From positions 1 through 41,687 of the forward strand of contig NZ_JAGSXH010000051.1 in NCBI RefSeq assembly GCF_018283645.1: a stretch of 41,687 bases of DNA. Reading direction: 5' to 3'. Numbering within the stretch: position 1 is the first letter of the stretch; the number at the start of each line of letters is the position of its first letter. Both the position numbers and the translations under genes were made by a program. Under the pieces are notes generated by a model that was not told where the DNA came from, did not search any database, and was given only the letters and a program-made list of their open reading frames with translations. Positions 1 to 41,687 of this stretch are shown here, in pieces. Source of the DNA: Actinocrinis puniceicyclus (GTDB lineage: Bacteria; Actinomycetota; Actinomycetes; Streptomycetales; Catenulisporaceae).

Positions 1-298
1 CCAAAAAAGAATCCGAAACCCGGCTGAAACCATCCCGACGGGGGTCGGGACAACAACAACCATCCAAAAAAACTAATGGCATCGTAAACATAATCGACAC
101 ACTGTTGAGTTCTCAAGAAACAGACACACCAACGGACCCGTCACCGGAATCCCCAGGATGCTTGCCTCGGTTCGACGCTTATTTCGTCGCGATGCGACTC
201 TATCACGTCTCGTGCGCTGCTCTTGCCAGTGTGCTGACCGTGAAGTAAAGTGGAACTTTCACCTTCACCAGTCGCCAGCTTTTCGCAGCAACCCTCCC
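1..298 (-). other. Leader of an rRNA operon (16S gene lies left of the window)
   Basis: Read on the minus strand, 120-98 carries the block TTTCTTGAGAACTCAACAG plus TGTG, which is characteristic of actinobacterial 16S rRNA leaders, where it contributes to processing and antitermination. Downstream at 50-33 is a 7-bp GC hairpin (TCCCGAC/GTCGGGA, 4-nt loop). A/T-rich, gene-free sequence continues to the edge. The 16S coding sequence itself is not in the window. The identification rests on the leader motif and the promoter at 299-327. No protein-coding gene is credible here. Confidence 0.8.
197..202 (-). promoter_or_regulatory. Possible second rRNA promoter -10 box
   Basis: TAGAGT on the minus strand (202-197) matches the actinobacterial rRNA -10 hexamer. 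No good -35 is present at 16-19 nt, so this is a weaker tandem promoter at best. Another TACTCT sits at 391-386. Tandem promoters are normal for rRNA operons. Confidence 0.4.
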
Positions 299-327
299 AG
301 TCTAGCCACCCGCCACCGGACCGTCAA
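299..327 (-). promoter_or_regulatory. Main rRNA operon promoter
   Basis: On the minus strand, TTGACG (327-322) and TAGACT (304-299) are separated by exactly 17 nt. This is a near-consensus promoter for the principal sigma factor, as expected for an rRNA operon. It lies about 200 nt upstream of the conserved leader block. Confidence 0.75.
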
Positions 328-505
328 ACCGCCTTGTCGGACGGAGTGAGATCGAGGTTTGAGGTGGTCCCCGGAGGGCCGTCGAAGAGTATGCACCACC
401 CCGGGTGCGTAACGCCAATCGGTTACACGAGCTGTTACATACTCGGCAGACAAGACGCGCAACACCACGTGCCGGCACACGATCGCCCGCCGTGCGACAG
501 CGAGT

Positions 506-1510
506 TCAGGCGACCGCAGGCTGCTCGTCGATCCGGTCCACCGCGTCCAGGTCACCAGCTTCACCGCGCTGGTAAGCACGCCTGCCGACGACGAACACGT
601 ACGTCATGAACAGCAGCTCGACCGCGACACCGATACCGATGCGGGTCCACGCCGGCAGCGAGGACGGGGTCACGAACGCCTCGATGACGCCGCTGCACAG
701 CAGCGTCAGCACCATTCCTATACCGACGACCGCAGCCGTCCGCCCCTCGTGTTCGAGCGCTGCCAGCCGCGTGCGCGGACCCGGATCCACCAGCGTCCAG
801 CCCAGCCGCAGACCCACACCCGCCGCCACGAAGAGCGAGGTGAGCTCAAGCAAGCCATGCGGTGTGACCAAGGTGAAGAACACGTCCCCGCGGCCCGCCG
901 CCACCATGTATCCGCCGTCGGTCGCGAGGTTGACCACGTTCTCCCACAGCATGAACAGCACCGGGATGCCGAGCAGGACCCCGGAGAACAGAGTCTCCAG
1001 CGCGAGCCAGAAATTGTTCGTCCACACGTGGGCGGCGAAATCCCGTGCGGGCGCGGAGGTGTAGTAGGTCTCGAAATCGCCGCCCGGCTCGGTGAGCTGC
1101 CGCACCTGCGGAGACGGAACCAGCGCGGAACGCACCTCCGGATGCGCCACCAGCCACCAGCCGACGACGAGCGCGGCGAGCAGCGACAAGACCGCCGTCG
1201 CGCCCCACCACCAGCGGGAACGATAGAGCGCCGCCGGGAGTTTCGCGCCGAAGAAGTCCGCGACGGTGCGCCAGCTGGCCACCCGCGGTGCGGTCAACGC
1301 CGAACGGGACAGCGCCAGCGTCGCGGAGAGCCGGCCGATCAGCTCCGTGTCCGGCAGCGCGCTGCGTACCAGCGAAAGATCGGTCGCCGTGGCCTGATGC
1401 AGCGCGAGCAGCTCGTCGACCTCGGCGACGGTCAGCTTGCGACGGCGAGCCAGCCGGTCCAGCCGGTTCCACTGCGGCGCCCGCCTGATCACGAACGCAT
1501 CGATGTCCAT
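506..1510 (-). CDS. Stage II sporulation protein M (SpoIIM) family membrane protein
   Basis: A 334-residue integral membrane protein of the SpoIIM (DUF95) family. In Firmicutes SpoIIM is part of the engulfment complex; in actinomycetes the family is widespread and its role is not settled. The N-terminal 100 residues are soluble and helical. About five hydrophobic segments follow, beginning with a Trp-rich stretch (RSRWWWGATAVLSLL) and including LFSGVLLGIPVLFMLWENVV and the family-typical TPHGLLELTSLFVAAGVGLRLGW split by a short loop. I chose the ATG at 1510 because homology-like sequence begins there; the open frame continues upstream only as GC-rich shadow. It is divergent from the RDD gene 159 bp away, and this pairing is common in actinobacteria. 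It may act on envelope remodelling; that is inference. Confidence 0.85.
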   Translation of the reverse strand: MDIDAFVIRRAPQWNRLDRLARRRKLTVAEVDELLALHQATATDLSLVRSALPDTELIGRLSATLALSRSALTAPRVASWRTVADFFGAKLPAALYRSRWWWGATAVLSLLAALVVGWWLVAHPEVRSALVPSPQVRQLTEPGGDFETYYTSAPARDFAAHVWTNNFWLALETLFSGVLLGIPVLFMLWENVVNLATDGGYMVAAGRGDVFFTLVTPHGLLELTSLFVAAGVGLRLGWTLVDPGPRTRLAALEHEGRTAAVVGIGMVLTLLCSGVIEAFVTPSSLPAWTRIGIGVAVELLFMTYVFVVGRRAYQRGEAGDLDAVDRIDEQPAVA

Positions 1511-1669
1511 GGCCCGTACCCGTCCGTCCCGCCCCTGGTTGTCTGCCGCGCCCCACCGTACCCATGGTCCTGGCCCGGTGCCAGGATCCTGCCCTACCGT
1601 TGTCCCGCGGTAATCCGTGGCGGTGATCCGCGATTGTTCACAGACCGCCCGTTTGGGGGACAGGGACTG

Positions 1670-2554
1670 ATGGCCGACCTGGTGATCGCGGAAGGCGTCG
1701 AGCTGGAACTGCGGCCCGCCCGGCTGGCGAGCCGGTTCGCGGCGGCGCTGCTCGACCTGCTCGTACAGGCCGCGATCTTCGCGCTGCTCGCGTTCGCCGC
1801 GGTCACGCTCAACTCGGGCTCGGGCAACCCGGACGCGCAGCAGGCCGCGATCATCGTGATCATCGCGCTGGTGACCGTCGGCTATCCGGTGACCAGCGAG
1901 ACCGTCTCGACCGGGCGCTCGCTCGGCAAGGCGGCGGTGGGGCTGCGCGTCGTGCGGACCGACGGCGGGCCCGAGCGGTTCCGGCACGCTCTCGCGCGCG
2001 CCCTGGCCGGAATCTTCGCGGACTTGAACCTGCCGCTGCTCGGCACGGTCGCGGCCAGCGGCATGAGCTGGCTGTGGGTGTGCCTCGTCGGCCTGCCCGG
2101 CGTCATCGCCTGCGTATCCTCGCGGCGGGCACAGCGAATCGGGGACCTGCTCGCGGGAACTCTCGTCGTACGGGAGCGCGGCGATTACGGGCGCGGTTCG
2201 CTGCCTATCCCGCCGGCGCCAGCCGTGGCGGCGTGGGCGGCGACCGCCTCCGTAGGGAACGTGCCCACCGGTTTGGTCGTCGCCGGACGACAACTCGTCT
2301 CCCGCGTCTTCGAACTGGACCGCACGGCGGCCGGGGAACTGGCCGACGAGCTCGCCCGGCAGTATTCGGCCTATGTCACTCCGCCGCCCCCGCAGGGACT
2401 TCCCGCGTACCAGTATCTGGTGGCGGTCACCGGGGAACGGTTCCGCCGCGAGGCGGGCGCCGCGTACGCATCGGCGCTCGCCTCCACCCCGGTCGCGCCG
2501 GCCGTACCGGTCAATACGATCCCGGCGGCGGGGCGCACCGGCCGAAGCCATTGA
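1670..2554 (+). CDS. RDD family membrane protein
   Basis: A 294-residue protein with an N-terminal RDD domain: the first helix begins LASRFAAALLDLLVQ (family Arg and Asp), a second follows at about residues 60-75, and the conserved segment STGRSLGKAAVGLRVVRTDG comes after it. The C-terminal 130 residues are soluble. RDD proteins are small membrane proteins, some linked to ion or sodium homeostasis, but most have no assigned function. Start ATG 1670 follows GGGGGACAGGGA, a plausible ribosome-binding site. It faces away from the SpoIIM gene, so the two probably share a divergent promoter region. Confidence 0.85.
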   Translation: MADLVIAEGVELELRPARLASRFAAALLDLLVQAAIFALLAFAAVTLNSGSGNPDAQQAAIIVIIALVTVGYPVTSETVSTGRSLGKAAVGLRVVRTDGGPERFRHALARALAGIFADLNLPLLGTVAASGMSWLWVCLVGLPGVIACVSSRRAQRIGDLLAGTLVVRERGDYGRGSLPIPPAPAVAAWAATASVGNVPTGLVVAGRQLVSRVFELDRTAAGELADELARQYSAYVTPPPPQGLPAYQYLVAVTGERFRREAGAAYASALASTPVAPAVPVNTIPAAGRTGRSH

Positions 2555-2593
2555 GCCGACCACGGCCTGTGGAACTGTCCACAGCCTGTGGAA

Positions 2594-2639
2594 CGGGGCG
2601 AAGCCCGGTTCCCGCACGCGCGAACCGGGCTTCGCCCCG
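2594..2639. terminator. Strong bidirectional terminator hairpin
   Basis: A perfect 18-bp inverted repeat: left arm 2594-2611, right arm 2622-2639, 10-nt loop. It lies between the convergent RDD gene and ahcY, so it can end both transcripts. There is no T-tract, which is usual for actinomycete terminators. Just upstream, CCACGGCCTGTGGAACTGT and CCACAGCCTGTGGAAC form a short direct repeat (about 2560-2593). Confidence 0.85.
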
Positions 2640-2666
2640 CTTGACTGACCGAGCCGGCGGCCGGAC

Positions 2667-4106
<1,440 letters not shown>

Positions 4107-4113
4107 AAGTCTT

Positions 4114-4147
4114 CCTCCTAGAGTTCGCCCATCCAGAGTCTAGGAGG
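4114..4147 (-). promoter_or_regulatory. Leader hairpin sequestering the ahcY ribosome-binding site
   Basis: In the ahcY mRNA, CCUCCUAGA (4147-4139) pairs perfectly with UCUAGGAGG (4122-4114) across a 16-nt loop. The second arm contains the whole Shine-Dalgarno sequence, which ends 7 nt before the ATG. The first arm is therefore an anti-Shine-Dalgarno sequence. This is the geometry of a translational switch. I do not see the conserved core of the known SAH riboswitch. A chance pairing is possible, but nine contiguous pairs covering the whole site make it unlikely. Confidence 0.55.
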
Positions 4148-4358
4148 TCCGGGAAGCGCCCGGGTGGGGTAGGCGCCGAGAACCCGACCACACGGCATCC
4201 GGACGATCACGGTGGGTCGATATTTCGTTTTTCAGCGTCGCCCGGGCGAGCGACCATGGCGGCATGGCCGAGGGTTCAGGTGCGGATCGCCGCGACGGTG
4301 ACGCGCCGTCGACTCATGCTCCCCTGGCCCCAGATCCAGCGAACGGAGACGGTGCTTG

Positions 4359-5111
4359 ATGAGTGAAGCGTTCTACTCGCACGCGAGGCTGTACGACCTG
4401 ATGTTCCCGGGCGGCGGACCCGCAGTCGACTTCTACCGGGCCAACGCCGATCGGCAAGGCGGGCGCGTATTGGAGCTCGGGTGCGGCACCGGGCACAAGC
4501 TGATCCCCATCGCGTCCGACGGCCATCCGTGCGTCGGCCTGGACTTCTCGTCAGACATGCTGGCTGAGGCTCAGCGTAAGGCGAACGGGCGCGGTGTTGC
4601 GGTGGAATGGATGCAGGGCGACATGCGGGCCTTCGATCTGGGCCGCACATTCGACTTCGTGTTCATCGCGGCCAATTCCCTCCTGCATCTGCATGAGGCT
4701 GAAGATCTGGTGAGCTGCTTCCGGTCGGTTCGAAGACACCTGGCACCCGGGGCGCAGTTCGTCTTCGATGTGTTCAACCCGAGCGTGCGCCTACTCGCCG
4801 AAGCCGATGGCGTGCGGCGCCCCCGGGCGTCGTTGTCGTTCGTCGATCCTGACCGTGGCAAGGTCAGCGTCGACGTCGCTGAGATATACGACGCGCCCGC
4901 GCAAGTTACACGCGGGACGTGGCACCTCTCGACCAGCTGCGAGCCCGACTTCCTCGTCGCACCGCTCGAGATCAGGAGCATCTTCCCGCAGGAGCTGCCG
5001 TTGCTCGTCTCGCTCGGCGGCCTTCGGCTCGTCGAGCGCTTCGGCGACTGGTCCGGGCGGCCGTTCGCCGTGGACACGCCGCTTCAGCTCTGCATCTGCG
5101 AGTCCGCGTGA
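4359..5111 (+). CDS. Class I SAM-dependent methyltransferase
   Basis: A 250-residue Rossmann-fold methyltransferase. Motif I is VLELGCGTG at residues 37-45, followed by the acidic end of strand 2 in VGLDFSSDM and motif-II/III-like sequence FDFVFIAANSLLHL. The substrate is not identifiable from sequence. The ATG at 4359 is preceded by GGAG at suitable distance; the TTG one codon earlier is not needed. A 31-codon upstream ORF (4264-4359) ends TGATG on this start. The gene is divergent from ahcY and convergent with the WXG100-like gene. Its codon third positions look somewhat less GC-biased than the neighbours', which hints at later acquisition. Confidence 0.85.
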   Translation: MSEAFYSHARLYDLMFPGGGPAVDFYRANADRQGGRVLELGCGTGHKLIPIASDGHPCVGLDFSSDMLAEAQRKANGRGVAVEWMQGDMRAFDLGRTFDFVFIAANSLLHLHEAEDLVSCFRSVRRHLAPGAQFVFDVFNPSVRLLAEADGVRRPRASLSFVDPDRGKVSVDVAEIYDAPAQVTRGTWHLSTSCEPDFLVAPLEIRSIFPQELPLLVSLGGLRLVERFGDWSGRPFAVDTPLQLCICESA

Positions 5112-5147
5112 TCGGAGGCGGGAGCACTCCAAGCCGTGTTTGAGGCG

Positions 5148-5444
5148 TTACGCCCACAGATTGTGCAGCTGCGATTCAGTGTCGACGTACGCCAGGTGCG
5201 AGGTGTCCAACACCGACGCGATACGCAACAGAACCGCGTGCAGGTCCTGCGCGGCTGAGTCCCAGAGGCGCTGTTGGGACTGGTAGTTCTCGGCCGCGGC
5301 GCCGGTCCACTCGGCCGCCAGCGGTCGCAGCATGGTGCGAAGGTCGGCCAGCAGCATGTCAATGTTCGCGCCCACGCTGCGCACCTTCGCCGCTGCGTCC
5401 TCGACGTCGCCGAAGACTACGGAAATCTCCCCGCTGGCTACCAC
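5148..5444 (-). CDS. WXG100-like (ESAT-6 family) small helical protein
   Basis: About 98 residues, the usual WXG100 size. A Trp-X-Gly turn (W-T-G at residues 46-48) joins two amphipathic helices, the pattern of type VII secretion substrates, which form helical-hairpin dimers. A YxxxD/E export signal is not clear near the C-terminus, although YVDTESQLHNLW follows helix 2. I prefer the GTG at 5444, with AGGGA 7 nt upstream, over the longer TTG start at 5486. There is no second WXG100 gene, no EccC ATPase and no other type VII component nearby, so it is an orphan. It is convergent with the methyltransferase. Confidence 0.65.
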   Translation of the reverse strand: MVASGEISVVFGDVEDAAAKVRSVGANIDMLLADLRTMLRPLAAEWTGAAAENYQSQQRLWDSAAQDLHAVLLRIASVLDTSHLAYVDTESQLHNLWA

Positions 5445-5605
5445 ACTCGTATCCCTGCTATGCCGAACCCGTTCCCTCCCTGTCAACGACTACGTTACCG
5501 CGTGACGACGACGTCTGACACGATGTCTACAGTCTTCCGTGCCGGTCTCGTTATGTCGTGGAAGGCTCGCTCGACCCGCGAACAGGCGGCCCTGGTTCCC
5601 TGGCG

Positions 5606-6730
5606 CTACTGCGCGGTGCGGAGCCGATATTCGTCGATCGTGCGCCCTTGGTCGGGTCCGATGCCCATGAGCAGCGCGAGATACGCGGCGGCGAAGTCTG
5701 CGACCGCGATCAGATCGGCGGCTCGGGACAGCGCATCCGGCTGCTGGGCGGTCACAGTCGTGACGGCGATGCCCCGGTCACGCACCAGGGACTCGACGAC
5801 GCCGAGGCGCGGATCCACCTCGGCCTCGCCGAAGAGGACCACCGCGGCGTTCTTGCCGGCACCGTCCTCGAACGGGTCCCGGAACAGGTCGTCGGCGCCG
5901 GCCGCGTATAAGCCGTCGACCAGCCCGAGCTGTCCCCGGCCCAGGTCCGGCAGCGCGGCGTGGATGACCGGAATCCCGGCCCGCAGCGCGGCCTGATCGG
6001 CCAGGCGCTCCGCGGCGACGGCGGCGATCTGGCCCGAGGCCCAGACCGCGGGCATCGACTCGGCCAGGCGCAGCGCGATCTCCTTGGCCGGGTTGACGAA
6101 CGGCTCCTGGCTGGGCCGGCAGCGTATCGCCGCCTCGTCCGCCGCCGAGGCGGCCGCGTCGTAACGCTGCGCCGGAATGACGCCGGCCAGTTCCGCCGCC
6201 ATGAGCGTGGGCACCGCGACAGACCAGAGCCGGGACCAGACCGGGGCTACGTCGTCCGCCATGGGGATGAGAGTGCCGCGCACCTGGGTGCACAGGACGC
6301 CGATAGGTGAGGACGGCGGGGCCGCGACCACGATGCGGCTGCCGCGACGACCGGCCTCCGCGAGCGCGGCGGCGATCTCCGGGGCGCGCCCCGCGGTGGA
6401 GGCGACGACGACCAGGTCGAGCGGGCCGACCCAGCCGGGCAACGCGGGGCCGGGCACCGGGACGATCGGAACGGTGGCTGCGGCCCCGGCGACGGCGGTG
6501 AGCAACCGTGCGACCGTGGCCCCGGTGCCGTAGCCGAGCACGATGAGGGCGCGAGGCCGCCCCTCGGCGGCCAGGTCGCGCAGCGCCGTATCCGCGACGG
6601 AGTCGATCTCGCGCAGCGCGGCGGCTCGACGGATGCGCGCACCGGTCGCGGCGATCAGGCGAAGTGTGCCGCCGTGATCCGCCCGCTCCGCGGCCTCTGC
6701 GTCGGACAGCAGTTCCTCATGCAGCTCCAT
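5606..6730 (-). CDS. SIS-domain protein of the phosphoglucose/phosphomannose isomerase type
   Basis: 374 residues with two sugar-isomerase (SIS) folds. The N-terminal half has ALIVLGYGTGATVARLLTAV and a VVVASTAGRAPEIAAAL phosphosugar-binding loop; the C-terminal half resembles the bifunctional phosphoglucose/phosphomannose isomerase C-terminal domain. The family interconverts fructose-6-phosphate with glucose- or mannose-6-phosphate. The expected Glu/His catalytic set cannot be verified by eye and the loop is somewhat degenerate, so activity is uncertain. The ATG has AGGAAGGG upstream. It is the last gene of the phosphomannomutase - Trm112 - SIS run, which supports a role in supplying mannose-6-phosphate for GDP-mannose. 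Confidence 0.8.
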   Translation of the reverse strand: MELHEELLSDAEAAERADHGGTLRLIAATGARIRRAAALREIDSVADTALRDLAAEGRPRALIVLGYGTGATVARLLTAVAGAAATVPIVPVPGPALPGWVGPLDLVVVASTAGRAPEIAAALAEAGRRGSRIVVAAPPSSPIGVLCTQVRGTLIPMADDVAPVWSRLWSVAVPTLMAAELAGVIPAQRYDAAASAADEAAIRCRPSQEPFVNPAKEIALRLAESMPAVWASGQIAAVAAERLADQAALRAGIPVIHAALPDLGRGQLGLVDGLYAAGADDLFRDPFEDGAGKNAAVVLFGEAEVDPRLGVVESLVRDRGIAVTTVTAQQPDALSRAADLIAVADFAAAYLALLMGIGPDQGRTIDEYRLRTAQ

Positions 6731-6769
6731 CGTGCCCTTCCTGCCGGTGCGGCCTGGGTTCGGTCCGGA

Positions 6770-6952
6770 TCAGTCGGCCTTACGAGCCTCGTCGATGAGC
6801 AGCACCGGGATGTGGTCACGCACGGGGTAGGCCAGGCCGCACGCCGCGTCGGTGCAGACCAGCTCGGCGGCCTCGGTGTCCTCGCGCAGCGGGGCGTGGC
6901 AGTTGGGGCAGGCGAGAATCTCCAGCAGGGAGGGCTCGACCAGGGGCGACAT
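6770..6952 (-). CDS. Trm112 family zinc-ribbon protein
   Basis: 60 residues with four Cys at 15, 18, 33 and 38 (CPNC and CTDAAC), a zinc-ribbon arrangement, and the family sequence [16 protein letters not shown]. In eukaryotes Trm112 is an activating subunit of several methyltransferases; bacterial homologues (YcaR/Trm112-like) are small and often embedded in envelope or tRNA-modification operons. A clear GAGGAAAG site precedes the ATG. It lies between phosphomannomutase and the SIS gene, with 69 and 39 bp gaps, so it is probably co-transcribed. Its partner is unknown. Confidence 0.9.
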
Positions 6953-7021
6953 GGGCTTTCCTCTTCGGCTCGGCGGTGGCGGGTCGGTTTCGGCTCGGGG
7001 CGCCCGGCAGGGCGCGGATCA

Positions 7022-8407
7022 TCAGGCGCGCACGATGGCGAGGACCTCGTCGCGGATCTCGGCCACCTGCCCGGAGGTGCGCGCCTCGATGTTGAGGCGC
7101 AGCAGCGGTTCCGTGTTGGACGGGCGCAGGTTGAACCACCAGCCCTCACCGCTGACCGTCATGCCGTCCAGATCGTCGATGGACACGCCGGGCTTGCCTT
7201 CGTAGGCGGCGCGGACCGCGGCGGCGCGGCCGGCCTGGTCGCCGACCTCGCTGTTGATCTCGCCGGAGGCGGCGTAGCGGGAGTACTGGGCGACCAGTTC
7301 GGACAACGGCAGTGCCTGTTCGCCGAGGGCGGCCAGGACGTGCATCGCGGCGAGCATGCCGGTGTCGGCCTTCCAGAAGTCCGCGAAGTAGTAGTGCGCG
7401 GAGTGCTCGCCGCCGAACACGGCCCCGGTCTCGGCCATCGTCTGCTTGATGAAGGAGTGCCCGACACGGGTACGCACGGGGACGCCGCCGTGCTCGCGGA
7501 CGATCTCCGGCACGGCCTGGGAGGTGATCAGGTTGTGGATGATCGTCGAGCCCGGGTGCTTGGCCAGTTCGCGCACGGCCACCAGGGCGGTGACCGCGGA
7601 CGGCGGGACCGGTTCGCCGCGCTCGTCGACGACGAAGCAGCGGTCCGCGTCGCCGTCGAAGGCCAGGCCGATGTCCGCGCCGCTGTCGAGCACCTTGGCC
7701 TGCAGGTCGACCAGGTTCTTCGGGTCCAGCGGGTTGGCCTCGTGGTTGGGGAAGGATCCGTCGAGTTCGAAGTACATGGGGACCAGGTCGAGCGGCAGGC
7801 CCTCGAAGACGACGGGGACGGTGTGCCCGCCCATGCCGTTGCCGGCGTCCACGACCACCTTGAGCCTGCGGTTGCCGCTCAGGTCGACGAGGGTGCGCAG
7901 GTACTCGGCATAGGCCGTGAGCAGGTCCCGCTGCGTGATCGTGCCCTGCTTCCCGGCCGGGGTGAAGACGCTGCCGGGCTCGGCCAGCTCGCGCGCGGCC
8001 AGGTCCCGGATCTCGGACAGGCCGGTGTCCTGTCCGACCGGGGCCGCGCCGGCCCGGCACATCTTGATGCCGTTGTACTTGGCCGGGTTGTGGCTCGCGG
8101 TGAACATCGCGCCGGGCAGATTCAGGTGCCCGGAGGCGAAGTAGAGCTGGTCGGTCGAGGCCAGGCCGATCTGCACCACGTCGGCTCCCTGGCCCGCCGC
8201 GCCGCGGGAGAAGGCCCCGGACAGGTCCGGGGACGAGGGGCGCATGTCCCAGCCGACGGTGATCGCGTCGGCGGCGGTGACACGGACGAACGCGGCGCCG
8301 ACCGCCTCGGCGATCCGCTCGTCGAGCTGGTCGGGCACGATCCCTCGAACGTCGTACGCCTTGACCAGGTGGGTCAGGTCGCCTGCGGTCGGGTGGGGGG
8401 CGGTCAC
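7022..8407 (-). CDS. manB: Phosphomannomutase / phosphoglucomutase
   Basis: 461 residues of the alpha-D-phosphohexomutase family. It interconverts mannose-6-phosphate and mannose-1-phosphate (and often the glucose pair), feeding GDP-mannose synthesis. All four signature loops are present: the phosphoserine loop TASHNP around residue 105, the Mg2+ loop DGDADR at 251-256, the sugar-specificity loop GGEHSAH, and the phosphate-binding loop RPSNTEP near the C-terminus. I chose GTG 8407 (GGAG 8-10 nt upstream, alignment begins just after); the open frame extends to 8611 only as shadow. A TAGGCT -10 box lies at 8466-8461. It heads the operon with Trm112 and the SIS protein. The matching GDP-mannose pyrophosphorylase candidate is at 21198-22301. 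Confidence 0.95.
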   Translation of the reverse strand: MTAPHPTAGDLTHLVKAYDVRGIVPDQLDERIAEAVGAAFVRVTAADAITVGWDMRPSSPDLSGAFSRGAAGQGADVVQIGLASTDQLYFASGHLNLPGAMFTASHNPAKYNGIKMCRAGAAPVGQDTGLSEIRDLAARELAEPGSVFTPAGKQGTITQRDLLTAYAEYLRTLVDLSGNRRLKVVVDAGNGMGGHTVPVVFEGLPLDLVPMYFELDGSFPNHEANPLDPKNLVDLQAKVLDSGADIGLAFDGDADRCFVVDERGEPVPPSAVTALVAVRELAKHPGSTIIHNLITSQAVPEIVREHGGVPVRTRVGHSFIKQTMAETGAVFGGEHSAHYYFADFWKADTGMLAAMHVLAALGEQALPLSELVAQYSRYAASGEINSEVGDQAGRAAAVRAAYEGKPGVSIDDLDGMTVSGEGWWFNLRPSNTEPLLRLNIEARTSGQVAEIRDEVLAIVRA

Positions 8408-8460
8408 GGTGGTCGGCTCCGTTCCATCCGGGTGGGCGCCGCGCGGCGCTCGTCGAGCCG

Positions 8461-8466
8461 AGCCTA
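8461..8466 (-). promoter_or_regulatory. -10 box for the phosphomannomutase operon
   Basis: TAGGCT on the minus strand (8466-8461), about 54 nt upstream of the GTG start, giving a short leader that contains the ribosome-binding site. No convincing -35. The stretch 8408-8678 holds no gene; it contains a direct repeat of GGGCCGGGCTGTGGCGAG at 8501-8518 and 8521-8538. Confidence 0.4.
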
Positions 8467-8678
8467 CCGGCTCGCGCGCGCGTCCTTGGCGAGCCGAGCC
8501 GGGCCGGGCTGTGGCGAGACGGGCCGGGCTGTGGCGAGCGCGCGGCTTCCCGGCACGCCATGGCGTACCGCGTCGCAGGCCAGGGCGAACCCGGAGAGAC
8601 TTTGGGGACAAGTCTTGGGGCGAGACCTTGGGTCGGGGCGGCGGCGGTCGGACGCGGCCGCCCCGCGACCGCGTATCG

Positions 8679-9059
8679 TCAGCCGTCTGCTTCGGTGACG
8701 GCGCGCAGGTGGCCGCGGCGCGGCGGCGTGTCGCCGCGCGGGACGGCCGTGGGACGGCCCGGCTCCGCGTCGGCGGGTGAGGGTGCGCGGGCGGCCTCGC
8801 GTACGGCTAGGGCAAGGGCCTCCAGGTCGTCGCTGGAGGGGGTGCGCCGGCCGGTCTCCGGCGGGGAAAGGCGCACGACCTGCCAGCCGCGCGGGGCGGT
8901 CAGGCGTTCGGAGTGCTCCGAGCACAGGTCGTAGCAGTGCGGCTCGGGGTATGTCGCCAGCGGTCCGAGTACTGCGGTGGAGTCCGCGTAAACGTACGTC
9001 AACGTCGCCACAGCTTGGCGACCACACGCGGTGCGCGAACAGCGACGGACAGGGCTCAC
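8679..9059 (-). CDS. DUF3499 family protein (Cys-rich N-terminus)
   Basis: 126 residues, unknown function. The N-terminus has paired cysteines (RRCSRTACGR, then HCYDLCSEHSERL), a probable zinc-binding knuckle, with TLTYVYADSTAVLGPLA between them; the C-terminal half is Pro/Arg/Ala-rich and likely disordered. This is the actinobacteria-restricted DUF3499 family, normally found exactly here, next to phosphomannomutase and the DUF1025 protein. GTG 9059 is chosen because the conserved sequence starts immediately (SPVRRCSR). There is no clear ribosome-binding site. It is divergent from the DUF1025 gene. Confidence 0.85.
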   Translation of the reverse strand: MSPVRRCSRTACGRQAVATLTYVYADSTAVLGPLATYPEPHCYDLCSEHSERLTAPRGWQVVRLSPPETGRRTPSSDDLEALALAVREAARAPSPADAEPGRPTAVPRGDTPPRRGHLRAVTEADG

Positions 9060-9169
9060 ATGCGCGAGTGTATTGCCGCGACGCCCGGCGCTGCCAGACG
9101 CCACGCATCCCGATCTGCCGCTCATCTGTGCTGTGGTCCGGCATCTGCCACAAGAGCGGGCGCGCGGGA

Positions 9170-9175
9170 TACGCT
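9170..9175 (+). promoter_or_regulatory. -10 box giving a leaderless DUF1025 transcript
   Basis: TACGCT followed by 7 nt and then the GTG start. Transcription would begin at or next to the start codon; no Shine-Dalgarno sequence is present. Confidence 0.55.
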
Positions 9176-9182
9176 CGATTCC

Positions 9183-9626
9183 GTGCAAAGTTCTGCGGAG
9201 CCGCGTTCGGGCCGTCCCCCGCGTCCCGGCCGCCGCCGGGGCAGGGATCGGCGTGGGCGCGGATTGCGCGGGCCGCTGGCCCCGCCGGAGATCCCGCTCA
9301 GCCTGACCAGGGCGGAGCAGTTCGACGAACTCGTGCTGGACGCGGTGGAGCGGTTGGAGCGCAGGTGGCCGCAGCTGTCCGGAGTCGAGTTCGCGGTCGA
9401 GGAGGTGCCGCCGCCCGGGGCCGAGCTGTGGTCGGACGAGCCGGTTCCGCTGGGTCGGGTGGTGCGGGCCAGACGGGACGCCCCGGCCAGGATCGTGCTC
9501 TACCGGCGGCCGCTGGAAGTGCGCGCGCCGGCGCGCGCCGACTTGGGCCCGCTGGTGCACGACATCGTGGTGGAGCAGGTCGCGGACCTGCTGGGCCTGG
9601 ACCCGGAGATCATCGACCCGGAGTGA
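9183..9626 (+). CDS. DUF1025 / 'metallopeptidase family' protein lacking HExxH
   Basis: 147 residues. After a basic, disordered N-terminus (about 37 residues), the core runs TRAEQFDELVLDAVERLE, then GVEFAVEEVPP, and ARIVLYRRPLE, matching the minimal zincin-like DUF1025 family. Members usually end in a helix with HExxH. Here the helix reads VHDIVVEQVADLLGLD, so the His/Glu zinc triad is absent. It is therefore probably not a peptidase; the acidic helix may have another role. The GTG start lies 7 nt after a TACGCT -10 box, which suggests leaderless translation. Gene position between DUF3499 and DUF5719 is the usual one. Confidence 0.8.
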   Translation: MQSSAEPRSGRPPRPGRRRGRDRRGRGLRGPLAPPEIPLSLTRAEQFDELVLDAVERLERRWPQLSGVEFAVEEVPPPGAELWSDEPVPLGRVVRARRDAPARIVLYRRPLEVRAPARADLGPLVHDIVVEQVADLLGLDPEIIDPE

Positions 9627-9667
9627 CCGCGCGGGCAGGCCGGCGGTCAGCGGGCCGCCGGCCGCCG

Positions 9668-11299
9668 TCAGGGCTGCGGGACGGATCCGGACAGGTCGCC
9701 GAGTACGGCCGGGATCTGCACGGTCTCCAGCGCGGTCGCCATCGGCTGGATGGTGAGCATCCCGCCGCCGCTCATCACCCTCGCGGCGTACAGCGAGGCG
9801 GCGCCGGCGAGCGGGGCGACGGAAACCGCGAACGAGGTCGCGCCCTGCGGGGCCTGGAGCGCGACCAGCTTGGTGGACTGCGCCGGGATGGTCACGGTCT
9901 GCGGCGTGGGCGCCCCGGTCGCGCTCTCGATGGTCACCTTGGCCTGCGCGCTCTGGGTGCCGTTGTTGGTCAGCTCGACGCTTGAACCGGGTTTGTCGTC
10001 GGCGACCACGGCTTCGCCGGCCAGCGCGGGGACCGGGCTTAGGTACGCGGTGTCCGTGCCGCCTTCGGCGGTGACCTTGATCGCGGCCAGGATCGGCACG
10101 TTGCCCGCGGTGTCGATCTGCAGCGCGCCGGCCTCGCCGGGACCGGGCACGCTGGAGATGTCGAGTTGCTCGACCTTGCCGGCGGTCAGGTGCGGGGCGG
10201 TGACGGTCGGCACGATCTTCGAGGTGCCGATCCAGTGCAGCGAAGCGTCGGTGTCCGTGGTCGGGGAGAACAGCAGTAGCTGGAGTTTCATCCGCGAGGC
10301 GGGCTTGGCGCTCGGCGCCGGAATGCCGGGCAGCATCAGGTGCGCGGCGGGCTTCTGCGCGAGCAGGAAGTCGCGGCCGCCCATGCCGTCGGAGTCCAGC
10401 AGGGCGGCGCTGACGCGGCCTGCGGTGGCGACGACGTGCAGCGCGATCGGGTCGCCGGTGCTGCTGAAGCCGTTCAGGTCGATCGGGTCGTGCTGGCCGC
10501 CGGGCGGTACCAGCCGGCCCTGACCGAGCTCGGTGGCGCCCAGGCCGGCCTGCCCGGTGGGTGTGTAGGCGGTGAGGTTCACCTGCGCGGCGAGCTGATC
10601 GCTGTCGAACAGGTTGATCAGCGCGTTGGACTTCTCACCCGGGTCGGCGCCCAGGAACCAGAAGTCGGTGTCGGGCGCGGTACAGGGTGTGGAGGCCAGG
10701 CCGTGCGTGCCGGCGGTGGTTCCGCCGGCGAGAGTCTCGGTGACGGTGAAGCCGGGCGCGTATCCGCCGCCGGCCTGCCCGGTGATCGGGATCGACTCCT
10801 GCTGGATGTTGGCGATGTTGCCGCCCAGGCCGGTGTTGACGGACAGCGCGCCGGGCTGCTTGAGCGTGGCGAGCGGTGACTTGCCGCCGAGCGCGGTCAG
10901 GGTCGCCTTGTCTCCGGCCGCCGGGGTGATGCCTCCGGCCGCGCCTGCGGGCGTGATCGCGTTGACAGTCGCGTCATTCGAGCCGATCACGTCGGGGCAC
11001 ACCAGGGTTGCGGTGCGCACCGGGGTGGACTTGGCGGCTACGGCGGTCTGCGGCTTGGAGGCTGCCGGAGCGACGCCGTAGCCGTACGCGACACCGACGC
11101 CGATGGCCGCGAAGACGGCGACCGCGACTTGGATGCGGCGGCCCGCGCCGGCGGTGGCCTGGGCTCCGACCCTGCCTAGGGACGTTCGGCTCAGCGAAGG
11201 CCGGCTCAGGGTGGGCCGGCCCGGTGTGTGCTGGCCGAGTTGCTCGCCGCCGTCGGCCGGCGGTCGTTCCCACGTGTTGGAGTCGTCGGGCGTGCTCAC
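9668..11299 (-). CDS. DUF5719 family membrane-anchored exported protein
   Basis: 543 residues. A cytoplasmic Ser/Arg/Pro-rich N-terminus (about 50 residues, with PTLSRPSLSRTSLGR repeats) is followed by one transmembrane anchor (VAVAVFAAIGVGVAYGYGVA). A long Thr/Ala/Gly-rich extracellular domain of beta-type sequence ends in IPAVLGDLSGSVPQP. Function unknown. DUF5719 proteins accompany the giant GT2 glycosyltransferase in actinobacteria, and here the stop codon of that gene overlaps this start (GTGA at 11299-11296), indicating translational coupling and a shared complex or pathway. An ATG at 11308 is an alternative start, three codons longer. Confidence 0.85.
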   Translation of the reverse strand: MSTPDDSNTWERPPADGGEQLGQHTPGRPTLSRPSLSRTSLGRVGAQATAGAGRRIQVAVAVFAAIGVGVAYGYGVAPAASKPQTAVAAKSTPVRTATLVCPDVIGSNDATVNAITPAGAAGGITPAAGDKATLTALGGKSPLATLKQPGALSVNTGLGGNIANIQQESIPITGQAGGGYAPGFTVTETLAGGTTAGTHGLASTPCTAPDTDFWFLGADPGEKSNALINLFDSDQLAAQVNLTAYTPTGQAGLGATELGQGRLVPPGGQHDPIDLNGFSSTGDPIALHVVATAGRVSAALLDSDGMGGRDFLLAQKPAAHLMLPGIPAPSAKPASRMKLQLLLFSPTTDTDASLHWIGTSKIVPTVTAPHLTAGKVEQLDISSVPGPGEAGALQIDTAGNVPILAAIKVTAEGGTDTAYLSPVPALAGEAVVADDKPGSSVELTNNGTQSAQAKVTIESATGAPTPQTVTIPAQSTKLVALQAPQGATSFAVSVAPLAGAASLYAARVMSGGGMLTIQPMATALETVQIPAVLGDLSGSVPQP

Positions 11300-14200
11300 C
11301 GGGTCCATCCGTCCTGCTCGCCGTGGCCGTAGCCGTCGGAGTCGTACTCGTGCCCGTGCGGCTGCTGCACCGGTTGGTGCAGAGCCTGGTCGTCGGGCTG
11401 ACGTTGTTCAGGCACGCCGTATTCAGGAGCGCCGTACTGGTAGGCAGCAGGATCGGTGTACTGCTCGCCGTACTGGCCATAGGCACCGTTCTCGTACGGG
11501 GCCTGCTCGTACGGGGCCTGCTCGTACTGTGCCTGCTCGTACTGTGCCTGCCCGTACTGGGCCGCCGCGTACGGCTCCTGTACGTGGTGCTCTGCCGGGT
11601 ACTGCTCCTGGGCGTATTGCTGACCGTACTGGGCTTGCGGGTGCTGGCCGCTGTCGTACTCGTCCTGCTCTTGTTGATGTTGACCGTAGGCCGGCGCCGT
11701 CTGCTCGTACCCGCCCGTTTCGTAGTCGTTCTGGTAGGGCGGTTGGCCGTACGAACCCTGCTGCTGATACGTGTACTGCTCCTGATATTGCTCCTGGGCG
11801 TACGGGTCTGCGTTGCCCATCGGGTACTGCTCATACGAGGGGTCGGCAGCGGAGTACTCGCCAGCACCGTAACCGGGAGCCTGGTACGAACCGCTGTGGT
11901 ATTCCTCGGTGCGGTCGCCCTGCTGGTACTCGCCGGTGCGGTATGCCTCGCTCTGGTACTCGTCGGCCGGGTACCCGGCGGCCTGGTACTCGCCACTCGC
12001 GTATTCGTCAGCGCCGTACTGGCCCGCGCGCACCCCGGCGGGCTCGGGTCCGGATTCGGGTGCGAACTCCGGTTCCACCGCGGCGGCCGGGTAAGGCTCG
12101 GGCTCGCGGTACGGCCCGGATTCCCGGTAATGGTCCGCCTGCTGCGCGGAGGGCTCCGGCTCTGGCTCCGGCTCCAGTTCCACCGAGGCGGACGGTCGGG
12201 TCGCCGCGTCGAGCTCGGCGGCCTGCTCGCCCTCGATGTCCTCATCGGGACGGCGCCCGAACGGCAGGGCCATGATGGTCGCCGCGAGCGCCGCGAGGCC
12301 GCCGATGAGCAGCCATACCGTGTGTTTCACAGAGTGGTAGCCGACGGAGACCGTGCCGCCACCGGCGGGCAGTTGCCACGCCTGGAAGCCGTCCACAGGC
12401 GCGAGCGCGGTGAGCTTCTGGTCGCCGATCACCGCGGACCAGCCGGTCAGAGCGTCCTCGGCGAGAACCAGTCGCCGCCCGGACGGGCCCGGCGGAACGG
12501 TCAGGGTGGCGCCGGTGTCCTGGGCACACACCTGGGCGCTGCCCTGAGGCACCGGCGGGATGTTCGAGCATTGATAGGAGACGGGGAGGGCGTTGCCGGC
12601 CTGGTCCTGCACCGTGACCCGGCCGATGTCGCCGTTGACCGACCACAGTCCGTATGCCTTGCCGCCGCCTTGCGACGTCGAGCGCTCGGTGAGCCCGGCG
12701 ACGCCGGTCAGCGCCTGGGAGACGGAGGCGGGGGCCGTCGGGCCGACCATGATGTAGCCCACGTCCATCGCAGCCAACTGCTGCGCCGCGTCGCCGCCGT
12801 TGCCCGAGAGCAACTGGCCGACGACCGCGTCCACCTTCGCGTTCTGGGTCACCGATGTGCGCAGATCGGCGGTACCGAGCGTCGGACCCGCGTCGCGCAC
12901 GATTCCGTAGCCGACGGCGCCTGAAGACCCGCCGGTCAGCATCAGGGTGCGTGGACGCGCGGCGGTCTGCCCCTCCGCCGCGACATACGGCGGGAGGAGT
13001 TCGGCGGAGATCCGGGCTATCGGGCCGGCCGCACCGCGCAGCAGCCACCAGGTGCCGGCCGCGGCAGGGGCGAGCACCGCGGCCGTGGTGATCAGCACGG
13101 TCAGCGGCTGGCGCCAGCCGAACGCGGCGCTCGCGATGCGTTCACGCGCGCCTTCGGCTCCGACGACCGTCGCGGTGATCAGGCCAAGGCCAAGCAGCGC
13201 GGTGGAGACGCCCGGCCAGGGGATGACGCTCTGGCTTGAGCCGGGCGGGGTGACCTTGAGCCCGGCGATGACGACCGCGGAACCGAAGCCGACCAGCGCC
13301 ATGGCCCAGGCGGACACCACGACCCGGCGGCGGGTGCCGCGCAGCAGCGCGGCGAGCGCGGCGAGCAGCAGGCCGAGGCCGATCCAAGCCGGGTAGGTGC
13401 CGGGGCCGCCCGGGTTGCCGAGCAGCAGGCCGAGCGGGGTCGGCGCGGGGCGCTCCAGGTTCACCCCGGCCAGCCCGGGCTCCAGGAAGAACGAGGTCGG
13501 GTGGCGCAGCAGGGACAGCGACCATGGCACGAGCACCACCAGCGGAGTGCCGAGCACCATGCCCATGCGGATGACGGTGACCGCGATGTTGGAGCGAGTA
13601 CGCCACGCGACGGTGATCGTGGCCAGCGCGCCGAAGACCAGCGCGAGAACCCAGGTGACCGGGGCGAACGCGGTCGCGACGGTGAGCAGGAAGGCGCAGG
13701 TCCAGGCCGACCGGGTGGAGCCGGTGCGGCCGGGGCTGCCGACCGCCTGGCTGGCCGTGGTGACCACCAGCGGCAGCACGGCCACCGCGACCGCGGTGCC
13801 CAGCCGTCCGGTGGCGATCGCACCGGTGGCGACGGCGAGCAGAGCGTAGGCGTAGCCGGCCCAGATACGCAGCGGCGCGGACGACGTGATCCGGCGGAAG
13901 GCGTAGGACGCGCTCAGCCCGGCGAGCGGGACGGAGCCGATCAGCAGCACGGACACGGCCCAGGACGCCTTACCCAGCAGCAGCGTCGCCAGGAGCGCCA
14001 GCACCGCGAGATAAGGCGGTGAGTACGCGGTGGTCCCGAGGCCGACGCCGTGCCAGCCCGCCAGGTAAGCGGACCACAGGTCGGCGGAACCGGGCGGGGT
14101 CGGCAGCAGCGCGCCTCCCGCCAGCGCGCCGCCGACGAGGATCGAACGCGCGGCGAGCAGTGCCACCAGGGTCAGCCCGCCGCCGACCGCGATGATCGGG

Positions 14201-15486
14201 TTGCGGATCAGCCGCAGCAGCAGCGCGGTCGAGTCGGTCTCCAGCGCCTCGGACTCCTCGGAGACCGGGCCGGTCTCCACCGAGCGGTGCCGGGAGGATT
14301 CCTGGGCGGAGTCGGCGTGTTCGCCGCGAAGCTGGGTCCACAGGTTGTCCAGCGCGTTGCGGGCCAGCGCGCCGCGCGGCGGGAAGAACTGCTCGATCTG
14401 CTCGCCGCCGACGACGCGCAGCTTGCGGCGGGTGGAGCGGCCGCGCAGGATCCGGTCCGGCCGGGCGGCGAAGGTCAGCAGGGCCACCAGTTCGTCATAG
14501 GCGGTGCCGGGCTGCTTGGCGATCACGAAGCCCAGGGTCCGGAAGAAGGAGCCGAGCATCAGCCTCAGGCACAGGGCGGGCCAGAACCGGCTGTCCTTGT
14601 TCACGGCGACGGTGTAGAGCGCGTGGCTGCGGTCGAGCAGGCGCGGGCGGTTGGGTCCGGCGCCGATCCGCCGGCGCTCGCGGGCCGCGGCCTCGGCGTG
14701 GTGCATGACCGCGTCGGGGGCGACCACGACCTTGTACCCGGCGCTGTTGACCCGCCAGCAGAAGTCCAGGTCGTCACGGAAGATCGAGATGTTGCGGTCG
14801 AAGCCGCGCAGCCGGTCCCACACCTCGCGGCGCACGAGCATGCCGGCGGAGCTCACGCAGAGCACCGGACGGGTCTCGTCGTGCTGGCCCTGGTCGTGCT
14901 CGTTGTGCTCAAGACCCGTCCAGCGCCGGCCGTTGGCGGCGACCGTGGCGCCGACCTCCAGCAGTTGCTTCTTGTCGTACCAGCCGCGGATCTTGGGGCC
15001 GAGCACGGCGGCGTCGGGTTCGTCCTCGGCGGTCAGCAGCAACTGCCCGAGCGCGTCGGGGGCGGGCGCGGAGTCGTCGTGCAGCAGCCAGATCCACTCG
15101 ACCGGGGCGAGGGGGCTGTCGTAGCCGAATTCGTCGTAGGCGACCGGCGGCGAGGATTTCAGGCCGAAGGCGACGGCCGCGCCGTAGCCGGTGGAGCGCT
15201 TGCGGTGCAGGACCTGGTCGGCGCCGAGGGCGGTTTCGAGCAGGTCGACCGAGTTGTCGCGGGATCCGGTGTCGACGGCGATGACGCGCTGGACCGGGCG
15301 GCGCTGGTTCAGCAGCGCGTCGAGCACCGGGCCGAGCCAGCGGCCGCCGTCGTGGCTGACGAGCACGGCGGTGACGACGTGGTGGCGCAGGGCTTCCAGC
15401 GGATTGGAGCCCGCCGCGCGCGGCTCGGCGCCTCGCGGATCGGCTCCGTGCGGCTGCGGGCGCGCGGGTGGTGCGTACTGTGACAT
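11296..15486 (-). CDS. Giant membrane glycosyltransferase (GT2) with low-complexity Tyr/Gln/Glu tail
   Basis: About 1396 residues in four parts. (1) A cytosolic GT2 domain, roughly residues 30-380: VTAVLVSHDGGRWLGPVLDAL, VDTGSRDNSVDLLE, the metal-binding acidic motif LHDDSAPAPDAL, and FRDDLDFCWRVNSAGY. (2) A hydrophobic region of about 12 helices, roughly 440-850. (3) An extracellular domain of about 240 residues closed by a final helix (HTVWLLIGGLAALAATIMAL). (4) A tail of about 320 residues made of Tyr, Gln, Glu, Gly and Pro, including five 15-bp repeat units. It probably transfers a sugar, perhaps to a lipid carrier, and exports or polymerises it. Start uncertain: GTG 15597 lies 9 nt after a TAGGGT box and would give 1433 residues. 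It is coupled to DUF5719 downstream. Confidence 0.88.
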   Translation of the reverse strand: MSQYAPPARPQPHGADPRGAEPRAAGSNPLEALRHHVVTAVLVSHDGGRWLGPVLDALLNQRRPVQRVIAVDTGSRDNSVDLLETALGADQVLHRKRSTGYGAAVAFGLKSSPPVAYDEFGYDSPLAPVEWIWLLHDDSAPAPDALGQLLLTAEDEPDAAVLGPKIRGWYDKKQLLEVGATVAANGRRWTGLEHNEHDQGQHDETRPVLCVSSAGMLVRREVWDRLRGFDRNISIFRDDLDFCWRVNSAGYKVVVAPDAVMHHAEAAARERRRIGAGPNRPRLLDRSHALYTVAVNKDSRFWPALCLRLMLGSFFRTLGFVIAKQPGTAYDELVALLTFAARPDRILRGRSTRRKLRVVGGEQIEQFFPPRGALARNALDNLWTQLRGEHADSAQESSRHRSVETGPVSEESEALETDSTALLLRLIRNPIIAVGGGLTLVALLAARSILVGGALAGGALLPTPPGSADLWSAYLAGWHGVGLGTTAYSPPYLAVLALLATLLLGKASWAVSVLLIGSVPLAGLSASYAFRRITSSAPLRIWAGYAYALLAVATGAIATGRLGTAVAVAVLPLVVTTASQAVGSPGRTGSTRSAWTCAFLLTVATAFAPVTWVLALVFGALATITVAWRTRSNIAVTVIRMGMVLGTPLVVLVPWSLSLLRHPTSFFLEPGLAGVNLERPAPTPLGLLLGNPGGPGTYPAWIGLGLLLAALAALLRGTRRRVVVSAWAMALVGFGSAVVIAGLKVTPPGSSQSVIPWPGVSTALLGLGLITATVVGAEGARERIASAAFGWRQPLTVLITTAAVLAPAAAGTWWLLRGAAGPIARISAELLPPYVAAEGQTAARPRTLMLTGGSSGAVGYGIVRDAGPTLGTADLRTSVTQNAKVDAVVGQLLSGNGGDAAQQLAAMDVGYIMVGPTAPASVSQALTGVAGLTERSTSQGGGKAYGLWSVNGDIGRVTVQDQAGNALPVSYQCSNIPPVPQGSAQVCAQDTGATLTVPPGPSGRRLVLAEDALTGWSAVIGDQKLTALAPVDGFQAWQLPAGGGTVSVGYHSVKHTVWLLIGGLAALAATIMALPFGRRPDEDIEGEQAAELDAATRPSASVELEPEPEPEPSAQQADHYRESGPYREPEPYPAAAVEPEFAPESGPEPAGVRAGQYGADEYASGEYQAAGYPADEYQSEAYRTGEYQQGDRTEEYHSGSYQAPGYGAGEYSAADPSYEQYPMGNADPYAQEQYQEQYTYQQQGSYGQPPYQNDYETGGYEQTAPAYGQHQQEQDEYDSGQHPQAQYGQQYAQEQYPAEHHVQEPYAAAQYGQAQYEQAQYEQAPYEQAPYENGAYGQYGEQYTDPAAYQYGAPEYGVPEQRQPDDQALHQPVQQPHGHEYDSDGYGHGEQDGWTR
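11491..11565 (-). repeat. Five in-frame 15-bp repeats in the glycosyltransferase tail
   Basis: Consecutive 15-nt units at 11491, 11506, 11521, 11536 and 11551 (plus strand pattern CTCGTACNGNGCCTG). They encode pentapeptides of the type QAQYE/QAPYE. The arrays are exactly in frame, so copy-number change would lengthen or shorten the tail without frameshift. Confidence 0.85.
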
Positions 15487-15688
15487 GCGTAACGACGACC
15501 CGGGACTCGACGACAGGGGCTTGCTGCTTCTACTTCGAAGCCGCTTTGCCGCGCCTGCGTCCCGCGGCCTGTACGACGGCGCGCGGGCGTGCGGCACGGT
15601 TGACCCACCCTACGCGACGCGGAAGACAGTCGGGGAGGTTCCCGGGAAGTCGTCCCGCTTTGCCCGGATTCGTACGCCTGGAAAGGGA

Positions 15689-15946
15689 TTACGCGGTCCT
15701 GCGCTTGAGCTTGCGCCGCTCGCGCTCGGACAGGCCGCCCCAGATGCCGAAGCGCTCGTCGTGTGCGAGGGCGTATTCAAGGCAGTCCGCCTTGACTTCG
15801 CAGACCAGGCAGACCCGCTTGGCCTCCCGTGTCGAGCCGCCCTTCTCCGGGAAGAAGGACTCGGGATCGGTCTGCGCGCACAGCGCCCGCTCCTGCCAGG
15901 TCAGCTCCTCGTCGAAGCCGCCGAGCAGCGGGAAGACCTCGGTCAT
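15689..15946 (-). CDS. whiB: WhiB-family transcriptional regulator (WhiB itself)
   Basis: 85 residues. Four Cys at 23, 46, 49 and 55 (C-x22-C-x2-C-x5-C) bind the [4Fe-4S] cluster; the GIWGG turn is at 67-71, and a basic C-terminus (RERRKLKRR) contacts DNA. The segment CAQTDPESFFPEKGGSTREA is nearly identical to Streptomyces WhiB as I recall it. In Streptomyces WhiB works with WhiA to switch on sporulation septation genes. The small size, neighbours (giant GT2, cofD) and sequence all point to WhiB rather than another Wbl paralogue. The ATG at 15946 has GGGAG 8-9 nt upstream. A near-consensus promoter lies at 16115-16144, leaving a leader of about 160 nt. Confidence 0.93.
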   Translation of the reverse strand: MTEVFPLLGGFDEELTWQERALCAQTDPESFFPEKGGSTREAKRVCLVCEVKADCLEYALAHDERFGIWGGLSERERRKLKRRTA

Positions 15947-16114
15947 CGGCACGTCTCCCGTCTCTTGTTCCCGGCACGCTGCGGTTCCCGGCGTGGCGAC
16001 CACTGACACGGCGTGGTCTGATCGGCGCGGCCTGATCGGCGTGGCGGACACCGCCGGTCATGAACCACTGAAGATCGCTGACTTCTCGTCAGGAATCCGG
16101 GCGACCTGCTTGAA

Positions 16115-16144
16115 ATTACACGCGCGTCATTCCCAGCCCGTCAA
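16115..16144 (-). promoter_or_regulatory. whiB promoter
   Basis: Minus strand TTGACG (16144-16139) and TGTAAT (16120-16115) with an 18-nt spacer. It points at whiB. The -35 overlaps an inverted repeat at 16141-16170. Elsewhere in 15947-16436 I see no gene. GACAC pentamers, the WhiA recognition core, occur on the plus strand near 16004 and 16047, within the leader; such a short motif is weak evidence. Confidence 0.6.
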
Positions 16145-16170
16145 GCCGCGATCTGCTAGCGGCGGCTTGA
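16141..16170. promoter_or_regulatory. 9-bp inverted repeat overlapping the whiB -35 element
   Basis: TCAAGCCGC (16141-16149) and GCGGCTTGA (16162-16170) are perfect inverted arms 12 nt apart. The inner end of the left arm shares bases with the -35 hexamer. It could be an operator for a dimeric regulator or, less likely, a transcription terminator stem. Confidence 0.45.
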
Positions 16171-16398
16171 TTCACTCGTAGAGAGCAGCGTTCGACGACC
16201 CCGCCTGTCAGGCCCGTGACGGTCGCGACGTGCGTCCGCGGCGCGCGAGCAAGAGGCGGTGATCCATACTTGCCGCCGCGCGTCCCCACCCTTTAAGGCA
16301 GCCGATATCACACGCGCGAGTGAATACGTCTGATCAGCAGATGAGCAGCCCAAGCCCACCTGGACTAGTGCGAGGCACTAACACGGAGAGTGACGCGA

Positions 16399-16427
16399 CT
16401 GGACGCGGCGCGGTTGTGCGCTAGGCT
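16399..16427 (+). promoter_or_regulatory. Promoter of the poly-cysteine leader ORF
   Basis: TAGGCT (16422-16427) is a -10 box of the type used by several neighbouring genes. CTGGAC (16399-16404), 17 nt upstream, is a plausible -35. The ATG of the leader ORF is 9 nt downstream, so the transcript would start at or a few bases before it. Confidence 0.5.
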
Positions 16428-16436
16428 TTAGGAACT

Positions 16437-16547
16437 ATGTCAGCGCGTACCGATATTCACGCCAAGCGGGCGATTTCGGGCGGATTCTCCGCCGCGTCGC
16501 ACCTTCTCGGTGGCGCGCTCTGTTGTTGTCGCTGTTGCTGTAGCTGA
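16437..16547 (+). CDS. Poly-cysteine leader peptide (36 aa, probable cysteine-responsive attenuator)
   Basis: An ORF of 36 codons from ATG 16437 to TGA 16545-16547. Its C-terminus reads GGALCCCRCCCS-stop: six Cys codons within seven positions (16521-16541), five of them TGT, which is rare in so GC-rich a genome. A 7-bp GC hairpin starts 5 nt after the stop. In mycobacteria, leaderless short ORFs ending in poly-Cys are known to act as cysteine-responsive attenuators, in which ribosome stalling at the Cys codons changes expression of the downstream genes. Position, codon choice, hairpin and a cupin/cysteine-dioxygenase-like gene downstream all fit that model here. The peptide itself probably has no function. 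Confidence 0.75.
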   Translation: MSARTDIHAKRAISGGFSAASHLLGGALCCCRCCCS

Positions 16548-16552
16548 CTTTC

Positions 16553-16572
16553 CGCCCGGTTTGCGCCGGGCG
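16553..16572 (+). terminator. Candidate attenuator hairpin after the poly-Cys ORF
   Basis: CGCCCGG (16553-16559) pairs with CCGGGCG (16566-16572) around a 6-nt loop. It begins 5 nt after the leader stop codon, so a ribosome stalled on the Cys codons or terminating at TGA would cover or free its left arm. There is no T-tract; the mechanism could be Rho- or translation-based rather than intrinsic termination. The 170 nt from here to the next gene contain no other gene. They carry GACAGGAC twice (16655-16662 and 16725-16732), the second near the expected ribosome-binding site. Confidence 0.5.
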
Positions 16573-16741
16573 CCGCATGTCGGCTTTCCGTCGAGCCCCA
16601 TCGTCCGGGCCGGATTCCCGCACCCCGCACGATCGCGGCTCGCTTCCACCCGTTGACAGGACCCGCATCTCGCGGCCGCTATCCCAACGCGTGATCACCG
16701 CGTCCCAGCGATGACGACACCCTGGACAGGACTTACCTCTC

Positions 16742-17332
16742 ATGCCTCCCACGGTCCTTGAGCGGCAGCCGTCACAGACCGCGCCCGCCGCCACACCGCC
16801 CGCGGTGAACACCGCTCCCGTCGTGACCGCCGAGCCAAGCGAGGCGCTGATCCCGCCGGATGTGGCCGCGGTGCTGGGGAACGCGCGAATCCACCCGGAA
16901 TTGCTGCGCCGGGCGTCTCAAAGCCCCGCTACGCCGACGGCCGCGGCGCTGACACAAGCCGCCCTGCGGTTCGCAGCCTGGATCAACGCCGCATCCCTCG
17001 AAGCCGTGATCTCGGACAAGTCGCGGCGCTCTCTGCTGGAGCGCGCGTTCGTGCAGCGTGCCGATCCAGAACGCGCGCACCCCGCCAACGCGAAGCCGGG
17101 TCACTTCAGCCTGCGGGCGATCATCCACGCTGTGGGTAAGGGCGGCGTGCTGCACCTGGAAGCGTCGGACACGCCGCGCGCAGTCAGCGTGGTGCACGGC
17201 TCGCTTGAGCAACGTTGCACGACCCGCGCAGCGTTGCAGCCGGGCGCGGTACGGCTCTTGCCCGCGGGTCATGTCCTGACGCTTGCCGATCTCGCGGGCG
17301 AGGGCGCGATCGCCGTCGAGGTGCGGGGTTAG
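16742..17332 (+). CDS. Cupin-like protein, possibly degenerate cysteine dioxygenase relative
   Basis: 196 residues. The first 40 are Pro/Ala/Thr-rich and probably disordered; a helical part follows (ALTQAALRFAAWINAASLEAVI). The last 90 residues look like beta strands of a small cupin: FSLRAIIHAVGKGGVLHLE, VVHGSLEQR, and LQPGAVRLLPAGHVLTLAD. The last two resemble the closing strands of bacterial cysteine dioxygenase, but I find neither the HxH pair nor the second His after GHV, so the iron site appears to be lost. Catalysis is doubtful; a ligand-sensing or structural role is possible. It sits downstream of the poly-Cys leader and 42 bp upstream of cofD. The assignment is an inference and a specific family is not claimed. 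Confidence 0.5.
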   Translation: MPPTVLERQPSQTAPAATPPAVNTAPVVTAEPSEALIPPDVAAVLGNARIHPELLRRASQSPATPTAAALTQAALRFAAWINAASLEAVISDKSRRSLLERAFVQRADPERAHPANAKPGHFSLRAIIHAVGKGGVLHLEASDTPRAVSVVHGSLEQRCTTRAALQPGAVRLLPAGHVLTLADLAGEGAIAVEVRG

Positions 17333-17361
17333 CGGCCACGCTGCGAGACCACGGCGCCAGA

Positions 17362-17367
17362 TAGGCT
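17362..17367 (+). promoter_or_regulatory. -10 box giving a leaderless cofD transcript
   Basis: TAGGCT, then 7 nt, then the GTG start at 17375. No Shine-Dalgarno sequence. The arrangement is identical to that at 24063. Confidence 0.55.
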
Positions 17368-17374
17368 CGTCATC

Positions 17375-18349
17375 GTGACTAGCACAGCTATGAGGATCAC
17401 GGCCGTGGCCGGCGGGGTCGGCGGCTCCCGGTTCCTGCGCGGGCTGCTCGCCGCGGCGCCACGGGCGCAGGTCACCGTCATCGGTAACGTCGGAGACGAC
17501 ATCACGCTGCACGGGCTGCGCGTATGCCCGGACCTTGACACGGTGATGTACGCGCTGGGCGGCGGGATCCATGAGGGTCAGGGCTGGGGGCGCGCGGACG
17601 AGACCTTCGCGGTCGCCGCGGAACTGGCCGAGTACGGCGTCGGGCCCGACTGGTTCACGCTCGGAGACCGCGACATCGCAACGCATCTGGTGCGCACTCA
17701 GATGCTCGACGCCGGCTACCCGCTCTCCGCGGTGACGGAAGCGCTGTGCGCGCGCTGGAAGCCCGGGGTGCGGCTGCTCCCGGCCACGGACGACCGCGCC
17801 GAGACGCACGTAATACTTGCCGATGACGACGGTAAGCGGCGTGCCGTGCACTTCCAGGAGTACTGGGTACGGCTGCACGCGCCGCAAGCCGAGTCGATCG
17901 TGTTCGTGGGAGCGGAGAAGGCGCAACCGGCACCCGGTGTGCTCGATGCGATCGCTGAAGCGGACGTGGTGCTGTTCCCGCCGTCGAACCCGGTGGTGTC
18001 GATCGGCGCGGTGCTGGCCGTGCCGGGCATCCGCGAGGCGTTGGAGTCCAGCGCGGCCCCGGTCGTGGGCCTGTCCCCGATCATCGGTTCCGCCCCGGTG
18101 CGCGGAATGGCGGACAAGGTGCTGGCCGCGGTGGGCGTGTCGGAAACGAGCGCCGCGGCCGTCGCCGAGTACTACGGCCCCTCGCTGCTTGACGGCTGGT
18201 TGGTCGATGAGGCCGACGCGCAGCAGGCGGCGCGGGTCGAGGCGGCCGGGATCCGCTGCCGCGCGGTGCCGCTGCTGATGCGGGATGCGGACGCGACGGC
18301 GGCGATGGCGCGGGCCGCGCTCGATCTGGCCGCGGAGCTGAAGCGATGA
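17375..18349 (+). CDS. cofD: CofD/FbiA: 2-phospho-L-lactate (or phosphoenolpyruvate-derived) transferase of F420 synthesis
   Basis: 324 residues. The enzyme joins the activated phospho-C3 acid from the guanylyl intermediate to the deazaflavin Fo, making (dehydro-)F420-0; in actinobacteria the phosphoenolpyruvate-derived route gives dehydro-F420-0, which FbiB later reduces. Visible motifs are the N-terminal [15 protein letters not shown] nucleotide loop, [25 protein letters not shown], and [22 protein letters not shown] 17375 is placed by a TAGGCT box 7 nt upstream and fits a leaderless mRNA; ATG 17390 is a fallback. The stop overlaps the next start (ATGA), so cofD and fbiB are co-translated. 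Confidence 0.95.
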
Positions 18350-19782
18350 GCACCACGGACATGACGCGGCATCAGCCGCCTCGTCGCTACGCGGTTTTCG
18401 GGTTGTACGGCCTGCCGGAGGTCGAGCCGGGCGCGGATCTCGCCGGGCTCATCGCGGCGGCCAGTACAGCGGACACCACGGGATCGGGCGCCACAGTATC
18501 GGCTGCCGCGGGATCGGGCGTCACGGAATCGGGCGTCACGGGATCAAGCACAAGTACCGCCGAGCCGGGTAGCACCGCGTTGCAGGACGGCGACATCCTG
18601 GTCGTGACGTCGAAGGCGGTCTCGAAGGCGGAGGGGCGCATCGTCGCGGCCGCCGACCGCGAGGCGGCGATCGACGCGGAAACGGTGCGTCTCGTGGCGC
18701 GGCGCGGTCCACTGCGGATCGTGGAGAACCGGCAGGGCCTGGTGATGGCGGCGGCCGGCGTCGACGCGTCGAACACGCCGAAAGGCACCGCGCTGCTACT
18801 GCCCGAGGACCCGGACCGGTCCGCGCGTGAGATCGCCGAAGGTGTGCGTACCCGACTGGGGGTGTCCGTAGCCGTCATCATCTCGGATACGTTCGGACGT
18901 GTCTGGCGCGCCGGCCTGGTGGATCAGGCCATCGGTGCGGCCTACCTCGCCACCGTGGACGATCTGCGGGGACATCAGGACACCCACGGCAACCCGTTGG
19001 CGGTGACCGTGACCGCCCTCGCCGACGAGTTGGCCGCCGCCGCAGAACTGGTCAAGGGCAAGCTCGCCGGGGTACCGGTGGCGGTGGTGCGCGGTCTGGG
19101 GCATCTGGTCGCCGACGAGCCGGGGCCCGGGGCGCGGGTGCTGCTGCGTCCGGCGCAGGAGGACCTGTTCTCACTCGGTACTGCCGAGGCGCGGGCGTCC
19201 GCGATCACGAACCGCCGCACGATCCGGGCCTTCACCGACGCCTATGTGCCGCCGGACGCTGTCCGGCGGGCGGTCGCAGCGGCGATCACCGCGCCGGCTC
19301 CGCATCACACGACGCCGTGGCGCTTCGTGGAGGTGCGCTCGGAGGGCGCTCGCAAGGCGCTGCTCGACGCGATGCTCGCGGCCTGGATCGAGGACCTGCG
19401 CGGCGACAGGTTCAGTGAGCAGTCGATCGCGCGCCGAGTACGTCGCGGTGACGTGCTGAGAGGCGCGCCCGTCCTCGTCGTGCCGTGCCTGGTGATGGAG
19501 GGCTCTCATACGTATCCCGACACGCGGCGACGCACGGCCGAACGGGAGATGTTCCTTGTCGCGGCGGGCGCGGGAGTGGAGAACCTGCTGATCGCTCTGG
19601 CTGCGGAGGGCCTGGGCTCGGCCTGGGTGTCCTCGACGATGTTCTGCCGCGACGTGGTGCGCTCGGTGCTGGACCTGCCGGGCCACTGGGACCCGGTGGG
19701 TGCCGTCGCGGTCGGCCACCCCGCGCAGCCGCCACGCGACAGGCCGCCACGCTCGCCGGAGGACTTCCTGATCGTCAGATGA
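18346..19782 (+). CDS. fbiB: FbiB: bifunctional F420-0:gamma-glutamyl ligase / nitroreductase-fold reductase
   Basis: 478 residues. The N-terminal CofE domain (to about 265) adds gamma-linked glutamates to F420-0 using [42 protein letters not shown]. The C-terminal flavin nitroreductase-like domain (about 280-478: [32 protein letters not shown]) reduces the dehydro intermediate and supports chain extension. Odd: residues about 40-75, between LAGLIAA and LQDGDILVV, are a Ser/Thr/Gly-rich insert coded partly by 15-bp tandem repeats (18481-18555). That region is a short loop in most homologues, and the catalytic motifs on either side are intact. The start overlaps the cofD stop by 4 nt. Confidence 0.94.
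18481..18555 (+). repeat. 15-bp tandem repeats inside fbiB
   Basis: Five 15-nt units beginning at 18481, 18496, 18511, 18526 and 18541. Units 1, 3 and 4 are nearly identical (GGATCGGGCGTCACG type). They code [25 protein letters not shown], keep the reading frame and create the insert in the CofE domain. Confidence 0.8.
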
Positions 19783-19797
19783 CGGAACCGCGTCAGC

Positions 19798-20028
19798 TCA
19801 GCCCGCTTTCCCGCGGCAGGTGATGTAGAGCGGCATGAAGAACACCCACAGGCAGAGGCAGCCCACGGCCCACGCGACCGGCGTGCTCACTTCGAAGGAC
19901 CCTGCGGAGAAGTAGACGGCCCTTCCCTTACGCGCCTGGGCCGAGGCGTCCTGGTATACGCACAGGGCCGTCGCGGCCAGGAACAGCACGATGTAGAGCG
20001 GGAGCAGCGTTACTGCGGAAATGCCCAT
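19798..20028 (-). CDS. Small two-helix membrane protein
   Basis: 76 residues, unknown family. One hydrophobic helix at the N-terminus (VTLLPLYIVLFLAATALCVY) and another near the C-terminus (VAWAVGCLCLWVFFMPLYI), with a short polar stretch between (QDASAQARKGRA). Both ends probably face the same side. The ATG at 20028 has a good GGGGAAGAGG site, which supports a real gene. It is convergent with fbiB, 15 bp away, and follows the DNA glycosylase gene on the same strand with a 61-bp gap. I cannot assign a function. Confidence 0.7.
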   Translation of the reverse strand: MGISAVTLLPLYIVLFLAATALCVYQDASAQARKGRAVYFSAGSFEVSTPVAWAVGCLCLWVFFMPLYITCRGKAG

Positions 20029-20089
20029 CTCGGTTGCCTCTTCCCCGGACCAAAAGCCGTCCGCGCACGCTCTGAATCATATTGCGCGG

Positions 20090-21208
20090 TCAGTGCCGGC
20101 GGTGGTCCTGGATTCGGGCGCGGGGCGTGCGGCGCGGCTGGCCCGGGCCGGTGAGCAGGATCAGCCGCGCGGCGCGATAGCGGTGCGGGCGGAAGGGTTC
20201 GAGCAGTTCGAGCATGCGCGCGTCGTCGGCGTCCCGTTCACCGGTGAGCGCGTAACCGATGTGCTTCGACAGGTGCAGGTCGCCGACTGACAACGCGTCA
20301 GCGTGTCCGTGAGAACGCTGCGCCGTCTCAGCCGCCGTCCAGATGCCGATACCAGGGATCGTGCACAGGCGTTGTACCGCTTCTTCTCCGGTCAGGGCGC
20401 CGATGCGTTCCAGCCCGCCCGCGACGCGTACCGCACGCATGACCGTGGACGAACGTTTGCCATCGACTCCATGGCGATGCCACTCCCAGGACGGAATGAG
20501 CGCCCAGACCTCCGGGGCCGGCGGGACGCGCAGTTCCTGCGGCGCGGGCCCCGGGGCGGGCGTCCCGTGGTGTTCGACGATGCGGCGCCAGGCACGGAAC
20601 GCCTCGATCGTGGTGACGCGCTGCTCCAGGATCGCCGGGATGAGCGACTGCACCACCAGACCGGTGCGGACCAGGCGCAGTCTCGCGTGCCGTCGGTGCG
20701 CCTCGGCCAGCAGCGGGTGACCGGCGACGAGCTGTGCGAAGCCGCCGGGGTCGTCGCGCGCGCCGATCATGGCTGGACCGTTGGCGACCAGCCAATCCGC
20801 GCCGCCGCCCCAAGCCGCCAGCTCGACCCGTTCGCCGAGGCGGCGCACCCGCACCGAGGCGGGGCCCTGCGGGGTCAGGCAGGCGCGCCAGATCGCACCG
20901 TCCGCGGTGGCGCGGTACGTCGGGTCGCCTGGTCCCCGACGCAAAACGCCGAGAGATAGCGGCAGGTCGACATCGCAGAGGATCGACGTCTCCGCGTCGG
21001 GCGGCGCGGTCCGCGTCGACACTTGCCGTTCCGCCGCAGACCGCTCCGCCGCAGACCGCTCCGCCGTGCCCGGCCCGTGGCTCGCCGCATCCGAGTCACG
21101 CCTCGGATGCGGTACGGCAGAAGACTCCGGCGGGCCGACGCACGAGCTGTCCGCGCTGCTGCCGGCGTCGGCAGCAGCTGCTGCGGGTTGCGGAGGGTCA
21201 GGACTCAT
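20090..21208 (-). CDS. AlkA-like DNA-3-methyladenine glycosylase (HhH-GPD)
   Basis: A base-excision repair glycosylase that removes alkylated bases. The HhH-GPD motif is clear: LCTIPGIGIWTAAETAQ, then the catalytic Asp in ALSVGDLHL. Upstream LEQRVTTIEAFRAWRRIVEHHG is the family sequence before the helix-hairpin-helix. The first 75 residues are low-complexity and contain AERSAAERSAAER, coded by 15-bp repeats; the conserved part starts near LCDVDLPLSLGVLRRG. A shorter GTG start (VSTRTAPP, about 62 codons in) is possible. The ATG at 21208 overlaps the end of the pyrophosphorylase gene by 11 nt, so the two are probably co-transcribed. Confidence 0.88.
   Translation of the reverse strand: MSPDPPQPAAAAADAGSSADSSCVGPPESSAVPHPRRDSDAASHGPGTAERSAAERSAAERQVSTRTAPPDAETSILCDVDLPLSLGVLRRGPGDPTYRATADGAIWRACLTPQGPASVRVRRLGERVELAAWGGGADWLVANGPAMIGARDDPGGFAQLVAGHPLLAEAHRRHARLRLVRTGLVVQSLIPAILEQRVTTIEAFRAWRRIVEHHGTPAPGPAPQELRVPPAPEVWALIPSWEWHRHGVDGKRSSTVMRAVRVAGGLERIGALTGEEAVQRLCTIPGIGIWTAAETAQRSHGHADALSVGDLHLSKHIGYALTGERDADDARMLELLEPFRPHRYRAARLILLTGPGQPRRTPRARIQDHRRH
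21027..21071 (-). repeat. 15-bp tandem repeats in the glycosylase N-terminal extension
   Basis: Three 15-nt units at 21027, 21042 and 21057 (plus strand CGCTCCGCCGCAGAC; the first has one change and the last is divergent at its end). They encode the AERSA pentapeptide repeat, in frame. Confidence 0.75.
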
Positions 21209-22301
21209 CGGCGGAGAAGCGTACCGCCCTGTCGCCGATCACGACTTCACACCAGACCCGCGCACCACCGCGCAACTCGTTGCCGGCGCCGACCTGCGCC
21301 CCGTCGCCGATGACGACCCCGTCGAGCACGGTGCCCGCCCCGACGCGCGCCCCCCTGCCGACGATCGAGTCGCGCACCACCGCCCCGGCTTCGACGTGCG
21401 CGTCCTCACCGACCACCGAGCCGATGATCTCCGAACCCGAAGCGATCTTGGCGCGTGCGCCGATGGTGCTGCCGCCGCCCACCTTCACGTCCACATCGAG
21501 GTCCGCCCCGGGCAGTACCAGCGCGTCGGCCAGGTCGGGGCGCGTGGTGGCCGGGATGGCGAGCGAGTCGACGGCGCCGAGCACCAGGTCGGCTGAACCG
21601 TGCACGAACGCCTCGGGCGTGCCGAGGTCCCGCCAGTACGACTGCTCGACGACGCCGAGCACCTTCGCGCCCGCGGCGAGCAGCCCGGGGAAGGTCTCGC
21701 GCTCGACGGAGACCGGCCGGCCGGCCGGGATGCCGTCGATGACTGAGCGTCGGAAGACGTAGCAGCCGGCGTTGATCTGGTCGGTGACGATGTCCTCGAC
21801 GCGCTGCGGCTTCTCCCGGAAGGCGGTCACCCAGCCGTCGGCGTCGGTGGGGACCAGGCCGAACGCGCTCAGCTTGTCCTTGGCGACCCTCGTCAGATGC
21901 AGCGTCACGTCGGCTCCGCGGGTAAGGTGCGCGTCGACGAGCGCGACCAGGTCGACGCCGGAGAGGATGTCGCCGTTGAAGATCAGCACCGGTTCGTCCG
22001 CCGCGCTGCGCAACCGGTCGGCCACGTTGCGGATCGCGCCGCCCGTGCCCATCGGCTCGGTCTCGGTGACGTAGTCGAGTTCGAGCCCGAAGTCGGAGCC
22101 GTCGCCGAAGTAGGCTTCGAACACCTCGGGCCGGTAGGCGGTGGCGAACACGATCCGGTCGATCCCCGCGGCCCTGGCCCGCACCAGCTGGTGGCTGAGG
22201 AACGGCACGCCGGCGACCTGGAGCATCGGCTTGGGCGTGTAGACGGTCAGCGGCCGCAGCCGGGTGCCTTTACCGCCCACAAGCAGGATCGCTTCAGCCA
22301 C
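21198..22301 (-). CDS. NTP-sugar pyrophosphorylase, probably mannose-1-phosphate guanylyltransferase
   Basis: 367 residues. The nucleotidyltransferase domain begins ILLVGGKGTRLRPLTVYTPKPML (split here as GGKGTRLRPLT and TPKPML), followed by the metal-binding FNGDILSGVDL and ETEPMGTGGAIRN. A C-terminal left-handed beta-helix follows, with hexapeptide repeats such as GARAKIASGSEIIGS and GARVGAGTVLDG. This layout fits actinobacterial GDP-mannose pyrophosphorylase, although glucose-1-phosphate enzymes look similar. The GTG at 22301 has GGGAG and AGGA just upstream; the open frame to 22463 is shadow. With phosphomannomutase (7022-8407) it would complete GDP-mannose synthesis. Substrate is inferred. 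Confidence 0.85.
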   Translation of the reverse strand: MAEAILLVGGKGTRLRPLTVYTPKPMLQVAGVPFLSHQLVRARAAGIDRIVFATAYRPEVFEAYFGDGSDFGLELDYVTETEPMGTGGAIRNVADRLRSAADEPVLIFNGDILSGVDLVALVDAHLTRGADVTLHLTRVAKDKLSAFGLVPTDADGWVTAFREKPQRVEDIVTDQINAGCYVFRRSVIDGIPAGRPVSVERETFPGLLAAGAKVLGVVEQSYWRDLGTPEAFVHGSADLVLGAVDSLAIPATTRPDLADALVLPGADLDVDVKVGGGSTIGARAKIASGSEIIGSVVGEDAHVEAGAVVRDSIVGRGARVGAGTVLDGVVIGDGAQVGAGNELRGGARVWCEVVIGDRAVRFSADES

Positions 22302-22362
22302 TGTTCCTGTTCTCCCATCAGGTTTCCGGATACTTGCGCCTCTTCGCCTGCGCGAGAGCCGA

Positions 22363-23991
22363 TTACACTCTGTGATAGACATAGACCTTGGCCTGGTTGA
22401 ACACAAGCTGATAGCCGTTCTGCCGCAGCCAGTGCGCGCGTTCCACCGCCAAGAGGATGTCATTGAGCGGATATGAGTTCTGCGCGGTCTGCAGGACCAC
22501 CCAGGGACAGCCCCGCGGCACCTGATCGAGCAGGATCACTTGATCACGGCTACTCAGATGCGTTGCGACGTCGTCGTCCGCCTCCACGCAGACGCCGCTG
22601 GGGATCATCGCGGTTGCCGCGGTCTGCGCCGTGGTCAGGGCGTCGGCCGACCATTGGCCCGCGTTGAACACGCTGCGGATCGGGAAGGTGTGCGTGATCA
22701 CCACGGCGAACAGCAGGATCAGCGCGGGCCAGCCGACCGCGAACCAAGGTCGCGCACGTCTGAGCGCAAGTACCCGGCCGGGCAGACGCGGGCGCAGGGA
22801 TGAGACGCCGCCGACGACACGGATCAGCCCGTCCGCCGCGGCCATGATCAGAATCGCCGCGAGGAAGGCGTTGTAGTGCTGGTCGAGCGTCCAGTGCTCG
22901 GGCTTGTCCGAGAACAGCCTCTCGGCCAGCAGCGGCGCGGCGAGCAGGCACAGCGGTGAGGCGAGGCTCAGGTACAGATAGGGCCAGAACAGAAAATACA
23001 GCGTATTGATCTTGATGTCGGGCTGCGTCGCCACCTGGAAGGCGTAACCGGGGTCGGTGATCAGCGTCTTGAGCGCGCCGAGCATGTCCGGGCCGAGCTG
23101 ACCGTAGTACCAGTAGAAGCCGACTCGGCCGCCGTAGGCGGGGATCCACAGGTGTAGCACGGCCATGGCGAAGGCCACGCCGCCGACGCCGAGCGCAACC
23201 CCGGTGATCCGGTAGCGGCGGCGCTCGTCCCGCTCCAGCGGCTCGCCGTTCACGCGGCGGGTGACGAGCAGGAGCAGGCCGAAGGCGGCCACCACGTATC
23301 CCGCGTCCTCCTTGACCAGCAGCAGCGCCACCGCGCAGGCGACCGCTTGGCCAAGCCGCCGGGCCTGGTACCGCTCGACGAGCATCGCGCTGAGCGGCAC
23401 GAAGAACGCGACTTCGTGGAAACCCGCCTGCGTCGCCTCTTGCAGCGGCCAGGACAGCCCGAAGGCGGCGGCGGTGAGGTATGCGCCGACCGCGGCCTTC
23501 CGAGGCGGGGCGATGCGCAGCAGGGCGCGGCGCGCGAAGGCCCATACGCTCGGCACGGCGAGGCCGAAGAGCGCGGCCTGGGCCAGCAGCAGCACCTGCG
23601 GGTTGTTCCAGATCCAGTAGAGCGGGGCGAGCAGCGCGAGGATCGGCGAGAAGTGGTCGCCGAGGATCGAGAACGGCTGTGCGTAGCCGGGAGCGACCTG
23701 GGCGGCGTCGTGCACGTCCTTGAACATGGACACCGGGAGCCGGCCGTGCGCGTAGTCACGGATCGCCTGGTCGAAGATCACCAGGTCGTAGCCGCCGACC
23801 CGGAAACGGTGGTACTGCTGCACTTCGAAGGCGCCGTGCAGCAGCGCCGTGGCCGCGGCGACGGCGGCCACCCCCCAGAAGTGACGCCGCCCGGCGAGCG
23901 CGCGCAGCCGCGCCCGCGCGTGTCCGAGCCGTGGTATCGGCCGGCGGATCGCAGCGGGCAGTGCGGAGATACGCGCTGCTGACTGGGTCAC
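22363..23991 (-). CDS. DUF2079 polytopic membrane protein
   Basis: 542 residues with about ten hydrophobic segments. The DUF2079 signature is visible near the N-terminus: YDLVIFDQAIRDYAHG and GDHFSPILALLAPLYWIW (the GDHFSP motif). A soluble C-terminal part includes a Cys-containing EADDDVATHLSSRDQVILLD. DUF2079 belongs to the GT-C-like membrane fold and may transfer sugars from lipid carriers; that is inference from family architecture. The GTG start is 8 nt after a TAGGCT box (24005-24000), a leaderless arrangement. It is followed on the same strand, after 61 bp, by the pyrophosphorylase, and lies divergent to the TIGR03089 gene. Confidence 0.85.
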   Translation of the reverse strand: MTQSAARISALPAAIRRPIPRLGHARARLRALAGRRHFWGVAAVAAATALLHGAFEVQQYHRFRVGGYDLVIFDQAIRDYAHGRLPVSMFKDVHDAAQVAPGYAQPFSILGDHFSPILALLAPLYWIWNNPQVLLLAQAALFGLAVPSVWAFARRALLRIAPPRKAAVGAYLTAAAFGLSWPLQEATQAGFHEVAFFVPLSAMLVERYQARRLGQAVACAVALLLVKEDAGYVVAAFGLLLLVTRRVNGEPLERDERRRYRITGVALGVGGVAFAMAVLHLWIPAYGGRVGFYWYYGQLGPDMLGALKTLITDPGYAFQVATQPDIKINTLYFLFWPYLYLSLASPLCLLAAPLLAERLFSDKPEHWTLDQHYNAFLAAILIMAAADGLIRVVGGVSSLRPRLPGRVLALRRARPWFAVGWPALILLFAVVITHTFPIRSVFNAGQWSADALTTAQTAATAMIPSGVCVEADDDVATHLSSRDQVILLDQVPRGCPWVVLQTAQNSYPLNDILLAVERAHWLRQNGYQLVFNQAKVYVYHRV

Positions 23992-23999
23992 GGGGCAAC

Positions 24000-24005
24000 A
24001 GCCTA
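24000..24005 (-). promoter_or_regulatory. -10 box giving a leaderless DUF2079 transcript
   Basis: TAGGCT on the minus strand, 8 nt before the GTG at 23991. No ribosome-binding site. A second TAGGCT (24063) serves the divergent gene. Confidence 0.5.
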
Positions 24006-24062
24006 AAGGGCCCGGGTTTCCCGGCTCGGGCGGGCGCGCTCAAGCCGTGGCGGCACCATGCG

Positions 24063-24068
24063 TAGGCT
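24063..24068 (+). promoter_or_regulatory. -10 box giving a leaderless TIGR03089 transcript
   Basis: TAGGCT followed by 7 nt and GTG 24076. This placement favours GTG 24076 over the in-frame ATG at 24058, which would lie upstream of the transcript. Confidence 0.55.
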
Positions 24069-24075
24069 CGCTGCC

Positions 24076-24897
24076 GTGACTATTCCCTTTTCCGGCGGCG
24101 ACCTGCGCGGCCTCGCGGACACCCGGGACGTTGCCTCGGCGTGGCGGCGTCTTATCGCGGCGAAGGCGGCGCAGCCGTTCCTGACTTATCATGACGAAAC
24201 TACCGGTGAACGAGTCGAACTGTCGTACGCGACGTTCGGTAATTGGCTGGCCAAGACCGCGAACCTGGTGCAGGACGACTTGCTGGCCGGCCCGGGCGAC
24301 CGGATCACGGTGAGCGCGCGGCCGCACTGGCTGACGGCGGTCTGGTTGGTGGCGCCGCTGTGGGCGGGCGCGGTGGTCGATCCCTGGGGCGAGACGAGGT
24401 CCGCGCACACGGTGGTGGCGGGGCCCGAGGAGGCGGTTCTGGCCGAGGCGGGGCAGTGCCCGGGAGAGCGGCTGGCGCTCTCGCTGCTGCCGCTCGGCCG
24501 CCCGTTCGACGTCGCGCCGGAAGGTTTCCGCGACTATGCGGCCGAGGTGCGTGCCTTCGCGGACCGGTTCACGTCGTTCAATCCGCCCACGCCGGGCATG
24601 GCGGCGCTGGTCCTCGACGGCCGGACGGTCACACATGCCGAACTCGTCGAACGGGCGGCGGCCGCGGCCGCCGCGGCGAGCGAGTACCCGGACGGCCCCG
24701 CACGCGGGCTCGGCGGCGCGGACCGGCTGCTGGTGAACGCGCAACGGGACCGGTTCACCGGACAGGAGTTGCTCGGCTGGCTGTTCGGCCCGCTGCTGAC
24801 GGGAGCCGCGGTCGTGCTCGTGCACGGTGCCGGTTCGCAGCGACTGGAGCGGATCGCCCGCACGGAGCGCGTGACGCGGTGGCTGACGCTGGACTGA
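24076..24897 (+). CDS. TIGR03089 family protein (partial AMP-binding-enzyme-like)
   Basis: 273 residues. The N-terminal half resembles the beginning of acyl-adenylating enzymes (AFLTYHDE-type start, GERVELSYATFGNWLAKTANLVQDDL, then GDRITVSARPHWLTAVWLVAPLWAGAVVDPWG). The ATP-binding P-loop and the C-terminal lid domain of true adenylating enzymes are missing, so it is unlikely to activate a carboxylate by itself. TIGR03089 is an actinobacterial family of unknown function usually found beside an LCP gene, as here (LCP starts 130 bp downstream). The start is fixed by the TAGGCT box. Confidence 0.85.
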   Translation: MTIPFSGGDLRGLADTRDVASAWRRLIAAKAAQPFLTYHDETTGERVELSYATFGNWLAKTANLVQDDLLAGPGDRITVSARPHWLTAVWLVAPLWAGAVVDPWGETRSAHTVVAGPEEAVLAEAGQCPGERLALSLLPLGRPFDVAPEGFRDYAAEVRAFADRFTSFNPPTPGMAALVLDGRTVTHAELVERAAAAAAAASEYPDGPARGLGGADRLLVNAQRDRFTGQELLGWLFGPLLTGAAVVLVHGAGSQRLERIARTERVTRWLTLD

Positions 24898-25026
24898 TCG
24901 CGGGGCCCCGCCCGCAGCGGGATCCGCGCGAAGTCGCGTCCAACGCGGCCAACTGCGAAAATTCATGCGATTGGCGCAACCGTGCGGCCGGTCCGGTGGT
25001 CTCTGACAGTGCGCACTGGTGCGGGG

Positions 25027-26382
25027 ATGAATGGGGTGGCGATGGCAGCGCTGGGACGGCGTCGCTTGCGTGAACTGCGGGTCGCCGTGGTCGTCGCCTC
25101 GACGCTCGCGGTGGGGATCAGCGGCGCGCTCGGCTACGTCTACCTTCACCTGAATGCCAACATCAAGACGTTCAGTGAGGTCGGCGTCTCCAGGAGCCGG
25201 CCACCGGAGGCGACACCCGCGACCACGGCGCCCGGCCAGCCCGCCGCGCAGCCCCCGATCAACCTGCTGCTGATCGGGTCGGACACCCGCGCCGGAGGCA
25301 ACGTCTCGCTCGGCGGCGGCTTCGCGGTCGAGGGCGCCCGCTCGGACACGACGATCCTGCTGCATGTCTCCGGGGACCGGAAGCACGCGGTCGGGGTTTC
25401 CATTCCGCGCGACGCGCTGGTGGACGTCCCGGCCTGCTACGCGAACGGCGGCTGGCTGCCCGCGCAGACCGACGTGATGTTCAACTCGGCGTTCTCCGAG
25501 GGGAATCTGCCCACGGGCAATCCGATATGCACGCAGAACACCGTCGAGGCGATGAGCGGGATCCGGATCGATCACACGATGGTGATCGACTTCTCCGGTT
25601 TCGCCGCGATGAGCAGGGCGGTCGGCGGGGTCACGGTATGCGTTCCGGCGGTGAACAGCACATACCTTGAACACGCGTACGGCGTGACGCTCGACCCCGG
25701 CGTGCAGAACCTGTCCGGTCAGGCCGCGGTCGAGTACGTGCGCGCGCGGGAGGGTTTCGGCGACAACAGCGACATCGGCCGGATGAAGCGCCAGCAGGCG
25801 TTCCTGTCCGCGTTGATGAAGAAGATGCTGGACTCGGGCACGCTGGACAACCCGGTCGCGCTGTATCAGCTCGCGGACGCGGCGACGAAGTCGCTGACCG
25901 TGGACAGCTCGCTCGACTCGGTCAGCTCCCTGGTTTCGCTGGGTGTTCAGCTCAAGACGGTGCCGCTGTACAACCTGGAGTTCGTCACGACGCCGTGGAG
26001 CTATGACGGCGCGCGGGTGGACTTGATACAGCCGGACACCGACGTGTTGTGGTCGCTGCTGCGCGAGGACAGGACGCTGGAGGGCCAGGACGCTTCGGGC
26101 GGGGCGTCGGCGACTTCCGGTCCCACCGGCTCGGCCTCCGCGGCGCCGACCGCGAGCCCGGGCCCGAGCGCGGCGAGCGAGCGCATGCGGCTGATGGCGC
26201 TCGGCGAGGCGGGGCCGAGTTCAAGCGCGAGCACCGGGACCTCGCCCTCCGCCGTGGCGTCCGACGAGGCGTCCGCTGCGGGCACGACTGCCGGCACCCC
26301 GACGCCGGTCCCGAGCGGCATCACCCAGAACATCCGGCGGGCCGACTCGGATCCGTGCTCGGACTTGTCATACGGGAACTGA
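25027..26382 (+). CDS. LCP (LytR-CpsA-Psr) family wall-polymer ligase
   Basis: About 451 residues. A short basic N-terminus precedes one transmembrane anchor (about residues 18-40), then the extracellular LCP domain: NLLLIGSDTRAGG, the Arg-Ser-Asp triad in GARSDTTILLHVSG, VSIPRDALVDVPAC, and VEYVRAREGFGDNSDIGRMKRQQAF split in the usual way. The C-terminal about 100 residues are Ser/Ala/Gly/Pro-rich. LCP enzymes move glycopolymers from polyprenyl phosphate to peptidoglycan. ATG 25027 (GGGG just upstream) is my choice; 24982 and 25042 are alternatives. The context of sugar-nucleotide enzymes and glycosyltransferases fits well. Confidence 0.92.
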   Translation: MNGVAMAALGRRRLRELRVAVVVASTLAVGISGALGYVYLHLNANIKTFSEVGVSRSRPPEATPATTAPGQPAAQPPINLLLIGSDTRAGGNVSLGGGFAVEGARSDTTILLHVSGDRKHAVGVSIPRDALVDVPACYANGGWLPAQTDVMFNSAFSEGNLPTGNPICTQNTVEAMSGIRIDHTMVIDFSGFAAMSRAVGGVTVCVPAVNSTYLEHAYGVTLDPGVQNLSGQAAVEYVRAREGFGDNSDIGRMKRQQAFLSALMKKMLDSGTLDNPVALYQLADAATKSLTVDSSLDSVSSLVSLGVQLKTVPLYNLEFVTTPWSYDGARVDLIQPDTDVLWSLLREDRTLEGQDASGGASATSGPTGSASAAPTASPGPSAASERMRLMALGEAGPSSSASTGTSPSAVASDEASAAGTTAGTPTPVPSGITQNIRRADSDPCSDLSYGN

Positions 26383-26465
26383 CACCTCGGGCGGGGCCGC
26401 GGATCAGAGGCGCGCATCACCGGGCGCGCATCACCGGGCCGCGCGGAACTCGGCGGCGCGGCGCG

Positions 26466-27569
26466 TCACTTCAGCGTCGACTCGTAAAGCGAGCGCGGCG
26501 AGGTGAGAAATCCCCAGCCCCAACTGAAGTGCATCGTCGCGAGCACGAGCGGCAGCCGGGCTCGCACCGGCCGGGCCCGGCCGCGCGACTCGAGCAGCGC
26601 GCCGAGCGTGATCAGCAGCGCGTAACCCACCGGCGCCGCGAAACCCAGCGCGAGGATCGGAAGTCCGGCGGCCAGACCCGCCAGCCCGAGCAGCGTGCCT
26701 GAAATGACCGCGATGACGGCAACCGGCGGGGCGAGGTACCGCACGCTCGCCGTGCCTTGATGTGTACGCATCACGACTCGACGCCAGCGGCCGTACAGCC
26801 GGTACTGGTTCGCCAGTGCCCTGAGATTCGGCCGGGGGCGGTAGGTCACCCTCAGCTCCGGGGAGAAGTAGACCAGCCCGCCGCTCTGCCGCAGCCGGTG
26901 GTTGAGCTCCCAGTCCTGCGCGCGGATGAACGCCTCGTGGTAGCCGCCGAGTTTGTCGAGCACCGAACGCCGGAACACGCCGAGGTACACGGTGTCGGCG
27001 GGTCCTGCCTCACCGCCGGTGTGGAACTTCGCGTTGCCGACGCCGAGTTTGGAAGTCATGGCGACCGCGACGGCGCGCTCGAACGTCGTCTCGCCTTCGG
27101 CGTGCATGACGCCGCCGATGTTCTGCGCCCCGGTCTGCTCCAGCAGCCGTACCGCGGTCTCGATGTAGCCGGGGTTGAGCAGCCCGTGCCCGTCCACGCG
27201 CACGACGATCTCGCCACGTGAGGCTGCGATCGCCGCGTTGAGCGCGCTGGGAGTGCGGCCGGTGGGGTTCGGGACGGTGCGTACGCGCGGATCGGCGGCG
27301 GTCAACTCGGCGGCGATCTGGTCGGTGCGGTCGCGGGAGGGCCCGAGCGCGATGACGATTTCAAGGTCGCCGGCGTACCGCTGCGCGAGGATGTGGCGCA
27401 CGGCCGCGGCCAGGTGCCGCTCCTCGTTGAGTACCGGCATGATCACCGAGACCGACGGCCACGGATCGGGCCGCGCCGGGATGCCCTCGGCGGGTTCAGC
27501 GGCCGGCGTCATGGGCGGCATCGCCGCCGCACCGGCGGGCTCGGGTTCCAGCGTCGCGTTCGCGTTCAT
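26466..27569 (-). CDS. Family 2 glycosyltransferase with C-terminal membrane helices (ExoA-like)
   Basis: 367 residues. The GT-A domain shows PSVSVIMPVLNEERHLAAAV, the nucleotide-binding VRVDGHGLLNPGY (metal-binding DxG/H type), and ELNHRLRQSGGLVYFSPEL. Two to three hydrophobic helices follow (VAVIAVISGTLLGLAGLAAGL and LGFAAPVGYALLITLGALL). This is the succinoglycan ExoA-like layout, acting on the cytoplasmic face of the membrane on lipid-linked sugars. A TAGAGT box lies 9 nt upstream of the ATG. It is convergent with LCP; 26383-26465 holds a 14-bp tandem direct repeat (26411-26424 and 26425-26438). Confidence 0.9.
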   Translation of the reverse strand: MNANATLEPEPAGAAAMPPMTPAAEPAEGIPARPDPWPSVSVIMPVLNEERHLAAAVRHILAQRYAGDLEIVIALGPSRDRTDQIAAELTAADPRVRTVPNPTGRTPSALNAAIAASRGEIVVRVDGHGLLNPGYIETAVRLLEQTGAQNIGGVMHAEGETTFERAVAVAMTSKLGVGNAKFHTGGEAGPADTVYLGVFRRSVLDKLGGYHEAFIRAQDWELNHRLRQSGGLVYFSPELRVTYRPRPNLRALANQYRLYGRWRRVVMRTHQGTASVRYLAPPVAVIAVISGTLLGLAGLAAGLPILALGFAAPVGYALLITLGALLESRGRARPVRARLPLVLATMHFSWGWGFLTSPRSLYESTLK

Positions 27570-27578
27570 CGGGGCCGC

Positions 27579-27584
27579 ACTCTA
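27579..27584 (-). promoter_or_regulatory. -10 box upstream of the ExoA-like glycosyltransferase
   Basis: TAGAGT on the minus strand, 9 nt from the ATG at 27569, with no ribosome-binding site in between. It is at the long end of the leaderless spacing seen in this window. Confidence 0.4.
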
Positions 27585-27634
27585 TCGAAGGCCGGCCGGC
27601 GCGGAACCGTCGTGTGTCCGCGTGCCGGGACTGT

Positions 27635-28153
27635 TCACGGTGCCTCGCGGGAGGCGAGGATCGCCGCGCGGCGGGCCAGCCGGTGTGTGCGCCGGATGCC
27701 GGCCTCGTGGTTGCGCCGCTCGTCCTCCTGCGTCTCCAGCAGCAGGGGATGGACCGGGCGCGGCTTGCCGTCGGCGTCGATGGCGACGAACACCAGGTAG
27801 GCGCTGGCGACGTGGGCGGGCTCGGCCCCGGCCCGGTCCCAGCGTTCCGCCTCGACCCTGACTCCGATCTCCATCGAGGTGTGGCCGGTCCAGTTGACCT
27901 GTGCGTGCGTGTGCAGCAGGTCGCCGACGTGCACCGGGTTGAGGAAGGCCATCTCGTCGAGGAACGCGGTGACCGCCGGGCCGCCGGAGTGCCGGGTCGC
28001 GACGAGACCGGCCACGTCGTCGACGAGCTTCATCATCACCCCGCCGTGCACGTTGCCCAGCAGATTGACGTCGAGTTGGGTCATCACGCGGCTCAGCGAG
28101 ATCCGGGTCTCGGAGACGGGTTTCCCGGGAAGCTGCGGCGGCGTCTGAGGCAT
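27635..28153 (-). CDS. Acyl-CoA thioesterase (hotdog fold, YciA/BACH type)
   Basis: 172 residues. The hotdog core reads RVMTQLDVNLLGNVHGGVMMK with the helix LVDDVAGLVATRH, then MAFLNPVHVGDLLHTHAQVNWTGHTSMEIGV split over two strands, and ASAYLVFVAIDADGKPRPV. The Asn-xx-Gly-x-Val-His-Gly-Gly segment and catalytic Asp are present. It hydrolyses acyl-CoA to free acid and CoA. ATG 28153 lies 6 nt after TATCGT, so leaderless translation is likely; GTG 28159 is an alternative. Its link to the neighbouring polysaccharide genes is not obvious. Confidence 0.9.
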   Translation of the reverse strand: MPQTPPQLPGKPVSETRISLSRVMTQLDVNLLGNVHGGVMMKLVDDVAGLVATRHSGGPAVTAFLDEMAFLNPVHVGDLLHTHAQVNWTGHTSMEIGVRVEAERWDRAGAEPAHVASAYLVFVAIDADGKPRPVHPLLLETQEDERRNHEAGIRRTHRLARRAAILASREAP

Positions 28154-28159
28154 GATCAC

Positions 28160-28165
28160 ACGATA
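28160..28165 (-). promoter_or_regulatory. -10 box giving a leaderless thioesterase transcript
   Basis: TATCGT on the minus strand (28165-28160), 6 nt before ATG 28153; no Shine-Dalgarno sequence. Confidence 0.45.
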
Positions 28166-28217
28166 TGCCGCCGGGCACGCGGCTTACCACAGGCGGGCGA
28201 GCGGTCCTCGACTCGGA

Positions 28218-28271
28218 TAGGGTGCGACGCGAGCAAAATGACGCGACACGACGCGACACGACACGTCAGGT
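28218..28271 (+). promoter_or_regulatory. rmlC upstream region: -10 box and tandem 10-bp repeat
   Basis: TAGGGT at 28218-28223 is a plausible -10. The decamer ACGCGACACG is repeated perfectly at 28241-28250 and 28251-28260, with a partial copy after it. If the promoter is real, the repeats lie early in a leader of about 120 nt. Confidence 0.35.
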
Positions 28272-28352
28272 CACGATGTACCCACGTCCGCGCGTGGCGC
28301 GGGCAATCGAGCGACCAAGAGTCCACAGTCCGGCAGGAGCCCAGAGGTCCGC

Positions 28353-28976
28353 ATGAAGATCACACCGCTGTCCGTCCCCGGCGCGTGGGAGATCCTTCCG
28401 CAGCAGCACGGCGATCCGCGCGGCCTGTTCATGGAGTGGTACCGCTACGACAAGCTGGCGGAGGCGGTCGGGCACCCGCTGGACCTCGCGCAGGCGAACC
28501 TGTCGGTATCGGCGAAGGACGTGGTGCGCGGGATCCACTTCGCGCAGCTGCCGCCGAGCCAGGCCAAGTATGTGACCTGTGTGCGTGGCGCGGTGTTGGA
28601 CCTGATCGTGGACATCCGGGAGGGTTCGCCGACCTTCGGCCGCTGGGAGTTCGTCCGGCTGGACGACGAGGAGCGGCGCGCCGTCTACCTGTCGGAGGGC
28701 CTTGGTCACGGCTTCTGCGCGCTGACGGACGACGCGACGCTTGTGTACGGCTGCTCGGCGACTTTCAACCGGGAGCGTGAGTTCTCGATCAACCCGCTCG
28801 ACCCGGAACTCGCGATCGAGTGGCCGACGGACTCACCGCAGTTCTCCGCGCGCGACGCGGCGGCGCCGTCTCTCGCCGAAAACCGCGCGGCCGGCCGGCT
28901 GCCCGACTACGCCGCGTGCCTGGAGTTCTACGCACTCAGGTCGGCGGAGTTCAGGTCGGCGGAGTCCAACAACTGA
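28353..28976 (+). CDS. rmlC: dTDP-4-dehydrorhamnose 3,5-epimerase family protein
   Basis: 207 residues, cupin-fold epimerase acting on dTDP-4-keto-6-deoxyglucose. Landmarks are QANLSVSAKDVVRGIHFAQ with the catalytic His at 62, CVRGAVLDLIVDIREGSPTFG, and LSEGLGHGFCALTDDATLVYG. In the next segment, CSATFNREREF, a Phe occupies the place where the catalytic Tyr usually sits, so the enzyme may epimerise one position only; alignment by eye is approximate. The ATG has AGAGG at suitable distance. RmlA, RmlB and RmlD are not in the window, so it is an orphan here. The C-terminus carries a short repeat (AEFRSAE). Confidence 0.85.
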   Translation: MKITPLSVPGAWEILPQQHGDPRGLFMEWYRYDKLAEAVGHPLDLAQANLSVSAKDVVRGIHFAQLPPSQAKYVTCVRGAVLDLIVDIREGSPTFGRWEFVRLDDEERRAVYLSEGLGHGFCALTDDATLVYGCSATFNREREFSINPLDPELAIEWPTDSPQFSARDAAAPSLAENRAAGRLPDYAACLEFYALRSAEFRSAESNN

Positions 28977-28990
28977 CGGCATGATGGCGC

Positions 28991-29026
28991 CGCCTGACGG
29001 TGAAATCGGTGGGTGCCCGTCAGGCG
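28991..29026. terminator. Terminator hairpin downstream of rmlC
   Basis: A perfect 10-bp stem, CGCCTGACGG (28991-29000) with CCGTCAGGCG (29017-29026), and a 16-nt loop, 14 nt after the rmlC stop. It can also end transcription from the convergent acyl-CoA dehydrogenase gene. The rest of 29027-29341 contains only GC-rich open frames without family-like sequence and no RNA gene I can recognise. Confidence 0.65.
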
Positions 29027-29341
29027 GCCGGTCCGGGGGTCGCGGGCAAGTGGGTCCAGCTGCGCCGGCGGCGTAAATCGCCGGGCTGCGCTGGTAGAAG
29101 CGGGTGCCCGCGCGCAGTACGGCCTGCGCGCCCCTGCCATCAGCATGCTGATCCGTGGACCGCGGCCCTCGGATCGGCTGGGACAGTACGGCTCCGGTGA
29201 GCGCGCGGTCAAGCCGCGCCGAGGCGGCCGCCCTCGTGCACGCGCACACGCCGCGAAACTTGCACGAGCCGCCAGGCCGCGACGACGTGCGAGAGACCTT
29301 CCAGCGCCGGCAGAACGCCGCGCGCCGCACCGAGCGCGCGC

Positions 29342-30514
29342 TCAGCCCTTGAGCAGCTGACGCGCCATCACCACGCGCTGGATCTGGTTGGTGCCCTCGT
29401 AGATCTGCGTGATCTTCGCGTCTCGCATCATCCGCTCCAGCGGATAGTCCTGCGTGTACCCGTACCCGCCGAGCAGTTGGACCGCGTCCGTCGTGATCTC
29501 CATCGCCGCGTCGGAGGCGAAACACTTCGCGGCCGCGCCGTAGAAGGTCAGGTCGGGGTCGTTGCGCTCGGACTTCGCGGCTGCCGCGTACGTGAGCTGA
29601 CGCGCGGCGGCGATCTTCATGCCCATGTCGGCGAGCATGAACTGCACACCCTGCAACTCGGCGATCGGCTTGCCGAACTGCTTGCGCTGCTTGACGTAGT
29701 CGGCCGCGTAGTCGAGCGCACCCTGCGCGACACCCAGCGCCTGCGCGGCGATGGTGACGCGCGTGTGGTCGAGCGTACGCATCGCGGTCTTGAAACCGGT
29801 GCCGGGTTCGCCGATGATGCGGTCGCCCGGGAGCCAGACGTCGTCGAAGTACAGTTCCCGGGTCGGCGAGCCCTTGATGCCGAGCTTCTTCTCCTTGGCG
29901 CCGAAGGTGAATCCCTCGTCGCTCTTCTCGACCACGAAGGCCGAGATCCCCCGGGTGCCGATGCCCGGCTCGGTGACCGCCATCACGGTGTAGTACTCGG
30001 ACACGCCCGCGTTGGTGATCCAGCGCTTGACGCCGTTGAGCCGCCAGCCGTCACCGTCGCGCACCGCGCGCGTCGTCATGCCCCCGGCGTCGGAACCGGC
30101 GTCGGGTTCGGACAGCGCGTAGGAGAACATCGCCCGTCCCTCGGCCACCGGGCGCAGGTACTTCTGCTTCAGTTCCTCGGACCCGGCGAGAATCAGCGGC
30201 ACCGTGGCCAGCTTGTTGACCGCGGGGATCAAGGACGAGGACATGCAGGCGCGCGCGACCTCCTCGATCACGATGCAGGCCGCCAGCGCGTCAGCCCCGG
30301 CGCCGCCGTACTGCTCGGGGATGTGGATCGCGTGCATGTCCGCGGCGTGGAGGGCGTCGTGCGCCTCCTGCGGGTAGCGCGCCTCCTGGTCCACGGCCGC
30401 GGCGTAAGGCGCGATCTTGGTCTCGACGAGCGAGCGCACCGACTCGCGCAGCAGCTCATGCTCCTCGCGGAGGGTGAAAAGGTCGAAATCCTGGGGCTGG
30501 TTCACATCCGCCAT
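29342..30514 (-). CDS. Acyl-CoA dehydrogenase
   Basis: 390 residues, the standard length. An FAD enzyme of fatty-acid or branched-chain acyl-CoA oxidation. Signatures: YALSEPDAGSDAGGM (first ACAD motif), WITNAG, the C-terminal QLLGGYGYTQDYPLERMMRDAK, and the catalytic base Glu in QIYEGTNQIQR. The substrate chain length cannot be read from sequence. The ATG at 30514 has GGTGGG upstream. It is divergent from ugd and convergent with rmlC. Its position in this neighbourhood is conserved in related genomes, as I recall, without an obvious metabolic link. Confidence 0.95.
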   Translation of the reverse strand: MADVNQPQDFDLFTLREEHELLRESVRSLVETKIAPYAAAVDQEARYPQEAHDALHAADMHAIHIPEQYGGAGADALAACIVIEEVARACMSSSLIPAVNKLATVPLILAGSEELKQKYLRPVAEGRAMFSYALSEPDAGSDAGGMTTRAVRDGDGWRLNGVKRWITNAGVSEYYTVMAVTEPGIGTRGISAFVVEKSDEGFTFGAKEKKLGIKGSPTRELYFDDVWLPGDRIIGEPGTGFKTAMRTLDHTRVTIAAQALGVAQGALDYAADYVKQRKQFGKPIAELQGVQFMLADMGMKIAAARQLTYAAAAKSERNDPDLTFYGAAAKCFASDAAMEITTDAVQLLGGYGYTQDYPLERMMRDAKITQIYEGTNQIQRVVMARQLLKG

Positions 30515-30599
30515 TGTTACCCACCAGTAGCCAGTGCGCCACCCCCGCCCGACTGTGCCTTTGTGCGCGACGCCGGGCGAAGTGTCGTCAACCGTGGCC

Positions 30600-30605
30600 T
30601 AAGGT
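30600..30605 (+). promoter_or_regulatory. -10 box for ugd
   Basis: TAAGGT, about 58 nt upstream of the GTG start. The leader has a GGAAGGGGG ribosome-binding site, so unlike several neighbours ugd is translated conventionally. Confidence 0.35.
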
Positions 30606-30662
30606 CGGAGACACCGCATGCGGCGGGCAGCACTATCGCGACGCGACGGAAGGGGGCGGCAC

Positions 30663-32030
30663 GTGGCCGCTCGGATCAGCGTTATCGGAACCGGATACCT
30701 CGGCGCCACACACGCGGCCTGTATGGCCGAGTTGGGCTATGAGGTACTCGGCATGGACGTGGACGCGGAGAAGATCGCCGCGCTGGCCTCGGGCAGGGTC
30801 CCGTTCTATGAGCCGGGACTTGAGGAACTGCTGGCCAAGCACGTGGCCGACGGCAGGCTCCGCTTCACCACCTCTTACTCCGAAGTCGCCGAGTTCCACG
30901 CGGACGTGCACTTCATCTGCGTGAACACACCGCAGCGCAGGGGCGAATACGCGGCGGATCTGCGGTACGTCGACGCGGTGATCGACGGGCTCGCGCCGCA
31001 CCTGGACCAGCCGACCGTGATCGCCGGCAAGTCCACCGTTCCGGCCGGCACGGCGGCCCGGCTCACCGAGCGCGTCGCCGAGTTGGCCCCGGCGGGCACG
31101 GCCGTGGAACTGGCGTGGAACCCCGAGTTCCTGCGCGAGGGTTACGCGATCGGCGACACGCTGCGGCCCGACCGGCTGGTGCTCGGCGTCGCCTCGCCGG
31201 GTGCGCGAACGGCGTCGGACGCCGGGAACTCGTCGCGCGCTGAGGCGGTGCTGCGCGAGGTGTACAAGCCGCTGACGGACGCGGGCGTGCCGCTGATCGT
31301 GACGGACCTGGCCACGGCCGAACTGGTGAAGGTCGCCGCGAACGCCTTCCTGTCCACGAAGATCTCGTTCATCAACGCGATGGCGGAGGTCTGCGAGGCG
31401 GCCGGCGGCGACGTGATGAAACTGGCCGAGGCGCTGGCGCACGACGCCAGGATCGGCGGGAAGTTCCTGGTGCCCGGGCTCGGCTTCGGCGGCGGCTGCC
31501 TGCCGAAGGACATCAGGGCCTTCATGGCGCGGGCCGGGGAACTGGGCGTGGACCAGGCGCTGGCCTTCCTCAAGGAGGTCGACGAGATCAACATGCGCCG
31601 CCGGGTGCGGCTGGTGGACCTGGCCCGCGAGCAGTGCGACGGCTCGTTCCTGGGCAAGCGGGTCGCGGTGTGGGGCGCCGCGTTCAAGCCGGACTCGGAC
31701 GACGTGCGGGACTCGCCCGCGCTGAACGTGGCGGCCTCGATCCTGTTGCAGGGCGCGCAGGTCACCGTGTACGACCCGAAGGCGAACGACAACGCCGCCA
31801 AGCTGTTCCCGACGCTCGCCTACGCGGAATCGGCGCTGGCCGCGGCGCGTGGCGCGCACGTGATCCTGCACCTGACCGAGTGGCTGGAGTTCCGCGAGGT
31901 GGATCCGCGCGAGGTCGGCGAGGTCGTCTCGCGGCGGCATATCGTCGACGGGCGCAACGCGCTCTCGGCCGAACGCTGGCATGAGGCGGGCTGGACCTAC
32001 CGCGCGCTCGGCCGGCCCGTGGTCGGCTGA
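30663..32030 (+). CDS. ugd: UDP-glucose 6-dehydrogenase
   Basis: 455 residues. Oxidises UDP-glucose twice with NAD to UDP-glucuronate, a precursor of acidic wall and capsule polymers. Motifs: Rossmann loop ISVIGTGYLGATHAACMAELG (split as GTGYLG and AELGYEV), the central LVKVAANAFLSTKISFINAMAE helix, and the active-site PGLGFGGGCLPKD with the nucleophile at Cys279. The C-terminal Rossmann domain has VAVWGAAFKPDSDDVRDSP. The GTG at 30663 is supported by GGAAGGGGG 6 nt upstream; the open frame begins at 30618 but that part lacks conserved sequence. Confidence 0.95.
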   Translation: MAARISVIGTGYLGATHAACMAELGYEVLGMDVDAEKIAALASGRVPFYEPGLEELLAKHVADGRLRFTTSYSEVAEFHADVHFICVNTPQRRGEYAADLRYVDAVIDGLAPHLDQPTVIAGKSTVPAGTAARLTERVAELAPAGTAVELAWNPEFLREGYAIGDTLRPDRLVLGVASPGARTASDAGNSSRAEAVLREVYKPLTDAGVPLIVTDLATAELVKVAANAFLSTKISFINAMAEVCEAAGGDVMKLAEALAHDARIGGKFLVPGLGFGGGCLPKDIRAFMARAGELGVDQALAFLKEVDEINMRRRVRLVDLAREQCDGSFLGKRVAVWGAAFKPDSDDVRDSPALNVAASILLQGAQVTVYDPKANDNAAKLFPTLAYAESALAAARGAHVILHLTEWLEFREVDPREVGEVVSRRHIVDGRNALSAERWHEAGWTYRALGRPVVG

Positions 32031-32035
32031 GGATA

Positions 32036-32094
32036 AGGCCGAAGCCGAGACTGAGCCCAAGGCCGAGCCCAAGCCCGAGACCGAGGCCGAGAGG
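32036..32094 (+). repeat. Purine-rich imperfect hexamer repeats after ugd
   Basis: Immediately after the ugd stop are about nine imperfect copies of a GCCGAG/AAGCCC-type hexamer. Read in the +1 frame they encode Lys/Ala/Glu/Pro/Thr repeats (KAEAETEPKAEPKPETEAE), the composition of a disordered protein tail. They may be a decayed C-terminal extension or simply slippage-prone sequence. There is no other gene in 32031-32128. Confidence 0.6.
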
Positions 32095-32128
32095 CTAAGG
32101 AGCTATGGGGCTAAGGGCGCCGGTCAGC

Positions 32129-32671
32129 TCAGCTCGGCTCGGACCTGTCGGTCTGTAGCTTGGCACGCAACACCGCACCCTTAGCCCGCGCCTGCGCCTC
32201 AAGGTCGTCCTGGAACGCGCGCATCGCGGCCAGCAGATGCGGATCGTGCGCGCCCAGGATCCGCACCGCGAGCAGTCCCGCGTTGCGTGCGCCGCCGACC
32301 GACACGGTCGCCACCGGCACGCCCGCGGGCATCTGCACGATCGACAGCAGCGAATCCATGCCGTCGAGGTGCTTGAGCGGCACCGGCACGCCGATCACCG
32401 GCAGCGGCGTCACGGAGGCGAGCATCCCGGGCAGGTGCGCCGCTCCGCCCGCCCCGGCGATGATCGCCTTCAGGCCGCGGGAGACCGCCCGCCGCCCGTA
32501 CTCGATCATCGTCTGCGGCATCCGGTGCGCCGAGACGACATCCACCTCGTAGCAGACCTCGAACTCGTCCAGCGCCGCGGCGGCCGCGCTCATCACCGGC
32601 CAGTCCGAGTCCGAGCCCATGACGATGCCGACCTGCGCCCGGTCCCCGCCCCGCGCCGGTGCGTCACTCAT
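32129..32671 (-). CDS. purE: N5-carboxyaminoimidazole ribonucleotide mutase
   Basis: 180 residues. Moves the carboxylate of N5-CAIR to give CAIR in de novo purine synthesis, directly after PurK. Motifs: [25 protein letters not shown], and [16 protein letters not shown], which line the active site of class I PurE. The ATG overlaps the purK stop (ATGAGTGA), with GGGGAGAG just upstream, so it is translationally coupled. A short Glu/Lys-rich C-terminal helix ends the protein. Confidence 0.97.
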
Positions 32672-33887
32672 CGATCTCTCCCCGCAAGTAGGCGGCCGCG
32701 TGCGTGGCACGCTCAACGCAGTCGCCGAGGTTGTCACCGAGCACGGTCACGTGTCCGATCTTCCGGCCGGGCTTGACCGCCTTGCCATACATGTGGATCT
32801 TCAGCCCGGGGTCCCGCGCCATGCAGTGCAGATACGCCGGGTAGACGTCGGGCAGGTCGAGTCCGAGCACATTGGCCATCACGGCGACCGGCGCGTGCGG
32901 CGTCGGAGCGCCGAGCGGCAGGTCCAGCACCGCGCGCAGATGGTTCTCGAACTGGCTGGTCACCGCCCCGTCGATGCTCCAGTGCCCGGAGTTGTGCGGC
33001 CGCATCGCCAGCTCGTTGACGCTCAGCGCGCCGTCGGCGGTCTGGAACAGCTCGACCGCCAGCATCCCGGTCACATCGAGCTCCCGCGCGACCGTCAGCG
33101 CGATGCGTTGCGCCTGCGCCGACCGGTCGGCGCCGAGGCCGGGTGCCGGGGCGTAGACCTCGCGGCAGACACCGTCCCGCTGCACCGTCTCCACCACGGG
33201 ATAGGCCACGGCCTGCCCGTGCGGCGAGCGGGCCACCTGGGCGGAAAGCTCCCGGACGAACGGCACGAGCACCTCGGCGATCAGCTCGACGCCGCGCTCG
33301 TGCGCGGTCTCGACGACCTCCCGCAGCTGTTGCGGCGTCTCGATCCTCCAGACGCCTTTGCCGTCGTAGCCGCCCCTGATCGCCTTGAGGATGAACGGCC
33401 AACCGGTCTCGCGGGCGAACTGCGCCGCGGTATGCATGGCGGCGTCCACGCTCGCGGCGTCCAGCCGGGTCCAGCGCGGGACCGGCACGCCGAGCGCGCC
33501 GAGTTGTTCCCGCATGACCGCCTTGTCCTGCGCGTGCAGCAGCGCGTCCGCGCCGGGATGCACCGCCACGCCCTGTTCGATCAGGCGCTCGAGTACGGCG
33601 GTCGGCACGTGCTCGTGGTCGAAGGTCACCACGTCGCAGCCGCGGGCGAAGGCGACGACCGCGTCCGGATCGTCGTGCGAACCGAGAACCACATCCGGGA
33701 TCACCTGAGCGGCGCAATCGTCCGCCCTGGCCGCGAGCACCCGCAGCCGCACGCCGAGCGCAACGGCCGGGGGTTGCATCATCCGGGCCAACTGCCCCGC
33801 GCCGATGACGCCGACGACCGGCGCACCGACACCGAGGGACCCGGCGGCGCCGGTCGCGCCCGCCCTTCCACCATCTGTGCCGATCAC
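32664..33887 (-). CDS. purK: N5-carboxyaminoimidazole ribonucleotide synthase
   Basis: 407 residues, ATP-grasp enzyme. Uses ATP and bicarbonate to carboxylate AIR to N5-CAIR. Landmarks: [69 protein letters not shown] (split between [13 protein letters not shown] and [10 protein letters not shown]). The GTG at 33887 lies 8 nt after TAGGCT (33901-33896), which defines a probably leaderless start and rules out the longer frame to 34076. It forms an operon with purE. Confidence 0.96.
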
Positions 33888-33895
33888 AGGACCCA

Positions 33896-33901
33896 AGCCT
33901 A
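33896..33901 (-). promoter_or_regulatory. -10 box giving a leaderless purK-purE transcript
   Basis: TAGGCT on the minus strand, 8 nt before GTG 33887; no Shine-Dalgarno sequence. The remaining sequence to gtrA (33902-34135) holds no gene; it has CCGTCAC/GTGACGG inverted arms around 34031-34065. Confidence 0.5.
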
Positions 33902-34135
33902 ACGGCGCGCCCGGCCTGCTCCGGCCCGGGATGCCCGGCCCTGGGCTGCCACGGCCATGCCCGCACGTTGTCACGGCGATACCACGTGCACGCACGAGCG
34001 GCCTGTTTTGTGTACCTTGAACGGGCAATGTGTCCGTCACAGGTCTGCTACGGACCCTCCCGTGACGGTCTCGCACCGACGACAGTGGCTACTCTCGTAG
34101 TGGTGAGCCCCCGGAAGTCAGGCAGGTAATCCACA

Positions 34136-34717
34136 GTGGCGGCACTAGAAGCTGTATACGCCCGAATTCGCCGCGGGTTCCACGAGCTGGCGAAGTTCGG
34201 CACTATCGGCGCGATCGCCCTCGTGGTGAACATGCTGGTGACCAACCTGTGCTGGCAGGCCATTCCGCACAAGCCCGTCATCGGCTCGATCTTCGGCACC
34301 ATCGTGGCCACGATCGTGGCCTACCTGGGCAACCGGTTCTGGACCTACAAGGACCGCGACTCGATCGGCCGCAGCCGCGAGCTGGTGCTGTTCTTCGCGG
34401 TCAACGGCATCGGGATGCTGATCGAGACGGTGCCGCTGGCCTTCTCCCAGTACGTCCTGCACTTCGACAGCGCGGTCGCGAACAACATCGCCAAGTACGT
34501 CTTCGGCATGCCGCTGGGGATGGTATTCCGGCTGTGGACCTACCGCACCTGGATCTTCCCGAAGGCGGACCCGGCGCTGGTCGTCGAGCAGTTCCAGTAC
34601 TCCACCGCCGAGCCGATGCCCACCTCGCAACTTCCGCTCGTGCCGCACAGCCCGCGGCACAAGCGCTCCGGTTCCGGGGACCTGCTGCGCGCCACCAGCG
34701 GGAGCACCGGCAGCTGA
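34136..34717 (+). CDS. GtrA-like flippase family protein
   Basis: 193 residues. Four transmembrane helices with the family features FHELAKFGTIGAIALVVNM, YLGNRFWTYKDR between helices 2 and 3, and FRLWTYRTWIF at the end of helix 4. The C-terminal 50 residues are soluble and Pro/Ser-rich. GtrA-type proteins take part in moving polyprenyl-phosphate-linked sugars across the membrane for wall or surface polysaccharide modification. GTG start with GGCAGG 9 nt upstream. It stands alone with its own terminator. It fits the envelope theme (ugd, LCP, GT2, DUF2079). Confidence 0.9.
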   Translation: MAALEAVYARIRRGFHELAKFGTIGAIALVVNMLVTNLCWQAIPHKPVIGSIFGTIVATIVAYLGNRFWTYKDRDSIGRSRELVLFFAVNGIGMLIETVPLAFSQYVLHFDSAVANNIAKYVFGMPLGMVFRLWTYRTWIFPKADPALVVEQFQYSTAEPMPTSQLPLVPHSPRHKRSGSGDLLRATSGSTGS

Positions 34718-34739
34718 CGCGCCGACCTAAGGCCTTCCA

Positions 34740-34771
34740 AGGGGCGGGAATCCGAGAGGGTTCCCGCCCCT
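34740..34771 (+). terminator. Terminator after gtrA
   Basis: A perfect 11-bp stem, AGGGGCGGGAA (34740-34750) with TTCCCGCCCCT (34761-34771), and a 10-nt loop, followed by a T-enriched TTCGCGTTCGT. Good intrinsic terminator. The following 34772-34933 contains no gene. Confidence 0.85.
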
Positions 34772-34933
34772 TCGCGTTCGTCATGCCGCATCTTTCACGA
34801 CTTGCTTTCACATACAGGCACGACCGGTAGCGCGCACGCAGCGGTCCGCGCGCCCCCGCGACCGCACCCCGAAGCCCGCCCCGAAGTCCGTTCCCGCGCC
34901 CTCGAAGTCCGGCCGCCGAGGCGCGGCCCGGCG

Positions 34934-36187
34934 CTACGTGAGCGGATCGAAGGCCGTGAGGAACACCGCGAAGACCGGCGGGCGCTGCTGAAGCAGCTCC
35001 AGCCGGCCGCCGTCGGCCTCCGCCAGCTCCCGCGCCACGGTCAGGCCCAGGCCGGTGGAGGCCCGGCCGGAGACCGAGCGTTCGAAGACCCTGGCGCCCA
35101 GCTCGGGCGGCACGCCGGGCCCCTCGTCACACACCTCGACGACCACAGATCCGCCGGTCGTGCGGGTGCGTATGGTGACCGGGCCGGCGCCGTGCATCAG
35201 CGAGTTCTCCATCAGCGTCGCGAGCACCTGCGCGAACGCGCCGGGCGTGGCGACCGCGGCCAGGCCGCGCACCCCCTCCACCCGGATCGGGCGGCGGGCG
35301 CTGCGGAAGGCCGGACGCCACTCGAAGATCTGCTGGCGGATCACCATGTCCACGTCGATCGGCACCGTGGAGGTGGACCGGCGCGTGTCCCGTGCGTCCG
35401 TCAGCAGCCGCTGCACCACGTCGGTCAGCCGCTCGACCTGGGTCAGCGCGACCGCCGCCTCCTCCTTCACGTCCATCAGGTCCTGCGCCGCGATGATCTC
35501 CTCCAGCCGCATCGAGAGCGCGGTCAGCGGGGTGCGCAGCTGGTGCGACGCGTCGGCGGCCAGCCGCCGCTCGGTGGCCAGCATCCGGGAGATCCGGTCG
35601 GCGGTGTGGTCGATCACCTCGGCGACCCGGTCCAGCTCCGGGATGCCGTAGCGGCGGTGGCGCGGCCGCGGATCGCCGGAGCCGAGCCGCTCGGCGGTCT
35701 GGGCCAGGTCGCTGAGCGGGCGCGAGAGCCGCCGCGCCTGGAGGAAGGCCACTCCGCAGGCCGCGATCGTGGCCAGCACGGCGACCCCGAGCACCAGCAG
35801 CAGGCTGCCGCGGATACGCATCTCGGTCGGCGACCAGGACTCGGTGAGCACGGCGGTCACCTGCCGCGGTTTCGGGCCGATGTAAGGGTCGCTCGACTTG
35901 GGATGGTCGTTCACGGCAGTGCCGAGCATCACCGGGTCGTGCCCCGGATACGTCAGGGTGGCGCTGTCACCGTCGGGAACCAGCGCGGCCAGCACCTTCT
36001 CGTCGACCTGGCCGGTGACCGCGAGCTGTTGGTCCAGCTGGAAGCCGATCAGCTGCACCCGCTGGTTGAGCGCCGCGTGCTCGGCCTCGCTGATGCGCAG
36101 CGCGTCGATGACACCCAGCGGCACGCCGAGCAACACGACCACGATCAGCACGGCGGAGACCGTGGACTTGATCATCCGACGGCGCAT
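34934..36187 (-). CDS. Two-component sensor histidine kinase
   Basis: 417 residues. Topology: helix 1 at about 8-28, an extracytoplasmic sensor of about 100 residues, helix 2 at about 127-149, HAMP linker, HisKA with LAADASHQLRTPLTAL (phospho-His 215), and HATPase with N-box ATLMENSLMHG, G1 DEGPGVPP and G2 STGLGLTVARELAE. It senses an unknown envelope signal and phosphorylates the regulator encoded just upstream, 34 bp away. The ATG has GGGGGGTAA directly before it. No ligand can be inferred. Confidence 0.95.
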   Translation of the reverse strand: MRRRMIKSTVSAVLIVVVLLGVPLGVIDALRISEAEHAALNQRVQLIGFQLDQQLAVTGQVDEKVLAALVPDGDSATLTYPGHDPVMLGTAVNDHPKSSDPYIGPKPRQVTAVLTESWSPTEMRIRGSLLLVLGVAVLATIAACGVAFLQARRLSRPLSDLAQTAERLGSGDPRPRHRRYGIPELDRVAEVIDHTADRISRMLATERRLAADASHQLRTPLTALSMRLEEIIAAQDLMDVKEEAAVALTQVERLTDVVQRLLTDARDTRRSTSTVPIDVDMVIRQQIFEWRPAFRSARRPIRVEGVRGLAAVATPGAFAQVLATLMENSLMHGAGPVTIRTRTTGGSVVVEVCDEGPGVPPELGARVFERSVSGRASTGLGLTVARELAEADGGRLELLQQRPPVFAVFLTAFDPLT

Positions 36188-36221
36188 TTACCCCCCAGGG
36201 CGGTGCCTTCAAGGACGGTCG

Positions 36222-36893
36222 TCAGCCGCGCTCGAACCGGAACCCCACCCCGCGGACGGTCGAGATGAACCGGGGGTTGGCGGCGTCGTCGCCGAGCTTC
36301 TTGCGCAGCCAGGAGATGTGCATGTCCAGCGTCTTGGTCGAGGACCACCAGGTAGTGTCCCAGACTTCACGCATCAGCTGTTCACGGGTTATCACCCGGC
36401 CCGCGTCGCGCACCAGCACCCGCAGCAGGTCGAACTCCTTCGCGGTCAGGTTCAGCTCCTCGTCGCCGAGGAAGGCGCGGTGGGACTCGACGTCGATGCG
36501 CACCCCGCGCGCGGCGGTACCGGTGTCCGGCGAGCCGCGGCGCAGCAGCGCGCGCACCCGGGCCAGCAGCTCGGCGAGCCGGAACGGCTTGGTCACGTAG
36601 TCGTCGGCGCCCGCGTCAAGGCCGACCACCGTGTCCACCTCGTCGGCGCGGGCGGTGAGCACCAGTACCGGGAAGCCGTGGCCGTCGGTGCGCAGCCGGC
36701 GGCACACCTCCAGACCGTCCATGCCGGGAAGTCCGAGATCCAGCACGAGCAGGTCCACCACGCCGGACTGGGCCAAGGCCAGTGCGCCCGGCCCGTCGGC
36801 GCGCAGGTCGACGTCGTAGCCCTCCCGGCGCAGCGCGCGAGCCAGCGGCTCGGCGATGGCCACGTCGTCTTCTGCGAGCAGTACGCGGGTCAT
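36222..36893 (-). CDS. OmpR-family response regulator
   Basis: 223 residues. Receiver with the acidic pair EDD at 8-10, phospho-acceptor Asp52 (LVLDLGLPGMDG), the conserved Thr in VLTAR and Lys in YVTKPF. The C-terminal winged helix is of OmpR type (LTAKEFDLLRVLVRDAGRVITREQL, then TLDMHISWLRKKLGD and ISTVRGVGFRFE). It is transcribed ahead of its kinase. The ATG at 36893 lies 6 nt after TACGAT, so the mRNA is probably leaderless, in contrast to the kinase gene which has its own ribosome-binding site. The target genes are unknown; the adjacent ABC exporter is a candidate. Confidence 0.96.
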   Translation of the reverse strand: MTRVLLAEDDVAIAEPLARALRREGYDVDLRADGPGALALAQSGVVDLLVLDLGLPGMDGLEVCRRLRTDGHGFPVLVLTARADEVDTVVGLDAGADDYVTKPFRLAELLARVRALLRRGSPDTGTAARGVRIDVESHRAFLGDEELNLTAKEFDLLRVLVRDAGRVITREQLMREVWDTTWWSSTKTLDMHISWLRKKLGDDAANPRFISTVRGVGFRFERG

Positions 36894-36899
36894 GGGGCG

Positions 36900-36905
36900 A
36901 TCGTA
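36900..36905 (-). promoter_or_regulatory. -10 box giving a leaderless response-regulator transcript
   Basis: TACGAT on the minus strand (36905-36900), 6 nt before ATG 36893, no Shine-Dalgarno sequence. Confidence 0.45.
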
Positions 36906-37124
36906 GGCTGCCCGGCCCACCCAGCGGGATACTCCCCGGTAACTCACGCGGGTTTCGATTCAGGGAGCGGATTTTCGTCCCGTTTCGCGGCTTTCCTTCC
37001 GCGCCGCGGCTGACGGGGCGTCAAGGGTTTTCCCTACTGATCGCGGATCGTCCGGGCGCCGGCGCGTTGCGCTCACACGTTCGCGGGGCGGTTTCCGTCG
37101 GGCCGGGTCGTCGAAGATGTCTGC

Positions 37125-39038
37125 TCAGGCCAGCGAGTCCACCCAGGCCGAGTGCATGTCGACGAAGCGGCCCGTCGCGGCGCCCAACAGCTGCGCCGGC
37201 GCGCCGTCCTCGACCACCCGCCCGCCCTCCATCACCAGGACCCGGTCCGCGATCTCCACCGTGGAGAGCCGGTGCGCGATGATCAGCGCCGTGCGCTCGG
37301 CCAGGATGGTGCGCAGCGCCCGCTGCACCAGCCGCTCGCTGGGCACGTCGAGCGACGAGGTCGCCTCGTCGAGCACCAGCACCGCCGGGTCGGCGAGGAA
37401 CGCACGAGCGAACGCGACCAGCTGGCGCTGCCCGGCGGACAGCCGCCCGCCGCGCTTCTTGACGTCCGTGGCGTATCCGTCGGGCAGGGCCGCGATGAAC
37501 TGGTGCGCGCCGATCGCCCGGGCCGCCTGCTCGACCTGAGCGTCGGTGGCGTCCGGGCGGCCGAACCGGATGTTGTCCGCGACGGTGCCGGTGAACAGGA
37601 AGTTCTCCTGCGTGACCATGACCACCGCGCTGCGCAGGTCGCCGTCGCCCAGGTCGCGCAGGTCGATCCCGTCGAGCCGCGCCACGCCGGCGTCCGGGTC
37701 GTAGAAGCGGCACATCAACCGGGCCAGGGTGGACTTGCCCGCGCCGGTCGCGCCGACCAGCGCCACGGTCTGCCCGGCCGGGATGGTCAGGTCGAGCTCC
37801 GGAAGGACGATCTTCTCGGGATGCGCCGCGCCGTCCGCGGACTGCTGCTCGCGGCGCGGGTAGGCGAAACGCACCGCCTCGAAGCGCAGCTCGCCGCGCA
37901 CCGGCCGGGGCAGCTGGACCGGCTGCCGCGGCTCCGGAACGCCCGCCTCCTCCTCCAGGACGCCGGAGAGCTTCTCCAGCGCCGCCGTCGCCGACTGGTA
38001 CGAGTTGTAGAACATCGCCAGGTCCTGCAGCGGGTCGAAGAAGCGGCGCAGGTACAGCAGGTAGGCGGTCAGCACGCCGACCTCCAGCGCGTGGTCCATC
38101 ACCTGGAAGCCGCCGAAGATCAGCACCGCCGCGGTCATCACCGCGCCGATGGCCTTGATGCCCGGCATGAGCCACGCCATCAGCCGCATCGCGTCGGCGT
38201 TGGCCCGCTTGTAGTCCGCGCTGAGCTCGTGGAAGATCGCGTCGTTGCGCGGCTCGCGGCGGAACGCGTGGACCGCGCGGATGCCGTTGAGGGTCTCCAC
38301 GAAGTGGACGATCAAAGCCGCGATCGTCTCGCGGGTGCGGCGATAGGCGACCCGGGAACCGCGGGTGTACCACCTGAGCAGCAGGAACAGCGCCGGCAGG
38401 CAGATCAGCAGGAACAGCGAGAGCCCGGGGTCGAGCACGGCCAGCACGACGCCGATGACCGCGACGTTGAGGATCGCGTTGATCAGCCCGTCGAGGCTGG
38501 CGTTGACCAGCTCGCCGAGCGCGTCGAGGTCGTTGGTCAGCCGGGAGATCACCCGGCCCGAGGTGTACCGCTCGTGGAAGGCGATCGGCAGCCGCTGGAA
38601 CTGGCGGAACACCCGGCCGCGCAGGTCGTAGACCACGTCCTGGCCGATCCGCCCGGCCAGCTTGAGGAAGCGCAGCCGCAGCAGCGAGCCGGCCAGCGCG
38701 GTGACCAGGATGCCGCTGACCGCCGCGCCGACCGGCGCCCAGTCGCCGCGCCGGATCGCCGGGATGCCGGAGTCGATGCCGACGGACACCAGGTAGGGGC
38801 CGGCCATCTCGGCGCCGGTGACCACGATGATCAGGCAGCTCGCCCACGCCAGCGCGCGACGGTGCGGGCGCAGCAGCGAGCCGAGCAGCCGCCGGGAACG
38901 GGCGCGCAGGAACAGCCCGCCGCCGGCCGAGATCTCGTCGGCCTTCTCGGCGGCGACCCCGCGCCAGTCGTCCAGCGGGATGTCTCCGGCCTGCGGTTCG
39001 GCAGCGGGGGACGCGGTGTCGGTGTCGAGCACTGTCAT
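37125..39038 (-). CDS. ABC exporter half-transporter, subunit with complete Walker B
   Basis: 637 residues: about 70 soluble residues, a six-helix exporter domain, then a nucleotide-binding domain. Walker A is VGATGAGKSTLARL, the signature is LSAGQRQLVAFAR, Walker B is VLVLDEATSSLD with the catalytic Glu, and the H-loop is ALIIAHRLST. Its signature (LSAGQ) departs from LSGGQ while the partner's is canonical, which fits a heterodimer with one competent ATP site. It starts 5 nt after the end of the partner gene, with AGGAAGG upstream. Substrate unknown; such pairs export drugs, lipids or peptides. Confidence 0.94.
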   Translation of the reverse strand: MTVLDTDTASPAAEPQAGDIPLDDWRGVAAEKADEISAGGGLFLRARSRRLLGSLLRPHRRALAWASCLIIVVTGAEMAGPYLVSVGIDSGIPAIRRGDWAPVGAAVSGILVTALAGSLLRLRFLKLAGRIGQDVVYDLRGRVFRQFQRLPIAFHERYTSGRVISRLTNDLDALGELVNASLDGLINAILNVAVIGVVLAVLDPGLSLFLLICLPALFLLLRWYTRGSRVAYRRTRETIAALIVHFVETLNGIRAVHAFRREPRNDAIFHELSADYKRANADAMRLMAWLMPGIKAIGAVMTAAVLIFGGFQVMDHALEVGVLTAYLLYLRRFFDPLQDLAMFYNSYQSATAALEKLSGVLEEEAGVPEPRQPVQLPRPVRGELRFEAVRFAYPRREQQSADGAAHPEKIVLPELDLTIPAGQTVALVGATGAGKSTLARLMCRFYDPDAGVARLDGIDLRDLGDGDLRSAVVMVTQENFLFTGTVADNIRFGRPDATDAQVEQAARAIGAHQFIAALPDGYATDVKKRGGRLSAGQRQLVAFARAFLADPAVLVLDEATSSLDVPSERLVQRALRTILAERTALIIAHRLSTVEIADRVLVMEGGRVVEDGAPAQLLGAATGRFVDMHSAWVDSLA

Positions 39039-39042
39039 GCGA

Positions 39043-40890
39043 TCAGACGCCTTCCTCGACAAGGTCAGAGCTCTGTGAAAGCAGGTCGCGGTAAGCGGGC
39101 TCGGCCGTCAGCAGTTCGTGGTGGGTGCCGAGCGCAGTGACGGTGTGGCCGCCGGACGGGTGCGGGCCGAGCAGCGCGACCCGGTCGGCCAGCAGGACGG
39201 TCGAGGCGCGGTGCGCCACGACGAGACCGGTGGTCTCGGCCAGGACCGCGCGCAGCGCCTGCTCGACCAGGCCCTCGGTGTGCACGTCGAGGGCGGAGAG
39301 CGGGTCGTCGAGCACGAGCACCGGCGGGCGTCCGAGCACGGCCCGGGCCAGGGCGAGCCGCTGGCGCTGGCCGCCGGACAGGGACAGCCCCTGCTCGCCG
39401 ACCCGCGTGTCCAGGCCCCAGGGCAGGTCGTGCACGAACTGCGCCTGAGCGATCCGCAGCGCCTCCTCGACCTGGGCCGCGCTCGCCTCGGGCCGGCCGA
39501 GCACCAGGTTCTCCCGGACGCTGGCGGAGAACAGGGTCGGGTCCTCGAAGGCGCACGCGACCCGGGCACGCAGCCCGGTCAGCGACATTTCGCGCACGTC
39601 GGTGCCGTCGAGCAGCACGCGGCCGCCGGTCACGTCGTAGAGCCGGGGCACCAGCGCGGTCAGCGTGGTCTTGCCGCAGCCGGTGGGTCCGACGAGCGCG
39701 ACCGTCTCCCCGGCGGCCAGGCGCAGGTTCACGTCCGTGAGGATCGGGGTTCCGGACGAGCGGTCGAGCGCGACCGGGTAGCTGAAGTCGACGTGCTCGA
39801 AGACCAGGCGGGGCTCGGCGTCGCCGGCGCCGTCCGCCGCGTCGGGCCGCGTGCGCTCGGTCACCCGTGCCTGGCCGGCCGCGTGGCCGTGCGAGCTGCC
39901 GCGGATCCGGGGCCTGGCGTCGAGTACCTCGAAGACGCGCTCGGCGGCCGTGTTCGCCTCCTGAGATGCCGCGAGCAGCCAGCCCATCGACTCGATCGGC
40001 CAGATCAGCAGCAGGTACAGGGAGATGAAGGCGATCAGGGTGCCGAGCGTGAGGGTGCCGTCGGCCACGGCGGCCCCGCCGCCGAGCACCACCAGCGCGA
40101 GCACCGCCTGCGGCTGCGCGATGATCAGCGCCCAGATCTCGGCCAGGGTCTTGATCTGGGTCAGCTGGAGTCCGCGCAGCTCGCGCGACTTGGCCAGGTA
40201 GCGCTCGGTGAGGAAGCCGGCCCGGCCGAACGCCTTGACGGCGCGGATGCCCAACGCGGACTCCTCGACGTCGGTGGCGACCTCGCCCTGCTGGTCCTGT
40301 ACGGCGCGGATCTGCCGCCGGTACACCCGCTCGTACTTGAAGATCACGTAGCTGAGCGGCAGGCTGAGGACCACCACCAGGCCGCCGAGCAGCGGATGGA
40401 TCACGATCAGCAGCACGCCCACCACGGCGAAGGTGACGCTGTTGACCACCAGGAAGATCAGCGCGAAGCCGAGGAAGCGCCGGATCGCCGAGATGTCGCT
40501 GGTCATCCGGGCCACCAGCTGCCCGGACTGCCAGGAGTCGTGGAAGCCGACGTCGAGGCGCTGCAGGTGCGCGTAAAGCTGGTCGCGCAGGTCCTTCTCT
40601 ATGCCGAGCGCGGTTGTGGCCAGGGTGAGCCGGCGGGCGAGGATCAGCACGGCCTCGGCCAGGCCGAACAGCAGCGCGTAGAGGCCGAGCTGCCACAGCT
40701 CGCCGCGCTCGCCGTGCCGCAGCGGCCCGTCCACGACGGCCTTGGTCAGCAGCGGGACGGCGACGCCTACGAGCGTGCCGCCGAGCGCGACGGCGAACAT
40801 CAGGAGCATCTGCCACCGATACGGACGAACATAGGTCTTCAAACGCCAAAGGGACGCGAAGGAACCGCCGGACGGCGATGTGGGGGGCAT
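39043..40890 (-). CDS. ABC exporter half-transporter, subunit with degenerate Walker B
   Basis: 615 residues with the same layout. Walker A VGPTGCGKTTLTAL, canonical signature LSGGQRQRLALAR, Walker B VLVLDDPLSALD in which Asp replaces the catalytic Glu, and H-loop GLVVAHRAST. The Asp change marks the non-hydrolysing site of heterodimeric exporters. ATG 40890 lies 7 nt after TATGGT, so the first gene of the pair is probably leaderless. A loop of about 35 residues (SSHGHAAGQARVTERTRPD and following) before the ATPase domain is an unusual polar linker. Confidence 0.94.
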   Translation of the reverse strand: MPPTSPSGGSFASLWRLKTYVRPYRWQMLLMFAVALGGTLVGVAVPLLTKAVVDGPLRHGERGELWQLGLYALLFGLAEAVLILARRLTLATTALGIEKDLRDQLYAHLQRLDVGFHDSWQSGQLVARMTSDISAIRRFLGFALIFLVVNSVTFAVVGVLLIVIHPLLGGLVVVLSLPLSYVIFKYERVYRRQIRAVQDQQGEVATDVEESALGIRAVKAFGRAGFLTERYLAKSRELRGLQLTQIKTLAEIWALIIAQPQAVLALVVLGGGAAVADGTLTLGTLIAFISLYLLLIWPIESMGWLLAASQEANTAAERVFEVLDARPRIRGSSHGHAAGQARVTERTRPDAADGAGDAEPRLVFEHVDFSYPVALDRSSGTPILTDVNLRLAAGETVALVGPTGCGKTTLTALVPRLYDVTGGRVLLDGTDVREMSLTGLRARVACAFEDPTLFSASVRENLVLGRPEASAAQVEEALRIAQAQFVHDLPWGLDTRVGEQGLSLSGGQRQRLALARAVLGRPPVLVLDDPLSALDVHTEGLVEQALRAVLAETTGLVVAHRASTVLLADRVALLGPHPSGGHTVTALGTHHELLTAEPAYRDLLSQSSDLVEEGV

Positions 40891-40897
40891 GCTAAGG

Positions 40898-40903
40898 ACC
40901 ATA
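40898..40903 (-). promoter_or_regulatory. -10 box giving a leaderless ABC exporter transcript
   Basis: TATGGT on the minus strand (40903-40898), 7 nt before ATG 40890; no Shine-Dalgarno sequence. It could also be read as a start codon region for a longer protein, which I consider less likely. Confidence 0.45.
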
Positions 40904-41053
40904 GGAGGCGGACGGTCGGCGTGCATCCCGTTTTTGACCTGCTGGTACCACGTACGGTGGTTTGCGTGTGTTCCGGCGTCGCGGGCCGGGCACGGACCCG
41001 GATCTTTTCGAATTCACCCGTTGGAAGGAGGTGCGCGGCGGTGGTCACGTGTT

Positions 41054-41249
41054 AAGGTGGGCGCGGTTGCAGCTGCAGTTCCCTGAATGCTTCGTTTGAA
41101 CGCCCGCGGGAGTACGGCCGCGGGCCTTCGTGTTTCGTGGCGCATCCTCTCCCATGGCGTGACCGGCAAAGCGGGACGGTTCGTGGAGGGCAACCCGGGT
41201 TCCACATCCCGTGGGACCTGTCCGACGTCCCCCTTCCAAGAGGAGAGAG
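41054..41249 (+). promoter_or_regulatory. Long structured leader of the cold-shock gene
   Basis: TAAGGT near 41054 is a plausible -10, giving a leader of about 185 nt. An 8-bp GC hairpin, GCCCGCGG (41102-41109) with CCGCGGGC (41118-41125), lies in the middle and is followed by CTTCGTGTTTCG, so it resembles an attenuator. Long structured leaders are typical of temperature-controlled csp genes. Between 40904 and 41054 I see no gene. Confidence 0.45.
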
Positions 41250-41453
41250 ATGGCTTCCGGTACGGTCAAGTGGTTCAACGCGGAGAAGGGCTACGGCTTC
41301 ATCTCCCAGGACGACGGCGGCGCCGACGTCTTCGTCCACTTCACTGCGATCCAGTCGAGCGGCTACCGCTCGCTCGACGAGAACCAGCGCGTCGAGTTCG
41401 ACGTCACCACCGGCCCCAAGGGTCCGCAGGCGGAGAACGTCAAGCCGCTGTAG
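41250..41453 (+). CDS. Cold-shock domain protein (CspA family)
   Basis: 67 residues, a complete single cold-shock domain: [17 protein letters not shown] with RNP1 KGYGFI at 13-18 and RNP2 VFVHF at 27-31, ending in ENVKPL. It binds single-stranded RNA and DNA, melting secondary structure and supporting translation and transcription at low temperature or in growth transitions. The ATG has AGGAGAGAG directly upstream. It is single-gene and followed by a strong terminator. High-GC actinobacteria carry several paralogues, so no numbered symbol is given. Confidence 0.97.
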
Positions 41454-41528
41454 TCATTCGCACGCGGTGACGGCTTCCCGCTGTCGACCGCACCAAGAAG
41501 CCCCTCTTCGCTGAACGGGCTACTCGCG

Positions 41529-41556
41529 CGCTCCGCGTCCACCAGGACGCGGAGCG
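41529..41556 (+). terminator. Terminator after the cold-shock gene
   Basis: A perfect 12-bp stem (41529-41540 with 41545-41556) and a 4-nt loop, followed by TCGTGCGTTTC. It lies 75 nt after the stop codon. Confidence 0.85.
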
Positions 41557-41638
41557 TCGTGCGTTTCACCCGCATTCGGCCGGCCTGTAGGGCGTCTTGA
41601 CCGTTTCGCCGGGAGCGTTGCAGTTCGCTCGGCGGGGG

Positions 41639-41644
41639 TACCGT
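41639..41644 (+). promoter_or_regulatory. -10 box of the gene entering at the right edge
   Basis: TACCGT, then 7 nt, then ATG 41652: the same leaderless spacing as elsewhere in the window. Confidence 0.4.
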
Positions 41645-41651
41645 GCAAGGC

Positions 41652-41687
41652 ATGGGCAGGGTGACGACGCGCGAAGCGGTGCTGAAG
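41652..41687 (+). CDS. Start of a gene cut by the right edge
   Basis: ATG followed by 11 open codons (MGRVTTREAVLK) running off the window. It is called only because of the TACCGT box 7 nt upstream and the terminator behind it. Too little remains to name a family. Confidence 0.35.
   Translation, partial: MGRVTTREAVLK

Follow-up and report, generated by a model that had tools for sequence, protein, structure and literature searches.

The window, that is, the whole 41,687-nucleotide stretch of Actinocrinis puniceicyclus DNA that was analyzed, contains a short open reading frame (ORF) ending in a run of Cys codons, located between a divergent WhiB-family gene and an operon carrying the coenzyme F420 biosynthesis genes fbiA and fbiB. 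The genome falls within the same order as Streptomyces, and its nearest genera in the genome collection are Actinospica and Catenulispora; the latter genus name was assigned to one group of relatives by inference, with kinship among the grounds. The features of the locus are as follows.

15689–15946, minus strand: divergent WhiB-family gene (PF02467, 6.7e-26), with an inferred start at 15946 and an open frame to 16051
16422–16427, plus strand: -10-type hexamer TAGGCT, ending 9 nt before the leader ATG
16437–16547, plus strand: leader ORF of 36 codons, MSARTDIHAKRAISGGFSAASHLLGGALCCCRCCCS followed by the stop, with positional counterparts in relatives
16521–16541, plus strand: proposed sensor, a CCCRCCC run with Cys encoded five times by TGT and once by TGC
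16553–16559 and 16566–16572, plus strand: arms of a 7-bp GC hairpin, CGCCCGG/CCGGGCG, starting 5 nt after the leader stop and devoid of a U tract
16706–16718, plus strand: CAGCGATGACGAC, 13 bp complementary to the Cys codons (3 G-U), upstream of the likely Shine-Dalgarno sequence of the next gene
16742–17332, plus strand: 196-aa protein, a probable decayed cysteine dioxygenase (CDO) relic without the HxH metal site, related to small Actinospica proteins at this place
17375–18349, plus strand: fbiA/cofD, 2-phospho-L-lactate transferase of F420 biosynthesis (TIGR01819, 1.3e-118)
18346–19782, plus strand: fbiB, F420-0:L-glutamate ligase of F420 biosynthesis (NF009810, 2.9e-190)

On the minus strand, 11296–15597 additionally encodes a very large protein resembling glycosyltransferases; its longest frame gives 1433 aa, and its C-terminal tail is long, repetitive and rich in Tyr, Gln and Glu.

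The original prediction placed the leader ATG at 16437 and gave the ORF a length of 36 codons, and both were confirmed on the sequence, with the TGA stop at 16545–16547. Codons 29–35 read TGT TGT TGT CGC TGT TGC TGT, which upholds the claim of six Cys codons in seven positions, five of them TGT; the single Ser codon (AGC) that separates this run from the TGA had been omitted. The TAGGCT hexamer 9 nt upstream of the ATG and the 194-nt untranslated stretch from the leader stop to the ATG at 16742 were likewise found where predicted. The description of TGT as a rare codon also agrees with the genes of the window, in which TGT makes up 10 of the 82 Cys codons, compared to 5 of 6 in the leader (P = 1.5e-4 for at least 5 of 6). 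At least six Cys among the last eight codons were found in only 1 of 916 short start-to-stop frames of the window, and no ORF with a comparable Cys end was obtained in 40 Markov-shuffled windows. Such single-site statistics are far weaker evidence than the conservation of the leader in relatives.

A comparison with related actinomycetes had been proposed together with the leader, with lack of conservation as a ground for rejecting it, and the ORF frame and the Cys run proved to be conserved. A leaderless-type ORF with a Cys run was found between the divergent whiB gene and fbiA at 76 of 78 named Streptomyces-group loci, and a Cys-run leader is present at the fbiA locus in all 10 Catenulispora and all 3 Actinospica loci. 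The 76 Streptomyces-group loci share the order TTGACA, 36–37 nt, ATG, Cys run, stop and CDO. In a first set of Streptomyces-group loci, a Cys-ended short ORF was observed upstream of fbiA in 16 of 16. One of the two misses in the named set, S. albidoflavus, has kept the promoter and the start while its Cys tail is scattered, and the leader was not found at the locus in a further Streptomyces-group genome (L160).

Outside the Streptomycetales, no leader was detected near fbiA at any of 39 loci from 25 families, and at many fbiA loci of other orders whiB directly adjoins fbiA. A genome from a third family of the order (G015) is without a leader at fbiA, but a Cys leader precedes CDO elsewhere in this genome. 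There, the CDO lies away from fbiA and has its own leader, MYQRADRLHHVKLRRVASALCCCLCCRPSL (L067, ~ 1192–1284, minus strand). Since the leader accompanies CDO within the Streptomycetales and is absent near fbiA elsewhere, it goes with the insertion of CDO in this order.

The spacing between the promoter and the leader ATG is of the leaderless type and is constant, with TTGACA 36–39 nt upstream in Catenulispora and Streptomyces (39 nt in the former and 36–37 nt in the latter). The -10 hexamer of the Streptomyces leaders ends 7 nt before the ATG, and the -10-type hexamers of Actinospica (TAGTCT, TAGCCT and TACCCT) stand at the same distance from the leader ATG as TAGGCT in the window. Judged by this spacing, the leader transcript of the window is expected to start 0–3 nt before the ATG and would be leaderless or nearly so. 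The presence of the leader and its promoter before the CDO/F420 operon in nearly every Streptomyces relative makes a cysteine-sensing switch of the mycobacterial type very likely. Between whiB and the leader, the DNA at 16110–16180 (AAATTACACGCGCGTCA...CCGTCAAGCC) is similar in Catenulispora and Streptomyces, and chance frames in this stretch translate as KLHARH..VKP. The similarity suggests that a regulatory or 5' region belonging to divergent whiB is conserved here.

Codon usage in the leaders is strongly skewed. In a first set of leaders, TGT accounts for 176 of the 209 Cys codons, and the named set has 308 of 388, compared to the 10 of 82 in the window genes; the share is 61 of 62 across the 14 genomes of the family set (the window genome, 3 Actinospica and 10 Catenulispora), all 14 of which have retained the Cys run. 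The run is always at the 3' end of the leader and comprises 3–7 Cys per leader in the named set. The peptide preceding it drifts, with pN/pS values of 0.83 in Catenulispora and 0.90 in Streptomyces, compared to 0.22 for fbiA. Synonymous changes were absent from the last 12 codons of the 10 Catenulispora leaders. A drifting peptide combined with fixed, TGT-rich 3' codons is the mark of a sensor, in which the codons matter and the peptide does not.

These data also bear on whether the ORF instead encodes a functional Cys-rich small peptide, for example one binding metal or thiol, and no sensor at all. Conservation of the frame and of the Cys-rich end would suit a peptide function. However, the number, spacing and context of the Cys residues vary among leaders (CCCRCCC, CRCRC, CCRRC and CSCCCC), outside the run the peptide evolves in a nearly neutral way, and neither a TGT preference at the DNA level nor the absence of synonymous change is expected for a peptide; a functional peptide is thus very improbable. 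Slower wobble decoding of TGT by Cys-tRNA is one candidate reason for the TGT preference in the leaders, and base pairing may be the other.

The gene that follows the leader differs between the lineages. In Streptomyces it encodes a true cysteine dioxygenase (PF05995, 2e-19) with HDH, which places the leader in front of cysteine metabolism, whereas in the window the leader precedes a CDO relic and fbiA-fbiB. The original prediction held that the end of the downstream gene resembles CDO. This was borne out weakly by pairwise alignment, in which residues 119–196 of the 196-aa protein scored above 500 of 500 shuffles against the cupin half of the Streptomyces CDO. On the other hand, no Pfam or NCBIfam family, PF05995 included, matched the protein, the HxH metal site is lost, and profile-profile comparison with CDO gave E = 0.72, leaving homology unconfirmed. 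The further description of the gene as cupin-like did not survive, the product being no working cupin or CDO but at most a dead CDO relic without HxH. Its AlphaFold model has a low confidence (pLDDT 62.5), and a Foldseek search with this model returned no significant match, with thiol dioxygenases and cupins among the matches. The protein is 35–39% identical to its Actinospica counterparts and aligns weakly with the small Catenulispora proteins (hhalign E 0.0011); no close relatives were found in the genome contig collection. Judged from these alignments, the product of 16742–17332 is a probable decayed CDO.

In Catenulispora (L004–L015), the gene immediately preceding fbiA encodes a conserved protein of 70–90 aa without a known family (APDLVALFLGATPHPDIVIPEPxVTIADLAAAARA...LRWDAARQRFAS). 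It usually ends 13 nt before fbiA, is under purifying selection (pN/pS 0.39) and is possibly the remaining N-terminal part of CDO. In the family of the window, CDO has thus decayed or given way to a small protein, yet fbiA-fbiB are still preceded by the leader, with both its frame and its TGT codons retained. This persistence after the loss of CDO points to one of two situations: the target has shifted to fbiA-fbiB or the small protein, or the leader is a relic that is dying slowly.

Under the latter explanation, CDO decayed in the lineage of the window and the attenuator is still awaiting loss, in keeping with the missing metal site of the downstream protein and with the failure of a Streptomyces CDO query to find any CDO in the genome of the window. 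A relic would hardly be expected to keep its Cys run in 14 of 14 family genomes, 61 of the 62 Cys codons being TGT, nor to show no synonymous change in the last 12 leader codons of Catenulispora, where the small downstream gene is itself under purifying selection. A relic leader is accordingly regarded as unlikely. Cysteine control does not appear to extend to F420 genes in general, as no convincing Cys leader was found before the F420 gene fbiC in 16 genomes.

Complementarity between the Cys codons and the region around the downstream start was examined in Streptomyces and in the window. In the Streptomyces group, the Cys codons (e.g. CGCUGUUGCUGUUC) are complementary to the CDO start region (UGAACAGCGACAGCG), and contiguous helices of 9–16 bp are possible in 75 of 84 distinct cases. 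When 80 windows of the CDO mRNA were compared over 102 Streptomyces-group loci, the start-codon window gave the strongest mean pairing with the Cys run (-21.8 kcal/mol compared to a mean of -12.1 kcal/mol) and ranked in the top 5% in 77% of loci; the loci in these pairing tests are related and hence not independent. Codon 3 of CDO is AGC in 80 of 84 cases, while AGC makes up ~ 30% of the Ser codons in these gene bodies. Synonymous recoding of the run weakened the pairing on average (-21.6 vs -25.7 kcal/mol), with p < 0.05 in only 7 of 26 loci. A permutation test for coevolution of the Cys run with the CDO start gave p = 0.45, both sides being nearly fixed.

In the window, the Cys run is predicted from the single sequence to pair with 16706–16718 with a probability of 0.996. 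A modelled ribosome on the Cys run left access to the start codon at 16742 unchanged (0.59 to 0.58). For Streptomyces, the start region modelled over a narrow start-codon window had an openness of 0.24 in the ribosome-free leader, rising to 0.54 when a ribosome was stalled mid-run and to 0.34 when it stood at the stop. The ribosome effect was small in Streptomyces and Catenulispora when a wide window (-18 to +9) was used, and in the single window sequence a ribosome at the stop was the only one to open this wide region (0.40 to 0.60). Catenulispora shows a different, invariant predicted pairing, between GGUCUGU in the leader and ACAGACC after the leader stop. The structural part of the switch may, on these models, differ between lineages.

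The GC hairpin of the original prediction was confirmed in sequence and position and is predicted to form in the window (16553–16572, 0.98–1.0). It has a counterpart only in Actinospica, where a similar CCCGUCC...GGACGGG hairpin follows the leader stop, and none in Catenulispora or Streptomyces. For Streptomyces, the idea of a hairpin conserved at the leader stop was considered separately and rejected (shuffle z about +0.2). An Rfam search of 16000–17400 gave no credible match.

The conserved ORF, its frame, Cys run and TGT codons, the promoter spacing, the place in the operon and the complementarity are all read directly from the sequences. From them we infer the transcription start, ribosome stalling, a response to cysteine, the sign of that response and its reach to fbiA-fbiB. 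Taken together, the leader is probably a cysteine-responsive attenuator, acting mainly at the level of translation, for the operon formed by the CDO relic (16742–17332), fbiA and fbiB. Transcription would start at or beside the leader ATG, and a ribosome loading on the leaderless mRNA would soon reach the Cys run. With ample cysteine it would proceed to the UGA and leave, and the Cys codons, then free of ribosome, could base-pair around the start of the following gene. In Streptomyces this would hide the CDO start codon, and in the window the partner would be 16706–16718, just upstream of the likely Shine-Dalgarno sequence. With Cys-tRNA in short supply, the ribosome would pause on the Cys run and break this pairing, allowing more downstream translation. 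Expression under the translation model would rise when Cys-tRNA is short, which suits biosynthetic operons but is odd for the catabolic CDO.

The opposite sign, physiologically sensible for CDO, is possible if the same sensor acts on transcription, with the position of the ribosome on the Cys run deciding Rho termination in the C-rich region after the leader. Rho was proposed for actinobacterial Cys leaders by Seliverstov 2005 (PMC1262725). The Streptomyces spacers are indeed C-rich (C 0.43–0.58, G 0.19–0.30; 0.43 and 0.27 in the window), and the stretch from leader to gene carries no intrinsic terminator (a hairpin followed by a U tract) in the window, Catenulispora or Actinospica, and carries one in only 9 of 76 Streptomyces loci. 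C-richness is nevertheless common in these genomes, the Catenulispora spacers measure just 63–84 nt, and termination by Rho leaves the complementarity to the start codon unexplained; we consider this transcriptional version rather unlikely.

Translation-level attenuation can be taken one step further. The Cys codons would then be both the sensor and an antisense lock on the start codon, and in the family of the window the switch would have outlived CDO and would now place fbiA-fbiB and the new small protein under cysteine control. This extension is tentative and somewhat doubtful, yet it would account for the strong TGT preference because the Cys run would itself be the antisense of the downstream start codon, a simple reason for the leader Cys codons being mostly the rare TGT. 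If the overall interpretation is correct, leaderless poly-Cys attenuation is a constant feature throughout the Streptomyces group of antibiotic producers, where it acts on a cysteine-degrading enzyme, possibly also on coenzyme F420 supply. It also raises a puzzle, namely a starvation-type sensor located before a catabolic gene and retained after that gene has decayed.

Poly-Cys leaderless ORFs were first seen in mycobacteria by Shell 2015 (PMC4633059) and are cysteine attenuators in M. smegmatis according to Canestrari 2020, as cited in PMC9031893, PMC9094748 and PMC13236596. Like the leader in the window, the mycobacterial ORFs (Ms5788A and others; NF042933) are short, carry contiguous Cys codons near the stop and occupy the 5' end of an operon; judged by its promoter spacing, the window leader would probably be leaderless as well. 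Their targets are genes of sulfur assimilation and cysteine supply (cysA2, nirA), in contrast to CDO or its relic and the F420 genes here, and the present leader gave no match to NF042933 (leader_Ms5788A) or NF042934 (cis_reg_atten) at E values up to 10. NF042934 describes a 'putative leader peptide' of the R-R-x-H-x-D-L-x-R type; a Cys-ending leader of this family, located before a CDO paralogue elsewhere in Streptomyces genomes, differs from the present leader in both peptide and locus. A second, distant CDO paralogue preceded by a Cys-ending leader of the type RLWRRVHMDLVRYAGCVCRPSC was observed in Streptomyces (L078–L081) and Actinospica (L075/L076); the L081 leader matches NF042934 and the Actinospica leader (RLVRRTHLDTVRYVGCLCC) does not.

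The occurrence of a Cys leader outside the mycobacteria, which the original prediction stressed, is not novel in itself, as candidate Cys leader peptides of cys/cbs operons had been predicted in 2005 for P. acnes and B. longum as well as Mycobacterium (Seliverstov 2005, PMC1262725). Those leaders resemble the present one in being actinobacterial, in having Cys runs close to the end of a short ORF upstream and in lacking a conserved terminator; they precede other operons, and CDO and fbiA are absent from the text of that paper. Searches of one literature library returned no paper linking a Cys leader to CDO-fbiA, which is no proof of absence. The LEU element found before leuA in Actinobacteria (PMC1262725) is a precedent for sensor codons pairing with a translation start, as its regulatory codons themselves bind the Shine-Dalgarno region of the target. 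It employs Leu codons and a pseudoknot, whereas here Cys codons are involved, and they face the start codon of CDO in Streptomyces and, in the window, a site that lies before the start. The kind of attenuator is therefore already known, while its target, architecture and evolution look new for a poly-Cys leader.
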